Shown: positions 1 to 64,000, counted from the stretch's first letter. The stretch is 64,000 bases of DNA from Nocardioides donggukensis (GCF_014842875.1 NZ_JACYXZ010000002.1:744001-808000); one strand, 5' to 3'. Notes: generated by a model not told the origin, from the letters alone. Numbers and translations are program-made.

Positions 1-76
1 GGCGTGACTACGGCCGCCGCGGTCCGCCGCCCGGCGACCCCGGTTCGGAGGCGCCGGGGATGGGTACGGTCCGGCC

Positions 77-367
77 ATGAGCCACGACGACAAGCCACAG
101 GGCCCCACCGACCCGCACGGCCCGGGCGGGCTGGACGCCCCGGCACCGCCCGGTGGGCCGCAGCGCACCGACGACGCCCCCGCCGCGGCGCCGACGCCCG
201 GCACCCCCGCCCCGGACCCGGGCCCGGAGACGACCCGGGTCACCCGACCCGAGGGCACCGACCAGCCGCCGGCCCCCACCGAGGACCCGGAGGCACAGCA
301 GGGTGCGTCCGAGCGGGAGGCCCAGCAGCGCAACGCGGGCACCGCCGGCGAGCAGCCGTCGACCTGA
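77..367 (+). CDS. small Pro/Ala/Asp/Glu-rich hypothetical protein
   Basis: 96-residue protein with no recognisable domain, signal peptide or membrane segment. It is rich in Pro, Gly, Ala, Asp, Glu and Gln and is probably disordered and cytosolic. The ATG has no Shine-Dalgarno sequence, but a TACGGT hexamer at 65-70 lies six bases before it, the spacing expected of a leaderless transcript. The reading frame shows ordinary high-GC codon use. It faces the DUF4345 gene tail to tail, 10 bp apart. No function can be assigned; the call as a real gene rests on codon use and the promoter-like hexamer. Confidence 0.5.
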   Translation: MSHDDKPQGPTDPHGPGGLDAPAPPGGPQRTDDAPAAAPTPGTPAPDPGPETTRVTRPEGTDQPPAPTEDPEAQQGASEREAQQRNAGTAGEQPST

Positions 368-377
368 CCGGGTCGGC

Positions 378-746
378 TCAGTCGGAGCACCGCCGCCGCA
401 GGCCCGCGGCACCGGCGAACAGCGCCACGGCCAGGGCCGTCTCCACTCCGAGGAAGAGCTTGGTGACGGCACCCGGAGGCTCGGCCTCGATCGCCACCGA
501 GGCGAGTCGACCGGCCGCCATCCCCGCGCTCAGCACGCCCATGGGGAGGGCGGTCCGCGACGGCGCCGCCACCAGGCTGGCGGCGATCGCGAGCGGCAGC
601 CCGCCGTACACGGACCGGATCTCGGTGCGCGCGTCGACGGTGTCGGCCGAGCCCCCGAACAGCACCGGCACCAGCTCCGGCCGGACGATCGCGACCGCCC
701 CGATCACGGCGTAGGTGGCGGCGGCCTTGTCGATCAGGGAGCTCAT
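378..746 (-). CDS. DUF4345-like small membrane protein
   Basis: 122-residue hydrophobic protein. The start at ATG 746 (MSSLIDKAAATYAV) was chosen because the frame upstream only reads antisense to panB. About four membrane segments can be seen, around residues 9-27, 47-62, 66-86 and 95-116. The conserved YGGLPLAIA and the GRLASVAIE stretch resemble the DUF4345 family of small integral membrane proteins of unknown function. A CAGAAT hexamer six bases upstream of the ATG fits a leaderless start. The gene stands alone, divergent from panB. Confidence 0.6.
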   Translation of the reverse strand: MSSLIDKAAATYAVIGAVAIVRPELVPVLFGGSADTVDARTEIRSVYGGLPLAIAASLVAAPSRTALPMGVLSAGMAAGRLASVAIEAEPPGAVTKLFLGVETALAVALFAGAAGLRRRCSD

Positions 747-887
747 GACCGCATTCTGCCCGGGATCGGTCCCCCGCGGCACCCGCGGCGTGAGCGGCGC
801 CACAGCCGCACCACCCCTCCGCGGGGCTAGCCTGAGTCGAGGTCCGGGGACTCCGCGAGGAGCCACGAGAGCGACGAGGAGACACCG

Positions 888-1691
888 ATGAGCGAGATCA
901 AGCGGATCCGCACCCAGCACCTGCGCGAGATGAAGGAGCGCGGTGAGCGGTTCACGATGCTCACCGCCTACGATATGTACACCGCGGCCACGTTCGACGA
1001 GGCCGGCATCGAGGTGCTGCTGGTCGGCGACTCGGCCTCCAACAACGTCTACGGCAACGAGACCTCGCTGCCGGTCACGGTCGACGAGCTGCTCCCGCTG
1101 ACCCGGGCCGTGGCCCGCTCCGTCACCCGCGCGCTGGTCGTGGGCGACCTGCCGTTCGGCTCCTACCAGGCCTCCCCCGAGCAGGCCTTCCACACCGCGG
1201 TGCGGTTCATGAAGGAGGCCGGCGCCCACTGCGTGAAGCTCGAGGGCGGACGCGAGATGGTCCCCCAGATCGAGCTGATGGCGCAGGGTGGCATCCCGGT
1301 GATGGCGCACATCGGCTTCACCCCGCAGAGCGAGCACAGCCTCGGCGGCTACCGGGTCCAGGGCCGCGGCGAGGCCGCCGCGAGGATCCTCGCCGACGCG
1401 AAGGCGGTCGAGGCCGCCGGCGCGTTCGCGGTGGTCATGGAGATGGTCCCCGGCGACGTGGCGGCCGAGGTCACCGAGGAGCTGACCATCCCCACGATCG
1501 GGATCGGTGCCGGCAACCGCTGCGACGGGCAGGTGCTGGTCTGGCAGGACGCGTTCGGCCTGCGCACCGGGCGGATGGCGACGTTCGTCAAGCAGTACGC
1601 CGACCTGCACGGCGTCCTGCTCGACGCGGCCCGGGCCTACGCCGACGACGTCCGCGGTGGCACGTTCCCCGGACCCGAGCACACCTTCTGA
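888..1691 (+). CDS. panB: 3-methyl-2-oxobutanoate hydroxymethyltransferase
   Basis: 267 residues, the usual length of PanB. It transfers a hydroxymethyl group from 5,10-methylenetetrahydrofolate to alpha-ketoisovalerate to give ketopantoate, the first committed step of pantothenate and CoA synthesis, in the cytosol. Family residues are visible: metal-binding Asp in VGDSASN (about 48) and GDLPFGSY (about 87), KLEGG (about 117-121), and the catalytic Glu in MEMVPGD (about 185). The ATG follows a GAGGAGA ribosome site. No other pantothenate gene is adjacent, so the gene is separated from panC/panD here. Confidence 0.95.
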
Positions 1692-1727
1692 GGGCGGCGT
1701 CCGGCCTGTCGCGGCGCGGTCGCGACG

Positions 1728-1733
1728 TACGCT
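1728..1733 (+). promoter_or_regulatory. -10-like hexamer, probable leaderless start of the sugar dehydrogenase
   Basis: TACGCT ends five bases before the ATG at 1739, and no Shine-Dalgarno sequence is present. No convincing -35 is seen. Confidence 0.35.
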
Positions 1734-1738
1734 GTCCC

Positions 1739-2971
1739 ATGCGCAGTCTCGTGGCAGTCGCCCTCGTCGTCCTGACCGCCGGCCTCCTGGCCCCCGCCGG
1801 ATCGGCCCCCTCCGAGGCCGCGCCCCCCGAAGCCGCGCCCCGCGAAGTGGCGACCACGACGCGGGAGGCGGCGGCCTCCGCGCAGGTCGCGGCCCGCGCG
1901 CCCGCGCTGCGGGTCACCTCGCTCGCCACGGGGCTGGCCGTGCCGTGGGACGTCCAGCCGATCGGCACCGGGGAGTTCCTCATCACCGAGCGCAGCACCC
2001 GACGGCTGTACCGGGTCCGGAACGGCCGCCGCACCCGCGTCCGGTTCCCCAGCGGCTCCGTCTGGGCGGCCGGCGAGACCGGGCTGATGTCGCTCGAGGT
2101 GGACCCGAGGTTCCGCGAGAACCGGCGCTTCTACACCTGCCAGGGCGGCTACCGCGCCGGTGGCGGCAACGACGTCCGCGTGGTCGCCTGGCGGCTCGGC
2201 GACGCGGGCGCCCGGGCCCGCAGGATCGAGGTGCTGCGCGCGGGGATCCGGGCCGGCACCGGCCGGCACGGCGGCTGCCGTCTGCTGATCACCCGCGGCG
2301 GTGCGCTGCTCGTCGGCACCGGCGACGCCGCGGTCGGCACCACGCCGCGCGACCGGACCTCGCTGGCGGGCAAGGTGCTGCGGCTGAACCGGATGACCGG
2401 CAGGCCGCACCCGAACAATCCCCTCATCGACGCCGAGAGCCGCAGAAGCCGGTTCGTGCTCACCTACGGGCACCGCAACGTGCAGGGCCTGGCTCAGCGC
2501 AAGGACGGCAGCCTGTGGTCCGTCGAGCACGGTCCGGACCGCAACGACGAGGTCAACCTGCTCAAGCCCGGCGGCGACTACGGGTGGCACCCGGTCCCCG
2601 AGGGCGGCGGAGCCGGCTACAACGAGTCGGTGCCCATGACCGACCACGAGCTCCCGGGCCGGCAGCGCCGGGCCCGGTGGCGGAGCGGGTCCCCGACGAT
2701 CGCGACCTCGGGCGCCGCCTGGGTCAGGGGCGAGGAGTGGGGCAGGCTCGACGGACGCCTCGCCGTCGCCGCCCTGAAGCGGCAGCGGATCGTGTTCATG
2801 AAGTTCGACCCGCGCGGCCGCCTGGTCTCCACGGTGGCCCCGCGGGCGCTGCGCGGGATAGCCCGGCTCCGGTCGGTCACCCGGGCGCCGAACGGGAGCC
2901 TGCTGGTCACCACCTCCGACAGCACCGACGGCAGGCGGGTCGACCGGGTCCTGCGGGTCACGCCCCGCTGA
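1739..2971 (+). CDS. secreted PQQ-dependent sugar dehydrogenase (GSDH family)
   Basis: 410-residue beta-propeller enzyme of the soluble glucose/aldose dehydrogenase family, which oxidises sugars outside the membrane with PQQ as cofactor. An N-terminal signal peptide (residues 1-22, ending near PAGSAPS) is followed by an Ala/Glu-rich linker to about residue 58. Family motifs then appear: [21 protein letters not shown], the active-site region RHGGCRLLI with its catalytic His, [49 protein letters not shown]. No PQQ synthesis genes are nearby. The start follows a promoter-like hexamer rather than a ribosome site. Confidence 0.85.
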
Positions 2972-2978
2972 GCCGAGG

Positions 2979-3245
2979 TCAGCTCGACCAGCCGAACGCC
3001 GCGGCTCCCCCGGTGACCAGGCCGAACCAGAGCACGGTCGCCACCACGGGGACCGCCGCGACCCGGGTCGGGTGCGGGGTCCACCACCGGCAGGCGGCCA
3101 CGAACTGGACCAGCCACAGGGCCATGAGCAGCAGCACCGCCCACCAGGGGACGACCAGGCCGGAGGCGGCGTACAGGAAGAAGGTCGCGGCCATGCCCGC
3201 CATGCCCACGAACGGCCACGGCGAGGTGGCGTTGCGGTTCACCAC
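2979..3245 (-). CDS. small three-helix membrane protein
   Basis: 88-residue hydrophobic protein starting at GTG 3245 (or the adjacent GTG). Three membrane segments are predicted near residues 10-30, 33-53 and 63-83, with a positively charged [10 protein letters not shown] loop before the last helix. It is tail to tail with the sugar dehydrogenase, eight bases apart. It resembles short actinobacterial membrane proteins without known role; no functional motif is visible. Confidence 0.6.
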
Positions 3246-3284
3246 GGGCTCACCACGGCCGCTCCGGCGACCCCATGCCCGACC

Positions 3285-3473
3285 TCAGTCCTCGAGCGCG
3301 TCGTCGTTCCAGGCCGGGTCGTTGTCCCACGCCTCGTTGCGCTCCTCGACCGTCTGCAGGGCGCGGGCCGCCTCGGCCTCGGTCGGGTAGGGACCGAGCC
3401 GGTCCGCGTTGCGGCAGCCGTGCTCGCCCTCGACCCGGTGGTGCTCGAGGCAGAACCAGTACTCGTCGCTCAT
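3285..3473 (-). CDS. 62-residue acidic hypothetical protein
   Basis: Starts at ATG 3473 ([20 protein letters not shown]). An N-terminal region with two Cys and several His ([14 protein letters not shown]) could bind a metal. It is followed by a helical segment ([22 protein letters not shown]) and an Asp-rich tail. The type is recurrent in actinobacteria; the function is unknown. It is divergent from the methionine aminopeptidase gene with only 24 bp between start codons, and TAGTTT seven bases before the ATG supports a leaderless transcript. Confidence 0.7.
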
Positions 3474-3480
3474 GAGGCTG

Positions 3481-3490
3481 AAACTACACT
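3481..3490. promoter_or_regulatory. overlapping divergent -10 hexamers for map and the 62-residue protein
   Basis: In a 24-bp gap, TACACT (3485-3490, plus strand) lies seven bases before the map ATG. TAGTTT (3481-3486 read on the minus strand) lies seven bases before the opposite ATG. The two hexamers share two bases, so polymerase could occupy only one at a time. Confidence 0.4.
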
Positions 3491-3497
3491 CGCCACC

Positions 3498-4358
3498 ATG
3501 TCCACGCAGCAGGTCACCGTCGCCCCCGGCACCGTGTCGCCCCGGCGCCCCGTCCCCGCGCACATCCCGCGACCGGAGTACGTCGACAAGCCGGCGCCGG
3601 CCCCGTTCACCGGCAGCGAGGTCAAGGACGCCGAGACGGTGGAGCGGATGCGGGTCGCCTGCCGGCTGGCCGCCCAGGCCCGCGACCTGGTCGGCTCGCA
3701 CGTGGCCCCCGGTGTCACCACCGACGAGCTGGACCGGATCGGCCACGAGTTCCTCTGCGACCACGACGCCTACCCCTCCACGCTGGGCTACCGGGGCTTC
3801 CCCAAGTCGCTGTGCACCAGCGTCAACGAGGTGGTCTGCCACGGCATCCCCGACAGCCGGGTGGTCGAGGACGGCGACGTCGTCAACATCGACATCACGG
3901 CGTTCCTGGACGGCGTGCACGGCGACACCAACGCCACCTTCCTCGCCGGCGAGGTCGACGAGGAGACCCGGCTGCTGGTGGAGCGCACGAAGCAGGCCCT
4001 CGACCGCGGCATCAAGGCGGTGAAGCCGGGGCGGCGGATCAACGTCATCGGCCGGGTCATCGAGTCCTACGCCCGCCGGTTCGGGTACGGCGTGGTCCGC
4101 GACTTCACCGGCCACGGCATCGGCACCCACTTCCACAGCGGCCTGGTGATCCCGCACTACGACGAGTCGTACTACGACGACGAGATCGAGGTGGGGATGA
4201 CCTTCACCATCGAGCCGATGCTCAACCTCGGCACCCACGAGTGGGAGATGTGGGACGACGACTGGACCGTGGTCACCCGGGACAAGCGGCGCAGCGCCCA
4301 GTTCGAGCACACGCTGCTGGTGACCAAGGACGGCGCCGAGGTGCTCACGCTGCCCTGA
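3498..4358 (+). CDS. map: type I methionine aminopeptidase
   Basis: 286 residues. Removes the initiator Met from nascent proteins in the cytosol with a dinuclear metal centre. Metal-ligand motifs are all present: [19 protein letters not shown] (two Asp), GHGIGTHFH (His), FTIEPML (Glu) and QFEHTLLV (Glu). An N-terminal extension of about 45 residues (Pro-rich, [18 protein letters not shown]) precedes the pita-bread fold, as in the longer actinobacterial MapB type with its SH3-binding-like PxxP segment. ATG 3498 was chosen because upstream in-frame sequence lies antisense to the neighbouring gene. Confidence 0.95.
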
Positions 4359-4370
4359 CCGGCCCGGCCC

Positions 4371-4390
4371 AGGTCAGGTCAGGTCAGGTC
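4371..4390. repeat. AGGTC pentanucleotide repeat, four copies, across a stop codon
   Basis: Four perfect copies of AGGTC. On the minus strand each junction contains TGA, and the second one is the stop codon of the TPR gene (4379-4381). Change in copy number would not alter the protein, because the in-frame stop comes within the first copies read. Confidence 0.7.
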
Positions 4391-4831
4391 GTCGAAGGAC
4401 GTCTGCCCGGTCTCGGCCAGCCGCCGCTCGACCCGCAGCACCGCGGCCTCGTGCTCGGGGTCGCCGGACATCGCGGCGGCCAGCCGCAGGTGCGGCAGCG
4501 CCTCGTCGAAGCGCGACTGCCGCTCCAGCGCTCGGCCGAGCGTGTGCCGGGCCCACACGTCGGAGGGGTCCTCCTCGACGATCACCCGCAGGTCCGCCTC
4601 CGCCCGGGTCAGCTGCACCCGCATGAAATAGGCCCAGGCCCGCAGCGATCGCAGCGACCGGGCCTGCGGCTCGGCCTCCACCGCCGGCTCGAGCACGGCC
4701 AGCGCCTCTCGGGGCGCGCGCTGCTCCAGCAGCTCCCAGGCCCGCTGGAACGCCTCGGACGGGTGCCCGACCGGGCCCGGGAAGAGCACGGCGGGGGTCG
4801 GCAGCTCGGAGAAGTCGTCACCGTCGTCCAT
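4379..4831 (-). CDS. tetratricopeptide-repeat protein
   Basis: 150 residues from ATG 4831. Helical repeats of about 34 residues: ERA-type units at SEAFQRAWELLEQRAPREALAVLEPAVEAEPQ, then RSLRAWAYFMRVQLTRAEAD and VWARHTLGRALERQSRFDEALPHLRLAAAM, typical of TPR folds that mediate protein contacts. No catalytic motif. The gene is divergent from the RNase P RNA; TACGGT (4839-4844 on the minus strand) lies seven bases before the ATG, so it may be leaderless. Its stop codon lies inside the AGGTC repeat. The partner protein is unknown. Confidence 0.75.
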   Translation of the reverse strand: MDDGDDFSELPTPAVLFPGPVGHPSEAFQRAWELLEQRAPREALAVLEPAVEAEPQARSLRSLRAWAYFMRVQLTRAEADLRVIVEEDPSDVWARHTLGRALERQSRFDEALPHLRLAAAMSGDPEHEAAVLRVERRLAETGQTSFDDLT

Positions 4832-4849
4832 GTCCCCGACCGTAACGCG

Positions 4850-4855
4850 TATCCT
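4850..4855 (+). promoter_or_regulatory. -10 element of the RNase P RNA gene
   Basis: TATCCT ends five to six bases before the first paired base of the RNA (4861-4862), which is the expected distance to a transcription start. The -35 region is weak. It overlaps the divergent promoter region of the TPR gene. Confidence 0.5.
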
Positions 4856-4860
4856 GAGCG

Positions 4861-5284
4861 TGCGGAGAGGCTGGCCGGGCGACCGCGGCGACCGCTTCAC
4901 GGCGGTGGTCGAGGAAGGTCCGGGCTCCACAGGGCAAGGTGGTGGGTAACACCCACCCGGGGTGACCCGCGGGACAGTGCCACAGAGAACAGACCGCCTC
5001 CCGGCTCCGTTGTTTCGGGGCCGGGCGGCAAGGGTGAAACGGTGGTGCAAGAGACCACCAGTGTGCCGGGTGACCGGCACAGCTAGGTAAACCCCACCTG
5101 GAGCAAGATCGAGAAGCCGCGACTCCGGTCGCGGTGCGCACGTGACCGAGGGCGGCCCGCCCGAGCGTGCGGGTGGATCGCACGAGGCGGCCGGCAACGG
5201 TCGTCCCAGATGGATGGTCGCCAACTGCGGGGTCGCGAGGCCCCGCAGCGAACAGAACCCGGCCTATGAGCCAGCCTCTCCGCA
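4861..5284 (+). ncRNA. rnpB: RNase P RNA, class A
   Basis: Catalytic RNA that cuts the 5' leader from tRNA precursors. The two ends pair perfectly over 15 bp (4861-4875 with 5270-5284), forming helix P1. Conserved landmarks follow in order: GAGGAAGGTCCGGGCTCC, ACAGGGCA, the CACAGAGAACAGACCG stretch near 4981-4996, GGCAAGGGTGAAACGG, GGTAAACCCC, and the terminal AACAGAACCCGGCCTATGAG before P1 closes. At about 424 nt its length is normal for actinobacteria. It lies between two minus-strand genes. No clear terminator is seen before the tail-to-tail neighbour. Confidence 0.97.
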
Positions 5285-5302
5285 CCTCATCATGGCCGGG
5301 CC

Positions 5303-5761
5303 TCAGCCGGCGATGGCCGTGGGTCCACCCTGCGACATCGTGTCGAGCAGGTGGAGATGCTCGGTCAGGCTGCGTCGCAGCTGGCTGCGGTGGTCGCTCT
5401 CCAGCTGACGCAGCGAGGCGATCTCGGCCTCGAGGGCCGACTTCTCCTGGGCCAACGACGCCAGGGCGGCGGCGCGCTCGCGGTCGAGCCCGGCGGCCTG
5501 CTCCTCATGGGCGCGAGCCAGCTCGGCGGCGGCCCGGTCCGCCTCGTCGCGACTGGCCTCGGCGATCGCGTCGGCCTTGGTCTGCGCGGTGGTCAGCAGC
5601 GACGCGGCCTCCGCTCCCGCGTCGTTGACGAGTCGATCGGCGGTCACGGCCGCCATCTCGAGCATTCGCGCGGCGGCGTTGGTCGGCGTCTCCTGGACTG
5701 CCTCCGGCACTGCCGCCGACGGCTCGACGGTCTCGTCCACGTCGTTCTCGAAGCTGAGCAT
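5303..5761 (-). CDS. DivIVA-like coiled-coil protein
   Basis: 152 residues from ATG 5761, which follows a strong GGGGGAG ribosome site. After an acidic N-terminus (residues 1-27) the protein is one long Ala/Glu/Arg/Gln-rich coiled coil (about 30-150). The end, ESDHRSQLRRSLTEHLHLLD, resembles the C-terminal part of DivIVA/Wag31 polar-growth proteins. The N-terminal membrane-curvature domain of DivIVA is missing, so this may be a partner or paralogue rather than Wag31 itself. Role in cell shape or septation is an inference. Confidence 0.6.
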   Translation of the reverse strand: MLSFENDVDETVEPSAAVPEAVQETPTNAAARMLEMAAVTADRLVNDAGAEAASLLTTAQTKADAIAEASRDEADRAAAELARAHEEQAAGLDRERAAALASLAQEKSALEAEIASLRQLESDHRSQLRRSLTEHLHLLDTMSQGGPTAIAG

Positions 5762-5878
5762 GTCTCCCCCAATATGGTCTGCGTCCCTGCTCGTAGTGTG
5801 CGCGACGAACCCGCGCTGTGATGCCCGAATGCGCACTTTCGAGGCGACGGCAGCGGGGAGGGTCGGGGGCGTCCCCGC

Positions 5879-8608
5879 CTACGCGCGCTGGATCTCGGCG
5901 TCGTCCGAGGTGTCCTCCTCGCCCTTGCCGAGGACGGCACGACCGGCCTCGAGCCGGGCGACCGGGACGCGGAACGGGGAGCAGGAGACGTAGTCCAGGC
6001 CGGCCTGGTGGAAGAAGTGGATCGAGTCGGGGTCTCCCCCGTGCTCACCGCAGACCCCGGCCTTGAGGCCGGGTCGAGTGCCGCGACCTTCCCGGGTGGC
6101 GATGTCGACCAGCCTCCCCACGCCGTCCACGTCGAGGCTCTCGAACGGCGAGACCGTGAAGACGCCCTTCTCGAGGTAGGCCGCGAAGAAGGCCGCCTCG
6201 ACGTCGTCGCGGCTGAAGCCCCAGGTGGTCTGCGTCAGGTCGTTGGTGCCGAAGGAGAAGAAGTCGGCCTCCTCGGCGATCCGGAAGGCGGTCAGTGCCG
6301 CCCGCGGCAGCTCGATCATGGTGCCGACGGGGATCTCCAAGTCGACCCCCTCGGCCTCGGCGACCTCCGCGAGGATCCGGGTCGCCTCCTGGCGCACGAG
6401 GTGCAGCTCCATCAGCGAGCCCACGAGCGGGACCATGATCTCGGGCCTCGGATCATGACCGGCCTTGACCCGCTCCGCCGCGGCCTCGGCGATCGCCCTG
6501 ATCTGACCGGCGAACAGGCCGGGCACGGCCAGGCCGAGCCTGACCCCGCGCAGGCCGAGCATCGGGTTGGACTCGTGCAGCCGGTTGACCGCTGCGAGCA
6601 GCCGCGTGTCGTCGTCGCTGGCCGCACCCTGCTCCTCGGCCCGGGCGACCTTGACCATGAGGTCGGCGCGGTCCGGCAGGAACTCGTGGAGCGGCGGGTC
6701 GAGCAGGCGGATCGTGGTCGGGAGACCGTCCATCGCGGCGAGGAGCTCGACGAAGTCCGCACGCTGTGGCGGCAGGAGCGCGACGAGGGCGTCGGCGCGC
6801 TCCGCCGCGGTCTCGGCGAGGATCACCCGCTCGATGAGGACGCGGCGGTCTCCCAGGAACATGTGCTCGGTGCGGCACAGGCCGATCCCCTCCGCGCCCA
6901 TGCGGCGGGCCCGCTCCGCGTCCTGCCCGGTGTCGGCGTTCGCCCGGACCTGCATGGTGCGCACGGCGTCGGCGTGGGCGAGAAGCCGGTCGACCGCCTG
7001 GATCAGGTCGGCGGTGCCCTCGTCCACGCCGACGAGCGCCGCCTCCAGTCCCTCCTCGAGGTAGGTCACGACCGGCGAGGCGACGACCGGCAGCCTGCCG
7101 ACGAAGACCTCACCGGTCGACCCGTCGACGGAGAGCACGTCGCCTTCGTGCATGGTCACGCCGTCGGCGCGGGCCACCTGCTGCTCCTCGTCGACGTCCA
7201 GGGACTCGGCACCGCAGACCGCGGTCTTGCCCATGCCCCGCGCCACCACGGCGGCGTGCGAGGTCTTGCCCCCGCGACTGGTCAGGATCCCGGTCGCGGC
7301 GATCATGCCCTCGAGGTCCTCGGGGTTGGTCTCCTTGCGCACCAGCACCACCGACTCGCCACGCGCGGCCCAGGCGACCGCGGTCGCGGAGTCGAAGACC
7401 ACCTTGCCCACGGCGGCGCCCGGCGAGGCGGCCATCCCCTGGGTGAAGCGGGTGCGCTCGGCATCGGTGTCGAACTGGGGGAACATCAGCTGGGCCAGCT
7501 GCGCGCCGCCCACGCGCTCGAGCGCCTCGTCCATGGTGATCAGCTGCTCGTCGACCAGCTGGGTGGCGATGCGGAAGGCCGCCGCGGCGGTCCGCTTCCC
7601 GACCCTGGTCTGGAGCATCCAGAGCTTGCCGCGCTCCACGGTGAACTCGATGTCGCACAGGTCGCGGTAGTGGGTCTCCAACCGCCGCATGATGGTGCGC
7701 AGGGACTGGTAGGAGTCCGGGTCGACCTCTGCGAAGTCGTCCAGGGACAGGGTGTTGCGGATCCCGGAGACGACGTCCTCGCCCTGGGCGTTGACGAGGT
7801 AGTCGCCGTACACCCCCGGCTTGCCGGTCGAGGGGTCGCGGGTGAAGCAGACGCCGGTGCCGGAGGTCTCGCCCAGGTTGCCGAAGACCATGGTGCAGAC
7901 GTTGACCGCCGTGCCGGCGTCCTCGGGGATGCGCTCGCGGCGTCGGTAGACGCGGGCGCGGTCGGTGTTCCAGGACTCGAAGACCGCCCTGGTGGCGAGA
8001 TCGAGCTGCTCACGCGGGTCCTGGGGGAAGCTGCGCCCGCTCTTCTCCTCGACCACGGCCTTGAAGTCCTCGACCAGCTGTCGGAGGTCCTGGGCGTCCA
8101 GCTCGAGGTCGCTGGTGACGCCCTTGGCCTGCTTGGCCGCCTCGATCACCCGGGAGAAGTCCTCGCCCTCCATGCCGAGGACGGTCTTGCCGAACATCTG
8201 GATCAGTCGCCGGTAGGAGTCCCAGACGAAGCGCTCGTCCCCCGACGCCTCGATCAGCCCCTTGACCGAGAAGTCGTTGAGGCCGACGTTGAGCACCGTC
8301 TCCATCATTCCGGGCATGGAGTACTTCGCGCCGGAGCGCACGCTCACCAGCAGCGGGTCGACCGAGTCGCCGAGGCGGCGACCCACCTCGTCCTCCAGCC
8401 GTCGCAGCGCCATGGTGACCTGCACCCTCAGGTCGTCCGGGAGCCTGTCGTGCTTGAGGTAGTGCCGGCACGCCTCGGTCGTCACGATGAAGCCGGGCGG
8501 GACCGGGAGGCCCAGCCGGGTCATCTCGGCGAGGTTGGCGCCCTTGCCCCCCAGCAGGTCCTTCTGGTCCTTGTTGCCCTCGCTGAACTGGTACACGAAC
8601 TTGTCCAT
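5879..8608 (-). CDS. ppdK: pyruvate, phosphate dikinase
   Basis: 909 residues, full length. Interconverts pyruvate + ATP + Pi and phosphoenolpyruvate + AMP + PPi in the cytosol. The N-terminal ATP-grasp domain starts with GGKGANLAEMTRLGLPVPPGF. The central phosphohistidine domain has GGKTSHAAVVARGMGK with the swinging His near residue 451. The C-terminal PEP/pyruvate barrel carries GAEGIGLCRTEHMF, the FSFGTNDLTQTTWG motif and the GVCGEHGGDP active-site Cys. It follows glpX on the same strand after 72 bp and is probably co-transcribed with it, consistent with PEP formation and gluconeogenesis. Confidence 0.95.
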   Translation of the reverse strand: MDKFVYQFSEGNKDQKDLLGGKGANLAEMTRLGLPVPPGFIVTTEACRHYLKHDRLPDDLRVQVTMALRRLEDEVGRRLGDSVDPLLVSVRSGAKYSMPGMMETVLNVGLNDFSVKGLIEASGDERFVWDSYRRLIQMFGKTVLGMEGEDFSRVIEAAKQAKGVTSDLELDAQDLRQLVEDFKAVVEEKSGRSFPQDPREQLDLATRAVFESWNTDRARVYRRRERIPEDAGTAVNVCTMVFGNLGETSGTGVCFTRDPSTGKPGVYGDYLVNAQGEDVVSGIRNTLSLDDFAEVDPDSYQSLRTIMRRLETHYRDLCDIEFTVERGKLWMLQTRVGKRTAAAAFRIATQLVDEQLITMDEALERVGGAQLAQLMFPQFDTDAERTRFTQGMAASPGAAVGKVVFDSATAVAWAARGESVVLVRKETNPEDLEGMIAATGILTSRGGKTSHAAVVARGMGKTAVCGAESLDVDEEQQVARADGVTMHEGDVLSVDGSTGEVFVGRLPVVASPVVTYLEEGLEAALVGVDEGTADLIQAVDRLLAHADAVRTMQVRANADTGQDAERARRMGAEGIGLCRTEHMFLGDRRVLIERVILAETAAERADALVALLPPQRADFVELLAAMDGLPTTIRLLDPPLHEFLPDRADLMVKVARAEEQGAASDDDTRLLAAVNRLHESNPMLGLRGVRLGLAVPGLFAGQIRAIAEAAAERVKAGHDPRPEIMVPLVGSLMELHLVRQEATRILAEVAEAEGVDLEIPVGTMIELPRAALTAFRIAEEADFFSFGTNDLTQTTWGFSRDDVEAAFFAAYLEKGVFTVSPFESLDVDGVGRLVDIATREGRGTRPGLKAGVCGEHGGDPDSIHFFHQAGLDYVSCSPFRVPVARLEAGRAVLGKGEEDTSDDAEIQRA

Positions 8609-8680
8609 CGCTGGATCACTGCCTTCCGGGTCGACGGGTGGGGCTGCTGTGGGGCACCGAGGGTTGCGGCTGCACGGGGA

Positions 8681-9691
8681 TCACGCGGTCTCACCGGCGT
8701 GTCGGAGCACCTTGTTCAGGGCGTGGTCGCTGCTGACCTCTCGCACGGTGCCGCTCTGCGAGCGCATGACCAGCGACCTGGTGCGGGCGCCACCGCTGGA
8801 GTAGCGGACCCCCGGGAGCAGGTCGCCGTCGGTGATGCCGGTCGCCACGAAGAACGTGTTGTCGCACGACACCAGGTCGTCGAGCTGGAGCACCCGGTCG
8901 AGGTCGTGGCCGGCCGCGAGCGCCCGCTGCCGCTGCTCGTCGTCGGCGACGTGGAGGCGGGCCTGGATCTCGCCGCCCATCGCCTTCATCGCGCAGGCCG
9001 TGATCACCCCCTCCGGGGTCCCGCCGACGCCCATGAGGACGTCGATCCCCGATCCCGGCCGGGCCACGGCGATCGCGACCGCCACGTCGCCGTCGGGGAA
9101 GAGCTTGATCCGGGCGCCGGCCGCGCGCAGCCGGGCGATGAGGTCGGCGTGCCGGGGCCGGTCCAGCACGGCGACCGTCAGGTCGGAGACCGAGCCACCC
9201 TTGGCCTCGGCCACCACGCGCAGGGTCTCCTCGGTGGGGGCGGTCACGTCCACCTTGCCGGCGGCATCGGGCCCTACGACCAGCTTCTCCATGTAGTAGA
9301 CGTCCCGCGGGTCGAACATGCTGCCCCGATCGGCCGCCGCGATCACCGCGATCGCGTTCGGCATGCCGTTCGCCAGCAGGGTGGTGCCGTCGACCGGGTC
9401 GACGGCGATGTCCATGTCGGGACCGGTCCCGTCACCGAGCTGCTCGTCGTTGTGCAGCATCGGCGCCTCGTCCTTCTCCCCCTCGCCGATCACGACGACC
9501 CCGCGCATCTGCACGCCGGCGAGCACCTGGCGCATGGCGTCGACGGCGGCGCCGTCACCGCTCTCCTTCTCGCCGAGCCCGGCCCAGCGGCCGGCCGCCA
9601 TCGCCGCCGCCTCGGTGGCTCGCATCAGGTCGAGTCCGAGGTTGCGGTCGGGCAGCTGGTAGGGCCCGGCATGTGTGGCGGCTGTCGTCAT
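8681..9691 (-). CDS. glpX: class II fructose-1,6-bisphosphatase
   Basis: 336 residues. Hydrolyses fructose-1,6-bisphosphate to fructose-6-phosphate, the committed gluconeogenic step. GlpX-family motifs are visible: [29 protein letters not shown] with metal-binding Glu, [21 protein letters not shown]-like [21 protein letters not shown] and [19 protein letters not shown]. Start at ATG 9691 with a modest GAAGGG ribosome site. A consensus promoter with an embedded palindrome lies about 55-110 bp upstream. Position before ppdK suggests a two-gene gluconeogenic unit. Confidence 0.95.
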
Positions 9692-9750
9692 CTCGAATCG
9701 CCCTTCGACTCCGGAACCCGGTGTGATCTACGTCTCTATCTGTGTGTTCC

Positions 9751-9779
9751 TTTATATCCCTTTGTTTATGTGGCGTCAA
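9751..9779 (-). promoter_or_regulatory. consensus vegetative promoter of glpX-ppdK
   Basis: On the minus strand, TTGACG (9774-9779) and TATAAA (9751-9756) are separated by exactly 17 bp, close to the ideal housekeeping-sigma promoter and unusually AT-rich for this window. The predicted transcript starts near 9744, giving a leader of about 50 nt. Confidence 0.7.
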
Positions 9780-9803
9780 GGGGTCTAGAGCCACATAAAC
9801 AAA
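9761..9803. promoter_or_regulatory. palindromic operator at the glpX promoter
   Basis: Perfect inverted repeat with 14-bp arms: TTTGTTTATGTGGC at 9761-9774 and GCCACATAAACAAA at 9790-9803, with a 15-nt spacer. One arm fills the spacer between -35 and -10; the other lies just upstream of -35. The T/A-rich half-sites look like those of DeoR- or LacI-family sugar repressors, but the regulator cannot be named. It could also form a hairpin at the end of the upstream peroxidase transcript. Confidence 0.55.
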
Positions 9804-9850
9804 CGTGAATCAACATCCGCGAGGTGGTGGGGGCGGCCACGGGGACGGCC

Positions 9851-11398
9851 TCACGTCAGGGGGGCGAGCAGGTCCTTCCTCCCCTCGAAGGCGAAGAGCA
9901 GCAGGTCCGGCATCGTGAACCGGCCGTCCACCGCCCCCAGACTCGGCCGCCAGCCGGGGTTCCGGACGATCGAGTGCCGACTGCCCTCCATCGCCCGATG
10001 GAAGGTCTCCGCGACGACCCGGGCCCCGACCCCGGTGAGCCGGCCGCCGTTCAGCTCCGCCTCGCGGAGCACGTAGAACCAGAGCGGCGTGTGGTCGAGG
10101 AAGAGCTCGAGCTGGGTGGGCGTGAGGGCGGTCAGGGAGGCCCCGTCACCCGAGCCGACCCGGATCTGACGTCTCGTGAGCCTGGTCGACGAGACGCCCG
10201 AGGCGCTCAGCAGGTCGGCGGTCTGCTGGCCGCTCGGCAGCCGGACCATGCTGGCCCGGGTGAGGTTGCGGAAGGCGAGGTTGGCGCGGATCGTGAACGC
10301 GTCCGACCCTGGTCCCCCGAAGGACCCGGGCGGTAGCACCGCCAGCGGGTCGACCAGTCCCGTGTCGATCCTGCGGGCCGGGTTGAACGCCCCGGTCGGC
10401 GGCTTCAGGTCCGCACGACCGGCCTGGTCCAGCCGGTACATCCGCCGCCAGTCGGCGATCCAGTTGCTCGGCAGCCGCCTGTTCCCGCCGAGGTCACCGG
10501 AGGTCCCGGAGAAGGTGAACAGGAAGTCCAGGGACCCCGACCGTCCCGGGAAGCGCGCGTTCCAGTCGTAGGAGGCCCGCACCATGGAGTGGCCGAAGCG
10601 GAACGCCCCGACCGAGAACTCCACCGGCATCGTCGGCATCGAGAACGGGTCGGCTCCCACCTCGAAGACCTTCCGGCCGTTCGTGAACACGTCGTCCACC
10701 ACGGCGCGGTCGCAGATCCGGGACAGGTAGTCGGTGCGCAGCATCCACTGGTAGTGCAGGACGACCCGACGGCGGGCCCGGCGGAACCGCGCCGCTTGGG
10801 GCGTGGAGGCCGGCAGGGTGTCCAGAACCCGGTTGTGGAACCGGATCATCGCGGCGTGGTGCTGTGCCACGGCGAGGTTCTCGTCGTTGCGGAGGTCGGG
10901 GATCACGGCCCGGCGGCGGGCTGCGGCCGAGCCCGTGCCGCGCCGTGGCAGGTCGAAGCCCGACATCGCCGGGTCCGGCGGCGTGGCGACGGTCCGGCCG
11001 GTGCGGAGGTGGCGTCCGTCGGACGCGTAGAAGAGCGCGGAGACCGGGTCCGCCGGACCGGCGCCGTAGAGCGAGTCGAGGTCCAGCGTCGGCGACCGCC
11101 CCTGCAGCAGGTCGGCCGGCGAGACCGCCTCGCCGAGCGCGACGGTGGTCGCGTCGAAGGTCAGGTCGTGGTCCACGAACTGGCCGAGATAGGTGTAGCC
11201 GGCCGGCGGCCCGCCTCCGCGTCCGGTCGCGTCGGTCATGGCCCGGCCGACCTTCGTCCGGATCGCCTCCGGCAGCCGGCGTCCGCGTGGGCCCAGGCGG
11301 GAGAAGCGGAAGGGTGGAGGCGTGGTGCGGGCCGCGGAGTCCTCACCCTCGATGACGAACTCCTCGCGGCGGTGCCGCTGCGGTTCCTGGTCGGGCAT
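9851..11398 (-). CDS. animal-type heme peroxidase family protein
   Basis: 515 residues from ATG 11398 (MPDQEPQRHRREEF), chosen for its GGGGAGG ribosome site; an ATG 48 bases upstream lacks one. The fold of the cyclooxygenase/myeloperoxidase superfamily is recognisable: distal-site GQFVDHDLTFD (His near residue 77), the PDLRNDENLAVAQHHAAMIRFHNRVLD helix region and the proximal-His segment FRFGHSMVRASY. No signal peptide, so probably cytosolic. These enzymes oxidise halides, phenols or lipids with peroxide; the substrate here is unknown. The gene stands alone. Confidence 0.85.
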   Translation of the reverse strand: MPDQEPQRHRREEFVIEGEDSAARTTPPPFRFSRLGPRGRRLPEAIRTKVGRAMTDATGRGGGPPAGYTYLGQFVDHDLTFDATTVALGEAVSPADLLQGRSPTLDLDSLYGAGPADPVSALFYASDGRHLRTGRTVATPPDPAMSGFDLPRRGTGSAAARRRAVIPDLRNDENLAVAQHHAAMIRFHNRVLDTLPASTPQAARFRRARRRVVLHYQWMLRTDYLSRICDRAVVDDVFTNGRKVFEVGADPFSMPTMPVEFSVGAFRFGHSMVRASYDWNARFPGRSGSLDFLFTFSGTSGDLGGNRRLPSNWIADWRRMYRLDQAGRADLKPPTGAFNPARRIDTGLVDPLAVLPPGSFGGPGSDAFTIRANLAFRNLTRASMVRLPSGQQTADLLSASGVSSTRLTRRQIRVGSGDGASLTALTPTQLELFLDHTPLWFYVLREAELNGGRLTGVGARVVAETFHRAMEGSRHSIVRNPGWRPSLGAVDGRFTMPDLLLFAFEGRKDLLAPLT

Positions 11399-11503
11399 GT
11401 CGGTCCTCCCCGTCGAGCCGGACTCCCCGGGTGACCGGTGCCGCACCGGCCCCCGTCCAGTATGGGCGCGACGGGCCCGGGCGGATACCCCAGCAGCCGG
11501 GGC

Positions 11504-12949
11504 TCAGGCGAGCTCGAACCCGACCGCACGCGTCGCCGGGTCGGCGGTCACCAGGCGCACGATGACCTCCTCGCCCAGCGGCAGCGGGGTCGAGCCGGAG
11601 ACCCGAGCCTCGACGGCCGGCTCGGCGAGGCTGACCTCGCCGCGGGTCTGGTCCTCGGGGTCGACCTCGACCACCACGCCCGGGAACGACTCCCCCAGGT
11701 GCGGCTCGAGCGTGGCCGCCTCCACGAGGTTCACGATCGCGTTCTCGTAGCGGTTGGCGCGCTGGCGCGACGACTGCATCAGGCCGGGCAGGTCCGGCAG
11801 CCGCTCGGTCACCCAGGAGGGCACCTCGGTCCCGGCGCACAGCGCCACGCAGACCTCTCCCGCGTAGCGGTCCACCAGCCGGCGCAGCGGCGCGGTGACG
11901 TGGGCGTACTCCGCCGCGATGGCCGAGTGCTCGGTCTGCTCGGGCAGCTCGCCCTCGAAGCCGGCGTACCCGCTGCCGCGGAGGAGCCGCGTGCAGGCGA
12001 CCACCATGGCGGCGTGCCGGGGCCGGACGGGGTCGAGCCCGCGGATGAAGGCCGGGTAGTCCTGGTCCCGCGGCCAGTCGATGCCCAGGGACCGCGCGGT
12101 GCGGCGCAGGCGGCGTACGTCGCGGGGGTCGGCCGGCGGCAGCGTGCGGAGCAGCCCGACCTTGGCGTCGACCATGAGGGAGGCGGCGGCCATGCCGGTG
12201 AGCAGGGAGATCTGGGCGTTCCACTCCTCGACCGGGTGCAGGGAGCGGAACTCCAGGTGCCATCGGACGCCACGGACGTCGATCTCCTGCTCGGGAAGGG
12301 GCAGCGAGATCCCGCCTCGGGCGGCCTCGCGGGCCAGCCGGAGCCGACCGACCTCGCCCAGCAGCGTGAACACCTCGTCGGCGGTGCCGTCGTCGAGGGC
12401 GGCCTGCACCTGGTCGTAGGTGAGCTGGGCGCGGGAGCGGACCAGGGCGCGCTCGACGTGGACACTGGTCCCCTCGCCGGTCGCGTCCAGCTCCATCGTC
12501 CACAGCAGGGCCGGGCGGACCTGGTCCGGCAGCAGCGAGCCGGCGTCCTCGGAGATCGCCCGCGGGTGCAGCGGGATCTTCGAGTCGGCGCCGTAGAGGG
12601 TCTCGCCGCGACGGTTGGCCTCGGCGTCGACCGGGTCACCCGGGGTGACGAACGCGGCCACGTCGGCGATCGCGTAGTGGACGAGGTAGCCCTCGCCGCG
12701 GCGCTCGAGGTGCAGCGCCTGGTCCAGGTCCTGCGCGCCGGCCGGGTCGAGGGTCACGAACGGCAGGTCGGTGCGGTCGAGGTCGGGGAGCCGTGGCTCG
12801 GCGGCCGCCCGCTCGGCGGCCGTGTCCACCTCCGGCGGGAAGTCCGCCGTCAGCTCCATCTCCGCTCGGATCGCGGCGATCCCCTCGCGCAGCCGGTGCG
12901 CCGCGACACCGTCGTCGCCGGCCCGGACCCTGACCACCCTCATCGACAT
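11504..12949 (-). CDS. RNase II/R-family exoribonuclease (RNB domain)
   Basis: 481 residues. The RNB catalytic domain contains FVTLDPAGAQDLDQALH with the metal-binding Asp cluster, HYAIADVAAFV, GETLYGADSKIPLHPRAISE and the later CVALCAGTEVPSW region. It would degrade RNA 3' to 5' in the cytosol. The protein lacks the long N-terminal cold-shock domains of full RNase R and has only a short C-terminal S1-like region. ATG 12949 was chosen over GTG 12958 because TAGGGT (12957-12962) lies seven bases upstream, as a -10 or weak ribosome site. It is divergent from yaaA. Confidence 0.85.
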   Translation of the reverse strand: MSMRVVRVRAGDDGVAAHRLREGIAAIRAEMELTADFPPEVDTAAERAAAEPRLPDLDRTDLPFVTLDPAGAQDLDQALHLERRGEGYLVHYAIADVAAFVTPGDPVDAEANRRGETLYGADSKIPLHPRAISEDAGSLLPDQVRPALLWTMELDATGEGTSVHVERALVRSRAQLTYDQVQAALDDGTADEVFTLLGEVGRLRLAREAARGGISLPLPEQEIDVRGVRWHLEFRSLHPVEEWNAQISLLTGMAAASLMVDAKVGLLRTLPPADPRDVRRLRRTARSLGIDWPRDQDYPAFIRGLDPVRPRHAAMVVACTRLLRGSGYAGFEGELPEQTEHSAIAAEYAHVTAPLRRLVDRYAGEVCVALCAGTEVPSWVTERLPDLPGLMQSSRQRANRYENAIVNLVEAATLEPHLGESFPGVVVEVDPEDQTRGEVSLAEPAVEARVSGSTPLPLGEEVIVRLVTADPATRAVGFELA

Positions 12950-12956
12950 GGCAGCC

Positions 12957-12962
12957 ACCCTA
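12957..12962 (-). promoter_or_regulatory. -10-like hexamer of the RNB exonuclease gene
   Basis: TAGGGT seven bases before ATG 12949 on the minus strand. The facing yaaA hexamer lies only about 30 bp away, so the two promoters are back to back. Confidence 0.3.
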
Positions 12963-12992
12963 GTCGGGAGTCCGACAGCGTAGGGCCCCGTC

Positions 12993-12998
12993 TACGCT
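12993..12998 (+). promoter_or_regulatory. -10-like hexamer of yaaA, probable leaderless start
   Basis: TACGCT, then GAGCCG, then GTG 13005. There is no ribosome site. The same GAGCCG-GTG layout occurs before aceE at 21720-21728. Confidence 0.35.
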
Positions 12999-13004
12999 GA
13001 GCCG

Positions 13005-13784
13005 GTGCTGATCCTGCTTCCCCCCAGCGAGGGCAAGGCCGCTCCCCGGCGCGGCCGGCCGCTCGACCTCGCCACGCTCGGCTTCGGCTCCCTGACCGCC
13101 GCCCGCGGCCGGGTCCTCGACGCCCTCGTCGACCTCTGCGCCACGGACGTCGACCGGGCCGCCGCGGTGCTCGGGCTCGGGGCCACGCAGACCGAGCTGG
13201 TGCTGCGCAACGCCGAGCTGCGGGACGCGCCCACCGCCCGTGCGGACCGGATCTACACCGGGGTGCTCTTCGACGCGCTGGACCTCCCGACGCTCTCCCC
13301 CGCCGCCCGTCGCCGGGCCGCGACCCGGGTGGCGGTCACCTCGGCCCTGTTCGGCCTGCTCCGACCCACGGACGCCGTCCCCGCCTACCGGCTCTCGGGC
13401 GACACCACGCTGCCCGGACTCGGCGGGGTCGCCGGCGTGTGGCGCCAGCACCTCGGCCCGGCGGTCACCGACGCCCTCGGCGCCGGGCTGCTCGTCGACC
13501 TGCGCTCGACGACGTACGCCGCGTTCTGGCGGCCGGAGCCCGCGCTGGCGCCGCGGGTGGCCACCGTCCGGGTGCTGCACGAGCACGGTGGCACCCGGAA
13601 GGTGGTCAGCCACTTCAACAAGGCCACCAAGGGCCGCATCGTGCGGGCCGTCCTCGAGGACGGCGGCAGGCCGCGCACCCCCGGCCAGCTGGCCGACCTG
13701 CTGCGCGACCTCGGCTGGAAGGTCGAGGAGACGCCCCCGGGCCGGCACGGCGTGCAGCTCGACGTCGTGGTCGACGAGGTCTGA
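13005..13784 (+). CDS. yaaA: peroxide stress protein YaaA (DUF328 family)
   Basis: 259 residues, usual length. The family opening LILLPPSEGK and later motifs TGVLFDALD, VTSALFGLLRPTDAVPAYRLSG, VVDLRS-type LVDLRSTTYAAFW and VVSHFNKATKGRIVRAVLE are all present. In Escherichia coli YaaA lowers free intracellular iron during peroxide stress; whether this holds in actinobacteria is not known. GTG 13005 is the start, directly downstream of a promoter-like hexamer. Tail to tail with the RNase H/phosphatase gene. Confidence 0.9.
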   Translation: MLILLPPSEGKAAPRRGRPLDLATLGFGSLTAARGRVLDALVDLCATDVDRAAAVLGLGATQTELVLRNAELRDAPTARADRIYTGVLFDALDLPTLSPAARRRAATRVAVTSALFGLLRPTDAVPAYRLSGDTTLPGLGGVAGVWRQHLGPAVTDALGAGLLVDLRSTTYAAFWRPEPALAPRVATVRVLHEHGGTRKVVSHFNKATKGRIVRAVLEDGGRPRTPGQLADLLRDLGWKVEETPPGRHGVQLDVVVDEV

Positions 13785-13812
13785 CCCGCCCGACGGCCGG
13801 CGACAGCCGGGG

Positions 13813-13832
13813 TCAGCCGGGGTCAGCCGGGC
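13813..13832. repeat. 10-bp direct repeat across a stop codon
   Basis: Two perfect copies and a degenerate third of GGTCAGCCGG (13811-13820, 13821-13830, with CGACAGCCGG just before). The copy at 13823-13825 supplies the TGA stop of the RNase H/phosphatase gene. Confidence 0.5.
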
Positions 13833-15067
13833 AGGATGTCGCTGCCCGGGCGGCTGTTGAACAGCCGCATCGAGGCCACCGTCCGGGGCACCCGGGGACG
13901 CGACGACTCCCCCGGCTCGTCCTCGTCTGCGGTGAAGTAGGAGAGCACGCTCACCGAGGCCGGTGCCAGCTCCATCCGGAAGACCGCCTCCAGGGGGGCG
14001 CCCATGGCGTGCGCGACGAGCGTCTTGATCGGCGTCACGTGGCTGACCACGACCACGGTCCGCCCGGCGTGCTCGGCCAGCACCCGGTCCAGGCCCGCCA
14101 GCACCCGCTCCTCGACCGCACGGAAGGACTCCCCGCCGCCGGCGGGGACCTCGAGCGAGCCCAGCCAGGCGTCGAGGTCGGCCTGGTGCCGCTCGGCCAC
14201 CTCGGAGAACGTCAGGCCGTCCCAGGCCCCGAACTCCATCTCGGCGAAGCCCGGCTCGACCCGCACCTCGTGCCCCAGCGCCTCGGCGAGGATCTCGGCC
14301 GACTCCATCGTGCGCCGCACGGGCGAGGCGACGACCGCCTCCACCCGGTCGGCCAGGGGCGCCAGCCACTCGGCCGTGCCCCGGACCTGGTCCCGCCCCT
14401 CGTCGCTGAGTCCGGGGTTCGCGCTGGCCAGGCCACCGGAGAACCGCTTCTCCACGGTGTGGTCGGTCACCCCGTGCCGCACCAGCACCAGCGTCGTCGC
14501 CGGCCCGCCGTGGGGCGACCAGCCGCGCGCACCCGAGGGCCGGGCGGCCCGGGTGCCGGCCGCGCTCTCGACCTCCTCGATGAGCGAGTCCGGCTCGTCG
14601 AGGGCGATCGGCGCCGCGGGCCCGCCACCGACGGTGACCCCGTCCCGGGTCCCGTCGAGCGCCTCGTTGGCCAGCCGGTCGGCGTGCTTGTTGCGCTCCC
14701 GCGGGATCCACGTGTACGTCGTCCCGAACGGCGCCAGCCTGGTCGCCTCCATCGCCAGCGGCCGCATGTCGGGGTGCTTGATCTTCCACCGCCCCGACAT
14801 CTGCTCGACGACCAGCTTGGAGTCCATGCGGACCTCGATGTCGGCGTCCGGGGCGAACTCCTCGGCCAGCCGCAGGCCGGCGATCAGCCCGGAGTACTCC
14901 GCCACGTTGTTCGTCGCGGTCCCGATCCGGGTGCCGTCCTCGGCGAGCACCTCACCGGTGTCGGCGTCCTTGAGCACCGCGCCGTACGCCGACGGGCCGG
15001 GGTTGCCGCGTGAGCCGCCGTCGGCCTCGATCAGCACCCGGCGCGGCCCGCTCCGGGCCCCGGTCAC
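13823..15067 (-). CDS. bifunctional ribonuclease H / acid phosphatase
   Basis: 414 residues. The N-terminal RNase HI domain (1-135) has the four acidic catalytic residues in LIEADGGSRGNPGPSAYG, NVAEYSGLIAGL, VRMDSKLVVEQMSG and KHADRLANEAL. A linker follows, then a histidine-phosphatase domain (about 210-390) with LVLVRHGVTDHT, SPVRRTMESAEIL and VVVVSHVTPIK. The arrangement matches mycobacterial Rv2228c, which degrades RNA in RNA-DNA hybrids and has a phosphatase domain linked to alpha-ribazole phosphate. The GTG start overlaps the stop of the zinc-ribbon gene (GTGA), so the two are translationally coupled. Confidence 0.92.
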   Translation of the reverse strand: MTGARSGPRRVLIEADGGSRGNPGPSAYGAVLKDADTGEVLAEDGTRIGTATNNVAEYSGLIAGLRLAEEFAPDADIEVRMDSKLVVEQMSGRWKIKHPDMRPLAMEATRLAPFGTTYTWIPRERNKHADRLANEALDGTRDGVTVGGGPAAPIALDEPDSLIEEVESAAGTRAARPSGARGWSPHGGPATTLVLVRHGVTDHTVEKRFSGGLASANPGLSDEGRDQVRGTAEWLAPLADRVEAVVASPVRRTMESAEILAEALGHEVRVEPGFAEMEFGAWDGLTFSEVAERHQADLDAWLGSLEVPAGGGESFRAVEERVLAGLDRVLAEHAGRTVVVVSHVTPIKTLVAHAMGAPLEAVFRMELAPASVSVLSYFTADEDEPGESSRPRVPRTVASMRLFNSRPGSDILPG

Positions 15068-15804
15068 AGCCCGGACTCGGAGGTCCGCACGAGGATCCGC
15101 GAGCACTCCTCGCAGCGGACCACCTCGTCGGAGGGGGCCTTGGCGATCACCGCGAGGTCGGAGGCGTTCAGCGTCAGCCGGCAGCCCCCGCACTGACGGG
15201 CCCGCAGCGGGGCGGCCCCGACGCTCTTGCTGCCGCGGATCCGCTCGTAGAGGCTCATCAGGTCGGTGGGCAGCCCCTCGGCTGCGGTGGACCGCTCCGC
15301 GCTCACCGTGCCGAGCTCGGCGTTGATGGCGGCGGCGCGGTTGTCCCGCTCCTGCGTGGCGGCGGCGAGCTGCTGCTCGGTGTCGGCCAGCTCGGCGGCG
15401 ACCCGGTCCAGCTCGGCCTGTGCCTCCTCGAGCTGCTCCATCACCTCGAGCTCGGTGTCCTCGAGGTCGGAGATCCGACGCTCCAGGGACCCCAGCTCGT
15501 GGGACATCCGCTCGAGGTCCTTGGGGCTGCTGACCTGGCCGGAGTCCATCCGGCTGCGATCGCGCTCGCGGCGGGCCTTGACCTGCTCCACGTCCGCATC
15601 GGCCTTCCTCTGGGCGCGGGTCAGGTCGTCGACGAGGATCCGGGCGTCGCGGGCCCGGTCGGTGAGCTCGCCGAGGGCGGAGCCCAGCGTGGCGATCCGC
15701 CCGTGCTCGGGGAGCGCGTCGAGCTGGTGCCGCAGCTGGTCGATGCGGGCGTCCAGCTCGGCGACGTCGAGCAGCTTGAGCTGGGCGAAGGGGTCGGCTT
15801 TCAG
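15064..15804 (-). CDS. C4-type zinc-ribbon coiled-coil protein with probable CTG start
   Basis: 246 residues if translation begins at CTG 15804 (KADPFAQLKLLDVAELDARI after the initiator), which follows a good AGGAGA site five bases away. Starting at the first ATG (15591) would remove about 71 residues that belong to the family's coiled coil. A long antiparallel coiled coil (about 10-175) leads to a zinc ribbon with CGGC and CEEC pairs. Homologues such as Rv2229c sit between Nif3 and RNase H, as here. The ribosome site overlaps the Nif3 stop codon. The function is unknown; binding of RNA or of the neighbouring enzymes is possible. Confidence 0.85.
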   Translation of the reverse strand: MKADPFAQLKLLDVAELDARIDQLRHQLDALPEHGRIATLGSALGELTDRARDARILVDDLTRAQRKADADVEQVKARRERDRSRMDSGQVSSPKDLERMSHELGSLERRISDLEDTELEVMEQLEEAQAELDRVAAELADTEQQLAAATQERDNRAAAINAELGTVSAERSTAAEGLPTDLMSLYERIRGSKSVGAAPLRARQCGGCRLTLNASDLAVIAKAPSDEVVRCEECSRILVRTSESGL

Positions 15805-15813
15805 CGTCGTCTC

Positions 15814-16956
15814 CTAGGGAGTGCGGAACGTCCAGGGGTCCGTGGGCAGGGTGCTCACACGGGTCTCCACCGTAGCGCCCGTGGCCGTCACGGCGTCGGC
15901 CAGCCGCCCGCTGACCACCGGCAGCCAGGTCCACTCCGCGGCCCAGTGCGCGACGTCCACCAGGGCCGGGCCCCGCCGCTCGAGGAACTCGGCCGCCGGG
16001 TGGTGCCGCAGGTCGCTGGTGAGGTAGACGTCCACGTCCGTGCCGGCCAGCCGGTCCAGCAGGAAGTCGCCGGACCCGCCGCAGACGGCCACCCGCCGCA
16101 CGACCCGGTCCGGGTCGCCGGCGACCCGGACCCCGTGCGCGGTCTCGGGCAGCACCGTGCCGACCCGGGTGGCGAACTCACGGAGGGTCACCGGCTCCAC
16201 GGTCCCGATCCGGCCGGTGCCGGTCAGCGTGGCCTGGGGGTCGGCCAGCTCGACGATGTCGTGGGCCGGCTCCTCGTAGGGGTGCGCCGCGCGCATCGCT
16301 GCCACCACGGCCGCCCGCAGGTGTCGCGGGAGCACCGCCTCGATCCGGTCCTCCTCGACCACCTCGACGTCGCCGACGGTGCCGATGGCCGGGTCGGCCC
16401 CCGGCAGCGGGCGGAACCGGCCCTGCCCCGCGGTCGAGAACGAGCAGTGGTCGTAGTGGCCGATCGCACCGGCACCCGCCTCGGCGATCGCCGCTCGGAC
16501 CGGGGCCGAGGCGTCCCGCGGCACGAACACCACGAGCTTGTCGAGCGGGTCGGCGGACATGGGGAGGATCGGGTCCAGCCCGGTGAGGCCGAGCGCCAGC
16601 GCCAGCGCCTCGGACACCCCGCCCTCGGCCTGGTCGGCGTTGGTGTGCGCGGTCAGCAGGGCGCACCCGGCGCCGGCGAGGGTGGCGAGCGTCCGACCCT
16701 TGGGCGTGGTCGCGGCGAACCCGTGCACGGGCTTGAGGAACAGCGGGTGGTGCACGACGAGCAGGTCGGCGCCCCACTCGGCCGCCTCGGCGGCCACCTC
16801 GGGGGTCGGGTCGACGGCGAACATCACCTTGCGCACCGGCGCCGCGGGGTCGCCGTACACGAGTCCGACCGCGTCCCAGTCCTCGGCGGTCTCCGGCGGG
16901 TACCAGCCGTGCAGCAGGTCGACGACGTCGGTGAGCAGTGGCTTCGACTCGGGCAT
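15814..16956 (-). CDS. Nif3-like dinuclear metal-centre protein
   Basis: 380 residues, the longer actinobacterial form. Metal-binding motifs: VVHHPLFL, LLTAHTNADQAEGGVSEALA, the C-terminal VDVAHWAAEW and the AVCGGSGDF motif. A PII-like inserted domain lies in the middle (about residues 130-235). The family is annotated as GTP cyclohydrolase I type 2, but the true substrate is uncertain. First gene of a three-gene block with the zinc-ribbon protein and RNase H. ATG 16956 is preceded by TAGCCT six bases upstream, so the transcript may be leaderless. Confidence 0.88.
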   Translation of the reverse strand: MPESKPLLTDVVDLLHGWYPPETAEDWDAVGLVYGDPAAPVRKVMFAVDPTPEVAAEAAEWGADLLVVHHPLFLKPVHGFAATTPKGRTLATLAGAGCALLTAHTNADQAEGGVSEALALALGLTGLDPILPMSADPLDKLVVFVPRDASAPVRAAIAEAGAGAIGHYDHCSFSTAGQGRFRPLPGADPAIGTVGDVEVVEEDRIEAVLPRHLRAAVVAAMRAAHPYEEPAHDIVELADPQATLTGTGRIGTVEPVTLREFATRVGTVLPETAHGVRVAGDPDRVVRRVAVCGGSGDFLLDRLAGTDVDVYLTSDLRHHPAAEFLERRGPALVDVAHWAAEWTWLPVVSGRLADAVTATGATVETRVSTLPTDPWTFRTP

Positions 16957-16962
16957 GGCCCG

Positions 16963-16968
16963 AGGCTA
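16963..16968 (-). promoter_or_regulatory. -10-like hexamer TAGCCT before Nif3
   Basis: On the minus strand TAGCCT, then CGGGCC, then ATG 16956; no ribosome site. One of several TAGCCTCG elements at start codons in this window. Confidence 0.4.
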
Positions 16969-16982
16969 GGCCATGGGCGCGG

Positions 16983-18527
16983 TCAGTTCACCTGGCGGTC
17001 GCGGCCGCTCCAGTAGGGCTCGCGCAGCTTGAACTTCTGCAGCTTCCCGGTCGCGGTGCGGGCCAGCTCGTCGCGGAACTCCACGCTGGTGGGCGCCTTG
17101 TAGCCGGCCGCCTTGTCCTTGCACCAGGCGATCAGCTCCTCCTCGGTGACCTCGCCGCCCTCGGCCAGCACCACCAGCGCCTTGATGGTCTCGCCCCACT
17201 TCTCGCTGGGCACGCCGATCACGGCGACCTCGGCGACGGCGGGGTGGGAGAAGATGACGTCCTCCACCTCGATCGAGGAGACGTTCTCCCCCCCGGTGAT
17301 GATCACGTCCTTCTTGCGGTCGCTGATCGTCAGGTAGCCGTCGTCACCGATGTCGCCGCCGTCACCGGTGTGGAACCAGCCGTCGGCCAGGCACCGGGCG
17401 CTCTCCTCCGGCTGCTCCCAGTAGCCCTCGAGGACCACGTTGGAGCGGGCCAGCACCTCCCCGCTCTCGGAGGTCGACAGCGTCACGCCGATGGCCGGCG
17501 CGCCGGCGCGGACCAGCTTCGCGGCGCGCTCCTCGGTGCTCAGCCCGTCCCACTCCGCGCGGGTGCGGTTGATCGTCAGCAGCGGCGAGGTCTCGGTGAG
17601 GCCGTAGATCTGGATGAACTCCCAGCCCAGCTCCTCCTCGACCCTGGCCACCGTCTTCGTCGGGGGCGGCGCCCCGGCCATGATGATCCGGACCCGGTCC
17701 CGCCCGGGGATCTCGCCCTCCCAGTCCTGGGCGGCCTCGAGCACGGCGGCCGCGACCGCCGGCGCGGCACACATCACGGTGACCCCGTGCTCCTCGACCC
17801 GGCGCAGGATCTCGGCGCCGTCGATCTTGCGGATCACCACCTGCTTGACGCCCAGGCCGGTCATCGTGAACGGCATCCCCCAGCCGTTGGCGTGGAACAT
17901 CGGCAGCGTGTGCAGGTAGACGTCGCGGTCGGTCACCGCGGCGTGCAGGCCGAACGTCACGGCGTTCACCCAGATGTTGCGGTGGGTGATCTGCACGCCC
18001 TTGGGCCGGGCGGTCGTGCCCGAGGTGTAGTTGATGCAGGCGGTGGCGTTCTCGTCCGGCTCCCACGGGCGCGGCTCGGCGCCGCCGTCCTCGGGCCGGG
18101 CGGCGTAGAGGTCGCTGTCGTCGCCGAGCAGGAACCGGTGCTCTGCCTTGACCTCGGCCAGCTCGGCGTCGAGCTCGGGGTCGACCAGCAGCACCCGGGC
18201 TCCGGAGTGCTCGACGATGTAGGAGACCTCGTCGGGACGGAGCCGGAAGTTCACCGGGACCAGCACCCGGCCGGAGCCGGCCACGCCGAAGAAGGAGGTG
18301 AGCAGGCGCGCGGAGTTGTGGGAGACGATCGCCACCCGCTCCCCCACGCCGATGCCGAGCTCGTCGAGCCGGGCCGCCTGGCGGCGGGCCAGGGCGTCGA
18401 TCTCCCGATAGGTCAGCGATCCGAGCGAGGGAGCCGGCTGGTCCGGCTCGTCGACCACCCCGATCCGGTCGCCGTAGACCCCGACGGCCCGGTCGATGAA
18501 GTCCGAGACGGAGAACGGGACGAGCAT
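16983..18527 (-). CDS. AMP-dependent acyl-CoA synthetase (FadD type)
   Basis: 514 residues. Activates a carboxylic acid with ATP to an acyl-adenylate and then an acyl-CoA. Adenylation motifs in order: NYTSGTTARPKGVQITHRN (P-loop, about 170), IYGLTETSP (about 325), GWFHTGDGGDIGDDGYLTISDRKKD (about 380-405), GGENVSSIEVED, and the C-terminal catalytic Lys in TATGKLQKFKLRE. The size and sequence fit medium- or long-chain fatty-acyl-CoA ligases. GAGGAGG precedes ATG 18527. Substrate cannot be fixed from sequence. Confidence 0.88.
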   Translation of the reverse strand: MLVPFSVSDFIDRAVGVYGDRIGVVDEPDQPAPSLGSLTYREIDALARRQAARLDELGIGVGERVAIVSHNSARLLTSFFGVAGSGRVLVPVNFRLRPDEVSYIVEHSGARVLLVDPELDAELAEVKAEHRFLLGDDSDLYAARPEDGGAEPRPWEPDENATACINYTSGTTARPKGVQITHRNIWVNAVTFGLHAAVTDRDVYLHTLPMFHANGWGMPFTMTGLGVKQVVIRKIDGAEILRRVEEHGVTVMCAAPAVAAAVLEAAQDWEGEIPGRDRVRIIMAGAPPPTKTVARVEEELGWEFIQIYGLTETSPLLTINRTRAEWDGLSTEERAAKLVRAGAPAIGVTLSTSESGEVLARSNVVLEGYWEQPEESARCLADGWFHTGDGGDIGDDGYLTISDRKKDVIITGGENVSSIEVEDVIFSHPAVAEVAVIGVPSEKWGETIKALVVLAEGGEVTEEELIAWCKDKAAGYKAPTSVEFRDELARTATGKLQKFKLREPYWSGRDRQVN

Positions 18528-18673
18528 GTGGCCTCCTCGTGGCGGGTGTGGCGGGACTCACCTCACTGTAACGAGGGGGTGTCGGGCCTCGCCCGGGTCG
18601 ACCGGCGCGGTTCGGTGAGCGGGCCGACTGGCGCGACGGGCGGTCCGCGCAGGGGGACGGGGGGCCGCGGGGG

Positions 18674-18745
18674 TGGGCGCAGAGGGGATCGAACCCCCGA
18701 CATCTTCCTTGTAAGGGAAGCGCTCTACCGCTGAGCTATACGCCC
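18674..18745 (-). tRNA. tRNA-Val(TAC)
   Basis: 72-nt cloverleaf on the minus strand. Acceptor GGGCGTA pairs with TGCGCCC, D stem GCTC/GAGC, anticodon stem CTTCC/GGAAG with loop CTTACAA giving anticodon TAC, T arm GGGGGTTCGATCCCC, discriminator A. CCA is not encoded. Confidence 0.96.
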
Positions 18746-18785
18746 CGGAGCGCCGCACAGACTACGTGAACGGGAGCCGAAATAG

Positions 18786-18825
18786 GTTACGACCGCTGGC
18801 GTCTCGGGTCACCAGCGGTCGTAAC
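18786..18825. repeat. perfect 14-bp inverted repeat upstream of tRNA-Val
   Basis: GTTACGACCGCTGG (18786-18799) and its exact reverse complement (18812-18825) flank a 12-nt loop. It lies between ahpE and tRNA-Val, both on the minus strand. It could end the ahpE transcript, though no T-tract follows. Read on the minus strand, GGTGAC and TAACCT 17 bp apart could form a tRNA promoter overlapping it. Confidence 0.6.
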
Positions 18826-18829
18826 AACT

Positions 18830-18858
18830 ACAAGTTTGCACCATCGCCCAAAACTTGT
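18830..18858. repeat. 8-bp inverted repeat ACAAGTTT / AAACTTGT
   Basis: Perfect half-sites at 18830-18837 and 18851-18858, centres 21 bp (two helical turns) apart, just downstream of ahpE and next to the longer hairpin. The geometry suits a dimeric regulator or a second stem of a terminator. Confidence 0.45.
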
Positions 18859-18899
18859 CACCGTTCCCACCCGATTTGCCCGGTTCCGGTGGTGCAGGT

Positions 18900-19364
18900 C
18901 TAGACGAGTGCCCGCAGCTCCCTCAGGTGCTCGTCGAGGTCGCGCCCCTCCGGCATGGCGTTGTGCACCGACCAGCGCAGCCGGCCCTCCTTGTCGACCA
19001 GGTACGACGACCGGCGCGGGCAGCCGCGCTCCTCGTCGAAGGCGTCGTACGCCGTCGCGACGGCGCCGTGCGGCCAGAAGTCGGAGAGCAGCGGGAAGTT
19101 CAGGCCGTCGGCGTCGGCGAAGGAGCGCACCGCGTAGGTGGGGTCACAGGAGATCGCGAGCACCTCGGTGTCGAAGGTGAGGAACTCGTCCAGCCGGTCC
19201 CGGATCCCGGTCAGCTCGCCGGTGCAGACGTTCGAGAACGCGAACGGGTAGAAGAAGATCGCCACGGCCTTCTGCCCGCGGTAGGACGACAGCTGCACGT
19301 CCTGCCCGAACTGGTCGCGCAGCGTGAAGTCCGGCGCGGCGTCGCCGAGCTCGAGGTCACTCAC
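18900..19364 (-). CDS. ahpE: AhpE-type peroxiredoxin
   Basis: 154 residues from GTG 19364 (VSDLELGDAAPDFTL), chosen for the AGGA site six bases upstream. A one-Cys peroxiredoxin that reduces peroxides in the cytosol. Family motifs: APDFTLRDQFGQ, FYPFAFSNVCTGEL with the peroxidatic Cys (about residue 47), and the AhpE-like FPLLSDFWPHGAVATAYDAFDEERG. A resolving Cys near the usual 2-Cys position is not seen; mycothiol/mycoredoxin recycling is expected from AhpE of Mycobacterium. It lies in the aceE-DUF3052 neighbourhood, a common actinobacterial arrangement. Confidence 0.88.
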   Translation of the reverse strand: MSDLELGDAAPDFTLRDQFGQDVQLSSYRGQKAVAIFFYPFAFSNVCTGELTGIRDRLDEFLTFDTEVLAISCDPTYAVRSFADADGLNFPLLSDFWPHGAVATAYDAFDEERGCPRRSSYLVDKEGRLRWSVHNAMPEGRDLDEHLRELRALV

Positions 19365-19476
19365 CGGTGGTCCTGTCCTCACCTCGTGACGGCCTGCTCG
19401 GCCGTCGGGAACGTCTGGTCGGCGCCCATCCTCCCACCCGGGTCCGAGCCGTCCGCCGGGACCTCCGAGGGCCGGA

Positions 19477-21123
19477 TCAGGCGTCGCTGGAGGCGTCGTG
19501 CTGCGCCAGGTCGCGCTTGAGCACCTTGCCGGTGGCGTTGCGGGGCAGCTCGTCGAGGAAGACGAACTCCCGCGGCACCTTGTAGCGCGCGAGGTTGGCC
19601 TTGACGTGCTCCTTGAGGTCGTCCTCGGTGACCTCGCCGGAGCCGACCACGAAGGCCCGGAGCCGGGTGCCGTACTCCTCGTCGTCGACGCCGATGGCCG
19701 CGGCCTCGACCACCGCGTCGTGCCGGGCGAGGCAGTCCTCGACCTCCTGGGGGAAGACGTTCTCCCCGCCGGAGACGATCATCTCGTCGTCGCGCCCCTC
19801 GATGAAGAGCCGGCCCGACTCGTCGAGCCTGCCGACGTCCCCGCTCGACATCAGGCCGTCCACGAGCTCCTTGTGCCCGCCGCCGGTGTAGCCCTCGAAG
19901 AGCAGCCCGTTGCCGACGAAGATCCGCCCGGAGCCGCCGGCCGGGACATCGCGGCCGTCCTCGTCGAGGATCCGGACCACGGTCGCGTGCGGCGGCCGGC
20001 CGGCCGTGCCCGGCGCCTCGCGCAGGTCGACCGGGTCGGCCACCGACGCGTAGGCGACCTCGGTCGAGCCGTAGACGTTGTAGAGGGTGTCGCCGAACCG
20101 GTCCATCCACTCGGTGGCCAGGTCCCCGGGCAGGGTCGAGCCGGAGGCGGCCACGGCCTTGACCCGTGACAGGTGGTGCGCGTCGAGGGTCTCGTCGGGG
20201 AGCTGCAGGATCCGCTGCAGCATCACCGGGATCACCACGAGCGAGTCGCAGTCGTGCCGCTCGGTCACCTCGAGGCAGCCCTCGGGGTCGAAGCGACGCG
20301 TGAGCACCACCGTGGAGCCCAGCAGCATGCCGAGCGCGAGGTGGGCGTAGCCCCAGGTGTGGAACAGCGGTGCCGCGATGTGGGTGCGCCAGCCGTGCTT
20401 CAGGGGCATCCGCGAGAGCAGGGAGACCGCGGCGTCGACGCCGGCCTCGTTGCGCGGCGCCCCCTTGGGCGTCCCCGTGGTGCCGGAGGTCAGGATCACC
20501 ACCCGCCCGTGCCGGGTCGGGGGGTCGAGGTCGTCGCGGTCGGTTGAGGCGATCAGGCCCTCGACGGTGTCCGGCTGCCCGTCAGCGGCCCGGTCGGGTC
20601 CGCCGTCGGTCCACGCCAGGACCCGGTCGGCGACCTCGGCTCCTTCGAGGAGCCCGGCGAACTCCTCGTCGTGCACCACGCAGGCCGGTCGTTCGCGCTC
20701 GAGCACCTCGACGAGCTGCGGCCCGGCGAAGGCGGTGTTGAGGTAGAGCACGTCGGCGCCCAGCTTGGCCACGGCCAGGCTGGTGTCGACGAAGCCGCGG
20801 TGGTTGCGGCACATCACGGCCACGCTGTCGCCCTCGCCGACGCCGCGCTCCCGCAGCGCCCGCGCCAGCGCGTTGCTGCGCGCGTGCACCTCCCCGAAGG
20901 TGAGGCTGCCCAGGTCGTCGACGAGCCCGACCCGGTCCGGGTAGCGCAGGGCGAGTGTGGCGAAGCCACCGGCGGGGCCGGTGCCCCACCGCTTCACCGT
21001 CCAGGCGATCCGGGCCAGCGTTCCCGGAGAGTAGGGCCGGACGACCCCCGTCCCGGCCAGCACCCTGACCGACGTCACGCAGGAGCTGACCCCGGCACGC
21101 AGCCGGTCGACGGCGTCGGCCAC
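19477..21123 (-). CDS. AMP-dependent acyl-CoA synthetase (FadD type)
   Basis: 548 residues if started at GTG 21123 (VADAVDRLRAGV); sequence upstream in frame is antisense to DUF3052. Adenylation motifs: ILTSGTTGTPKGAPRNE (P-loop), NVYGSTEVAYAS, SGDVGRLDESGRLFIEGRDDEMI, GGENVFPQEVED and the catalytic Lys in NATGKVLKRDL. N-terminal residues 30-60 hold a hydrophobic stretch common in mycobacterial FadD2/FadD12-like enzymes. It starts one base after the DUF3052 stop codon and is probably co-transcribed with it. Acyl substrate unknown. Confidence 0.88.
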   Translation of the reverse strand: MADAVDRLRAGVSSCVTSVRVLAGTGVVRPYSPGTLARIAWTVKRWGTGPAGGFATLALRYPDRVGLVDDLGSLTFGEVHARSNALARALRERGVGEGDSVAVMCRNHRGFVDTSLAVAKLGADVLYLNTAFAGPQLVEVLERERPACVVHDEEFAGLLEGAEVADRVLAWTDGGPDRAADGQPDTVEGLIASTDRDDLDPPTRHGRVVILTSGTTGTPKGAPRNEAGVDAAVSLLSRMPLKHGWRTHIAAPLFHTWGYAHLALGMLLGSTVVLTRRFDPEGCLEVTERHDCDSLVVIPVMLQRILQLPDETLDAHHLSRVKAVAASGSTLPGDLATEWMDRFGDTLYNVYGSTEVAYASVADPVDLREAPGTAGRPPHATVVRILDEDGRDVPAGGSGRIFVGNGLLFEGYTGGGHKELVDGLMSSGDVGRLDESGRLFIEGRDDEMIVSGGENVFPQEVEDCLARHDAVVEAAAIGVDDEEYGTRLRAFVVGSGEVTEDDLKEHVKANLARYKVPREFVFLDELPRNATGKVLKRDLAQHDASSDA

Positions 21124-21124
21124 G

Positions 21125-21556
21125 TCAGTGGACGGTCTTGGGCGCGACCAGCCGGGTGGCGGCCCAGTCCTTGCTGACCGCCGCGGTCGTCGTCTGGGAG
21201 AGGCCGGCGACCGGGGCCGCCTCCGCGATGTCGGCGGGGTCGACCGAGCCGCTGCGACCGACCTTCGGGGTGAGCAGCCAGATGGCGCCTCCCCCGACGA
21301 GGTCGGTGAGCGCGTCGACCAGGGCGTCCACGAGGTCGCCGTCGTCGTCACGCCACCAGAGGACGACGGCCTCGACCACGTTGCCGTACTCGCCGTCGAC
21401 CAGGTCCGCGTCGATCGTGTCCTCGATGGCGACCCTGAGCTCGTCGTCGACGTCGTCGTCCCAGCCGAGTTCCTGGATCACCATGCCCTTCGTGAAACCC
21501 AGGCGTGCTGCAGCACCGGAATGCTGGGCGGCCTCGCCACCCGTGGTCGAGCTCAA
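21125..21556 (-). CDS. DUF3052 family protein
   Basis: 143 residues from a TTG start at 21556, which sits four bases after a near-perfect GGAGGAG ribosome site. Small acidic cytosolic protein with conserved segments GFTKGMVIQELGWDDDVDDELR, the acidic DGEYGNVVEAVVLWWRDDDGDLVD and GGGAIWLLTPKVGR. The family is limited to actinobacteria and commonly lies beside aceE, as here where it is divergent from it. Function is unknown; a regulatory link to pyruvate dehydrogenase is only suggested by position. Confidence 0.85.
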   Translation of the reverse strand: MSSTTGGEAAQHSGAAARLGFTKGMVIQELGWDDDVDDELRVAIEDTIDADLVDGEYGNVVEAVVLWWRDDDGDLVDALVDALTDLVGGGAIWLLTPKVGRSGSVDPADIAEAAPVAGLSQTTTAAVSKDWAATRLVAPKTVH

Positions 21557-21725
21557 CTGACTCCTCCAGATCGCGTGCGAAGAAACGTGCCCGTAGTCCA
21601 CCGGAGTTAGTGGCCCGGCGCAACCCTGGGGCGCGGGGTGTCGCCTGCCGGGACGGCCGGACCCCCGTCGTGGGACTACTCATCGGTAGATTTCGCGGTA
21701 GCCGTGGGCGTGCAACGATGAGCCG

Positions 21726-24494
21726 GTGAACGACGCGCAATCCGCCTCCCCACAGTCCACCGGCAGCCCGGTCATCCACGAGGGTCTGCCGACCCAGCTT
21801 CCCGACATCGACCCGGAGGAGACCTCCGAGTGGGTGGAGTCCTTCGACGCGATGCTCGAGGGACGCGGCCGCGAGCGGGCCCGCTACGTGATGCTCCGGC
21901 TGCTCGAACGGGCCCGGGAGAAGCAGGTGGGGGTGCCGGCGCTGCGCAGCACCGACTACATCAACACCATCCCGCCGGAGCGCGAGCCATGGTTCCCCGG
22001 TGACGAGGACGTCGAGCGCCGGATCCGCGCCTTCCTGCGCTGGAACGCCGCGGTCATGGTCTCCAGCGCCAACCGCAAGGGCCTCGAGGTGGGCGGCCAC
22101 ATCGCCACCTACCAGTCCTCGGCGAGCCTCTACGAGGTCGGCTTCAACCACTTCTTCCAGGGCAAGGACGCCGAGGGCGGCGGCGACCAGATCTACATCC
22201 AGGGCCACGGCTCCCCCGGCATCTACGCCCGCGCCTACCTCGAGGGCCGGCTGACCGAGGAGCAGCTCTACCGGTTCCGGCAGGAGGTGCAGCACGGCGT
22301 CGGCGCCGGCCTCCCGTCGTACCCGCACCCCCGCCTGATGCCGGAGTTCTGGGAGTTCCCGACCGTGTCGATGGGCCTGACCGCCATCAACTCGATCTAC
22401 CAGGCGCGCTTCAACCGCTACCTGCACAACCGCAACCTCAAGGACACCTCGCAGCAGCACGTGTGGGCGTTCCTCGGCGACGGCGAGATGGCCGAGCCGG
22501 AGTCGCTCGGCGCGATCGGTGTCGCCGCGCGCGAGGAGCTCGACAACCTCACCTGGGTCATCAACTGCAACCTCCAGCAGCTCGACGGCCCGGTGCGCGG
22601 CAACGGGAAGATCATCCAGGAGCTGGAGTCCCAGTTCCGCGGCGCCGGCTGGAACGTCATCAAGGTGGTCTGGGGCCGCGAGTGGGACGACCTGCTCGCC
22701 CGCGACGTGGACAGCGTGCTGGTCAACCGGATGAACACCACGCCGGACGGCGCGTTCCAGACCTACTCGGTCGAGGACGGCGCCTACATCCGCGACAGCT
22801 TCTTCGGCAGCGACCAGCGGCTGCGCAAGATGGTCGAGCACATGAGCGACGAGCAGATCCGCAAGCTCCCGCGCGGCGGCCACGACTACCGCAAGGTGTA
22901 CGCCGCCTTCGAGGCCGCCAAGCAGCACGTGGGACAGCCGACGGTGATCCTGGCCAAGACCATCAAGGGCTGGACCATCGACGCGCTCGAGGGCAAGAAC
23001 GCCACCCACCAGATGAAGAAGCTCACCCCGGACGACCTGAAGAAGTTCCGGGACCGGCTCTACCTGCCGATCAGCGACCGCGACCTGGAGCGCTCCTACG
23101 AGGAGACCGGGGCGGCGCCGTTCTTCCACCCCGGCAAGGACGCCCCCGAGATCGAGTACATGATGGAGCGTCGCAAGGCCCTCGGCGGGGCGGTCCCCCG
23201 CCGGGTGGACCGGTCCTCCTCGCTCAAGCTGCCCGGCGACTCGGCGTACGCCGCCCTCAAGGAGGGCTCGGGCAAGAACAAGGTGGCCACCACGATGGCG
23301 GTGGTCCGGCAGCTGAAGGACTGGATGCGCGACCCCGAGATCGGGCAGCGGATCGTCCCGATCGCGCCCGACGAGTACCGCACGTTCGGCATGGACGGCA
23401 TGTTCCCGACCGCCAAGGTCTACAACCCCGGCGGCCAGCGCTACGAGGCCGTGGACCGGAACATGCTGCTGGCCTACAAGGAGTCCGCGCAGGGGCAGAT
23501 GCTGCACGAGGGCATCTCCGAGGCCGGGGCCATGGCCTCGGCGACGGCGGCCGGCTCGGCGTACTCCACGCACGGCGAGCACATGATCCCGTTCTACATC
23601 TTCTACTCGATGTTCGGCTTCCAGCGCACCGGCGACTCGATCTGGGCGATGGCCGACCAGCTGGCCCGTGGCTTCCTCATCGGCGCCACCGCCGGGCGCA
23701 CTACGCTGACCGGCGAGGGGCTGCAGCACGCCGACGGCCACTCCCCGCTGCTGGCCGCGACCAACCCGGCGGTCGTGCACTACGACCCGGCCTTCGCCTA
23801 CGAGGTCTCGCACGTCATGCGCTCCGGCCTGGAGCGGATGTACGGCGACGACCCGGAGGACGTCATCTTCTACGTGACGGTCTACAACGAGCCGGTCTCG
23901 CAGCCGGCCGAGCCGGAGGACGTCGATGTCGACGGCATCCTGCGCGGCATGCACCGGGTCTCGGTGGCCGACGGCGACGGACCGCGGGTGCAGCTGATGG
24001 CCTCCGGCATCGGCTTCCCCTGGGCCGAGGACGCCGCCCGGATGCTGGCCGAGGACTGGGGGGTGCAGGCCGACACCTGGTCGGTGACCTCCTGGAACGA
24101 GCTGGCCCGCGATGCCGTCTCCGCGGAGGAGTGGAACCTGCTGCACCCGGGCGAGTCACCCCGGTCGGCGTACGTCACCGACAAGCTCGAGGGCGCCACC
24201 GGCCCCGTGGTCGCGGTCTCGGACTACATGTGCGCGGTCCCGCTGCAGATCGCCCGCTGGGTGCCCGGCGACTACCGGGTGCTGGGCGCGGACGGGTTCG
24301 GCTTCGCGGACACCCGACCGGCGGCACGGCGCTACTTCCACATCGACGCCGAGTCGGTGGTCGTCCAGGCGCTGCAGGCGCTGGCCGACGCGGGCGAGCT
24401 GCCGAGGGAGAAGGTCGTCGAGGCGTTCGAGAAGTACCGCATCGAGGACCCGACCGCGGTCTCCGGCGTCACGCAGGAGGGCGGGGACGCCTGA
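21726..24494 (+). CDS. aceE: pyruvate dehydrogenase E1 component, homodimeric type
   Basis: 922 residues, usual for AceE. Thiamine diphosphate enzyme that decarboxylates pyruvate and passes the acetyl group to lipoyl-E2, feeding acetyl-CoA to the TCA cycle and the nearby fatty acid genes. The ThDP/Mg motif [32 protein letters not shown] is at about 255-285, after [22 protein letters not shown]; the C-terminal part has [24 protein letters not shown]. In actinobacteria this E1 works with a shared E2/OdhA complex; no E2 or E3 is adjacent. GTG 21726 has no ribosome site; AACGAT lies six bases upstream. Confidence 0.96.
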
Positions 24495-24509
24495 GGCCCC
24501 CGCGGGTCG

Positions 24510-25484
24510 CTAGGCGCCGCTGAGCTGCTGCACCGGGGCCACCGGGGCGTCCCCCGCCTCGGCCTGGCGCACGACGGCGGGCGCCCCCTCGGCCAGCAGC
24601 CGGCGCATGCGGTCCCGGTCGTAGACGGAGGGCTCGGTGCTGCGCAGGAAGTCCTTGAGCACCTTGACGAAGCGCTGCGGGTGGTCCTTGTGCGGGAAGT
24701 GCCCGGCGTTGGGGAACACCTCGACCCGGGCCTGCGGCGCCAGGGCTGCCACGTTGCGGGCCTGGTGGGCCGGGAGGACGTGGTCCTGCTCGCCCCAGAC
24801 GACGCACAGCGGCATCGCCTCGGTCAGGTAGGCACGGTCGCTCATCGTGACGACCTGCCCGCGCCAGTCCACGACCGCGCGGGTCAGGTGACGCACGGCG
24901 GCCCGGACCCGGTGGTCCTGCCAGGAGTCGAAGATCGCCGCCGCCTCGGCCAGGTCCCGGGTGGCGGGGAGGCCGGTCCGGTGCAGCGCCCGCATGCCGG
25001 CCACGCCGAGGTGGCGGGCCCCGGGCAGCGTGAGCAGCCTCATCAACTGGTCGAAGCCGGGGGTGGTGATCGCCCGGATCGCCGGCGTCACCTCCGGGCC
25101 GACGCCGCCGGGCGCCACCAGGACCAGCCGCTCGGTGCGCTCGGGGAACTGGTAGCCGAACTGCATGGCCACCCCGCCCCCGAAGCTGTGGCCGACCACC
25201 GTGGCCCGGTCGATGCCGAGCACCGTCAGCAGGTCGCGCATGCCGTTGGCGTAACCGCCCAGGGAGTAGTCGGCGCGCGGCTTGTCGGAGCGTCCGTGCC
25301 CGAGCAGGTCGGGGGCGATCACGCGGTACCGGCGGGACAGCTCGCGGATCACGGGGTACCACGTCGTGTGGTCGCAGCCGAGGCCGTGCAGGAGGAGGAG
25401 GGTCGGGCCCGAGCCCACGGAGACGAACGCCCGGCGGTGTCCGTGGACGGTGACGTGCTGGAGATCGAACTCTGGAGCACCCAC
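24510..25484 (-). CDS. alpha/beta-fold hydrolase
   Basis: 324 residues from GTG 25484, after a GGAGG site. Canonical hydrolase features: oxyanion LLLHGLGCDHTTW, nucleophile elbow VVGHSFGGG (Ser near residue 118), acidic residue in VVWGEQDHVLP and catalytic His in NAGHFPHKDHP. A cap domain covers about 145-220. A 40-residue C-terminal tail (DRDRMRRLLAEG and onward) extends past the fold. No signal peptide. Substrate unknown; esters, lactones or C-C bond cleavage are all possible. Divergent from fasR. Confidence 0.85.
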   Translation of the reverse strand: MGAPEFDLQHVTVHGHRRAFVSVGSGPTLLLLHGLGCDHTTWYPVIRELSRRYRVIAPDLLGHGRSDKPRADYSLGGYANGMRDLLTVLGIDRATVVGHSFGGGVAMQFGYQFPERTERLVLVAPGGVGPEVTPAIRAITTPGFDQLMRLLTLPGARHLGVAGMRALHRTGLPATRDLAEAAAIFDSWQDHRVRAAVRHLTRAVVDWRGQVVTMSDRAYLTEAMPLCVVWGEQDHVLPAHQARNVAALAPQARVEVFPNAGHFPHKDHPQRFVKVLKDFLRSTEPSVYDRDRMRRLLAEGAPAVVRQAEAGDAPVAPVQQLSGA

Positions 25485-25625
25485 GACGCACCTCCGGGTC
25501 TCGACTGGCCTCCCGAGCAGGCGGACAGGCAGTCGAGTGTAGGCGGGCCGACCGCCCGCACCCGCCTGCCCCCTCGTGTCTTGAGGAATTCTTCTGGCGG
25601 GGAGGGCTGCGGACCGGACCCTCGC

Positions 25626-25631
25626 TAGCCT
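25626..25631 (+). promoter_or_regulatory. -10-like hexamer TAGCCT before fasR
   Basis: TAGCCT, then CGGACC, then GTG 25638. There is no ribosome site, so a leaderless fasR transcript is likely. Confidence 0.4.
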
Positions 25632-25637
25632 CGGACC

Positions 25638-26879
25638 GTGCCCCCGTCCCAGCCCCCGACGCCCCCGTCGTCCTCCGGCGCCCCGTCCGGTGCGCTCTCA
25701 CCGCGGGCGGAGGCCTCCGCGGTGCTCCTGCGGGCCGTGGGCACGCTGAGCACGGCCGCGATGGCCCGCATGGACAGCGACAAGGAGTGGTTCCGCGACC
25801 TCAGCGCGCAGGACCGCTCCTGGGTCGGGATGATCGTGCAGGCCGGCATCCAGGGCTTCATCCACTGGTACCGCGACCACGCCGAGTCGTGGACGCTGAG
25901 CACCGAGACCGACTCCGCGATCGCCGCCGAGGTGTTCGGCGCCGCGCCCCGGGCGCTGGCCGGCGTGATCAACCTCCAGCAGACCGTCGAGCTGGTGCGG
26001 CTCACGATCGACGTCGTCGAGGAGAACCTCGACGAGCTGCTGGGGCCCGACCTGGTCGCCTGGGTGCACGAGGGCCTGCTGCGCTACGGGCGGGAGCTGG
26101 CGTTCGCCACCGCCGAGGTCTACGCGCGGGCGGCGGAGGTCCGTGGCGCCTGGGACGCCCGGCTGGAGGCGCTGGTCGTCGACGCCGTGCTCCGCTCGGA
26201 CACCGACGACTCCGTGCTCTCCCGGGCCAGCGCCCTCGGGTGGGGCGGCGAGGGCGACGTCGTCGTGGTCCTCGGGGCGGCCAGCGACGCCCCCCGGGTG
26301 ACGGTGTTCGACGACGTCCGCGGCTCCGCCCAGGCGGCCGGGATGGACGCCCTCTGCGCGGTCCAGGGCGACCTCATGGTGGTCGTCCTGGGCAACGTCA
26401 GCGACCCGGGCCGGGCGGCGAGCCGGGTGGAGCAGCACTTCGCCGCCGGGCCGCTGGTGCACGGCCCTCCCGCGGCGGACCTGCGCGCCGCGCACTCGTC
26501 GGCCACCGCCGCGATGTCCGCCTTCCGGGCCGCGGCCGCCTGGCCGGGGGCGCCCCGCCCGGTGGCCGCCGACGACCTGCTGCCCGAGCGGGCCCTCGGC
26601 GGCGACGCGGCGGCGCGGCAGCAGCTCATCGACGAGGTGTACCTGCCGCTCCGCGAGGCGCGGGGCACCCTGATCGAGACGCTCGACGTGTGGTTCGCGC
26701 AGGGCACCTCGGTGGAGGGCACGGCGCGGCAGCTCTTCGTCCACCCCAACACCGTGCGCTACCGGCTGCGGCAGGCCGCCGACCTCACCGGCCTGACGCC
26801 CGGGCAGCCCCGGCACGCGCACACCTATGCGGTCGCACTGACCCTGGGTCGACTGGCCGGACTCCCCACCGACGAGTAA
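25638..26879 (+). CDS. fasR: PucR-type regulator of fatty acid synthesis
   Basis: 413 residues. C-terminal helix-turn-helix of the PucR/CdaR type (GTSVEGTARQLFVHPNTVRYRLRQAADLTG, about 355-385), preceded by a GGDEF-like/PucR middle domain and an alpha-helical N-terminal sensor region. Position directly upstream of fabD-fabH-acpP-fabF matches FasR of Streptomyces, which activates that operon and so controls membrane lipid supply. Mycobacterial FasR is a TetR protein and is unrelated. The GTG start follows TAGCCT by six bases. First 30 residues are Pro/Ser-rich. Confidence 0.88.
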   Translation: MPPSQPPTPPSSSGAPSGALSPRAEASAVLLRAVGTLSTAAMARMDSDKEWFRDLSAQDRSWVGMIVQAGIQGFIHWYRDHAESWTLSTETDSAIAAEVFGAAPRALAGVINLQQTVELVRLTIDVVEENLDELLGPDLVAWVHEGLLRYGRELAFATAEVYARAAEVRGAWDARLEALVVDAVLRSDTDDSVLSRASALGWGGEGDVVVVLGAASDAPRVTVFDDVRGSAQAAGMDALCAVQGDLMVVVLGNVSDPGRAASRVEQHFAAGPLVHGPPAADLRAAHSSATAAMSAFRAAAAWPGAPRPVAADDLLPERALGGDAAARQQLIDEVYLPLREARGTLIETLDVWFAQGTSVEGTARQLFVHPNTVRYRLRQAADLTGLTPGQPRHAHTYAVALTLGRLAGLPTDE

Positions 26880-26885
26880 CCATCT

Positions 26886-26904
26886 TTTGTGGGAACCCTA
26901 CAAA
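26886..26904. promoter_or_regulatory. candidate FasR operator upstream of fabD
   Basis: Near-palindrome TTTGTGGGAACCCTACAAA, with seven of nine base pairs matched, in the 92-bp gap between fasR and fabD. It is AT-rich at its ends, unlike its surroundings, and placed where the operon's activator should bind. The assignment to FasR is inferred from position only. Confidence 0.45.
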
Positions 26905-26971
26905 GAACCGGGCGGCTATTTCGTGGGCGCGGCAGGCGCACCCCCTGGCCCGGGCACGGCACAGTAGGGGT

Positions 26972-27958
26972 GTGCTCGTCATCGTCGCCCCCGGACAAGG
27001 TGCCCAGACTCCCGGATTCCTCGAGCCCTGGCTCGAGGATCCCCAGCTGGCCGCCCAGCTCGCCACGCTGTCCGCCGAGTCCGGCCTCGACCTCGCCGCT
27101 CACGGCACGACCTCGGACGCCGACACGATCCGCGACACCAGCATCGCCCAGCCCCTGCTGGTCGCCTCCGCCCTGGTCGCGGCCCGGGCGCTCCTGCCCG
27201 TCGACGCCGACCCCGCCGGTGGGTCGGGCGGCGCCTCCGCCGTCTCCGGGCACAGCGTCGGGGAGCTGGCCGCCGCGGCGATCGCCGGGGCGCTCACCGC
27301 GGAGCAGGCGATCGTGCTGGTCCGCGAGCGCGGCCGGGCGATGGCCGAGGCGGCCGCCCGCACCCCGACCAGCATGACCGCGGTCCTCGGCGGCGACCGG
27401 GACGAGGTCCTGGCCTCGCTCGCCGAGCACGGCCTCACCGCCGCCAACGACAACGGGCCGGGACAGGTCGTCGCCGCCGGCACGGTCGAGCAGCTGGAGG
27501 CCTTCGCGGCCGCTCCCCCGGCCCGGGCCCGCCTGATGCCGCTCTCGGTCGCCGGCGCCTTCCACACCGAGCACATGGCTCCGGCCGTCGACCACCTCTC
27601 CTCGCTCGCGGCGAGCTCCTCGACCGGGTCGCCCCACACCCCGGTGATCTCCAACGCCGACGGCGAGCTGGTCCGGGACGGCCGCGAGGTGCTGGACCGG
27701 ATCGTCGCCCAGATCAGCCGCCCGGTCCGGTGGGACCTGTGCATGGCCACCATGCTCGAGCTCGGCGTGACCGGACTGCTCGAGCTGCCCCCCGCCGGCA
27801 CCCTGACCGGGATCGCCCGGCGCGCGATGAAGGGCGTGGAGACGTTCGCGCTCAAGACCCCCGACCAGCTCGATGACGCCCGCGCGTTCGTCGAGCGGCA
27901 CGGGTCCCCGCAGGACTCCGCCACTTCCGGCCCGTCGAACCCCGAGGGAACAGCATGA
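26972..27958 (+). CDS. fabD: malonyl-CoA:ACP transacylase
   Basis: 328 residues from GTG 26972 (VLVIVAPGQGAQTPGFLEPW). Loads malonate from CoA onto acyl carrier protein for FAS II. Motifs: APGQGAQ near the N-terminus, SGHSVGELAAAAIAG with the active-site Ser (about 90), VRERGRAM with the substrate-binding Arg, and GAFHTEHM with the catalytic His. TAGGGG lies immediately before the start codon; spacing is too short for a normal ribosome site, so the start may be read inefficiently. The stop overlaps fabH (ATGA). Confidence 0.95.
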   Translation: MLVIVAPGQGAQTPGFLEPWLEDPQLAAQLATLSAESGLDLAAHGTTSDADTIRDTSIAQPLLVASALVAARALLPVDADPAGGSGGASAVSGHSVGELAAAAIAGALTAEQAIVLVRERGRAMAEAAARTPTSMTAVLGGDRDEVLASLAEHGLTAANDNGPGQVVAAGTVEQLEAFAAAPPARARLMPLSVAGAFHTEHMAPAVDHLSSLAASSSTGSPHTPVISNADGELVRDGREVLDRIVAQISRPVRWDLCMATMLELGVTGLLELPPAGTLTGIARRAMKGVETFALKTPDQLDDARAFVERHGSPQDSATSGPSNPEGTA

Positions 27959-28959
27959 GCACCCCCATCCAGGCCACCACCGGCCCCGCCCACACCGCGG
28001 TGCTCGGCCTCGGCGCCTACCGGCCCAGCCGGCTGGTCTCCAACCACGACATCGTGGACCGGATCGACTCCAGCGACGAGTGGATCCAGCAGCGCTCCGG
28101 CATCAAGACCCGACGCTTCGCCGAGCCCCACGAGACCGTGCAGATGATGTCGGTCGAGTCCTCGCGGATCGCCCTCGAGCGCGCCGGCATCGCCCCCGAG
28201 CAGATCGACTGCGTGATCGTGGCCACCGTGAGCCACATGCTGCAGACCCCCGCCGTCGCCACCGCGGTCGCGCACGAGCTCGGGACGAACCAGGCCGCGG
28301 CGTTCGACATCTCCGCCGCCTGCGCCGGCTTCTGCCACGGGGTGGCGATGGCCTCCGACATGGTCCGGGCCGGGTCGGCCGGGCACGTCCTGGTCGTCGG
28401 CGTCGAGCGGCTCTCCGACATCACCGACCCCTACGACCGGGGCACGGCGTTCATCTTCGCCGACGGCGCCGGCGCCGTCGTGGTCGGACCGGCCGAGACC
28501 CCCGGCATCGGGCCGGTCGTGTGGGGCTCGGACGGCGAGCAGTTCGACCTGATCCGGCAGCGCGAGGACTGGCGCGACGTCATCGAGTCCGACGCGCCGA
28601 CCATGCCGCACCTGGTGATGCAGGGGAACGCGGTCTTCCGGTGGGCGTCGTACGCCATGGCCAAGGTCGCCCAGCAGGCCCTCGAGGTCGCCGGCATCAC
28701 CGTCGAGGACCTGGACGTCTTCGTCCCGCACCAGGCGAACATGCGGATCATCGACGCGATGGCCCGCTCGATGAAGCTGCCCTCGCACGTGGCGATCGCG
28801 CGCGACGTCGCCGACCAGGGCAACACCTCCGCGGCCTCGATCCCCCTTGCCCTCGACCGCATGATCGCGGAGGGTGAGGCCAAGAGCGGTGACACGGCCC
28901 TGCTGATCGCCTTCGGCGCCGGCCTGGCCTACGCCGCGCAGGTCGTCACCGTCCCGTAG
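27955..28959 (+). CDS. fabH: beta-ketoacyl-ACP synthase III
   Basis: 334 residues. Condenses an acyl-CoA primer with malonyl-ACP to start fatty acid chains; actinobacterial forms often use branched primers. Catalytic triad: Cys in DISAACAGFCHG (about 122), His in FVPHQANMRI and Asn in QGNTSAASIP. The start overlaps the fabD stop by four bases, so the two are translationally coupled. Followed by acpP after 59 bp. Confidence 0.96.
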   Translation: MSTPIQATTGPAHTAVLGLGAYRPSRLVSNHDIVDRIDSSDEWIQQRSGIKTRRFAEPHETVQMMSVESSRIALERAGIAPEQIDCVIVATVSHMLQTPAVATAVAHELGTNQAAAFDISAACAGFCHGVAMASDMVRAGSAGHVLVVGVERLSDITDPYDRGTAFIFADGAGAVVVGPAETPGIGPVVWGSDGEQFDLIRQREDWRDVIESDAPTMPHLVMQGNAVFRWASYAMAKVAQQALEVAGITVEDLDVFVPHQANMRIIDAMARSMKLPSHVAIARDVADQGNTSAASIPLALDRMIAEGEAKSGDTALLIAFGAGLAYAAQVVTVP

Positions 28960-29018
28960 CCGGACCGCAGCACCCACAGAGTTCAGCTCGACCCAACCCA
29001 CAAGGAGAACACCGAGAG

Positions 29019-29264
29019 ATGGCCACCACCGAAGAGATCCGCACCGACCTCGCCGAGATCGTCAACGAGGTCGCCGGCATCCCCGCCGAGGACGTCCAGA
29101 TGGACAAGTCGTTCGTCGACGACCTCGACGTCGACTCGCTGTCCATGGTCGAGGTCGTCGTGGCCGCCGAGGAGAAGTTCGGCGTCTCGATCCCCGACGA
29201 CGAGGTGAAGAACCTCAAGACGGTCGGGGACGCGGTCACGTTCATCGAGCGCGCCTCCAGCTGA
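29019..29264 (+). CDS. acpP: acyl carrier protein
   Basis: 81 residues, small and acidic, as expected. The phosphopantetheine attachment Ser lies in VDDLDVDSLSMVEVVVAAEEKFGVSIP-type context (DSLSMVE, Ser near residue 42). It carries growing acyl chains between FAS II enzymes. Start ATG 29019 follows AAGGAGA. Codon use is notably biased to GAG, GTC and AAG, consistent with high expression. Confidence 0.97.
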   Translation: MATTEEIRTDLAEIVNEVAGIPAEDVQMDKSFVDDLDVDSLSMVEVVVAAEEKFGVSIPDDEVKNLKTVGDAVTFIERASS

Positions 29265-29287
29265 CCCACCACCCGCGAAGGAATCCC

Positions 29288-30529
29288 ATGTCTCACACCA
29301 GCGTCGTCGTCACCGGACTCGGGACGACCTCCCCTGTCGGAGGCGACGTACCCACCACGTGGGCCGCCCTGCTGGACGGCCGTTCCGGCGTCGCCCCGCT
29401 CGAGCACGAGTGGGCCGAGCAGCTCGGCACCCGGATCGCCGGCGAGGTCGCCGTCGAGCCCGGTGACGTCCTGGACCGGGTCAAGGCCCGGCGCCTGGAC
29501 CGGTCCGGCCAGCTGGCGATGGTGGCGGCGCTGGAGGCGTGGGCCGACGCGGGTCTGAACGCGGACGACGCCGACGTCGATCCCGAGCGCCTCGCCGTGG
29601 CGATGGCCTCGGGCATCGGCGGCGTCACCACGCTGCTGTCGAACTACGACAGCCTCAAGGAGAAGGGGCCGCGGCGGGTCTCCCCCCTCGCGATCCCGAT
29701 GCTGATGCCCAACGGGCCGGCCGCGGCGATCGGGCTGGCGCTGGGCGCCAAGGCCGGCGTGCACACCCCGGTGTCGGCGTGCGCCTCCGGCAACGAGTCG
29801 ATCTCGCTCGGCATCGACATGATCCGGCTCGGCCGGGCGGACGTGGTCGTCGTCGGCGGCACCGAGGCCGCGGTGCACCCGCTGCCGATCGCCGCCTTCG
29901 GGCAGATGATGGCGCTCTCCAAGCGCAACGACGAGCCCGAGCGTGCCTCCCGCCCCTGGGACAAGGGCCGCGACGGCTTCGTCCTCGGTGAGGGTGCCGC
30001 CGTGCTGGTCCTCGAGTCCGCCGAGCACGCCGCAGCCCGCGGCGCGCGGGTGTACGCCGAGGCCGCCGGTGCCGGCATCACCGCCGACTCCCACGACATC
30101 GCCCAGCCCGACCCGGCCGGCCTGGGGGCCACCCGGGCGATGAGGATGGCGCTGCGCGAGTCCGGTCTCGAGGCCGGCGACATCGTGCACGTGAACGCGC
30201 ACGCCACCTCGACCCCGCAGGGCGACCTGGCCGAGGCCGGGGCGATCCGCAACGCGCTCGGCGCCGCCGCGGACCGGGTGATCCTCACCTCGACCAAGTC
30301 GATGACCGGGCACCTGCTCGGCGCCGCCGGCGCGCTGGAGTCCCTGGCCACCGTGCTCGCCCTGCACCACCGGGTGGTGCCGCCGACCATCAACCTCGAG
30401 GACCCCGAGGACATCGGCTTCGAGGTCCCCGAGAAGTCCCGCGAGCTGCCCGCCGGCGACCTGGCCGCGCTGAACAACTCGTTCGGCTTCGGCGGTCACA
30501 ACGTGGCCCTCGCGTTCCGGACCGTCTGA
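29288..30529 (+). CDS. fabF: beta-ketoacyl-ACP synthase II
   Basis: 413 residues. Elongating condensing enzyme of FAS II. Active site Cys in PVSACASGNES (about 165), and the two His in VNAHATSTPQGD and KSMTGHLLGAAGALE; C-terminal GFGGHN. Preceded by GAAGGAA and 23 bp after acpP, completing fabD-fabH-acpP-fabF. The reductases fabG and fabI and the dehydratase are not in this cluster, as in Streptomyces. The transcript probably ends before the 51-bp palindromic array. Confidence 0.96.
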   Translation: MSHTSVVVTGLGTTSPVGGDVPTTWAALLDGRSGVAPLEHEWAEQLGTRIAGEVAVEPGDVLDRVKARRLDRSGQLAMVAALEAWADAGLNADDADVDPERLAVAMASGIGGVTTLLSNYDSLKEKGPRRVSPLAIPMLMPNGPAAAIGLALGAKAGVHTPVSACASGNESISLGIDMIRLGRADVVVVGGTEAAVHPLPIAAFGQMMALSKRNDEPERASRPWDKGRDGFVLGEGAAVLVLESAEHAAARGARVYAEAAGAGITADSHDIAQPDPAGLGATRAMRMALRESGLEAGDIVHVNAHATSTPQGDLAEAGAIRNALGAAADRVILTSTKSMTGHLLGAAGALESLATVLALHHRVVPPTINLEDPEDIGFEVPEKSRELPAGDLAALNNSFGFGGHNVALAFRTV

Positions 30530-30575
30530 CCCCGGCCCCACGGCGTACCCGCGGCTCGTCCGCGGTGACCAAAGA

Positions 30576-30742
30576 GCCGCAATTGCGGCCGTTTGACATG
30601 ATCTCGCGCTGATTCACTGTCGAACGGCCGCAATTGCGGCTCTTCGGCGCGTTCCGGGAGAGCCGATGTGTCACAACGGCGCAATTGCGGCCGTTGGACA
30701 TGTTCTCGGGCCGAATCTCTGTCACAGGGCCGCAATTGCGGC
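30576..30742. repeat. four-copy palindromic array with exact 51-bp period
   Basis: The 14-bp palindrome GCCGCAATTGCGGC begins at 30576, 30627 and 30729; a copy with a one-base change begins at 30678 (core GCAATTGC 30681-30688). All starts are 51 bp apart. The sequences between copies 1-2 and 3-4 resemble each other (TTGACATGATCTCGCGCTGA against TTGGACATGTTCTCGGGCCG), and those after copies 2 and 4 also do, giving a 102-bp higher-order unit. The array fills the gap between the convergent fabF and sucrase/ferredoxin-like genes. Confidence 0.9.
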
Positions 30743-30755
30743 CGTACGGCGCGGG

Positions 30756-31658
30756 TCAGGCGAGCCGACGGATGCCCAGCACCTGATGGTCCGGAGCGGT
30801 GTTCTCCCGCTGGGCGCCGCAGGTGAGCAGGTGCTCGCCGGAGCCGGGGACGGTGCGGATCCGGACCTCCCAGCGTCCGTCGGGGGCCTCGAAGTCGGCC
30901 ACCAGGTCGGCACCGGTACGACGGCGGGTGAGCGGCCGCACGGCCCCCGACCGGGTCTCGCCGAGCTCCCGCCGCAGCGCGATCTCGGCCGCCTGCACGG
31001 CCATGGGGATGCCGGACCGGCCGCGGAGGTGGTCCAGGTCGAGCTCCCCGGCGAGAGTGGCGTCCGCCAGTGACGGGGCCTGCTGGGGGTCGATCCGCCC
31101 GTAGTAGAGCCCGTCCGGGAGCACCAGCAGGTTGGCGGCGAACCGGTCGCCGCCGATGTGCGAGCACTCCCAGGTCTCCTCGGGGTGCGACTCGCACAGG
31201 GCCGCGGCGACCGGTCGGCCGCGCTCGGCGCAGCACACGTCGTGCCGGCCGTGCGTGCACACGCACAGCAGCGGGCCGTCGGCGGGCTCCAGCCCGGGCG
31301 ACCTGCCGGCGCCGAGGGCGGCCAGGTCCAGGTCGAGCAGGCCCTCGGGCTCGGGGAGCAACGCCGTCTCCAGCCAGGGCGAGACCGGGTCGGCGTACGC
31401 GGCGAAGACGCGGCACCCGTCCACCGCCGCCCCGCGCCGGGCGTGACGCCGGATCAGCAGGACCCGGACGCCGGCGGCCCGCGCGGCCCGGGTCAGCCCG
31501 GAGCGCACCCGCTCGGGCAGCCGGCTGTCCCGGAGCGCGTCGACGCCCCAGGGGCCGGGATTCTCGACCAGGAGGAACGCCCGGACGGTGGAGGCGGTGC
31601 CCGTGAGCGGCTCGTCGCGGTCGAGGCTGGCGCCCGCGCACCGGAACGCTGCGCTCAC
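30756..31658 (-). CDS. sucrase/ferredoxin-like (thioredoxin-fold) protein
   Basis: 300 residues from GTG 31658, overlapping the cupin gene stop (GTGA). The family is named for similarity to 2Fe-2S thioredoxin-like ferredoxins. Visible motifs are CAGASLDRDEPLTGTAS near the N-terminus, the Cys-rich LLCVCTHGRHDVCCAERGRPVA (about 165-185) and WECSHIGGDRFAANLLVLPDGLYYG (about 200-225), which may ligand an Fe-S cluster. A C-terminal domain of about 60 residues follows. No enzyme activity is established; an electron-transfer role for the neighbouring oxygenase is an inference. Confidence 0.8.
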   Translation of the reverse strand: MSAAFRCAGASLDRDEPLTGTASTVRAFLLVENPGPWGVDALRDSRLPERVRSGLTRAARAAGVRVLLIRRHARRGAAVDGCRVFAAYADPVSPWLETALLPEPEGLLDLDLAALGAGRSPGLEPADGPLLCVCTHGRHDVCCAERGRPVAAALCESHPEETWECSHIGGDRFAANLLVLPDGLYYGRIDPQQAPSLADATLAGELDLDHLRGRSGIPMAVQAAEIALRRELGETRSGAVRPLTRRRTGADLVADFEAPDGRWEVRIRTVPGSGEHLLTCGAQRENTAPDHQVLGIRRLA

Positions 31659-32776
31659 CCGACCACCTCGAGCAGCCCCTCGCGCACGAGGCGGCGGCAC
31701 AGCACGAGCCGGCTCTGCTCGTCCAGCGGCAGGTCTCCGGGGCGCAGCGTCGGGTCGGCGCGCACCCGCTCCAGGGCGGGGCGGAGCCAGCCGGGTACGG
31801 CGAGCTGGCGGTCGCCGAGCAGCACCCGCACCCGGTCCCCGTCGTCCACGAGGACGCAGGGATGCCCGGGCCGACGGCGCAGCAGGCTGTCGTCGCTCAG
31901 GGTCCGCACGGCGAGGACGTCCTTCAGCCCGCCCCGCTGCCGGGTCGGCCGCTCGGTGAGGAACCGCTCGCTCTCGGCCCGGGCCGCGGCGGGTACGTCG
32001 ACGGCCCGGACGGCGTCGGCGAGCGCCTGCAGGCGGTCGGCCAGGCCCTCGGTGAGCAGGTCGGGTTCGTCGGGGTAGCCGGCCGGCAGGTGCCCGTCGT
32101 CAACGGCGTCGACGACCTGGCGGAGGGTGCGCTGCACCAGACCCTTCCAGGTGCGCTGGTTGATGCCGATGGTGACGTGCAGCGACGCCGTGTCCTGCGT
32201 CCGGGCGGCGTGCGGCGTGCCGGTCGGCAGGTACATGCTCAGCCCGGGCTCGAGCAGCACGCTCTCCGCGCCGTCCTCGCCGTGCACCTCCCACAGCTTC
32301 GTGCCGTGGGTCTGGAAGACGAACACGTCGTGGCCGTCGGAGTGCACCGCGAAGCCCTGCGACCCGGGCGGGGTGAGGTAGGCGTTGGCCTGGCACGGGT
32401 GTCCGAGCTCGGCCTCCAGCTCCGCGACCAGGTCGGTCAGGGGCTGCCAGTACCGGTGCAGCCCCTGGAGCACGATCGTGCCGCCCTGCTCGAAGAGCTC
32501 CAGGGCCCGGCGGGCGTCGACGAGACCGGTCAGCGGCCGGCCGGCGAGGGTGGCGCCGCGACGGGTGTAGGCGGACTCCGCGAGCACCGAGCCGTCCCTG
32601 GCCACCCGGATCGCGGGGGTGCGCAGCGCGGTCGAGGTGAGCAGGTGGTCGACGTCGTCGAGCGAGAGCAGCGCCGTGAGCCGCGACGGGTCCGTGCGGT
32701 GCTGGTGCACGCGTGACGCCCAGACCTTCGTCACGAAGGTCTGGGCGTCACCGCTGAGCAGGTCGAGAGCGGTCAG
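31655..32776 (-). CDS. JmjC/cupin-4 Fe(II) oxygenase with probable CTG start
   Basis: 373 residues if read from CTG 32776 (TALDLLSGDAQTFVTKVWAS after the initiator). The family's opening xALDLLxGDxxxF is upstream of the first conventional codon (GTG 32734), and GGAG lies seven bases before the CTG, which overlaps the previous stop as CTGA. The JmjC core has HSDGHDVFVFQTHGTKLWEV with the HxD iron ligands, the LEPGLSMYLPTGTPHAART second His region, and TIGINQRTW. Related enzymes (ribosomal oxygenases, YcfD) hydroxylate Arg or His in proteins using 2-oxoglutarate. A winged-helix-like C-terminal part follows. Confidence 0.82.
   Translation of the reverse strand: MTALDLLSGDAQTFVTKVWASRVHQHRTDPSRLTALLSLDDVDHLLTSTALRTPAIRVARDGSVLAESAYTRRGATLAGRPLTGLVDARRALELFEQGGTIVLQGLHRYWQPLTDLVAELEAELGHPCQANAYLTPPGSQGFAVHSDGHDVFVFQTHGTKLWEVHGEDGAESVLLEPGLSMYLPTGTPHAARTQDTASLHVTIGINQRTWKGLVQRTLRQVVDAVDDGHLPAGYPDEPDLLTEGLADRLQALADAVRAVDVPAAARAESERFLTERPTRQRGGLKDVLAVRTLSDDSLLRRRPGHPCVLVDDGDRVRVLLGDRQLAVPGWLRPALERVRADPTLRPGDLPLDEQSRLVLCRRLVREGLLEVVG
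32713..32751. repeat. 39-nt perfect palindrome inside the start of the oxygenase gene
   Basis: Arms GTGACGCCCAGACCTTCGT (32713-32731) and its exact complement (32733-32751) around a single base. In the mRNA this is an 18-bp stem with loop UGA, about 25 nt after the CTG start. It encodes part of GDAQTFVTKVWAS. No T-tract follows. Confidence 0.9.
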
Positions 32777-33108
32777 CGTGCCGCTCCGTCGGTGCCGTCG
32801 GCGTCCGCGTCACTGGCGTCCGCGTCCGCGTCGCTGGCGTCGGCATCCGCGTCACTGGCATCGGCATCCGCGTCACTGGCGTCGGCATCCGCGTCACTGG
32901 CGTCGGCGTCCGCGTCGCTGGCGTCGGCGTCCGCGTCGCTGGCGTCGCTGTCGGTGGTGTCGCCGTCCGCCACGTCGGTGGCGTCCCCGTCGGTGCCGTC
33001 CGCGTCGGTGCCGTCCGCGTCCGTGGAGTCGACCGGCCCGGGGCCGCCGGCCCCGGCGGTGGTGGTCATATCGTCGTCGCTCAGCGGTGAGTCGGGCGTG
33101 TTGGTCAT
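32773..33108 (-). CDS. acidic heptad-repeat peptide (SDADADA repeats)
   Basis: 111 residues; ATG 33108 follows a strong GGAGG site, so it is very likely translated. Residues 1-27 form a non-repetitive leader-like region (TPDSPLSDDDM, then a Gly/Pro stretch). Next comes a TDADGTDADGTDGDATD segment resembling Ca-binding Asp repeats, then SDA, six perfect SDADADA units and one SDADADG, ending TDGAAR. No signal peptide or membrane segment. The stop overlaps the CTG start of the oxygenase. It may be a disordered acidic protein, or a substrate modified by that oxygenase (inference). Confidence 0.75.
   Translation of the reverse strand: MTNTPDSPLSDDDMTTTAGAGGPGPVDSTDADGTDADGTDGDATDVADGDTTDSDASDADADASDADADASDADADASDADADASDADADASDADADASDADADGTDGAAR
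32797..32948. repeat. 21-bp tandem repeats encoding the SDADADA heptads
   Basis: Seven CTGG-containing units at exact 21-bp spacing (CTGG at 32813 through 32939). Copies differ mainly at third codon positions (GCGTC/GCATC, TCACTGG/TCGCTGG), so the repeat has been kept at protein level while DNA drifted. Confidence 0.9.
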
Positions 33109-33189
33109 CGAGGCCTCCTGTGCGGCACGGCGGACCCTCCGCCGTCGTCCTCAGACCGTACCCAGCGGGTCAACGCGCAAGCACCCCGC

Positions 33190-33195
33190 TAGCCT
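33190..33195 (+). promoter_or_regulatory. -10-like hexamer TAGCCT before the crotonase gene
   Basis: TAGCCT, then CGCTCGC, then ATG 33203. No ribosome site is present, so translation is probably from a leaderless mRNA. Confidence 0.4.
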
Positions 33196-33202
33196 CGCTC
33201 GC

Positions 33203-34102
33203 ATGCGCTCCGAGACCCCCAGCCCGCAGAGGCCCGACTACCAGACCATCCGCTACGAGGTCGCCGACGGCATCCTCACCCTGACCCTGGACCGACCGGA
33301 TGCCCTGAACGCGTTCACCGTCGAGATGGCCGACGAGCTCGAGGACGCGTTCGAGCGGGCCAGCCTGGAGGACGAGGTCCGGGCGATCGTCGTCACCGGC
33401 GCCGGGCGCGCGTTCTGCGCCGGGATGGACCTCTCGGCCGAGGGCAACGTCTTCGGTCTCGACGAGTCGCTCAACCCGACGATGGAGGACATGAGCGACC
33501 GGATCGACGATCCCGAGATCCACCGCGGGGTCCGCGACACCGGCGGACGGGTGACGCTGGCGATCTTCAACTGCCTCAAGCCGGTCATCGGCGCCGTGAA
33601 CGGTCCGGCGGTCGGGATCGGGGCGACGATGCTCTGCGCAATGGACGTGCGGATGGCCTCGGAGAAGGCCAGGGTGGGCTTCGTCTTCGGCCGGATCGGG
33701 ATCACCCCGGAGGCGGCCTCGACCTGGTTCCTGCCCCGGATCGTGGGCATCTCCCGGGCGCTCGAGTGGGTCTACTCGGCCGACGTCCTCACCGCGGACG
33801 AGGCACGGGAGGGCGGTTTCGTGCGCTCGGTCCACCCCGACGACGAGCTGCTGGACGAGGCCTACGCGCTGGCCAGGAAGTTCACCGCGAACCGCTCCCC
33901 CGTGGGTACGGCGCTCGCACGGCACATGATGTACCGCAACTCCGCGCAGCACCATCCGCTGGAGGCCCACCGGGTCGACTCGCTGGCGATGTTCTGGACC
34001 AGCGTCGGCGACGGCAAGGAGGGCGTGGCCGCCTTCCGGGACAAGCGCGACCCGGAGTTCACCGGCAAGGCCTCGGAGATGCCTCCGTTCTTTCCCTGGT
34101 AG
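33203..34102 (+). CDS. enoyl-CoA hydratase/isomerase family protein
   Basis: 299 residues from ATG 33203. Crotonase fold: LTLTLDRPDALNAFTVEM, the oxyanion-hole VVTGAGRAFCAGMDLS and FNCLKPVIGAVNGPAVGIGATMLCAMDVRMASEKARVGFVFGRIGITPEAASTWFLPRIVG, where the usual catalytic Glu position falls in the ITPEA segment. An insertion of about 30 residues around 85-110 (NPTMEDMSDRIDDPEIHRG) is longer than in standard short-chain hydratases. Likely part of fatty acid or side-chain degradation; the exact acyl substrate is unknown. Divergent from the repeat-peptide operon. Confidence 0.88.
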   Translation: MRSETPSPQRPDYQTIRYEVADGILTLTLDRPDALNAFTVEMADELEDAFERASLEDEVRAIVVTGAGRAFCAGMDLSAEGNVFGLDESLNPTMEDMSDRIDDPEIHRGVRDTGGRVTLAIFNCLKPVIGAVNGPAVGIGATMLCAMDVRMASEKARVGFVFGRIGITPEAASTWFLPRIVGISRALEWVYSADVLTADEAREGGFVRSVHPDDELLDEAYALARKFTANRSPVGTALARHMMYRNSAQHHPLEAHRVDSLAMFWTSVGDGKEGVAAFRDKRDPEFTGKASEMPPFFPW

Positions 34103-34152
34103 GTCTCACGGGGCGCGCGCCCACGCGCCTCCGACCGCGTCCGAGGCTCGGC

Positions 34153-34392
34153 CTAGCGGCGTTGGACGAGGCGACTCACCTCGCGCAGGGTCTCCACGAG
34201 GCCCCACGCAGCCAGCAGCAGGAGGAGTCCGGCCAGGCCCCACAGGAAGCGGCGATTGCCCAGTGGCTCGTCCGGCCCGGCCCACGACAGCGCCAGCACC
34301 GCGAGGCCCCCGAGCACGACGAGTCTCAGGATGCCGCGTGCCACGGCACCGCCCGGGGTGCTCGCCGCCCCCGGGGCAGGCATCGGGCTCAC
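34153..34392 (-). CDS. small two-helix membrane protein
   Basis: 79 residues from GTG 34392, which overlaps the DUF3145 stop codon (GTGA) and is therefore coupled to it. Two membrane helices at about 21-38 and 48-68, joined by the short GPDEPLGNRR loop, then a basic tail (LREVSRLVQRR). No known domain. The coupling to DUF3145 is the only functional hint. Confidence 0.65.
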   Translation of the reverse strand: MSPMPAPGAASTPGGAVARGILRLVVLGGLAVLALSWAGPDEPLGNRRFLWGLAGLLLLLAAWGLVETLREVSRLVQRR

Positions 34393-34916
34393 CCCACCTG
34401 GTGCAACCAGCGGACCGGCGCGCCCTCACCGGCGTGCCGGAAGGTCTCGAGCTCGTCGTCCCAGCGCTTGCCGAGAAGCTTGTCGATCTCGTCGAGGACG
34501 GTGGTCTCGCCCAGGGCGGCCTTCACCACGGCGGCCTTGACCCGGTCCTCGGGGATCATCAGGTCGCCGTGCAGCCCGGTGACGCCGTGGAAGATGCCGA
34601 GCTCGGGAGTGTAGGAGTAGCGGGCGCCCTCGGTGCCCGGGGTGGGCTCCTCGGTGATCTCGAAGCGCAGGTGGTTCCATCCGCGCAGCGCCGAGGCGAC
34701 GGCGGCGGCCGAGCCGGCGTCTCCGGTCCAGGAGAGCTCGGCCCGGTAGGTGCCTGCCTGAGCCGGCTGGGGCGTCCAGTCCAGGCTCACGGCAACACCG
34801 AGCACCCCACCCACGGCCCACTCGATGTGAGGGCACAACGCAGAGGGCGAGGAGTGCACGTAGAGCACACCCCTCGTCACCGTGTTGCTGATGGTGCGGT
34901 TCGCAGTCGTGGTCAC
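34389..34916 (-). CDS. DUF3145 family protein
   Basis: 175 residues from GTG 34916, which has a strong AAGGAGG site five bases upstream; ATG 34931 lacks one. Conserved actinobacterial protein with TRGVLYVHSSPSALCPHIEWAVGG, YRAELSWTGDAGSAAAVASALRGW, LRFEITEEPTPGTEGARYSYTPELGIFHG and GKRWDDELETFRHAGEGAPVRWL. It is commonly found near the FAS II cluster, as here about 4 kb away. Probably cytosolic; function unknown. Confidence 0.9.
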   Translation of the reverse strand: MTTTANRTISNTVTRGVLYVHSSPSALCPHIEWAVGGVLGVAVSLDWTPQPAQAGTYRAELSWTGDAGSAAAVASALRGWNHLRFEITEEPTPGTEGARYSYTPELGIFHGVTGLHGDLMIPEDRVKAAVVKAALGETTVLDEIDKLLGKRWDDELETFRHAGEGAPVRWLHQVG

Positions 34917-35066
34917 CGTGACCTCCTTCATCTCCGGCGTCGAGGTGACGCCTTCCCCAGCGGTCTCGACGGAGATGTCGGTGCAGTCAAAGTGACAGAT
35001 GTGTAGTTATGACTCCATTGTGGCGCACGTTCCAGCCGAAAGCCAGCAAATCGCCGCAACCACGGC

Positions 35067-35894
35067 TCAGTGGGCGGTGGCGTGCCCGGTGCCCGCGATG
35101 TTGGCGGGGTCCCGGACCGCTCCCAGCAGCTGCCCCACCAATGGCTCGCCGGGAGCGCCCGTCACCGGCGGACCGTCCACCACGTCGAGGACCAGGCAGG
35201 TGACGTTGTCGAGGCCGCCCCGGTCCAGCGCCTCCTGGACCAGGGCCGCCGCGGCCGCCTGCGGCTCCGGCACACCCAGCAGGTCACCGATCCGGTCCGG
35301 CGGCACCAGGTCGGTCAGCCCGTCGCTGCACAGCAGGATCCGGTCCCCCGGCTGCGCGTCCAGGTCGACCAGGTCGGGGTGCTCCAGCGGCCGGGCCGGC
35401 CCGCCGTGCAGCGACCGGAGCACGACGTTGCGCCAGGGGTGATCCCTGGCGGCGGCGGGATCGAGGTGTCCGGCGTCGACGAGCGACTGCACGTAGGTGT
35501 GGTCGGTCGAGACCTGGTGCAGCATCGCGTCGCGGAGCAGGTAGGCACGCGAGTCGCCGACGTGGGCGAGCACGACCCGTGCGCCGTCGGTGGCGACCGC
35601 GGTCAGGGTCGTGGCCATGCCGGCCAGCTGCAGGTCGGCGTCCACGGCCAGGCGCAGCGCGGCGCGGGCCTGGCCGGTCGCGTCGCGCAGGGCGAGGGCG
35701 GGGTCGCCGTCGAGGAGGCCCGCGATCCGCTCGAGCAGCACGTGGGTGACGGTGGCCGAGGCCACCTCGCCGGCGGCCGCGCCACCGACGCCGTCGGCGA
35801 CCAGCGCGAACTGCGGACCCAGGAACCCGGAGTCCTCGTTGTTGTCGCGCCGACGGCCCACATCGGTCACACCTGCTCCGGTGAACCGCAGCAC
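35067..35894 (-). CDS. PPM-type serine/threonine protein phosphatase
   Basis: 275 residues from GTG 35894, after GGAGG. Metal-dependent PP2C phosphatase: GVTDVGRRRDNNEDS, FALVADGVGGAAAGEVAS, LAHVGDSRAYLLRD, LLCSDGLTDLV and GGLDNVTCLVLDV carry the metal-binding Asp residues. Unlike PstP it has no membrane helix or extracellular domain, so it is cytosolic. It is divergent from a Ser/Thr kinase gene 180 bp away; the pair probably acts on shared substrates. Confidence 0.92.
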   Translation of the reverse strand: MLRFTGAGVTDVGRRRDNNEDSGFLGPQFALVADGVGGAAAGEVASATVTHVLLERIAGLLDGDPALALRDATGQARAALRLAVDADLQLAGMATTLTAVATDGARVVLAHVGDSRAYLLRDAMLHQVSTDHTYVQSLVDAGHLDPAAARDHPWRNVVLRSLHGGPARPLEHPDLVDLDAQPGDRILLCSDGLTDLVPPDRIGDLLGVPEPQAAAAALVQEALDRGGLDNVTCLVLDVVDGPPVTGAPGEPLVGQLLGAVRDPANIAGTGHATAH

Positions 35895-36073
35895 GAGGCA
35901 CCTCCTAGCGGACGCCCACCCCGGGAGGCAGTAGACCCGACCCGTCCGCGCCCGTCAACCACCATCATCCCCCGCCACCGAAGCCCACCACCGGAGACCG
36001 CCGCCGGCGGCTCGGTTCGGGTCCTGCGCCGCGGGCCACCTAGGATCGGGTCCGTGGTCAACGGAGAGGCTCC

Positions 36074-37486
36074 ATGAGCCAGGTCATCGCGCAGCGCTAC
36101 GAGCTCGACCGGGAGATCGGTCGCGGCGGCATGGGCGCGGTCTACCTGGGCCGCGACCTGGTGCTCGGCCGCGCCGTGGCGCTGAAGCAGGTGGGGCTCC
36201 TCCCCGGCGCCAACCAGGCCGACCTGGAGCGGGTCGAGCGCGAGGCCCGGGTCTCGGCGATGCTGCACCACGAGCACGTGGTCTCGGTCTTCGACCTCGT
36301 CAACGACGGCGACCAGCACTGGCTGGTCATGGAGTACGTCGAGTCCCACACCCTCGCCGAGCTGGTGCGGGACCGCGGTCCCCTCTCGCCCGACGACGTG
36401 GCCGCCCTGGTCTCCCAGGCCGCGGTCGCCCTCGGCGCCGCGCACCGGGCCGGGATCGTGCACCGCGACGTGAAGCCCAGCAACATGCTGGTGACCGACG
36501 ACGGTCGGCTCAAGCTCAGTGACTTCGGCATCGCCCGCACCAGCGCCGACCCGACCCTGACCCAGACCGGACTGGTCACCGGCTCCCCCGGCTACCTCGC
36601 CCCCGAGGTGGCCGCCGGAGGCGCCGCCACCTCCGCCAGCGACGTCTGGTCGCTGGGCGCCACGGTCTTCCACGCGGTGGCCGGCCACCCGCCGTACGAC
36701 ACCCGAGAGAACCTCATGGGCGCGCTCTACCGGATCGTGCACGAGGAGCCGCCGCGCACCGACGCGGCCGGGTGGCTCGACGAGATGCTGCGGAACACGA
36801 TGCACCGCGACCCGGAGGCCCGGTGGAGCGCGGACCAGGTGGCGGCGTTCCTGCGCAACGGCCCTCAGCACGACGACGCGACCGCGGTGATGGCCCCGGC
36901 CGCGGTGCCGGCGAACCCCTCACCCCCGGCCCAGCCGCCCCTGGCGTCCGAGACGACCCAGGTGGTGCCGGAGCCGGGTCGTCGGCGGGTCCCGGTCGGC
37001 GTGCTGGCGGCCCTCGGCGCGGCGCTCGCCGTGCTCCTGCTGATCGTCTGGCTGGTCAACCTCGGGCCCGACGACCAGCAGCCGACGGCCGGAGGCGACG
37101 ACCAGAGCTCTCAGCCTCCCTCCGAGGAGCCCGACCCCGAGCCGAGCCAGGAGCCCGACACCGAGGAGCCGGCGCCGACGGAGGACGAGATGGAGGAGTT
37201 CGTCGAGTCCTACCTCGACGCCGCCGCCGACGACCCCGCGACCAGCTGGCCACGACTCACCCCGAGCTTCCAGCAGCAGAGCGGCGGCTTCGGCTCCTAC
37301 TCCGGCTTCTGGGGTCCGGTCGAGTCCGCCAAGGCCAAGGACATCTCGGCGGACCCGGACGCGCTGACCGTGAGCTACGAGGTCGACTACAAGTTCGAGG
37401 ACGACCGGGGCAAGCCCGACCCCGAGTCCGTGACGCTCGAGCTCGTGGTCGAGGACGGCGAGCTGCTCATCAACGGCGAGCGCTGA
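36074..37486 (+). CDS. membrane-anchored serine/threonine protein kinase
   Basis: 470 residues from ATG 36074, after GGAGAGG. Hanks-type kinase domain (1-265): GRGGMGAVYLG, VALKQV with the ATP-binding Lys, IVHRDVKPSNML, DFGIAR and GSPGYLAPE. A Pro-rich juxtamembrane linker precedes one membrane helix (about 310-332). Outside is an acidic Pro/Glu/Asp spacer and a small C-terminal domain (about 375-470) with NTF2-like character, not PASTA repeats, so it is not a PknB orthologue. The 3' end overlaps the K+ channel gene by 100 bp on the opposite strand. Confidence 0.92.
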   Translation: MSQVIAQRYELDREIGRGGMGAVYLGRDLVLGRAVALKQVGLLPGANQADLERVEREARVSAMLHHEHVVSVFDLVNDGDQHWLVMEYVESHTLAELVRDRGPLSPDDVAALVSQAAVALGAAHRAGIVHRDVKPSNMLVTDDGRLKLSDFGIARTSADPTLTQTGLVTGSPGYLAPEVAAGGAATSASDVWSLGATVFHAVAGHPPYDTRENLMGALYRIVHEEPPRTDAAGWLDEMLRNTMHRDPEARWSADQVAAFLRNGPQHDDATAVMAPAAVPANPSPPAQPPLASETTQVVPEPGRRRVPVGVLAALGAALAVLLLIVWLVNLGPDDQQPTAGGDDQSSQPPSEEPDPEPSQEPDTEEPAPTEDEMEEFVESYLDAAADDPATSWPRLTPSFQQQSGGFGSYSGFWGPVESAKAKDISADPDALTVSYEVDYKFEDDRGKPDPESVTLELVVEDGELLINGER

Positions 37487-38106
37487 TCGTCCACCTCCAC
37501 GTTGTGGATCAGCCAGGCCGCCACGGACGCGGTCACCACTCCGACCACCGCGATCCCCATCACCATCAGCGCGATCGCGACGAAGCGGCCGGCGGTGGTC
37601 ACCGGGTAGTGGTCGCCGTAGCCGACAGTGGTGACCGTGGTGGTCGCCCACCAGAGGGCGTCGCCGAACGTCGTGATGTTGGCGTCCTGGCTGCCCCGCT
37701 CGACGTCGAGCATCGCCAGCGCACCCAGCCCGATCGAGAGGATCGCGGCGCCGCCGACGTAGGTGCCGACCCGGCCGGCGAGGGTGCCGGCGGCGGTGCG
37801 GTTCAGCACCCGGACCAGGACCAGCAGCCGCAGCAGTCGGAGCGGGCGGAGGAACGGCAGCACGACCAGCGCGGCGTCGTACCAGTGCTCGACGACGTAC
37901 CGGCGGCGCCGCTCGGCCAGCCGCACCCGGACCGCGAAGTCGACCGCGAACAGCAGCCAGACCAGCCCCGAGAAGCCGATCAGGACCCGTTCGAGCGTCC
38001 GGTCCAGGTCCGGGTCGAGGATCGGCCACGCGTAGCCCACCAGGAAGGCGAGCGCGAGGACCAGCAGCGGGATCTCGGTGCGGCGCTCCCACCGCTCGAC
38101 GTCCAT
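37387..38106 (-). CDS. voltage-gated-type potassium channel
   Basis: 239 residues. Six membrane segments: S1 about 13-32, S2 42-62, S3 74-84, an Arg-rich S4 (PFLRPLRLLRLLVLVRVLNR, about 84-103), S5 113-135 and S6 172-195. The selectivity filter TTVGYGD is at about 158-164. It should conduct K+ and sense voltage. The last 33 residues (Ser/Thr-rich) are encoded opposite the kinase 3' end and may be a late extension of the frame. ATG 38106 follows TAGCCT-CGCGGC, so probably leaderless. Confidence 0.88.
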   Translation of the reverse strand: MDVERWERRTEIPLLVLALAFLVGYAWPILDPDLDRTLERVLIGFSGLVWLLFAVDFAVRVRLAERRRRYVVEHWYDAALVVLPFLRPLRLLRLLVLVRVLNRTAAGTLAGRVGTYVGGAAILSIGLGALAMLDVERGSQDANITTFGDALWWATTTVTTVGYGDHYPVTTAGRFVAIALMVMGIAVVGVVTASVAAWLIHNVEVDDQRSPLMSSSPSSTTSSSVTDSGSGLPRSSSNL

Positions 38107-38112
38107 GCCGCG

Positions 38113-38118
38113 AGGCTA
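38113..38118 (-). promoter_or_regulatory. -10-like hexamer TAGCCT before the K+ channel gene
   Basis: On the minus strand TAGCCT is followed by six bases and ATG 38106; no ribosome site is seen. Confidence 0.4.
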
Positions 38119-38171
38119 TCCCCGCGCCCGCCCGCTCCCCGGCACATCCGGCCGGCGTGCGCCGGGTCGGC

Positions 38172-38600
38172 TCAGGAGGCGCAGCAGGCCGCCGCACCGG
38201 AGGCGGCCTCCTCCTGCTCACCGAAGTACGTCGGGCTGTCGGCGAGCACGGTGTAGATCTCCCACTGCTCGCCGTCGGGGGCCCCCTCGACCCAGAACTT
38301 GTCCTGGCTGGCGTAGCAGCAGGTGACCTCGCGCTCGTCGGCCGAGGACAGCCCGGCGGCCCGGAGCCGGCTCTGCTCGGTCTCGACGGTGTCGGTGTCC
38401 GCGACCTCGACACCGAGGTGGTTCAGCGAGCCGCCCTGGCCGGGGTTCTCGAGCAGGACCAGCTTCAGCGGCGGCTCGGCCACCGCGAAGTTGGCGTAGC
38501 CGGGTCGGCGCTTGGCCGGCTCGACGCCGAACAGCCGGCTGTAGAAGCCGACGGCGGCGTCGACGTCGTCGACGTTGAGGGCGAGCTGGATGCGGGACAT
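38172..38600 (-). CDS. arsI: ArsI/CadI-family metalloenzyme (probable C-As lyase)
   Basis: 142 residues; ATG 38600 follows GGAGGAG. Vicinal oxygen chelate fold. ArsI cleaves methyl or aryl groups from trivalent organoarsenicals with Fe(II) and O2; actinobacterial relatives are often named CadI. Iron-ligand positions appear as Gln in RIQLALNV, His in LNHLGVEV and Glu in WEIYTV; the arsenic-binding vicinal Cys pair is in REVTCCYAS, and a second Cys pair closes the protein (AACCAS). Divergent from arsR with ArsR-type palindromes between. Organoarsenical or cadmium function cannot be separated by sequence alone. Confidence 0.85.
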   Translation of the reverse strand: MSRIQLALNVDDVDAAVGFYSRLFGVEPAKRRPGYANFAVAEPPLKLVLLENPGQGGSLNHLGVEVADTDTVETEQSRLRAAGLSSADEREVTCCYASQDKFWVEGAPDGEQWEIYTVLADSPTYFGEQEEAASGAAACCAS

Positions 38601-38619
38601 GATGACTCCTCCTGAGTAG

Positions 38620-38639
38620 ACATAGATGCTGATCGATGT
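38620..38639. promoter_or_regulatory. candidate ArsR operator 1
   Basis: ACATAGAT-GCTG-ATCGATGT, 20 bp with one mismatch between arms, just upstream of the arsI ribosome site. Placed to repress arsI. Confidence 0.5.
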
Positions 38640-38651
38640 TCAGAGTGGCAC

Positions 38652-38677
38652 TACACATCGACATCTGTCAATGTGTA
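38652..38677. promoter_or_regulatory. candidate ArsR operator 2
   Basis: 26-bp near-perfect palindrome starting TACACATCGACAT and ending ATGTGTA; 11 of 13 base pairs match. It ends three bases before the arsR ATG, so bound ArsR would block its own gene. Confidence 0.6.
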
Positions 38678-38680
38678 GGC

Positions 38681-39040
38681 ATGGTCGATTCCCAGCTCAC
38701 GCTCACCCCGGTCGAGACCGTCGCCTGCTGCTCGCCGCTGACCGCCGAGCCGCTGTCGGCCGAGCGGGCCGAGCGGGTGGCGCCGCTGCTCAAGGCCCTG
38801 GCCGACCCGGTGCGGCTCCGGCTGCTGTCGCTGGTCGCCTCGCACGCCGACGGCGAGGCCTGCGTGTGCGACCTGAACGACGCGTTCGACCTCTCCCAGC
38901 CGACCATCAGCCACCACCTCAAGGTGCTCCACGAGGTCGGCCTGCTCGAGCGCACCAAGCGCGGGGTCTGGGTCTACTACGCGGTCCGCCCGGCCGCCCT
39001 GCGCGACCTCGGCGCGCTGATCGGCGGCGTCGCCGCGTGA
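38681..39040 (+). CDS. arsR: ArsR-family arsenite-responsive repressor
   Basis: 119 residues from ATG 38681; the further upstream frame crosses the operator. Winged-helix repressor with CDLNDAFDLSQPTISHHLKVLHEVGLL as recognition region. Cys16-Cys17 near the N-terminus (ETVACCSPL) together with the EACVCDL cysteines (about 61 and 63) match the Corynebacterium-type As(III) site built from an N-terminal Cys pair and a later Cys, rather than only the Escherichia coli ELCVCDL site. It should repress both arsI and its own operon until arsenite binds. Stop overlaps the next gene. Confidence 0.93.
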   Translation: MVDSQLTLTPVETVACCSPLTAEPLSAERAERVAPLLKALADPVRLRLLSLVASHADGEACVCDLNDAFDLSQPTISHHLKVLHEVGLLERTKRGVWVYYAVRPAALRDLGALIGGVAA

Positions 39041-39732
39041 CCTCCACCCTCGCCCGGCGGGCGGGCGCCGAGCTGGTCGGCACCGCGTTCCTCCTGATGG
39101 CGGTGATCGGCTCCGGGATCGCCGCGGTCCGGCTCTCCCCCGACGACACCGGCCTGCAGCTGCTCCAGAACAGCGTCGTCACCGGTGCCGCGCTGGTCGC
39201 GCTGATCCTCGCCCTCCAGCCGGTCTCGGCCGCCTTCAACCCGGTCGTGACCCTCGTCGAGCGGGCCTTCGGCTCGCTGGGCAACCGCGAGACCGCCGCC
39301 CTGCTCGCCGCCCAGGTGGCCGGCGGCATGCTGGGTGCGGTGCTGGCGAACCTGATGTTCGACCTCGACGCGGTCAGCATCGCCACCCGGGACCGCTCCG
39401 GCGGCGGACTGTGGCTGGCCGAGGCCGTCGCCACCTTCGGGCTGGTGCTGGTGATCTTCGGCGGCCTGCGCTCGGGTCGGCCCGAGACCGTCGCGTTCGC
39501 GGTCGGCGGCTACATCACCGCCGCCTACTGGTTCACCAGCTCGACCAGCTTCGCCAACCCCGCGGTCACCCTCGCCCGGATGCTCTCCGACACCTTCACC
39601 GGGATCGCTCCGTCCTCGGTGGCCATGTTCGTGCTCATGCAGCTCGTCGGCGCCGGCCTGGCCGCCATCGTCGTACGAGCCCTGTATCCGGAGGCAGCGC
39701 GCAGCCTCCCCGTCGAGAGGAGCGCCCGATGA
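39037..39732 (+). CDS. aquaporin-family (MIP) channel in the ars operon
   Basis: 231 residues from GTG 39037, overlapping the arsR stop. Six membrane helices and the two half-helix motifs of the MIP family, FNPVVTL (NPV instead of NPA) and FANPAVTLARM. In some ars operons an aquaglyceroporin (AqpS) replaces the ArsB/Acr3 pump and lets arsenite formed by ArsC leave down its gradient. Its place between arsR and arsC supports that role. No ArsB or Acr3 is present in this cluster. Confidence 0.88.
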   Translation: MTSTLARRAGAELVGTAFLLMAVIGSGIAAVRLSPDDTGLQLLQNSVVTGAALVALILALQPVSAAFNPVVTLVERAFGSLGNRETAALLAAQVAGGMLGAVLANLMFDLDAVSIATRDRSGGGLWLAEAVATFGLVLVIFGGLRSGRPETVAFAVGGYITAAYWFTSSTSFANPAVTLARMLSDTFTGIAPSSVAMFVLMQLVGAGLAAIVVRALYPEAARSLPVERSAR

Positions 39733-40151
39733 GCGTGCCGTCCCGTCCCAGCGTTCTGTTCGTCTGCGTCCACAACGCCGGTCGGTCGCAGATGGCGGCC
39801 GGCTGGCTGCGGCACCTGGCCGGTGACCGGGTCGAGGTGCGCTCCGCCGGGTCGCAGCCCGCGGAGGGCGTCAACCCGGCCGCGGTCGAGGCCATGCGCG
39901 AGGTCGGCATCGACCTCGGCGCCGCGACCCCCCGGGTGCTAACCACCGAGGCCGTGGAGCTTTCGGACGTGGTGATCACGATGGGCTGCGGCGACGCCTG
40001 CCCGTTCTTCCCGGGCAAGCGCTACGAGGACTGGGTGCTCGAGGACCCCGCCGGCCGGGGACTCGAGGCGGTGCGCCCGATCCGGGACGAGATCCGCACC
40101 CGGGTCGAGGCGCTCCTGGCGAGCCTCACCTCGGCGGAGCCGTCGCCGTGA
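39729..40151 (+). CDS. arsC: arsenate reductase, low-molecular-weight phosphatase type
   Basis: 140 residues from ATG 39729, overlapping the previous stop (ATGA). The P-loop FVCVHNAGRSQMAAGWL has the nucleophilic Cys and Arg (CX5R); ITMGCGDACPFFPGKRYEDWVLEDPAG follows, as in Corynebacterium arsenate-mycothiol transferases. It reduces arsenate to arsenite, probably with mycothiol and mycoredoxin given the host type, in the cytosol. Coupled by overlap to genes on both sides. Confidence 0.92.
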   Translation: MSVPSRPSVLFVCVHNAGRSQMAAGWLRHLAGDRVEVRSAGSQPAEGVNPAAVEAMREVGIDLGAATPRVLTTEAVELSDVVITMGCGDACPFFPGKRYEDWVLEDPAGRGLEAVRPIRDEIRTRVEALLASLTSAEPSP

Positions 40152-40660
40152 CCGGCCCGGTCGTCCTGCCGATGACGCGGGAGCACTGGCCGCAGGTCGA
40201 GGCGATCTATGCGGCCGGGATCGAGTCCGGGCAGGCGACGTTCGAGAGCGGGCCGCCCACCTGGGAGTCCTTCGACACCGGCCGGCTCCCCGACCCGCGC
40301 CTGGTCGCCGTGGACGGCACCGAGGTCCTCGGCTGGGCGGCGGTCACGGCGGTCTCGGACCGCTGCGTCTACACCGGGGTCGTGGAGCACTCGGTGTACG
40401 TGGCTCCCGCGGCGCAGGGCCACGGCGTGGGACGGCTCCTGCTCGGCGCACTCGTCGACCGCTGCGAGGACGCCGGGATCTGGACCCTCCAGGCCGGCAT
40501 CTTCCCGGAGAACACCGCCAGCCTGCGGCTGCACCTCGACCTCGGCTTCCGGATCGTGGGCACCCGGGAGCGGGTGGGACGGATGACGACCGGGCCGCTT
40601 GCCGGCCAGTGGCGGGACGTGACGCTGGTCGAGCGCCGCAGCGACCGGGTCGGGGTCTGA
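40148..40660 (+). CDS. GNAT acetyltransferase, ArsN1/phosphinothricin type
   Basis: 170 residues, start overlapping the arsC stop (GTGA). Family features: IYAAGIESGQATFE, LGWAAVTAVSDRCVYTGVVEHSVYVAPAAQGHGVGRLLLGALV with the acetyl-CoA-binding QGHGVG, and LQAGIFPENTASLRLHLDLGFRIVGTRERVG. Close to phosphinothricin N-acetyltransferases. When such genes sit in ars operons they are called arsN1 and acetylate arsinothricin, an arsenic antibiotic. The operon position makes this the best reading, but general amino-acid-analogue acetylation is possible. Confidence 0.85.
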   Translation: MTGPVVLPMTREHWPQVEAIYAAGIESGQATFESGPPTWESFDTGRLPDPRLVAVDGTEVLGWAAVTAVSDRCVYTGVVEHSVYVAPAAQGHGVGRLLLGALVDRCEDAGIWTLQAGIFPENTASLRLHLDLGFRIVGTRERVGRMTTGPLAGQWRDVTLVERRSDRVGV

Positions 40661-40673
40661 GCGACCCGGCGCC

Positions 40674-40714
40674 GCTCAGGCCAGGCGCTGCTCAGGCCAG
40701 GCGCCGCTCAGGCC
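40674..40714. repeat. 16-bp direct repeat, three copies, across a stop codon
   Basis: GCTCAGGCC begins at 40674, 40690 and 40706, a 16-bp period; the first two copies continue as AGGCGC. The third copy supplies the TGA stop of the HAD gene (40708-40710). As 16 is not a multiple of three, the copies place TGA in all three minus-strand frames. Confidence 0.7.
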
Positions 40715-41508
40715 TGGGGCGCGTCCTGGCCGGCGAGCTCGACCAGGTCGGCGACCGACTCGATGACCCGGGTCGGCCGATAGGGGAAGGTGTCGACCTG
40801 GTCCGGCCGGGTCGAGCCGGTCTGCACCAGGAACGTGCGGATCCCCGCCTCGAGGCCGCTGATGATGTCGGTGTCCATCCGGTCCCCGATCATGATCGTG
40901 GTCTCCGAGTGCGCCTCGAGCCGGTTCAGGGCACTGCGCATCATCAGCGGGTTCGGCTTGCCGACGAAGTACGGCTGGCGGCGGGTGGCGGTGCTGATCA
41001 ACGCCGCCACCGACCCGGTCGCCGGGAGGGTGCCGTGCACGCTCGGGCCACTCGGGTCCGGGTTGGTGGCGATGAACCGGGCTCCGCCCTCGATCAGCCG
41101 GATCGCCCGGGTGATCGCCTCGAAGGAGTAGGTCCGGGTCTCCCCCAGCACCACGTAGTCGGGATCCCGATCGGTCATCACGTAGCCGACGTCGTGCATC
41201 GCCGTGGTCAGCCCCGCCTCCCCCACGACGTACGCCGTGCCGCCGGGGCGCTGGTCGTGGAGGAAGTCGGCCGTCGCCAGGGCCGAGGTCCACAACGCGT
41301 CCTCGGGCACGTCGATGCCGCTGTTGAGCAGCCGGGCGCGCAGGTCGCGCGGGGTGAAGATCGAGTTGTTGGTCAGCACCAGGAACCGCTTGCCGGAGGC
41401 CTTGAGCGCCTCGATGAACTCCTTGGCGCCGTCGATCGGGTGCTCCTCGTGGACCAGCACCCCGTCCATGTCGGTCAACCAGGTCTCGATGGGCCGGGGT
41501 GTGTCCAT
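40708..41508 (-). CDS. HAD-IIA family hydrolase (NagD-like)
   Basis: 266 residues from ATG 41508, with GAGGA upstream. HAD phosphatase: nucleophile motif [13 protein letters not shown], motif II LTNNSIF, motif III Lys in VGKPNPLMM and motif [13 protein letters not shown], with the type IIA cap between motifs II and III. NagD-like enzymes dephosphorylate sugar phosphates or nucleotides; the substrate is not known. Tail to tail with the ars operon, with a 16-bp triplicated repeat at the junction. Confidence 0.9.
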
Positions 41509-41555
41509 GGCGGCATCCTCGCACGCGAGCGGCGCGGCCCCGGCGCCGTCCGCGG

Positions 41556-41714
41556 TCAGACCGACCAGCGCACGGCGTCGACGAAGAACTCGGCCGCCGG
41601 GCTCACCCCGTGCAGGTCGTCGCGCTCCGCGAGCAGGTCGGTCACCGCCCGCGCCCGGCGGCTGATCCTGGTCAGCCGCTGGTCCGACTGCTGCTCGAGC
41701 TGCTTCTCGTCCAT
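41556..41714 (-). CDS. 52-residue hypothetical protein
   Basis: ATG 41714 follows GGGGGAG with normal spacing. The product begins [20 protein letters not shown] and ends [10 protein letters not shown]. It is helical and charged, with [16 protein letters not shown] in the middle and no membrane segment. The frame is intact with typical codon use and lies 47 bp upstream of the HAD gene on the same strand, so the two may share a transcript. Function unknown. Confidence 0.6.
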
Positions 41715-41924
41715 GGTGCACTCCCCCGGTCCGGTCGACCCGCCGACCGGGTCGCGAGGCAGCAGCGTGCACGACGCGTGAGGCGCGATGATGTCCGTGG
41801 GGTTACGGGCGTGTGAGCACGACCGGGCGGATCCACGCCGTCGTCGCCCGCGTCGACCACGCCGAGGCTTCAGCCGGGCCCGATCCGGGTACAGGCGGGG
41901 CAGGAACCGACAACAGGAGGCTCA

Positions 41925-42128
41925 ATGAGATCGCTCATCGGCATCGTGCTCGTGGTCTGGCTGCTGATCGGGGTCGCCGCCGCCTTCCAGCGCGGCTACT
42001 TCGGCGACGACCGCGAGGTGAACTGCAAGACCACCAGCGACACTGCCCTGACGGTCGTGGCCGGGCCGCTCAACTACGTGGGGGTCAACCCCAAGGTCGA
42101 CTGCACGACCCCGCAGCCCTCGGAGTAG
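41925..42128 (+). CDS. 67-residue exported or membrane-anchored protein
   Basis: ATG 41925 follows a strong AGGAGG site. An N-terminal hydrophobic segment (IGIVLVVWLLIGVAAAF, residues 5-21) is a membrane anchor or uncleaved signal. The remainder, with two Cys (VNCKTTSDTALTVVAGPLNYVGVNPKVDC) that could form a disulfide, would face outside. A common small actinobacterial protein type without known role. It ends 10 bp before the DinB-like gene. Confidence 0.75.
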   Translation: MRSLIGIVLVVWLLIGVAAAFQRGYFGDDREVNCKTTSDTALTVVAGPLNYVGVNPKVDCTTPQPSE

Positions 42129-42138
42129 GAGCGTTCGC

Positions 42139-42693
42139 ATGGGGACCGACGACCCTCCGTGGGAGCCCCCGCTCGCGGGCACCGAGGTCGAGCACCTCCT
42201 CGGTGCCCTGGAGCGGTTGCGCGCCACGTTCCGCTGGAAGGCCGCGGACCTCGGCCCGGCGGAGCTGGCCGCGGGCATCCCGTCGTCCGGGCTGACCCTG
42301 GGCGGCCTGCTCAAGCACCTTGCGTGCGTCGAGGACGTGACCTTCGCCGCCAAGCTGGCCGGGGTCGCGCCCGGGGAGCCGTGGCAGTCGGTGGACTGGG
42401 ACCGGGAGCCGGACTGGGACTTCACCTCCGCCGCCGACGACTCGCCCGAGGAGCTGTACGCCTTGTGGGACGGCGCCGTGGCGCGCTCCCGGGAGCGGGT
42501 GGCCGCCGCCCTCGCCGACGGCGGCCTCGACCACCCGGCGCAGGTCGTGGTCGACGGGGTGCACGCCAGCCTGCGCCGGCTGGTCTGCGACCTGGTCGAG
42601 GAGTACGGCCGGCACACCGGGCACGCGGACCTGCTCCGCGAGGCGATCGACGGCCGGGTGGGTGAGGACCCACCTCCCGAGATGCCGTGGTGA
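42139..42693 (+). CDS. DinB/DUF664-family putative mycothiol-dependent transferase
   Basis: 184 residues, GGAG seven bases before ATG 42139. Four-helix bundle of the DinB-like superfamily: LLGALERLRATFRWKAADL, the metal-His region LTLGGLLKHLACVEDVTF, and the second His region EEYGRHTGHADLLREAIDGRVGE. Members bind a divalent metal with three His; many actinobacterial ones use mycothiol in detoxification. Specific substrate unknown. Confidence 0.82.
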   Translation: MGTDDPPWEPPLAGTEVEHLLGALERLRATFRWKAADLGPAELAAGIPSSGLTLGGLLKHLACVEDVTFAAKLAGVAPGEPWQSVDWDREPDWDFTSAADDSPEELYALWDGAVARSRERVAAALADGGLDHPAQVVVDGVHASLRRLVCDLVEEYGRHTGHADLLREAIDGRVGEDPPPEMPW

Positions 42694-42724
42694 CCGGCCC
42701 CGGGTCCCCCGGGGGCGCCGTCCC

Positions 42725-43141
42725 TCAGCCCACCGACTCCGAGATCTCCACCAGGTGCCCGTCCGGGTCACGGGTGAAGGCACGCACCTCGGCACCCCAG
42801 TCGTACGGCGGCGCGAGGAACTCCGCTCCCCGGTCCCGCAGGGTCTCGTAGGCGGCCCGGCAGTCCGGCACCTTCAGCGTCATGGCGTGACTGACCCGGT
42901 CCGGCTCACCCGGTGCGGCGAGCGCCACCCCGGGCTTGTCCGGCGTGGGGTCTCCTCCGGTCACCAGGAGCAGCCAGGTGCCGGCGAACCGGAGCACGGC
43001 ACTCGTCCCGCCGTACTCCCGGTAGAGGCTGGCACCGAGCACCTCCACCCACCAGGCGCGGGACCGGGCGAGGTCGGTGACGACCAGGATCTGGGTCACC
43101 GCCACCTCTGGACCGGGGAAGGGGTGCTCGGGGTCGGTCAT
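42725..43141 (-). CDS. VOC-family (glyoxalase-like) protein
   Basis: 138 residues from ATG 43141 (MTDPEHPFPGPEVAVTQILV); an ATG 48 bases upstream is possible. Two beta-alpha-beta modules: VTQILVVTDLARSRAWWVEVLGASLY and HAMTLKVPDCRAAYETLRDRGAEFL, then AFTRDPDGHLVEISE with the typical metal-ligand Glu. The superfamily includes glyoxalases, dioxygenases and antibiotic-binding proteins; which applies here is not evident. The gene stands alone, tail to tail with the DinB-like gene. Confidence 0.8.
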   Translation of the reverse strand: MTDPEHPFPGPEVAVTQILVVTDLARSRAWWVEVLGASLYREYGGTSAVLRFAGTWLLLVTGGDPTPDKPGVALAAPGEPDRVSHAMTLKVPDCRAAYETLRDRGAEFLAPPYDWGAEVRAFTRDPDGHLVEISESVG

Positions 43142-43291
43142 GCTCGCCTCGCTCGGGTCGACTGGCACCAGTGTGTACCCGTCCCTCATTGCCCGCCCCC
43201 GCGCCGAGGCGGATGATCGGAGTCAGGGGGCGAGTCTGCCGGGCCGCGACGGCGTGGGTCCGGCAGGGCATGCGCAGGAGAGGACGAACCG

Positions 43292-44212
43292 ATGAACCAC
43301 TCGCTACCGCAGCTCGGCGGGCAGGTCTTCCTCAGCGAGGCGGGCCTCGAGACCGACCTGATCTTCCACCACGGCTACGAACTGCCGCACTTCGCGGCGT
43401 TCCCACTGCTCGAGTCCCCCGACGGGCGCCGACTGCTCACCGACTACTACCAGGCCGTGATCGAGATCGCGCGCAACGCCGGCACCGGGGCGGTCCTGGA
43501 GACGCCGACCTGGCGGGCGAGTCCCGACTGGGGCGGGCTCCTCGACCATCCCGCCGACCGGCTGGACGCCGCCAACCGCGACGCGGTCGGGTTCCTCCAG
43601 GGGCTCCGGGCGGCCAATCCCGACGTGACCGTCGTCGTCAGCGGCAACCTCGGCCCCCGCGGCGACGGCTACGTGACCGGCGAGCTCATGTCACCGGAGG
43701 AGGCGGCGGCCTACCACCGCACGCAGATCGACTCCTTCGCCACCGCCGGCGCCGACCTGGTCACCGTGCTCACCATGACCTACCGAGAGGAGGCGATCGG
43801 CATCGTCATGGCGGCGCGAGAGGCGGGGCTGCCGGTCGTGGTCTCGTTCACCGTGGAGACCGACGGCAGCCTCCCCTCGGGCCAGTCGCTGGCCGAGGCG
43901 ATCACGGAGGTGGACGAGGCCACCGACGGGTACGCCGCCTACTTCATGCTGAACTGCGCGCACCCGGACCACTTCGAGGCGGTGCTGGCCGGCCCGGGCC
44001 CGTGGCACCGGCTCTGCGGGCTCCGGGCGAACGCGTCCCGCATGAGCCATGCCGAGCTCGACGACGCCACCGAGCTCGACCGGGGCGACGAGGCCGAGCT
44101 GGCCGCGGCGTACGCGCGGATCCGGGACGTGCTGCCGCAGCTCGCGGTCGCGGGCGGGTGCTGCGGGACCGACCTCGCCCATCTGCGGGCGATCAGCCAC
44201 GCCCTGCACTGA
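43292..44212 (+). CDS. homocysteine S-methyltransferase family protein
   Basis: 306 residues; GGAGAGGA before ATG 43292. TIM-barrel methyltransferase. The zinc-ligand Cys residues appear in FMLNCAHPDHFE and in VAGGCCGTDLAHL near the C-terminus, and the opening SEAGLETDLIFHHG corresponds to the usual DGG/ATE region of the family. It would transfer a methyl group to homocysteine or a related thiol or selenol, from S-methylmethionine for instance. The sequence is somewhat divergent from MmuM, so the donor is uncertain. Confidence 0.85.
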   Translation: MNHSLPQLGGQVFLSEAGLETDLIFHHGYELPHFAAFPLLESPDGRRLLTDYYQAVIEIARNAGTGAVLETPTWRASPDWGGLLDHPADRLDAANRDAVGFLQGLRAANPDVTVVVSGNLGPRGDGYVTGELMSPEEAAAYHRTQIDSFATAGADLVTVLTMTYREEAIGIVMAAREAGLPVVVSFTVETDGSLPSGQSLAEAITEVDEATDGYAAYFMLNCAHPDHFEAVLAGPGPWHRLCGLRANASRMSHAELDDATELDRGDEAELAAAYARIRDVLPQLAVAGGCCGTDLAHLRAISHALH

Positions 44213-44265
44213 CCGAGGGCACGGGGTTCACGCGAACCGGGGTCGACCCCGGGATCCGTGGCGAC

Positions 44266-44315
44266 GCTCTACGATTTGCAGGTTCTGGGGCCCTGAAACC
44301 TGCCGAACGTAGAGC
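44266..44315. repeat. long imperfect inverted repeat between the methyltransferase and tRNA-Met
   Basis: Arms of 19 bp (44266-44284 and 44297-44315) match at 16 positions: outer GCTCTACG/CGTAGAGC and inner GCAGGTT/AACCTGC are perfect; the 12-nt loop contains GGGGCCC. It lies in the 238-bp gap after the methyltransferase; the rest of the gap shows no gene. It could be a terminator without a T-tract or a relic of an inserted element beside the tRNA. Confidence 0.6.
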
Positions 44316-44450
44316 CTCGCGGATCGGCGCGAGGGTCCGGCTCACGTGGCTCAAGCTGCGCCTGAAGCCGAACCACACCCGGCAACACCAGCCGGGCGGT
44401 CGCCTGCAAGCAGCCGACCCACCTGACCGGCGCCGCCGAACCACGTGTGC

Positions 44451-44527
44451 TGGTGGGGCGGGTGGGGCTCGAACCCACGACCCAAGGATTATGAGTCCTC
44501 TGCTCTGACCGACTGAGCTACCGCCCC
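44451..44527 (-). tRNA. tRNA-Met(CAT), CCA encoded
   Basis: Minus-strand cloverleaf. Acceptor GGGGCGG/CCGCCCC is fully paired; anticodon loop CTCATAA gives CAT; T arm GTGGGTTCGAGCCCCAC; then A and encoded CCA (44451-44453). The first acceptor pair is G-C and the D arm is of elongator type, so it is not the initiator. A lysidine-modified Ile tRNA also reads CAT and cannot be fully excluded. Confidence 0.9.
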
Positions 44528-44599
44528 GCGCCGCCGAGCGCGGGTACGCCGACGGGCAGGGCGACTGTATCGGCCGACCACCGGCGCCGGTCCCGGGCG

Positions 44600-44605
44600 T
44601 AGTCT
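44600..44605 (+). promoter_or_regulatory. -10-like hexamer before the molybdopterin hydroxylase gene
   Basis: TAGTCT, then seven bases, then ATG 44613; no ribosome site. Confidence 0.35.
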
Positions 44606-44612
44606 GCGCGCC

Positions 44613-46961
44613 ATGACCGGATCCATCCTGGGCAACGCCGTCCCGCGCGTCGAGGACCCCGACCTGATCCGGGGCCGAGGCACCTTCGTCGACAACCTCC
44701 GCCTCGACGGCACCCTGCACACCGCCTTCGTCCGGTCGCCGTACGCCCACGCGACGCTCGCCGGCATCGACACCGGCGACGCGGCTCAGGCGCCGGGCGT
44801 GGTCGCCGTACGCACCGCCGCCGACCTCGGCCTGCGGCCCGGCTTCCCGTTCGTGCGCACCGACCCGCGCTGCGCCCGGCCCCCGCTGGCCACCGACCGG
44901 GTCCGCTTCGTCGGTGAGGCGGTCGCGGTGGTGGTCGCCGAGACCCGGGCCCAGGCGGTCGACGCGGCCGAGCTGGTCGACGTCGACTACGACGACCTCG
45001 AGCCGGTGGTCGACATGGAGGCCGCGCTCGCCCAGGGTGCGGCACAGCAGTTCGACGACGTCCCCGGCAACGTCGTGCAGTCGGTCCGCAGCGGGCAGGA
45101 CGGTGCGCTGGACGGCGCCGAGCGGGTGGTCCGGGCCAGGATCCTCAACCAGCGGTTGGCGGTCGCCCCCATCGAGGGCAACGCCGTGGTCGCGGTCCCC
45201 GGCTCGCCCGACGACCAGCACGACCTCACCCTGCACATGTCCACCCAGATGCCGCACGTGGCCCAGCGCGCCGCGGCCCGCGCCCTCGGCCTCGAGGTCG
45301 GGCGGGTCCGCGTCGTCGCCCCGCACGTCGGGGGCGCGTTCGGCGGCAAGGCCGGGCTCCCCGCCGAGCACGTCGTGGCCGCGGCCGTCGCTCGCCAGCT
45401 CGGCCGCCCCGTCGCGTGGACCGAGACCCGCTCCGAGGCGATGCTCTCGATGCACGGCCGCGGTCAGGTGCAGTACGCCGAGCTCGGGCTCAGCGCCGAC
45501 GGCCGGATCACCGGACTGCGCTGCCGGGTGGTCGGCGACTGCGGGGCGTACGGCGGCTTCGGGGGCACCCTGGCCGGCGGCCCCACCCTGTCGATGGCGG
45601 CAGGGGTCTACGACATCCCGCGCATCGACTACTCCGCGATCGCCGCGGCCACGAACACCACCCCCAACGGCGCCTTCCGGGGAGCCGGCCGCCCCGAGGC
45701 GACGGCGATGATCGAGCGGATGGTCGACCTCGCCGCCGACGAGCTGGGCCTCGACCCGGTGGAGATCCGGCGCCGCAACCTGCCGGCACCGGAGGACTTC
45801 CCGTTCACGACCGCGGTCGGCACCACCTACGACACCGGCGACTACGCGACCGCGCTCGACGAGGCGCTGCGGCTGGCCGACCACGACGCCCTGCTCCGGG
45901 AGCAGGCCGAGCGTCGAGAGCGCGGCGACGTCGTCCAGCTCGGCATCGGCCTGGCCTGCTACGTGGAGGTCACCGGCGGTGGCGGCGGCGAGTTCGGCAC
46001 GGTCTCGGTCGAGCAGGACGGCACCGTCGTCGTGCGGGCCGGCACCTCGGCGCACGGTCAGGGGCACGCCACGTCGTTCTCGATGCTGGTCGCCGACCGA
46101 CTCGGGGTGCCACTGGAGTCGGTGCGCTACGAGCAGTCCGACACCGCCCTGGTGCCCCGCGGCGAGGGCACCGGCGGCTCCCGGTCATTGCAGCTCGGCG
46201 GCAGCGCCGTGCTCGGCGCCGCGGACGAGGTGCTCGCCCGGGCCCGGCAGGTCGCCGCCGACCTGCTGGAGGCCAGCGTCGACGACATCGAGCTCGCCGA
46301 CGGCATCTTCGGCGTCGCCGGAGCCCCCGGCACCGGCGTCGGGTGGGCCGCGGTGGTCGCGGAGGCGGATGAGCCGCTGGCCGCGGAGCACGACTTCGCG
46401 CCGGCCGGGGCGACGTACCCGTTCGGCGCCCACGTCGCCGTCGTCGAGGTCGACACCGAGACCGGCCGGGTCCGGCAGCTGCGCCACGTGGCCGTCGACG
46501 ACTGCGGGCGGATCGTGAACCCGACGATCGTGGCCGGCCAGCAGATGGGCGGCCTCGCGCAGGGGGTGTCGCAGGCGCTGTTCGAGGAGTTCCGCTACGA
46601 CGAGGCCGGCAACCCGGTCACCTCGACGTTCGCCGACTACCTGATGCCCAGCGCCGTCGACATCCCGCCCATGACGCTGGCCAACACCGTGACCGAGACG
46701 CCCCGCAACCCGCTCGGAGCCAAGGGGATCGGCGAGTCGGCCACGGTCGGCGCCACCCCCGCGGTGCAGAACGCGGTCGTCGACGCGCTCAGCCACCTCG
46801 GGGTCCGCCACCTCGACCTGCCCCTCTCCCCCGCCCGGGTCGCCAGCGCGATCCGCGCCGCAGCGGCCGGCGAGCTCCCCGACCCCTGGTCGGAGCCGCC
46901 GGCGGCGTTCGAGGGCCTGGAGCTGGAGCAGGTCGCCGCCGAGGAGGGCGGCAACATCTGA
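44613..46961 (+). CDS. molybdopterin-binding large subunit, xanthine dehydrogenase/CoxL family
   Basis: 782 residues, full length for the large subunit. Begins with VPRVEDPDLIRGRGTFVDNL and has the family signatures PHVGGAFGGKAGL (molybdopterin site), NGAFRGAGRPEATAMIERM and the catalytic Glu in AKGIGESATVGATPA. The CO dehydrogenase active-loop signature with Cys (AYRCSFR) is replaced by GAFRGAG, so it is not a form I CO dehydrogenase; aldehyde or heterocycle oxidation is more likely. The partner FAD and 2Fe-2S subunits, normally encoded next door, are absent on both sides. Confidence 0.88.
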   Translation: MTGSILGNAVPRVEDPDLIRGRGTFVDNLRLDGTLHTAFVRSPYAHATLAGIDTGDAAQAPGVVAVRTAADLGLRPGFPFVRTDPRCARPPLATDRVRFVGEAVAVVVAETRAQAVDAAELVDVDYDDLEPVVDMEAALAQGAAQQFDDVPGNVVQSVRSGQDGALDGAERVVRARILNQRLAVAPIEGNAVVAVPGSPDDQHDLTLHMSTQMPHVAQRAAARALGLEVGRVRVVAPHVGGAFGGKAGLPAEHVVAAAVARQLGRPVAWTETRSEAMLSMHGRGQVQYAELGLSADGRITGLRCRVVGDCGAYGGFGGTLAGGPTLSMAAGVYDIPRIDYSAIAAATNTTPNGAFRGAGRPEATAMIERMVDLAADELGLDPVEIRRRNLPAPEDFPFTTAVGTTYDTGDYATALDEALRLADHDALLREQAERRERGDVVQLGIGLACYVEVTGGGGGEFGTVSVEQDGTVVVRAGTSAHGQGHATSFSMLVADRLGVPLESVRYEQSDTALVPRGEGTGGSRSLQLGGSAVLGAADEVLARARQVAADLLEASVDDIELADGIFGVAGAPGTGVGWAAVVAEADEPLAAEHDFAPAGATYPFGAHVAVVEVDTETGRVRQLRHVAVDDCGRIVNPTIVAGQQMGGLAQGVSQALFEEFRYDEAGNPVTSTFADYLMPSAVDIPPMTLANTVTETPRNPLGAKGIGESATVGATPAVQNAVVDALSHLGVRHLDLPLSPARVASAIRAAAAGELPDPWSEPPAAFEGLELEQVAAEEGGNI

Positions 46962-47079
46962 CCCTGTCGTGCGGCCCGACCGGGGCGGGACCTTCGGCTC
47001 TGGGCCCGCGTCCGGTGGGGGTGCACGCTCAGGGGAGGACGGGGACGCACCCCGTCGAACGAGGCAGGTGGACGAGGCG

Positions 47080-47355
47080 ATGTGGGGCTTCGACGGCATG
47101 GGGTACGACCACGACGGCGGCTGGGGACCGGGCGCCTGGATCCTGATGGGCCTGTTCATGCTGACCTTCTGGTCGCTCCTGCTGCTCGGGGCCTACCTGG
47201 TCCTGCGCGGGCTCGGGGGTGGCCGGGGCGACCGGGGCGGCGTCGCCGGCACCGAGAGCGAGGCGGAGCGCCTGCTGGCCCAGCGGTTCGCGCGCGGCGA
47301 GATCGACGCCGACGAGTTCAGCCGGCGCCGCGAGCTGCTCCGCTCGTCGGGCTGA
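47080..47355 (+). CDS. SHOCT-domain small membrane protein
   Basis: 91 residues from ATG 47080 (MWGFDGMGYDHDGGWGPG); GTG 47068 is an alternative. One membrane helix (about 20-43) is followed by a Gly/Arg-rich linker. The C-terminal SHOCT motif is AERLLAQRFARGEIDADEFSRRRELL. SHOCT is a short helical oligomerisation motif found at the end of many membrane proteins. Often linked to heavy-metal or envelope genes; no specific role is visible here. Confidence 0.8.
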   Translation: MWGFDGMGYDHDGGWGPGAWILMGLFMLTFWSLLLLGAYLVLRGLGGGRGDRGGVAGTESEAERLLAQRFARGEIDADEFSRRRELLRSSG

Positions 47356-47408
47356 CCCCGGCCGCTGCGGGGCTGCCGGCACCCGCCCCGAGGTGGGATG
47401 CTCGACGG

Positions 47409-48149
47409 ATGAGACCCGAACCGCTCGAGCCGCTGGACGAGACCTGGGAGCGGGCGCTGTGCGTCGTCGCCCACCCCGACGACATGGAGTTCGGCGCCGC
47501 CGCCGCCGTCGCCCGCTGGACCGGGCAGGGCAAGCAGGTCACCTACTGCATGGTGACCAGCGGGGAGGCCGGCATCGACGGCCTCGAGCCCGACGAGTGC
47601 CGTCGGGTCAGGGAGGCGGAGGAGGTCGAGTCCGCCCGGATCGTGGGCGTCGACGTGGTCGACTTCCTCGGCCTGCCCGACGGGATCCTGGAGTACGGCG
47701 TCGCCCTGCGCCGCGAGCTCGCCGCCGTCGTACGCCGGCACCGCCCGGACATCGTCATCACCGGGAACCTGCGTGACACCTGGGGCGGCAGCAACCTCAA
47801 CCAGGCCGATCACATCGCCGTCGGCAAGGCGGTTCTGGACGCGGTGCGGGACGCGGGGAACCGGTGGATCTTCCCCGAGCAGGTCACCGACGGCGTCGAG
47901 CCGTGGGGCGGGGTCCGGGCGGTCTGGGCGTTCGGCTCCCCCGACTCCACCCACGCCGTGGACACCGGTGACACCTTCGACGCCGGGGTCGCCTCGCTGG
48001 AGGCGCACTCGGCCTACATCGAGGGGCTGGGCTGGGAGGACTGGGACGCCCGGGAGTTCCTCGAGGGGATGGCCCGCCCCACCGGCCAACGACTCGGCGT
48101 CGCGCTGGCCGCCCCGTTCGAGGTGTTCCCGATGGGCTGGGGCTCCTGA
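47409..48149 (+). CDS. PIG-L family deacetylase
   Basis: 246 residues from ATG 47409. Zn-dependent LmbE/PIG-L fold: CVVAHPDDMEFGAAAAVARW (HPDD zinc motif near residue 23), CMVTSGEAGIDGLEP, VDFLGLPDG, IVITGNLRDTWGGSNLNQADHIAVGKAVLDAV with the second His. The family includes MshB and Mca of mycothiol metabolism and many N-acetylsugar deacetylases; this protein is shorter than MshB or Mca (about 290-300 residues) and its substrate is open. Confidence 0.85.
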   Translation: MRPEPLEPLDETWERALCVVAHPDDMEFGAAAAVARWTGQGKQVTYCMVTSGEAGIDGLEPDECRRVREAEEVESARIVGVDVVDFLGLPDGILEYGVALRRELAAVVRRHRPDIVITGNLRDTWGGSNLNQADHIAVGKAVLDAVRDAGNRWIFPEQVTDGVEPWGGVRAVWAFGSPDSTHAVDTGDTFDAGVASLEAHSAYIEGLGWEDWDAREFLEGMARPTGQRLGVALAAPFEVFPMGWGS

Positions 48150-48189
48150 TCCGGACCTCCGCCCGAGACCGTCCCCGAGAGGGTGGGGC

Positions 48190-48244
48190 GGTGCCCGCCG
48201 CTCCGGTGCACCCCATGTGACACCGGGTCAGGTCGGCGGGCACC
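48190..48244. repeat. nested inverted repeats after the PIG-L gene
   Basis: Outer 11-bp arms GGTGCCCGCCG (48190-48200) and CGGCGGGCACC (48234-48244) enclose an inner CCGGTG/CACCGG stem (48203-48208, 48221-48226). The structure starts 40 bp after the PIG-L stop codon and may end or stabilise that transcript. Confidence 0.55.
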
Positions 48245-48323
48245 GTGCCGGTCGTGGTGGGAGGGATGGGATTGACCGACACACACCCTTGCCCGCACAA
48301 CGAGCCCGGCCCGGAGGCGGTTA

Positions 48324-48357
48324 CGGCGGTCTGGACCACCGAACCACCGGACCGCCG
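48324..48357. repeat. 8-bp inverted repeat near the end of the 100-residue protein gene
   Basis: CGGCGGTC (48324-48331) and GACCGCCG (48350-48357) lie 13 bp from the minus-strand stop codon at 48370; probably part of a terminator in this convergent gap. Confidence 0.4.
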
Positions 48358-48369
48358 GCCCCTCGGGCC

Positions 48370-48672
48370 CTAGCCCTGGAGCAGCGGACGCCGGTGCAAC
48401 GGGGCCAGCTGGAACGAGTGACGCCGGGCCGGACGGACCCGCTCACCGGCGATGAAGCGCTCGCACCACGTGCGGAACTCGCGCTTGCTGCGACGGGGCC
48501 CGAAGCGGTCCGCGGACGAGACCGGGCCGAGGTACTGCGGCTGCGGGAAGAGCATCCGCGCCTCCGGCTCACCGCCACGACGGGTCTGGCGGAGCGCGTA
48601 CACCGCACCACCCTCGTCGACGTACGTGAACTCCCACACCCGGCCAACCCCTGCAGCGTGCATTCCAGCCAT
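48370..48672 (-). CDS. 100-residue basic hypothetical protein
   Basis: Start taken at ATG 48672 (MAGMHAAGVGRVWEFTYVDEGG); ATG 48663 or a start 42 bases upstream are possible. The N-terminal half is a short beta-like segment, RVWEFTYVDEGGAVYALRQTRRGG. The C-terminal half is rich in Arg (RFGPRRSKREFRTWCERFIAGERVRPARR). No membrane segment. Conserved-looking but without a named domain; nucleic-acid contact is possible from charge only. Confidence 0.55.
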   Translation of the reverse strand: MAGMHAAGVGRVWEFTYVDEGGAVYALRQTRRGGEPEARMLFPQPQYLGPVSSADRFGPRRSKREFRTWCERFIAGERVRPARRHSFQLAPLHRRPLLQG

Positions 48673-48801
48673 TGTCTCTACCCCCGTCTGATGAGTGGTT
48701 CGTGCCGGGGTCAACGACGGAGCCGGGGGGAGGTCTCGGCCAGGCCCGAAAATGCCGAACCGGGCCTAGACCACTTGCGGTGATCAGGCCCGGTTCGTCT
48801 C

Positions 48802-48877
48802 TGGCTCCCCCGGCTGGACTCGAACCAGCAACCCTCCGGTTAACAGCCGAATGCTCTGCCAGTTGAGCTACAGGGGA
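48802..48877 (-). tRNA. tRNA-Asn(GTT), CCA encoded
   Basis: Minus-strand cloverleaf of 73 nt plus encoded CCA (48802-48804). Acceptor TCCCCTG/CGGGGGA (with one G-T pair), D stem GCTC/GAGC, anticodon loop CTGTTAA giving GTT, T arm GCTGGTTCGAGTCCAGC, discriminator G as usual for tRNA-Asn. Confidence 0.95.
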
Positions 48878-48935
48878 CCGTGTTGGCAGCGAGGGAGACG
48901 ATAGCAAGGACGAGCCGGGCGGGCGAAATCGGTTC

Positions 48936-49460
48936 TCAGTCGCCGACCTCGCCGCGGGCGACCTCGAGCGCGGCCTCGGCGAGTCGGGCCACCTCCGGGT
49001 CCTCCGGGTCGATCCCCTCGTCGAACTCGTAGAGCCAGGTCAGCGTCGCATTGCCGCCTGTCGGCGCCCGGCGGGCGATGACGTAGAACCCCCGACGGCC
49101 CTCGACGGCCACGTGCCGCTGGAGGACGACGCTCGCCGTGACCCGCTCCCGGACCAGCTGCAGCAGCCGGCCGGGGTCGGGCAGCTCGAGGTCGTACGTC
49201 GGTCGCGGGTCGCCCCACGACCCGACCCCGAGCACGTGCAGGGTGGAGGTCTCGGCGTCCCAGTCGGCCCGTTCCACGCTCTCCCACGGGATCCGCCGCT
49301 CGCCGACGTAGAGCGCCTCCCGGGTCCCGACCGCGGCGCTGCCGTCGGCCAGTGCGGCTCCGGCCAGCGCCTTCTCGCCGCTCCGCACGGGGTGCCGGCG
49401 CAGGAGCTCCTGGCCGCGGCCGGACGGCTCCTGGTCGCGCCGGGCGATCCGGCCGATCAC
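48936..49460 (-). CDS. hypothetical protein coupled to dnaG
   Basis: 174 residues from GTG 49460, overlapping the dnaG stop codon (GTGA). The middle has a PH-like beta pattern (AVGTREALYVGERRIPWESVERADWD, then TLHVLGVGSWGDPRPTYDLELPDPGRLLQLVRERVTASVVLQRHV), as in small bacterial membrane-trafficking or PH-like proteins. No signal or membrane helix. Its constant link to dnaG in actinobacteria is my recollection of the usual layout, and the role is unknown. Confidence 0.7.
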   Translation of the reverse strand: MIGRIARRDQEPSGRGQELLRRHPVRSGEKALAGAALADGSAAVGTREALYVGERRIPWESVERADWDAETSTLHVLGVGSWGDPRPTYDLELPDPGRLLQLVRERVTASVVLQRHVAVEGRRGFYVIARRAPTGGNATLTWLYEFDEGIDPEDPEVARLAEAALEVARGEVGD

Positions 49461-51373
49461 GAGCCCATCGCCCGCTCCCGCAGCTCGCGGCGGTGCTGCT
49501 CGAGGGCGACCAGCTCGCCGAACATGCGGTTGTAGTCGGTGGCGTGCTCGACCGGGTTGGTGCGCTGCAGCTTGCTCTTCAGGTCGGTGATCCGGCGCAG
49601 CGTGGTGAGCTCCTGGAGCCGGTAGACGTACTTGTGGACGTAGCCGGTGTCCGGCTCCTTGGCGGAGAGGATCGGCTCGACCGCGAGCGCGCTCAGCGCC
49701 GAGGAGGTGGCCGGGTCGGTGGTCCGGTCCCGCAGCCGCGCCGCCCAGCCCGGGTCGGCCACGCCGGCGTCCACGCCGCCCTCGGCCTCCAGGACCGCCC
49801 ACACCGCGCGGTAGGTCGGATGGGTGAAGTCGTCGGCGTCGACGTCCTTCGCGGACCGCCCGACCAGCCCGGGGTGGTGCAGGACCAGCTTGAGGGTCTC
49901 CCGCTCGATCGAGAAGCGCGGGTCCCGCAGGTCGGGCACGGGTGGTGCCGGCGGACCGGCCGGCTCGGCGGCCCCGGGCTGCCCGGACTGACCGGACTGA
50001 CCGGGAGCCGTGCCGGACCGGCCGCGCGACTCGGGTCGGGACCCGCGGGCGGTGGCCCGGCGCACCTCGGCCCGCGCCTCGTCGACGTCGACGCCGATGG
50101 TGGAGGCGATCTCACGGGTGAACGCGTCGACCTTGGACCGGTCCCGCACGCTGCTCACCAGCCGGGCCGCCTCGCGGAGCGCGTCCACGCGGCCGTCCGC
50201 GCGGTCGAGGTCGTAGCGGGTGAGCACGTTGGAGAGCACGAACCGGTAGAGCGGCACCCGCCGGGCGACCAGCTCGCGCACCGCGGGGTCACCCTGCTCG
50301 AGCCGGAGGTCGCAGGGGTCGAGGCCGTCCGGTGAGATCGCGACGTAGGTCTGGGAGACGAAGTTCTGGTCGCCACCGAACGCTCGCAGCGCCGCCTTCT
50401 GGCCCGCGGCGTCGCCGTCGAAGGTGAAGATCACCTCCCCGCGGAACTCCTCGTGGTCGTGCAGGAATCGGCGCAGGACCCGGGCGTGGTCGTCGCCGAA
50501 CGCCGTGCCGCAGGTGGCCACCGCGGTGCCCACGCCGGCGAGGTGGCAGGCCATGACGTCGGTGTAGCCCTCGACGACGACCGCCTGCGAGGCCCGGGCG
50601 ATCTCGCGGCGGGCCAGGTCGATGCCGTAGAGCACCTGCGACTTCTTGTAGATCGGCGTCTCGGGGGTGTTGAGGTACTTCGCGTCGATCCGGTCGTCGT
50701 CGAAGATCCGCCGCGCGCCGAAGCCGATCGTGTCGCCGCTGGCGTCGCGGATCGGCCACACCAGGCGACCACGGAACCGGTCGTAGAAGCTGCGACCCTC
50801 GCCGACCAGCCCGGCGGTGACCAGCTCGGTGTCGCTGAACCCCTTCTGGCGCAGGTGCTTCAGCAACGCGTCGCCGTCGCGCGGGGCGAACCCGACGCCG
50901 AAGGTGCCGGCCGCCTCCTGGTCGAACCCGCGGGTGTCGAGGAACTGCCGGGCCACGATCGCGTCCGGGCCGGCGAGTGCCTCGGCGTAGTACTCCTGCG
51001 CCAGCCGGTGCGCCTCGATCAGCCGGGCCCGGGGCGGCCCCTGCGGGCGGGACGACGGTCCCGGGCCGTCCTCCCGGCGCAGCTGGACGCCGTACTTCTC
51101 CGCCATCCGCTCGACGGCGTCGATGAAGGTGATGCCGTCGATCTTCATGAGGAAGCTGAAGACGTCGCCGCCCTCCTGGCACCCGAAGCAGTGGAAGAAC
51201 TGCCGAGCCGGGGTGACGTGGAAGGACGGGGACTTCTCGTCGTGGAACGGGCACAGCCCCTTCATCGACCCGCCACCGGCGTTGCGGAGCGTGACGTAGG
51301 ACGAGACCACCTCGTCGATGGCCGCCTTCTCGCGGACCTCCGCGATGTCGTCGTCCCTGATCCGCCCTGCCAC
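49457..51373 (-). CDS. dnaG: DNA primase
   Basis: 638 residues from GTG 51373. Makes RNA primers for replication. N-terminal zinc domain: CPFHDEKSPSFHVTP and HCFGCQEGGDVFSF (CHC2 type). TOPRIM core: VVVEGYTDVMACHLAG, GTAFGDDHARVL and FTFDGDAAGQKAA. A Gly/Pro/Gln-rich linker (about 425-465) precedes the C-terminal DnaB-binding helices ending LEQHRRELRERAMGS. TAGACT lies seven bases before the start. It follows dgt by 23 bp and overlaps the next gene. Confidence 0.96.
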   Translation of the reverse strand: MAGRIRDDDIAEVREKAAIDEVVSSYVTLRNAGGGSMKGLCPFHDEKSPSFHVTPARQFFHCFGCQEGGDVFSFLMKIDGITFIDAVERMAEKYGVQLRREDGPGPSSRPQGPPRARLIEAHRLAQEYYAEALAGPDAIVARQFLDTRGFDQEAAGTFGVGFAPRDGDALLKHLRQKGFSDTELVTAGLVGEGRSFYDRFRGRLVWPIRDASGDTIGFGARRIFDDDRIDAKYLNTPETPIYKKSQVLYGIDLARREIARASQAVVVEGYTDVMACHLAGVGTAVATCGTAFGDDHARVLRRFLHDHEEFRGEVIFTFDGDAAGQKAALRAFGGDQNFVSQTYVAISPDGLDPCDLRLEQGDPAVRELVARRVPLYRFVLSNVLTRYDLDRADGRVDALREAARLVSSVRDRSKVDAFTREIASTIGVDVDEARAEVRRATARGSRPESRGRSGTAPGQSGQSGQPGAAEPAGPPAPPVPDLRDPRFSIERETLKLVLHHPGLVGRSAKDVDADDFTHPTYRAVWAVLEAEGGVDAGVADPGWAARLRDRTTDPATSSALSALAVEPILSAKEPDTGYVHKYVYRLQELTTLRRITDLKSKLQRTNPVEHATDYNRMFGELVALEQHRRELRERAMGS

Positions 51374-51380
51374 GTCGCGG

Positions 51381-51386
51381 AGTCTA
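51381..51386 (-). promoter_or_regulatory. -10-like hexamer before dnaG
   Basis: TAGACT on the minus strand, seven bases before GTG 51373 and downstream of the dgt stop; dnaG may therefore have its own leaderless transcript as well as read-through from dgt. Confidence 0.35.
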
Positions 51387-51396
51387 CGTCCCGCGG

Positions 51397-52680
51397 TCAG
51401 GTGCCGCTCGGGGTGCCGCACAGGCGTGCGTGCCGGCTGACGGCGGAGGCGTCGGTGAGGGAGGCGACCTGGTCGACCACCACCCGCAGCCGGCCCGCGT
51501 TGTCGGCGGCACCGTGCCAGTCGTCGGCGAAGGGCGCGTCGAGGGCGTCCGGCCCGCGCTCGAGCAGCACGCCGACCAGCTCGGCGAGCAGCTCGCGCTG
51601 CCGGACCATGAGCGCGACCCGGTCGTCGGTGGCCATCACGTAGTGCGCGGCGATGCCCTTGAGCAGGCCGATCTCGAGCCGGGTCCGCTCCGGGACGACC
51701 AGGGAGGCGGCGTACCGGACGAAGGGGCCGTCGGCGGCGGCGAACGTCGCGGCCTGCACGTCGCCGCAGAAGCGGCCGATCAGGTCGCTGGTGAGGTTCT
51801 TCAGGGCAGCCAGCGAGCGCCGGGTCCCGTCGTACGCCGTCTCCGGCCAGCTGCCCTGCCGCCGCAGACCGGCCAGCACGTCGTCGAGGAGGTCGTCGTC
51901 GGCCTCGGGGAGGTACCAGCCGCGGACGGTCTGCCAGGCGGCCGCGGTGTCCAGCCGGGTCAGGTCCACCTTGCCGGCCACGATGCCGTCCTCGACGTCG
52001 TGCACGGAGTAGGCCACGTCGTCGGCCAGGTCCATCACCTGCGCCTCGAGGCACTGCCCCGGGCCGGCGACGCCCCGCCTGACCCAGTCGAAGACCGGTC
52101 GGTCGTCGTCGTAGACGCCGAATTTGACCACCACGCGGGGTGAGCCGTCGGCCTGCACGCCCTGCGGGGCGTCCGCCGCGGACCGCGGCCAGGGGTACTT
52201 CGTGCAGGCGTCCAGGGTGGCCCGGGTCAGGTTCAGCCCGACCGAGCGACCGTCCGGGTCGAAGGTCTTCGCCTCCAGCCGGGTCAGCAGCCGCAGCGTC
52301 TGGGCGTTGCCCTCGAAGCCGCCCGCGGGGGTGCTGAGCTCGGCCAGCACCCGCTCGCCGTTGTGGCCGAACGGCGGGTGCCCCAGGTCGTGGGCCAGTG
52401 CCGCGGTCTCGCAGACGTCGGGCTGGCAGCCGAGCGCCCGGGCCAGGTCGCGGGCCACCTGGGCGACCTCGAGGCTGTGGGTGAGCCGGTTGCGGACGAA
52501 GTCGTCGGTCTGCGGCCCCACGACCTGGGTCTTGGCCGCCAGACGACGCGACGCCGCCGCGTGCACGACTCGTGCCCGGTCCCGCTCGAACGGAGTGCGC
52601 TCGGGGGCGGCCACCCGCTTGGGTGGCTCCGGGACGAGCCGCTCACGCGCGGCGTCGTCGTAGTGCTCGAGGTCGGTCAT
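51397..52680 (-). CDS. dgt: deoxyguanosinetriphosphate triphosphohydrolase
   Basis: 427 residues. HD-domain enzyme that splits dNTPs into nucleoside and triphosphate, controlling dNTP pools. Motifs: RNRLTHSLEVAQVARDLARALG, ETAALAHDLGHPPFGHNGERVL (HD pair), and later DLADDVAYSVHDVEDGI with the distal Asp. ATG 52680 is preceded by TAACCT eight bases upstream and no ribosome site. It precedes dnaG on the same strand, the usual actinobacterial dgt-dnaG arrangement. Confidence 0.94.
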   Translation of the reverse strand: MTDLEHYDDAARERLVPEPPKRVAAPERTPFERDRARVVHAAASRRLAAKTQVVGPQTDDFVRNRLTHSLEVAQVARDLARALGCQPDVCETAALAHDLGHPPFGHNGERVLAELSTPAGGFEGNAQTLRLLTRLEAKTFDPDGRSVGLNLTRATLDACTKYPWPRSAADAPQGVQADGSPRVVVKFGVYDDDRPVFDWVRRGVAGPGQCLEAQVMDLADDVAYSVHDVEDGIVAGKVDLTRLDTAAAWQTVRGWYLPEADDDLLDDVLAGLRRQGSWPETAYDGTRRSLAALKNLTSDLIGRFCGDVQAATFAAADGPFVRYAASLVVPERTRLEIGLLKGIAAHYVMATDDRVALMVRQRELLAELVGVLLERGPDALDAPFADDWHGAADNAGRLRVVVDQVASLTDASAVSRHARLCGTPSGT

Positions 52681-52688
52681 CGCCAGCG

Positions 52689-52694
52689 AGGTTA
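52689..52694 (-). promoter_or_regulatory. -10-like hexamer TAACCT before dgt
   Basis: TAACCT followed by CGCTGGCG and ATG 52680 on the minus strand; same CTAxCCTCG context as the Nif3, fasR and crotonase starts. Confidence 0.4.
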
Positions 52695-52725
52695 GCGGTC
52701 CCCGCCGACGGCCGACCCGTCGCGG

Positions 52726-53640
52726 TCAGTACGTCGAGACGTGGACGTGGTCGTAGTGGTTGGCGGTGCTCGACCCGCGGTCGGACATGCCCCGCCAGCC
52801 CTCGCCGCCACGCTCGACGGACCAGATGTTCTGCGAGTAGATCACGTAGCTCACGCCGAGCGAGCCGGCGTTGTCGCGCACGAAGTTCGCCACCTGCCAG
52901 CCGCGGCTGCCGCTGACCATGATGTCGACCGCACGGCCGGAGCCGTGGTCGCCACCGCCGCCGCGGAGCGTGCCGTAGGTGGTGATCTCCGGGAAGGCCC
53001 CGCAGACCGACGCGTGCACGTTGACGATGTTGGAGCTGACGCCGCTCGGCACGGAGGTGCCGTTCGAGCAGGTGCCGCCGGCCGCCGGGGCGGACTCGTC
53101 GGACCCCTCGGACTCGGTCTCGACGACCTCCTCCTCCTGCTCGGGCTTGTCCTTGCTCAGGTAGTCGGCGGTGACCCAGAAGGCCTTCTCGTCGAGGACC
53201 ACCTCGGCGCGGCCGTTGGCGCGGCGCCCGGTGACGAGGACCTTCTTCTCGGCCATCACGATGCCGGTCTTCTTGGCCTTCTTGCCGGGCTCGGTCCACA
53301 GGTTGAGGTCGACCGTGGTCCACAGCTTGGTGTCGGCCTGGCGGATCGCCTTGGCGGTCGCCTTCCGGTCGGCCACCCGGGCGGCGACGCCGCGGGCCTG
53401 GGAGCCGTCGGTGCGGGAGAAGGACCTCGAGAGGAACTCGTCCTTGCGCTCGGAGGCGCTGACCTGGGCGATGGATGCTCCGTTGGCGGCGGCGAACGCC
53501 TCACGCACGTCGGGGTCCGTGGTGACCACGCCGGCGCCGACGACCCCGAGGGTCACGAACACGGCGACGGGTGCGGCGATCTTTGCGGCGGAGGGGATAC
53601 GGCGGGCATTGGCGTCCCGCTTGTGGCGTAGGTGAGCCAC
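52726..53640 (-). CDS. secreted protein with SH3-like and ARB_07466-type C-terminal domain
   Basis: 304 residues from GTG 53640 (AAGGA eight bases upstream). A basic N-terminus (HKRDANARRIPSAAK) leads to one hydrophobic segment (IAAPVAVFVTLGVVGAGVV, about 17-36), a signal anchor or signal peptide. Next is an SH3-like part (LWTTVDLNLWTEPGKKAKKTG to FWVTADYL, about 125-165) and an acidic linker. The C-terminal domain has GGGGDHGSGRAVDIMVSG and ANHYDHVHVSTY, whose His/Asp pattern suggests a metal site as in cell-wall-active folds. Probably acts on the envelope; activity unproven. Confidence 0.75.
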   Translation of the reverse strand: MAHLRHKRDANARRIPSAAKIAAPVAVFVTLGVVGAGVVTTDPDVREAFAAANGASIAQVSASERKDEFLSRSFSRTDGSQARGVAARVADRKATAKAIRQADTKLWTTVDLNLWTEPGKKAKKTGIVMAEKKVLVTGRRANGRAEVVLDEKAFWVTADYLSKDKPEQEEEVVETESEGSDESAPAAGGTCSNGTSVPSGVSSNIVNVHASVCGAFPEITTYGTLRGGGGDHGSGRAVDIMVSGSRGWQVANFVRDNAGSLGVSYVIYSQNIWSVERGGEGWRGMSDRGSSTANHYDHVHVSTY

Positions 53641-53793
53641 AGCGCTGATCCTTTGCGATTGCTGACATGGCAACGTGCCGCATCTCGGGGAGAAGTGGGC
53701 ACGAAGTGCGAGTCAAGCACAGACGCCCACGGAATGTCCCATTTCGGACGCCCCGATCTGCGGTGTTTCACCTCACCCGGGACGTGGTCGCGG

Positions 53794-54945
53794 TCACCCT
53801 CCGGAGGACTCGTGGCTCTCCTCGGCGATGCCGGCACCCGAGCCGTCGGTGTCGTCGAGCCAGCCCTCGGGCAGCACCACGCGCTTGCGCGGCGAGCCCT
53901 GCCTGCCCCGCGGCGTGCCCAGCTCCCCGACCGGGAACGGCGCCTCCGGGTCGAGCTCGGCGAGCAGGACGTCCAGGGTGGCGAGCGAGTCGACGAGCGC
54001 CAGGGCGTGCCGCAGCGTGCTGCCCGCCGGGAAGCCCTTGAGGTACCACGAGACGTGCTTGCGGAACTCCTTGCAGCCGCGCTCCTCCCCCATGTGCTCG
54101 GCCAGCAGCTCGGCATGCCGCCGCATCATCGCCCGCACCTCGCCGAGCGTCGGCAGCGTCGCCACCGACTCCCCGGCGAACGCCGCTGCCAGGTCCCGGA
54201 ACAGCCACGGCCGGCCGAGGCACCCGCGCCCGACGACCACGCCGGCCGCCCCCGTCTCGGCGACCATCCGGAGCGCGTCGGCGGCCTCCCAGATGTCGCC
54301 GTTGCCGAGCACCGGGATGTCGACGTGCCGCACGAGCTCGCCGATCGCCTCCCAGTCGGCCTGCCCGGAGTAGGCCTGGGCGACGGTGCGGCCGTGCAGG
54401 GCGATCGCCGCGGCGCCGGTCTCCTGGGCGATCCGGCCGGCGTCCAGATAGGTGAGGTGGTCCTCGTCCAGGCCGAGCCGGGTCTTCATCGTGACCGGCA
54501 CGTCGTACGGCGCGGCCGCCCGGACCGCGCTCTCGAGGATCTCGGCCAGCAGCCCCCGCTTCCAGGGCAGCGCCCCGCCCCCGCCCTTGCGGGTCACCTT
54601 GGGCACCGGGCAGCCGAAGTTCAGGTCGATGTGCGCCACGCCGTACTCGGCACAGAGGATCTCCGCGGCCTTGCCGACGTAGACCGGGTCGGTGCCGTAG
54701 AGCTGGACGCTGCGCACCGACTCGAGGTCGTCGAAGACCAGCATCGAGCGGGTCACCGCGTCGCCCTCGACCAGCCCGCGGGAGGTGATCATCTCGCAGA
54801 CGTAGAGCCCGGCCCCCTGCTCGGCGCAGAGCCTCCGGTAGGCGGCGTTGGTGATCCCGGCCATCGGCGCCAGCACCACGGGGGTGGGCACGCGCAGGCT
54901 GCCCAGCTGCAGCGTCGCGGTGGGGCTCGGGACCGACGTGACCAT
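53794..54945 (-). CDS. dusB: tRNA-dihydrouridine synthase
   Basis: 383 residues from ATG 54945. FMN enzyme that reduces uridines in tRNA D loops. Motifs: VVLAPMAGITNAAYRRLCAEQGAG, HIDLNFGCPVPKVTRKGGGGAL with the catalytic Cys, VTMKTRLGLDE, ALHGRTVAQAYSGQADWEAI and VLGNGDIWEAADA plus the FMN phosphate motif GVVVGRGCLGRPWLF. C-terminal helical tRNA-binding domain to about 320, then an acidic tail. GACAAT six bases before the ATG suggests a leaderless transcript. Confidence 0.94.
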   Translation of the reverse strand: MVTSVPSPTATLQLGSLRVPTPVVLAPMAGITNAAYRRLCAEQGAGLYVCEMITSRGLVEGDAVTRSMLVFDDLESVRSVQLYGTDPVYVGKAAEILCAEYGVAHIDLNFGCPVPKVTRKGGGGALPWKRGLLAEILESAVRAAAPYDVPVTMKTRLGLDEDHLTYLDAGRIAQETGAAAIALHGRTVAQAYSGQADWEAIGELVRHVDIPVLGNGDIWEAADALRMVAETGAAGVVVGRGCLGRPWLFRDLAAAFAGESVATLPTLGEVRAMMRRHAELLAEHMGEERGCKEFRKHVSWYLKGFPAGSTLRHALALVDSLATLDVLLAELDPEAPFPVGELGTPRGRQGSPRKRVVLPEGWLDDTDGSGAGIAEESHESSGG

Positions 54946-54951
54946 GGCGAC

Positions 54952-54957
54952 ATTGTC
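54952..54957 (-). promoter_or_regulatory. -10-like hexamer before dusB
   Basis: GACAAT, six bases upstream of ATG 54945 on the minus strand; no ribosome site. Confidence 0.35.
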
Positions 54958-54992
54958 GGCCGCGGGCCGGGTCGGCCCCAAATCCGGGTCGG

Positions 54993-55676
54993 TCAGGAGT
55001 CCTTCTTCTTGCCCTTCTTGCCCTGCTTCTCCTGCTTCTCGTCCGGGCTCCCGGCGACCTTGCCGGTCCAGGTGATCGGCTCGTCCGCCTCGCTCGGTCG
55101 CAGCGCCACCGCCTCGAGCTCGGTCTTCTCCGGGGAGAGGAAGACCAGGCACAGGTCCGCCTTCTTGCCCTTCGTGAACTTCTTGGGCAGCGGTCGGCTC
55201 GGGCAGGGCTTGAACGAGCTCGTGATCCGGGCCGACGGGAACAGCACGTCGGAGCCGTTGTCCAGGAAGAGCGGCAGCTCGACCCCGCCGAGGTTCTCGT
55301 CGGTGAGGTTCTTGACCCGCACCTGCACGTAGTAGGGGATGGAGCGGCGCATGGCCTTGTCCAGCTTGAAGGCGGCGAAGTCGGCCATCGTGGTCCGCTT
55401 CAGCCGGTCGACCCGCACCTCGACGGTGCCCTCGACCTTCTGCTTGGGCTGCCAGGTGAAGGTCGCCGACTGCTTCAGCTCCAGCTCGCTGCCGGGCGGG
55501 GTCAGCCCGTCCTCCTCGGGCTCGGCCGAGCCGCTCGCCGTCGACTCCGAGCTCGGCGCCTCCTCGGCCGTCCCGCCGGGAGCGGCCTCCTCCTCGTCGC
55601 CACCGCTGCCGCAGCCGGCCAGGAGCAGCGCGGAGGCGAGCAGCAGGGACACCCGACGGAGGCCAAGGGAGGTCAT
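54993..55676 (-). CDS. lipoprotein of unknown function
   Basis: 227 residues from ATG 55676 (MTSLGLRRVSLLLASALLLAGC); CACAAT lies six bases upstream. Lipobox LLAGC gives a mature N-terminal Cys at residue 22, so it is anchored on the outer face of the membrane. An acidic Ser/Gly/Glu linker (25-60) is followed by a beta-rich domain (about 65-205) with TVEVRVDRLKRTTMADF and YYVQVRVKNLTDENLGG, resembling DUF4352-type immunoglobulin-like domains. The end is Lys-rich (EKQEKQGKKGKKKDS). Function unknown. Confidence 0.8.
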   Translation of the reverse strand: MTSLGLRRVSLLLASALLLAGCGSGGDEEEAAPGGTAEEAPSSESTASGSAEPEEDGLTPPGSELELKQSATFTWQPKQKVEGTVEVRVDRLKRTTMADFAAFKLDKAMRRSIPYYVQVRVKNLTDENLGGVELPLFLDNGSDVLFPSARITSSFKPCPSRPLPKKFTKGKKADLCLVFLSPEKTELEAVALRPSEADEPITWTGKVAGSPDEKQEKQGKKGKKKDS

Positions 55677-55682
55677 GCGCAC

Positions 55683-55688
55683 ATTGTG
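55683..55688 (-). promoter_or_regulatory. -10-like hexamer before the lipoprotein gene
   Basis: CACAAT, six bases before ATG 55676 on the minus strand, and no ribosome site. It supports this ATG over two upstream candidates. Confidence 0.35.
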
Positions 55689-55724
55689 CATGCCGACCCC
55701 GGGTCGTCGACGTCGAACCACGCC

Positions 55725-57128
55725 TCAGGCTCCGAGGAGTCTGCTGCCGAAGTACTCGCTGATCCGGTCCAGCCCGACCCGCTCCTGCTGCATGCTGTCG
55801 CGCTCCCGGACGGTCACCGCGTGGTCGTCGAGGGTGTCGAAGTCCACGGTCACGCAGTACGGCGTGCCGATCTCGTCCTGCCTGCGGTAGCGACGCCCGA
55901 TCGCCCCCGAGTCGTCGAAGTCGATGTTCCAGCTCCGGCGCAGCTCCGCGGCCAGGTCCTTCGCCTTCGGCGAGAGGTCGGCGTTGCGGGACAGCGGCAG
56001 CACCGCGACCTTCACCGGGGCCAGGCGGGGGTCCAGCCGGAGCACGGTCCGCTTGTCCACGCCACCCTTGGTGTTCGGCGCCTCGTCCTCCGACCAGGCG
56101 TCGACCAGGAAGGTCATGAGGCTGCGGGAGAGCCCGGCCGCCGGCTCGATGACGTACGGCGTGTAGCGCTCGTCGGCGGCCTGGTCGAAGTAGGACAGGT
56201 CCTGGCCTGAGTGCTTGGCGTGCGTGGTCAGGTCGAAGTCGGTGCGGTTGGCGATCCCCTCGAGCTCACCCCACTCCGAGCCGGCGAAGCCGAAGCGGTA
56301 CTCGATGTCCACGGTCCGCTTGGAGTAGTGGCTGAGCTTCTCCTCGGCGTGCTCGTAGTGGCGCAGGTTGTCCGGGTCGATGCCGAGGTCGGTGTACCAC
56401 CGGGTGCGCTCGTCGATCCAGTACTGGTGCCACTCCTCGTCCTCCCCCGGCTTGACGAAGAACTCCATCTCCATCTGCTCGAACTCGCGGGTGCGGAAGA
56501 TGAAGTTGCCGGGGGTGATCTCGTTGCGGAAGGACTTGCCGATCTGGGCGATGCCGAACGGCGGCTTCCGGCGGCTGGAGGTCACGACGTTGGCGAAGTT
56601 GAGGAAGATGCCCTGGGCCGTCTCGGGCCTCAGGTAGTGCAGGCCGGACTCGTCCTCGTGCACCCCGAGGTAGGTCTTCAGCAGGCCGGAGAACTGGCGC
56701 GGCTCGGTCCACGCGCCGCGGGTGCCGCAGTTGGCGCAGGCGATGTCGGCCATCGGGACCGTGTCCGGGTCCTCGATGCCCTTCTTCTCGGCGAACGCCT
56801 CCTGGAGGTGGTCGGCCCGGTAGCGCTTGTGGCAGGACTGGCACTCGGTCAGCGGGTCGGTGAACGTGTCGACGTGCCCGGAGGCCTCCCACGTCTGGCG
56901 CGGCAGGATCACGCTGGAGTCCAGGCCGACCACGTCCTCGCGGGCCTGGACCATCGCCCGCCACCACTGGCGCTTGATGTTGTCCTTGAGCTCCACCCCG
57001 AGCGGGCCGTAGTCCCAGGCAGACCGGGTGCCGCCGTAGATCTCACCGCAGGGGTAGACGAACCCCCGGCGCTTGGCCAGGGAGACCACCGCGTCGACGG
57101 CGGCGTTGGGGGCGGTGGACTTGGCCAC
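55725..57128 (-). CDS. glyS: glycyl-tRNA synthetase, class II
   Basis: 467 residues from GTG 57128; GAAGGAG lies eight bases upstream, whereas GTG 57137 would abut it. Dimeric alpha2-type enzyme that charges tRNA-Gly. Motifs: [33 protein letters not shown] near the N-terminus, a zinc-like CQSCHKRY and CANCGTRG insertion, motif 2 [30 protein letters not shown], and motif 3 [10 protein letters not shown]; anticodon-binding domain at the C-terminus with [19 protein letters not shown]. Confidence 0.96.
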
Positions 57129-57214
57129 GGGGTGCACTCCTTCGCTGGTCGGGGAGGGCCGTCAGGCCCGTCCCGGAACCACGTTCGGCCGGCTGGCTGC
57201 CGGTCGTGAAGGGG

Positions 57215-57535
57215 TCAGCCTAACGACCTGGTCCCGTGGACATTGAGGTCGGTTCCCGGCTCGACGAGCTCGTAGGCGCTCGGCTCGTCGACGGCGCTGC
57301 TCAGCAGTGGGACCGCGCCGACCTTGACGTCGTACGCGGAGAGGGCGCGGCGGTAGGCGCCGACGTTGACCCACCGGGTCTGGAGCACCCAGAGCTCGGG
57401 GTCGTCGACGTTGCGGCCGACGTGGCCCTCCACCCAGCCGGGGCGCGCGGCGAGCAGGGCGTGGGCCCGGGTCACGCGGGCCCGGAACGCCTCCGCCTCG
57501 GCCTCCGGGACCCGGAACCTGCTCACCACCAGCAC
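57215..57535 (-). CDS. antibiotic biosynthesis monooxygenase (ABM) domain protein
   Basis: 106 residues from GTG 57535. Ferredoxin-like ABM fold: LVVSRFRVPEAEAEAFRARVTRAHALLAARPGWVEGHVGRNVDDPELWVLQTRWVNVGAYRRALS. Small dimeric proteins of this kind include heme-degrading and cofactor-free oxygenases; the key residues for those are not obvious here. TAGGGT lies six bases before the start with no ribosome site. Divergent from the zinc operon. Confidence 0.8.
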   Translation of the reverse strand: MLVVSRFRVPEAEAEAFRARVTRAHALLAARPGWVEGHVGRNVDDPELWVLQTRWVNVGAYRRALSAYDVKVGAVPLLSSAVDEPSAYELVEPGTDLNVHGTRSLG

Positions 57536-57541
57536 GGCACG

Positions 57542-57547
57542 ACCCTA
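57542..57547 (-). promoter_or_regulatory. -10-like hexamer before the ABM gene
   Basis: TAGGGT, then six bases, then GTG 57535 on the minus strand. It lies about 22 bp from the znuA -35, so the promoters are divergent. Confidence 0.35.
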
Positions 57548-57568
57548 GCGCCCACCCGTCCGGCCCAT

Positions 57569-57598
57569 TTGACAATGATTCTCATTACCGCTGAGAAT
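57569..57598 (+). promoter_or_regulatory. znuA promoter giving a leaderless transcript
   Basis: -35 TTGACA (57569-57574, consensus) and -10 GAGAAT (57593-57598) are 18 bp apart. The expected transcription start, about seven bases after the -10, coincides with the A of the znuA ATG at 57606. Confidence 0.55.
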
Positions 57599-57606
57599 CG
57601 TTCTCA
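57570..57606. promoter_or_regulatory. two Zur boxes at the znuA promoter
   Basis: TGACAATGATTCTCA (57570-57584) and TGAGAATCGTTCTCA (57592-57606) match at 12 of 15 positions and resemble Fur/Zur-type operators. The second is an odd-length palindrome, TGAGAA-TCG-TTCTCA. The first box covers the -35 region and the second covers the -10 and the first base of the start codon. The zur gene closes the same operon, making autoregulation likely. Confidence 0.75.
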
Positions 57607-58502
57607 TGAAGATCTCGCACGTGCCGTCCCGCCTGGCGGTGGCGACGCTCGCCGCCGTCCTCCCGCTCACCGCGTGCTCCGCGCTCGGACAGGGCGACGA
57701 GTCGGCCGGCGGCAGCGTCGTGGCCGCGTTCTACCCCCTGCAGTACGTCGCCGAGCGGGTCGCCGGCGACCGGTTCGAGGTCACGAACCTCACCCAGGCC
57801 GGCGCCGAGCCGCACGACCTCGAGCTCACGGTGAAGGAGACCGCCCAGGTCTCCGACGCCGCCCTGGTCGTCCACGAGCGCGACTTCCAGGCGGCCGTGG
57901 ACGCCGCCGTCGACCAGAACGCGACCGGCGAGGTGCTCGACGTCGCGGAGTCCGTCGAGCTCCGGCCCACGGCCGGGGGCGACCGGGACGACCCGCACTT
58001 CTGGCTCGACCCGCTGCTCATGGCCGACCTCGGCGACGCCGTCGCCGAGCGTCTCGGTGGGATCGACCCCGGAGCGGCCGAGTCCTTCACCGACAACGCG
58101 GCCGCCCTGCGCGACGACCTCGAGTCCCTGGACGCGGAGTACGCCGCCCGGCTCGGCGACTGTGCCCGCGACGTGGTGGTGGTCAACCATGACGCCTTCG
58201 GCTACCTCGCGAAGTACGGCCTGACCCTCGAGCCGATCGTGGGCCTCTCCCCCGACGCCGAGCCCACTCCGGCCGACCTGGCCCGGCTCCAGGAACTGGC
58301 CCGCGACGCCGACCTCACCACGGTGTTCGCCGAGACGCTGGTCAGCCGCAAGACCGCCGAGACCCTCGCCGACGACCTCGGCCTCGAGGTGGCGGTGCTC
58401 GACCCGATCGAGGGGCTGAGCGAGGAGACCCGGGGCGAGGACTACGCGTCCCTCATGCGCAGCAACCTCGACGCGCTCGCCAGGGCGAACGGGTGCGGAT
58501 GA
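57606..58502 (+). CDS. znuA: zinc ABC transporter substrate-binding lipoprotein
   Basis: 298 residues. Signal peptide with lipobox LTAC (Cys 24). Binds extracellular Zn for the ZnuCB transporter. Cluster A-I fold with three His ligands in GAEPHDLELT, DDPHFWLDP and VVNHDAFGYLAKYG, and the usual acidic fourth ligand near FAETLVS. The His/Asp-rich loop found in most ZnuA proteins between the first two ligands is absent. ATG 57606 lacks a ribosome site and sits at the predicted transcript start. Stop overlaps znuC. Confidence 0.92.
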   Translation: MKISHVPSRLAVATLAAVLPLTACSALGQGDESAGGSVVAAFYPLQYVAERVAGDRFEVTNLTQAGAEPHDLELTVKETAQVSDAALVVHERDFQAAVDAAVDQNATGEVLDVAESVELRPTAGGDRDDPHFWLDPLLMADLGDAVAERLGGIDPGAAESFTDNAAALRDDLESLDAEYAARLGDCARDVVVVNHDAFGYLAKYGLTLEPIVGLSPDAEPTPADLARLQELARDADLTTVFAETLVSRKTAETLADDLGLEVAVLDPIEGLSEETRGEDYASLMRSNLDALARANGCG

Positions 58503-59365
58503 ACCTCGCCACCGAGGCCGCCGACGCCACCGGCTCCGGCCCGGCCGCCCTCGAGGTCACCGACGCCTCGGTCGCCATCGGCGGCCGACCGGTGCTGCGC
58601 GGGATCACGCTCGGCGTGCCGGCCGGCCAGTTCGTCGCCCTGCTCGGGGCCAACGGGTCCGGCAAGTCCACGCTGGTCCGGGCCGTGACCGGACTCCGCC
58701 CGCTCTCCGGTGGGGAGGTGCGGCTCTTCGGGACGGCGCTGGCCGACTTCGGGGACTGGCACCGGGTCGGCTTCGTCCCGCAGCGGGCGAGTGCCGCGAG
58801 CGGCGTACCCGCCTCGGTCTGGGAGATCGTCGCCTCCGGCCGGCTGACCCGGCGCCGCTGGCTGCGCCCGCTGCGCCGGCACGACCGGCGGGCGATCGCG
58901 GACGCGCTCGAGGTGGTCGGCCTGGCCGACCGCGCCCGCGACGGCGTCGCCACCCTGTCGGGTGGCCAGCAGCAGCGGGTGCTGATCGCCCGAGCGCTGG
59001 CCGGCGAGCCCGAGCTGTTCGTCCTCGACGAGCCGACGGCGGGCGTGGACCTGCCGAACCAACGGACCCTCGCCACCTCGCTCGGGCTGCTCAAGGAGCG
59101 CGGCGCGACCGTGCTCCTGGTCGCGCACGAGCTCGGACCGCTGGCACCGCTGGTCGACCGGGCCGTGGTCATGCGCGACGGCCGGGTCGCCTACGACGGC
59201 CCCCCGCTCGTCGAGGACGACGAGCACGCCTCGCTGCTCGACGCCCGGCACGCCCACCACCACCACGACCACCACCCCGGGCCCGTCCAGCACCCGCACG
59301 CCCCGCACGTCGCCAGCCCGCTGGACGCCGCCGCCGACCGGGAGGGCCACCCGTGGACATCCTGA
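58499..59365 (+). CDS. znuC: zinc ABC transporter ATP-binding protein
   Basis: 288 residues from ATG 58499 (ATGA overlap with znuA). Walker A GANGSGKST, Q-loop FVPQRAS, signature LSGGQQQRVLIARAL, Walker B LFVLDEPTAGVD and switch His in LLVAHEL. The C-terminus carries a His-rich tail (HAHHHHDHHPGPVQHPHAPH, about 249-268), unusual for an ATPase subunit and possibly a cytosolic zinc-binding element. Coding sequence overlaps znuB by 13 bp. Confidence 0.93.
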   Translation: MNLATEAADATGSGPAALEVTDASVAIGGRPVLRGITLGVPAGQFVALLGANGSGKSTLVRAVTGLRPLSGGEVRLFGTALADFGDWHRVGFVPQRASAASGVPASVWEIVASGRLTRRRWLRPLRRHDRRAIADALEVVGLADRARDGVATLSGGQQQRVLIARALAGEPELFVLDEPTAGVDLPNQRTLATSLGLLKERGATVLLVAHELGPLAPLVDRAVVMRDGRVAYDGPPLVEDDEHASLLDARHAHHHHDHHPGPVQHPHAPHVASPLDAAADREGHPWTS

Positions 59366-60351
59366 CCCTGGACTTCATGGTCCGCGCGATGATCGCGGCC
59401 GCCTTCACCGGGCTCGCCGCCCCCGCCGTCGGCACCTACCTGGTGCAGCGCCGGCTGGCCCTCATGGGCGACGGCATCGGGCACGTGGCCGTGACCGGCG
59501 TGGCGCTCGGACTGCTCACCGGCACCTCGCCGACCTGGACCGCCGTCATCGTGGCCACGCTGGGCGCGGTGCTCATCGAGGTGATCCGCGAGCGCGGCCA
59601 CGCCAACGGCGACGTCGCGCTCGCGCTGCTGTTCTACGGCGGCATCGCGGGGGGCGTGCTGATCACCGGCATCGCCGACCAGAGCGCGAACCAGCTCAAC
59701 GCCTACCTGTTCGGCTCGATCACCACGATCTCCGGGGCCGACGTCTGGGCGACCATGGCGCTCGCGGCGCTGGTGATCGTGGTCTGCGTCGGACTGATGC
59801 CCCAGATGTTCGCCGTCGCCCAGGACCAGGAGTTCGCCCGGGTCGCGGGCCTGAGCGTCCGCTTCCACAACGTCCTGGTGGCGGTGCTCGCGGCCGTGAC
59901 GGTCACCGTGGCGATGCGCACCGTGGGGCTGCTCCTGGTCTCCGCGCTCATGGTGGTGCCGGTGGCCACGGCGCAGCAGGTGACCCGCAGCTTCCGGACC
60001 ACGCTCGGCCTGGCCATGGGGCTGGGCACCGTCGCCTCACTGGGCGGGCTGGTCCTCTCGGCGTTCGCGTCCTACCAGTGGCGGGTCTCCCCCGGGCCCA
60101 CGATCGTCGTGCTCGCGCTGGCCGGATTCGTCGTGATGTGGCCGATCGGCGCCTGGCTCCGTCGCCGGCAGCGCCTGCGGGCGCCGTTCGCGGAGGTGCC
60201 GGTGATCGGGCACGACGTCACCGACGAGGAGCATCCGCACGTGCACGGCGACGACTGCGGCCACCCCGCCGTGCCGCACGGCGACCACGTGGACTACGTC
60301 CACGACGGGCACCGGCACGCACCCCACGGGAGCCACTATGACGAGCACTGA
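59353..60351 (+). CDS. znuB: zinc ABC transporter permease with His-rich tail
   Basis: 332 residues from GTG 59353. ABC-3 permease with about eight membrane segments; family motifs RRLALMGDGIGHVAVTGVALG and DQEFARVAGLSVRFHN with the MRTVGLLLVSALMVVPVATA stretch. After the last helix (ending near WLRRRQRLR, about 276) there is a cytosolic tail of about 55 residues with some 13 His and many Asp (HPHVHGDDCGHPAVPHGDH and onward). The 3' end overlaps zur by 14 bp. Confidence 0.92.
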   Translation: MDILTLDFMVRAMIAAAFTGLAAPAVGTYLVQRRLALMGDGIGHVAVTGVALGLLTGTSPTWTAVIVATLGAVLIEVIRERGHANGDVALALLFYGGIAGGVLITGIADQSANQLNAYLFGSITTISGADVWATMALAALVIVVCVGLMPQMFAVAQDQEFARVAGLSVRFHNVLVAVLAAVTVTVAMRTVGLLLVSALMVVPVATAQQVTRSFRTTLGLAMGLGTVASLGGLVLSAFASYQWRVSPGPTIVVLALAGFVVMWPIGAWLRRRQRLRAPFAEVPVIGHDVTDEEHPHVHGDDCGHPAVPHGDHVDYVHDGHRHAPHGSHYDEH

Positions 60352-60742
60352 CCGACCCGCCGGCCGACCGACCCGGCAGCGGAGGGCGGTCGCCGAGGTG
60401 CTCGAGAGCTTCGACGACTTCCGCTCGGCCCAGGAGATCCACGGACTGCTGACCGCACGCGGTCAGACGGTCGGCCTGGCCACCGTCTACCGGACCCTGC
60501 AGCGGCTCGCCGACGCCGACGAGGTCGACGTACTCCGCACGGAGGAGGGCGAGGCCGTCTACCGGCGCTGCTCCCCCACCCACCACCACCACCTGGTCTG
60601 CCGCACCTGCGGGGCCACCGTCGAGGTGGAGGGCCCCGCCGTCGAGCGCTGGACCCGCGCCATCGCCGACGAGCACGGCTACGCCGACCTCAGCCACCAC
60701 CTCGAGATCTTCGGAACCTGCCCGGCCTGCCTCTCGGGATAG
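60338..60742 (+). CDS. zur: Fur-family zinc uptake regulator
   Basis: 134 residues from ATG 60338, inside the end of znuB. DNA-binding winged helix (SAQEIHGLLTARGQTVGLATVYRTLQRLADADEVDVLR) and dimerisation domain with the structural Cys4 site (CRTC at about 88-91 and CPAC at about 128-131). Regulatory-site His residues lie in PTHHHHLVC and LSHHLEIFG. With Zn it should bind the two boxes upstream of znuA and shut the operon. Confidence 0.93.
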   Translation: MTSTDRPAGRPTRQRRAVAEVLESFDDFRSAQEIHGLLTARGQTVGLATVYRTLQRLADADEVDVLRTEEGEAVYRRCSPTHHHHLVCRTCGATVEVEGPAVERWTRAIADEHGYADLSHHLEIFGTCPACLSG

Positions 60743-60757
60743 TCCCGCAGGTGGGCC

Positions 60758-62866
60758 TCAGAGGAGGGGGGCGAGGAGGGCGGCGGCGCGGGCCGCGCCG
60801 TCGGTCTCCACGGGGCGGTAGGGCCGCTCTCGCCGCAGCTCGCCGAGCAGGGCGTCGGAGATCAGCGACGGGTCCCTCAGGTCCTCGTAGTCCAGGCAGC
60901 GCCCGGCGTCGTACTGCGCCAGCCGGTGCCGGACGTGGTGGTTCTGCTCGAAGTGCCGGCGCAACGGGACGTAGACGAACGGGACACCGCAGGCGGTCAG
61001 CTCCATGCACGTCGTGAGCCCGCCCTGCACCAGCGCCACGTCGGCCGCGGCCAGGTGCCGGTGCAGGTCCGGCAGGTAGCCCCGGACCCGGACCCCCTGG
61101 CGGCGGGGCAGCGTGGCCGGGTCGATGCGCGGGCCGGTGGCCACGAGGAACTTCAGCTCCGGGACGGTACGCCGCAGCCGGGGCACCGCGTCGAGCACCC
61201 GGCGCAGCAGCGGCTCGCCGACCCCGGAGCCGCCGACCGTGACCACGCACAGCACGTCGTCGGGCCGGTAGCCCAGCCGCGAGCGCAGCCGGGCCCGGTC
61301 GGCGGGGCCGGGCGGGTCGAAGCCGGTGACGTAGCCGGCGAAGTCGAAGTTCGCCTCGGTCCAGCTCCGGATCGAGGGCAGGCCGGGCCCGAAGTCGGCC
61401 GGGACCACGTCGCGGGGGTTGCCCACGAACACCGAGGCGTCGCGCACCCGGTGGTAGCGCTCCCGCTGCTCCAGCATCTCGGCGTTGTGGTCGGCGGTCA
61501 GCCGGGCCTCCGCCTCCCCACCCTCGGTCATCGGCAGCCAGCCGACGAAGTCGGTCAGCCAGGCGAAGGCGAAGCGCTTCAGCTCGGGGTTCTCGTGCAG
61601 GAAGTAGTCGACGTCCCACGCCTCGTCGCCGACGACGAGGTCGTAGTGCTCCTCGGCGACCAGGTCGGAGAAGACCATGAAGTTGTTGACGAGGATCTCG
61701 TCCATCCGCCGGATCGCCTGGAACGCGTGCAGGTCGTGCTCGGCGCACTCGTCCTCGAAGTGCGCCGACTCGCTGGCCAGCCACGCCGAGGCCGGGTGCA
61801 CCCGCTCGCCGGCTCCCTCCAGCATCCCCGCGACCGGGTCCTGGGTCAGCCAGTCGACCTCGAGGTCCGGGTGGTGCTTGCGCAGCTCGGTGGCGATGGC
61901 CAGGTCACGCCGCGCGTGGCCCAGCCCGATCGGCGAGGACAGGTAGAGGGCGCGCCGGGGCCGGCGTACGGCGCGGGTCCAGGTGCGGCGCGTCGGCTCG
62001 GGCGCCACCCGGTCGACGAAGTCCCGGATCAGGTGGTTGACCGCCACCGGGTCCCGCAGGTGCGGCGCGTGGCCGCCGCCGGCGACCGTCACCAGCGAGC
62101 CGCCGGTGAGCTCGGCGAGGCGCACGCCGTCCGCGTGGTCGCGGATCCGGTCGTGGTCACCGTGCACCACGAGCACCGGCGCAGTGATCGCGGGCAGGGC
62201 GTCGGCGAAGCCCGCCGTCCGGCACCACAGGCGGGCCTGCTCGGTGTCGACCAGGCGCTCCGGGCCGATCTCGTGGCCCCAGCCGACACCGTCCTCGATC
62301 TGCTTGGTGGAGTGCGGCTCGCTGAACAGGTGGCCGAAGAAATAGCGCAGGAAGCCGTCGTAGTCCCGCTCGAGCCAGGTGTGCTTGTTGTACTGCGGCC
62401 ACGCCTCGCCGTCGGGGGGACGCACGGCGAACTCACGCCGCAGGGTGTCGTCCTTGCCGGACGTCAGGGCGAGCGCCGGCCCGATGGCGACCACGCCGAG
62501 CACCCGCCCCGGCTGCTCGAGGGCCAGCTTCAGCGACCACGGGGCGCCGCACGAGAAGCCGACGACCACGGTGCGCTCGGTGCCCGTGGCGTCGAGGACC
62601 GCGAGGGCGTCGGCCACGAACTGCTCGTCGAGGTAGGCCTCGGTGCCCTCGGGCCGGTCGGAGCGGCCCGAGCCCCGGCCGTCGAAGGTGACCACCCGGA
62701 AGTGCCGGGCCAGGTAGGGCACCTGGGCCTTCCAGGACGCGGACGGGACGATCGACCAGGTCGGCATCAGCAGGACCGTGACCGGTCCCGACCCGAACTC
62801 CTCCCAGGCGACCCGCACTCCGTCGCGCTCGACGAAGCCGGACTGGTCAGGCAGTCTCGCACGCAT
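60758..62866 (-). CDS. alpha/beta hydrolase-glycosyltransferase fusion protein
   Basis: 702 residues. N-terminal half (1-285): alpha/beta hydrolase with VVVGFSCGAPW (nucleophile Ser 105), acidic residue in VVHGDHDRI and His in VAGGGHAPHLRDP. After a basic linker (TRRTWTRAVRRPRR, about 290-303) comes a GT-B glycosyltransferase half of the UGT/MurG-like type. It begins ALYLSSPIGLGHARRDLAIATELRKHHPD and includes a LCVVTVGGSGVGEPLLRRVL hinge and the donor-site ALVQGGLTTCMELTACGVPFVYVPLRRHFEQNHHVRHRL. Substrates unknown. No break or frameshift occurs between domains. A methyltransferase gene lies upstream on the same strand. Confidence 0.85.
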   Translation of the reverse strand: MRARLPDQSGFVERDGVRVAWEEFGSGPVTVLLMPTWSIVPSASWKAQVPYLARHFRVVTFDGRGSGRSDRPEGTEAYLDEQFVADALAVLDATGTERTVVVGFSCGAPWSLKLALEQPGRVLGVVAIGPALALTSGKDDTLRREFAVRPPDGEAWPQYNKHTWLERDYDGFLRYFFGHLFSEPHSTKQIEDGVGWGHEIGPERLVDTEQARLWCRTAGFADALPAITAPVLVVHGDHDRIRDHADGVRLAELTGGSLVTVAGGGHAPHLRDPVAVNHLIRDFVDRVAPEPTRRTWTRAVRRPRRALYLSSPIGLGHARRDLAIATELRKHHPDLEVDWLTQDPVAGMLEGAGERVHPASAWLASESAHFEDECAEHDLHAFQAIRRMDEILVNNFMVFSDLVAEEHYDLVVGDEAWDVDYFLHENPELKRFAFAWLTDFVGWLPMTEGGEAEARLTADHNAEMLEQRERYHRVRDASVFVGNPRDVVPADFGPGLPSIRSWTEANFDFAGYVTGFDPPGPADRARLRSRLGYRPDDVLCVVTVGGSGVGEPLLRRVLDAVPRLRRTVPELKFLVATGPRIDPATLPRRQGVRVRGYLPDLHRHLAAADVALVQGGLTTCMELTACGVPFVYVPLRRHFEQNHHVRHRLAQYDAGRCLDYEDLRDPSLISDALLGELRRERPYRPVETDGAARAAALLAPLL

Positions 62867-62971
62867 CCGCGCCCACCACCCCTGGTCGTTGGAGTGACCG
62901 CCAGTCTCCGCCCGCCCGCCGGGTGTGTCCAGCGGGCGGGCGGAGCACGGGCGTGACCGGGGACCGCTCGG

Positions 62972-64000
62972 TCACCGGCGCACCTGCAGCACCCGGTTGA
63001 ACGGCGTCTGCGCCACCGAGTCGAACCGGGAGAACCCGGCGGTGGTGGTGATGTCCCGGATCCTGGCCGGCCCGGCCTGGGTCCCGATCGCGAGCCCCAC
63101 CTCCTGCGACAGGGACGCGGGCGTGCAGAGCAGCGTGGAGAACCCGTAGAACGCCCGGCCGACCGGGTTCAGGTTGTCCTCGACGCGGTCGCCGGCCATC
63201 GGCTCGACGATCATCCAGGTGCCGTCCTCCTCGAGCACGTCGTAGACCCGCCGGGCAGCCCCCACGGGGTCTCCCATGTCGTGCAGGGTGTCGAACATCG
63301 TGACCAGGTCGAAGGTCTGGCCGGCCAGGCCCTGTGCCGGGGTCACCTCGAACGAGACCCGGTCGGCCACCCCCGCCTCCTCGGCCCGGCTGCGGGCCAC
63401 GGCGATCGACTCGGCGTGGTAGTCCGAGCCGATGAAGGTCGACCGGGGGAACGCCTGGGCCATGAGGATCGTGGAGGCCCCGTGCCCGCAGCCCACGTCG
63501 GCCACCCGTGCCCCCGCGGTGAGCTTGTCGACGACACCGTCGAGCGCCGGGAGCCACTCGGCGACCAGGTGGGCGTTGTAGCCGGGGCGGAAGAACCGCT
63601 CGCACCCGACGTGGACGTCGCCGTTGTGCTCGTGCCAGCCGAAGCCGGTGCCCTCGCGGGCCTTCTCGACGATCCGGTCGGAGTCGCTGACCGTCCCCAG
63701 GGCGATCTGGAACAGGCCGGGCAGGAACGCCGGGCTGCTCTCGTCGGTCAGCGCCACCGCCTGCTCGGGGGGCAGCGTGTAGCGGCCGGAGGCGGGGTCG
63801 TACTCCACGAAGCCACCGGCGGCCTGGGCGTTGAGCCACTCCCGGGCGTAGTGCTCGGAGGTGCCGGTGTCCTCGGCCAGACCACTCGGGGTGGTCGGCC
63901 CGGAGGCCTTGAGGGAGCGGTAGTAGCCGAGCTTGTCGCCCAGCACCACCAGTGCCGTGTTGAGGGTGGCGCCGACCTCGTCGACGGCCCGGAAGACGAA
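62972..64000 (-). CDS. SAM-dependent methyltransferase (5' end outside window)
   Basis: At least 342 residues; the frame is open to the window edge, so the start is missing. The N-terminal part (VGATLNTALVVLGDKLGYYRSLKASGP, then LAEDTGTSEHYAREWLNAQAAGGFVEYD) is a winged-helix dimerisation domain. The Rossmann domain follows with VADVGCGHGASTILMAQAFP (SAM motif I) and TFIGSDYHAESI, and DLVTMFDTLHDMGDP. Overall like the mycobacterial Rv2258c group, whose substrates are uncertain. It probably shares a transcript with the hydrolase-glycosyltransferase 105 bp downstream. Confidence 0.85.
   Translation of the reverse strand, partial: FVFRAVDEVGATLNTALVVLGDKLGYYRSLKASGPTTPSGLAEDTGTSEHYAREWLNAQAAGGFVEYDPASGRYTLPPEQAVALTDESSPAFLPGLFQIALGTVSDSDRIVEKAREGTGFGWHEHNGDVHVGCERFFRPGYNAHLVAEWLPALDGVVDKLTAGARVADVGCGHGASTILMAQAFPRSTFIGSDYHAESIAVARSRAEEAGVADRVSFEVTPAQGLAGQTFDLVTMFDTLHDMGDPVGAARRVYDVLEEDGTWMIVEPMAGDRVEDNLNPVGRAFYGFSTLLCTPASLSQEVGLAIGTQAGPARIRDITTTAGFSRFDSVAQTPFNRVLQVRR

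Follow-up and report, generated by a model that had tools for sequence, protein, structure and literature searches.

JmjC enzymes that act on ribosomal precursors are described from biphenomycin-type RiPP pathways, in which BipG and PbsQ hydroxylate Orn (PMC12707348, PMC12257519). What they would share with the locus reported here is an Fe(II)/2OG enzyme of the JmjC or cupin type hydroxylating a residue of a ribosomal precursor whose gene is close by. BipG and PbsQ target one Orn in a short core, and their genes lie next to those for an MNIO, an arginase, a B12-rSAM enzyme and a TldD protease, whereas the present system has a long Asp-repeat core and none of those partner genes. The 2025 RRE-Finder study reported RRE-like folds in JmjC PF08007 proteins and placed the nearest bacterial homologs of these in RiPP-like contexts (PMC12710340); the combination of a JmjC_2 and an RRE-like domain is also predicted here. 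The relevant passage of that paper concerns fish and algal proteins and bacterial homologs with about 30% identity, and it mentions neither a precursor family nor an Asp repeat nor a Suc_Fer partner (PMC12710340). FIH, a related oxygenase, is able to hydroxylate aspartyl residues (PMC9994133).

NO66, MINA53 and YcfD, the ribosomal oxygenases, share the JmjC fold, the HxD...H triad and a C-terminal winged-helix domain with the oxygenase studied here, but identity is low and their substrates are His or Arg residues in ribosomal proteins. We know of no coupling of these enzymes to a repeat peptide gene. Apd1-Aim32 [2Fe-2S] proteins (PF06999) share conserved Cys and an HxGG motif with the third protein of the locus, which differs in having HxGGD. 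Pfam, NCBIfam and the searchable open-access papers contained no description of the peptide family, which may be described elsewhere, and DGGADGG-type strings were found in no relevant open-access paper. A DmdR1 paper (PMC12161575) was discarded as a lead because it concerns another matter than this operon. The three-gene operon, which occurs across the actinobacterial phylum, is apparently undescribed.

An Asp-repeat peptide gene in a three-gene operon

The window, i.e., the whole stretch of 64,000 nucleotides from Nocardioides donggukensis that was analysed, contained three minus-strand genes encoding a peptide, a JmjC_2 oxygenase and a Suc_Fer-like protein. The features were as follows, all on the minus strand.

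33114–33119, minus: Shine-Dalgarno sequence AGGAGG before the peptide gene, read directly from the sequence
32773–33108, minus: Asp-repeat precursor-like peptide gene, 111 aa, read as an ORF; orthologs lie upstream of essentially all orthologous oxygenases
33058–33108, minus: candidate leader MTNTPDSPLSDDDMTTT with the conserved motif PLSDDDMTT, from leader comparison; recurs as L[ST]DEDIxT in other classes
32941–33034, minus: Asp/Thr/Gly segment DSTDADGTDADGTDGDATDVADGDTTDSDA, resembling the core of most congeners
32794–32940, minus: core of six SDADADA units and one SDADADG, from translation and TRF
31655–32776, minus: JmjC_2 oxygenase gene, 373 aa, very probably with a CTG start; PF08007, E 4.5e-18
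32210–32344, minus: iron-ligand stretch with H145, D147 and H189, from the alignment
31658–31894, minus: predicted C-terminal RRE-like winged-helix domain with R302, R361 and R362, from the structure model and clade-specific Arg
30756–31658, minus: Suc_Fer-like protein gene, 300 aa, GTG start, HxGGD motif, conserved downstream of the oxygenase; PF06999, E 2.2e-18

Adjacent genes overlapped by 4 bp at each junction. The overlaps named in the earlier note, CTGA and then GTGA, were both read in the sequence: the former joins the peptide stop to the oxygenase start, the latter the oxygenase stop to the GTG start of the Suc_Fer-like gene. The CTG at 32776 is very probably the oxygenase start codon, since no in-frame ATG, GTG or TTG precedes the conserved N-terminus (ALDLLSGDAQTF, ALDLLSGDA), six other genus loci have CTG at exactly the same position, and two loci sharing this overlap use GTG. 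The mechanical ORF start, GTG at 32734, would remove conserved oxygenase residues. CTG thus appears to be a conserved oxygenase start in at least 7 distinct genus loci, and automatic gene callers begin 14 codons late. A perfect AGGAGG was located 5 nt upstream of the peptide ATG, with similar sites before the peptide ATG in 14 genus loci.

Read from its N-terminus, the peptide consisted of MTNTPDSPLSDDDMTTT, a brief stretch of Ala, Gly and Pro, a segment of the DG[TSA]D type and the repeat units. The reported 111 residues with six perfect SDADADA units and one variant were confirmed in the ORF 33108–32773, the variant being SDADADG. TRF detected a 21-bp period with 7.2 copies at 32796–32947. 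The earlier note had also taken third-position variation among the 21-bp repeats as a sign that the protein repeat was selected. All 28 of the 28 pairwise differences among the six perfect units did fall at third codon positions, in 4 variable columns, but these units were chosen by their identical protein sequence, so that the count is partly circular and serves as a consistency check and not as an independent test. The DNA-level TRF array is a less circular support for the repeat. The genome of the strain contained no second array, other DADADA-type sites being single or one overlapping pair. The window peptide scored above cut-off for no family in Pfam or NCBIfam; three orthologous peptides had no NCBIfam match, and two of these three no Pfam match.

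Regulation of the peptide gene by iron, zinc, peroxide or copper was considered and rejected, as the IdeR, Zur, PerR and CsoR boxes upstream of it scored no better than shuffled sequence. LexA-like palindromes (CGAAC-N4-GTTCG type, 12–13 of 14 bases) were present upstream of the peptide genes of four loci (L090, L098, L102 and L009); they are confined to few loci, mostly of Geodermatophilaceae, and are not general. Nothing in Rfam matched at 30500–33600, and the genome encoded no second copy of the oxygenase or of the Suc_Fer protein. Between the Suc_Fer gene and fabF, the palindrome GCCGCAATTGCGGC was present in four copies (three perfect, one with a mismatch) with 51-bp spacing at 30576–30745. 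The same element was found at about 30 places on all five contigs, often paired about 51 bp apart, and looks like a REP/BIME-like family.

Conservation of the peptide with the oxygenase

The earlier note had counted the lack of a conserved peptide gene upstream of homologous oxygenases against its own idea; on this point the outcome was in favour of the idea. Searching 58 relatives with the oxygenase gave 32 matches; 30 loci were fetched, and an acidic repeat ORF lay just upstream of the oxygenase in all 30 of these genus and order relatives. When 84,980 genomes were scanned with a profile, 533 relatives came up, and the best 80 of these were kept. These included Kribbella, Actinokineospora, Umezawaea, Labedaea, Actinomycetospora, Pseudonocardia, Modestobacter, Blastococcus, Geodermatophilus, Micromonospora and others. 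The peptide, whole or partial, was present in 78 of the 78 testable loci among the best 80 of 533, the other two ending at a contig edge. The class was sampled evenly with 297 genomes, 99 of which had an oxygenase match. An acidic peptide was encoded upstream in 50/50 high-scoring class-level loci and contained repeats in 49/50, the single exception being an acidic peptide without repeats (L156). It was also found at 18 phylum-level orthologs from other classes. In contrast, lower-scoring outgroup JmjC_2 loci had an upstream peptide in 0/20 cases. The sample sets (genus and order, 84,980-genome scan, class and phylum) overlap, and they amount to about 150 distinct actinobacterial loci and not to their sum. 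Every JmjC ortholog with enough upstream sequence among these was preceded by a small ORF with an N-terminal motif and an Asp/Gly/Ala-rich core (that of L156 without repeats). The claim of a leader-plus-repeat peptide dedicated to the oxygenase was therefore strongly supported by its phylum-wide conservation and its absence in the outgroup.

The association was also reciprocal. With a DNA pattern for DGGADGxA, 27 of the same 297 class genomes had at least 4 same-strand matches, and 26 of these 27 carried the orthologous oxygenase (the sole exception being G249), versus roughly 60/297 overall. The DGGADGxA sites listed sit just upstream of the oxygenase, e.g., at G215:C4:319597-319763 with the oxygenase at 319867. 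The putative modifying enzyme and precursor are hence encoded together from either side, as in RiPP systems. In a 99-row tree, the peptide-linked oxygenases were placed essentially together, with two long-branched outgroup rows inside at modest support. A chance low-complexity ORF was rejected as an explanation, the conservation across loci being decisive. When loose acidic-tail criteria were applied to the 14,358 ORFs of the fetched loci, 38 passed elsewhere versus 71 at the position upstream of the oxygenase. The oxygenase itself was patchy, with about a third of the class genomes matching at all.

The N-terminal motif was usually [LP][NSD]DD[DE][MI]xT ([LP]xDDD[MI]xT), with L[ST]DEDIxT in other classes, and a minority of lineages had an atypical leader (MSQSETEGPADGG...). 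The core units varied by lineage. SDADADA occurred in the window, DGTDGD or DADGTD in congeners and other classes, and EGPADGGAxxGxxDGGADGG in Kribbella and many others, while ADGG was near-pure in one locus (L160); a locus of another class (L198) had an ASDADAADAD core like that of the window. The arrangement of a gene-encoded precursor with a conserved N-terminal leader and a variable core, typical of RiPPs, was thus found, with the atypical leader in a minority of lineages. The heptad repeat to which the earlier note drew attention is present in the window, but it is not an essential feature, as repeat length and sequence differ widely between species. Among 114 unique peptides, only D, A and G occurred in every core; Cys never occurred, and Lys, Arg and aromatic residues were rare. 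Asp is named as the probable target by elimination, because it is the only universal reactive side chain across the cores.

A diverged oxygenase relative (L210, G454:C1, around 3606769) was preceded by ITDNDITSG and two copies of PTEDDENLDAPGEHSQDTGDE, and is possibly a sister system with another core. Acidic leaders were compared with residues near the C-terminus of the oxygenase: the second Arg was present in 104/107 versus 10/17 cases and Glu in 101/107 versus 5/17. This covariation of leader and C-terminal Arg and Glu is suggestive; it comes mostly from one clade and was not counted as proof.

The oxygenase and its proposed iron-sulfur partner

The second gene product had been read as a JmjC/cupin-4 enzyme with HxD ligands, and it matched PF08007 with 65.5 bits (Pfam cut-off 22). 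Its HxD...H triad (H145, D147, H189) was invariant in 180/180 non-outgroup aligned rows, so both marks of the JmjC_2 family were present. An AlphaFold2 model of a Kribbella-type ortholog (L028; pLDDT 77.5) had NO66, MINA53 and YcfD as its nearest structures (Foldseek E 1e-24 to 1e-15, VIA Z 18–24); several NO66 alignments had an overall rmsd of about 21 Å with the domains placed differently, and these matches are to be read domain by domain. The last 97 residues of the window oxygenase, modelled alone (pLDDT 89), matched the C-terminal domain of NO66 and MINA53 best (Z 9.8–12.7). Except for YcfD, most of the next matches were solved RREs: PbtF (Z 7.9), McbB (7.7), TbiB1 (7.3), ThcOx (7.0), MccB (6.9), PqqD (6.5) and a lasso B1 protein (6.3). 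A Z below 8 alone could reflect a common arrangement, yet a run of RRE structures on such a small domain appears specific. In this model, the C-terminal fold alone is no proof of leader binding, as ribosomal oxygenases match better than RREs. R52, R302 and R362 were nearly invariant in the clade and seldom present in the outgroup, with a less sharp difference for R361, as judged against actinobacterial outgroup genes and not against NO66, MINA53 and YcfD. Basic residues on the last helix of the model are what an acidic leader would need, which is a structural argument for docking.

One outgroup JmjC_2 gene (L171, G200:C14:825478-832431) lay directly downstream of two ORFs that we take from their sequences to be TfuA-like and YcaO-like, presumably arranged as in thioamide RiPP clusters. 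This context may point, independently, to ribosomal peptides as substrates of this branch of enzymes.

The third protein, described earlier as sucrase/ferredoxin-like, was verified by its PF06999 match (67.5 bits, Pfam cut-off 34.9). Its gene was directly downstream of the oxygenase in 30/30 genus and order loci, 71/78 loci from the best 80 of 533, 41/50 class loci and nearly all phylum-level loci, versus 0/20 in the outgroup. The trio is therefore kept across the actinobacterial phylum, with Suc_Fer missing in some lineages. Because several Micromonospora and some other loci lack it downstream, Suc_Fer is likely an accessory and not the catalyst. The HxGGH motif, which we take to be the cluster-ligand motif in Apd1/Aim32, was replaced by HxGGD in 144/162 downstream system copies, and the second His is likewise absent from the window protein (HIGGDRF). 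The Suc_Fer profile was weakly similar to a thioredoxin-like [2Fe-2S] ferredoxin (E 0.07). In some species of the genus (loci L013, L015, L019, L021 and L022), the peptide gene was directly preceded by another Suc_Fer gene, whose product has HxGGH, and this form of the motif occurred in 7/7 of the upstream Suc_Fer paralogs detected.

Beyond Suc_Fer, no neighbour recurred across genera within 6 kb. The adjacent fatty-acid synthesis genes in the window are outside the conserved module, and a wider gene cluster was rejected since the other neighbours change between genera. No protease, exporter/transporter or immunity gene was conserved across genera within 6 kb; such genes could lie elsewhere. 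As no further neighbour recurs, the genes resemble a portable three-gene module and not a classical cluster with a protease and an exporter.

A RiPP-like reading and its alternatives

We consider the trio to be a RiPP-like modification operon, with a probability of roughly 70%. The first gene would encode a precursor made by the ribosome, in which a short acidic leader is followed by a repetitive core of Asp residues alternating with small ones. The second would encode an Fe(II)/2-oxoglutarate JmjC oxygenase, whose C-terminal RRE-like winged-helix domain would bind the leader, probably via arginines on the last helix and the first strand. The JmjC domain would act along the repeats and oxidise Asp side chains, most likely by beta-hydroxylation. 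The Suc_Fer-type iron-sulfur protein may keep or restore the oxygenase iron in the ferrous state, or pass electrons to a further step; the least secure part of this scheme is the proposal that it re-reduces the iron over long runs of turnover. To our knowledge, JmjC enzymes normally need no ferredoxin, which counts against this reading.

The oxygenase could instead be a ribosomal-protein hydroxylase of the NO66/MINA53/YcfD type, with the acidic peptide as a regulatory or chaperone-like partner, e.g., a pseudosubstrate or inhibitor. Its best structural and sequence matches are ribosomal oxygenases, which also have this C-terminal domain. However, the peptide is tied to this oxygenase clade only, and a freely evolving, still repetitive Asp-rich core is more in keeping with a multi-site substrate than with a folded regulator. 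The patchy distribution is also unlike that of a ribosomal maturation enzyme, and we regard this function as distinctly improbable. Oxidation of the peptide at a residue other than Asp, i.e., at Gly or Ala, or a crosslink, desaturation or cleavage, is unlikely. Gly and Ala are likewise universal in the cores, and 2OG oxygenases of RiPP pathways can go beyond hydroxylation, as indicated by a macrocyclisation paper cited as reference 45 in PMC12710340. Nevertheless, the usual JmjC reaction is side-chain hydroxylation of polar residues, and the window core (SDADADA) has little Gly and other cores have little Ala, whereas Asp is always present.

The extreme acidity and low complexity of the repeat protein would also fit a role without modification, as a calcium or cation buffer or as a DNA mimic, with the enzymes adjoining for another reason. 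DxDxDG-like patterns in some cores resemble what we take to be EF-hand loops. This explanation seems very unlikely, since the three genes stay together phylum-wide while all other neighbours change, and since it leaves the conserved leader and the RRE-like domain unexplained.

Returning to the RiPP-like operon, the observation behind the earlier note was real and its interpretation largely correct, if partly supported. A leader and repeat peptide tied to the oxygenase bears it out, but the lack of a conserved protease or exporter nearby does not. The operon behaves like a RiPP system as far as sequence can tell, and membership is not proven; the prospects for a distinct class are good if the chemistry is confirmed. 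The product is speculatively a cytosolic poly-acidic polymer that binds metal or calcium. Phylum-wide ribosomal poly-beta-hydroxyaspartyl peptides, made through multi-site Asp oxidation by a JmjC-RRE enzyme with its own iron-sulfur partner and retained in or on the cell as dense polymers that bind metal or calcium, are a tentative and rather doubtful extension.

As far as could be found, this widespread module of three genes has escaped notice, probably since its peptide is of low complexity, lacks a family model and looks like junk. Species differ in their cores, (ADGG)n and SDADADA among them, so that nature's own variants could reveal the substrate rules. If the reading is true, the module would open multi-site aspartate oxidation of a ribosomal peptide to study in a compact system that is easy to test. 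RiPP logic would then reach a ribosomal-oxygenase-like enzyme with a built-in RRE-like domain, which would support the idea that ribosomal oxygenases and RiPP enzymes are linked in evolution.
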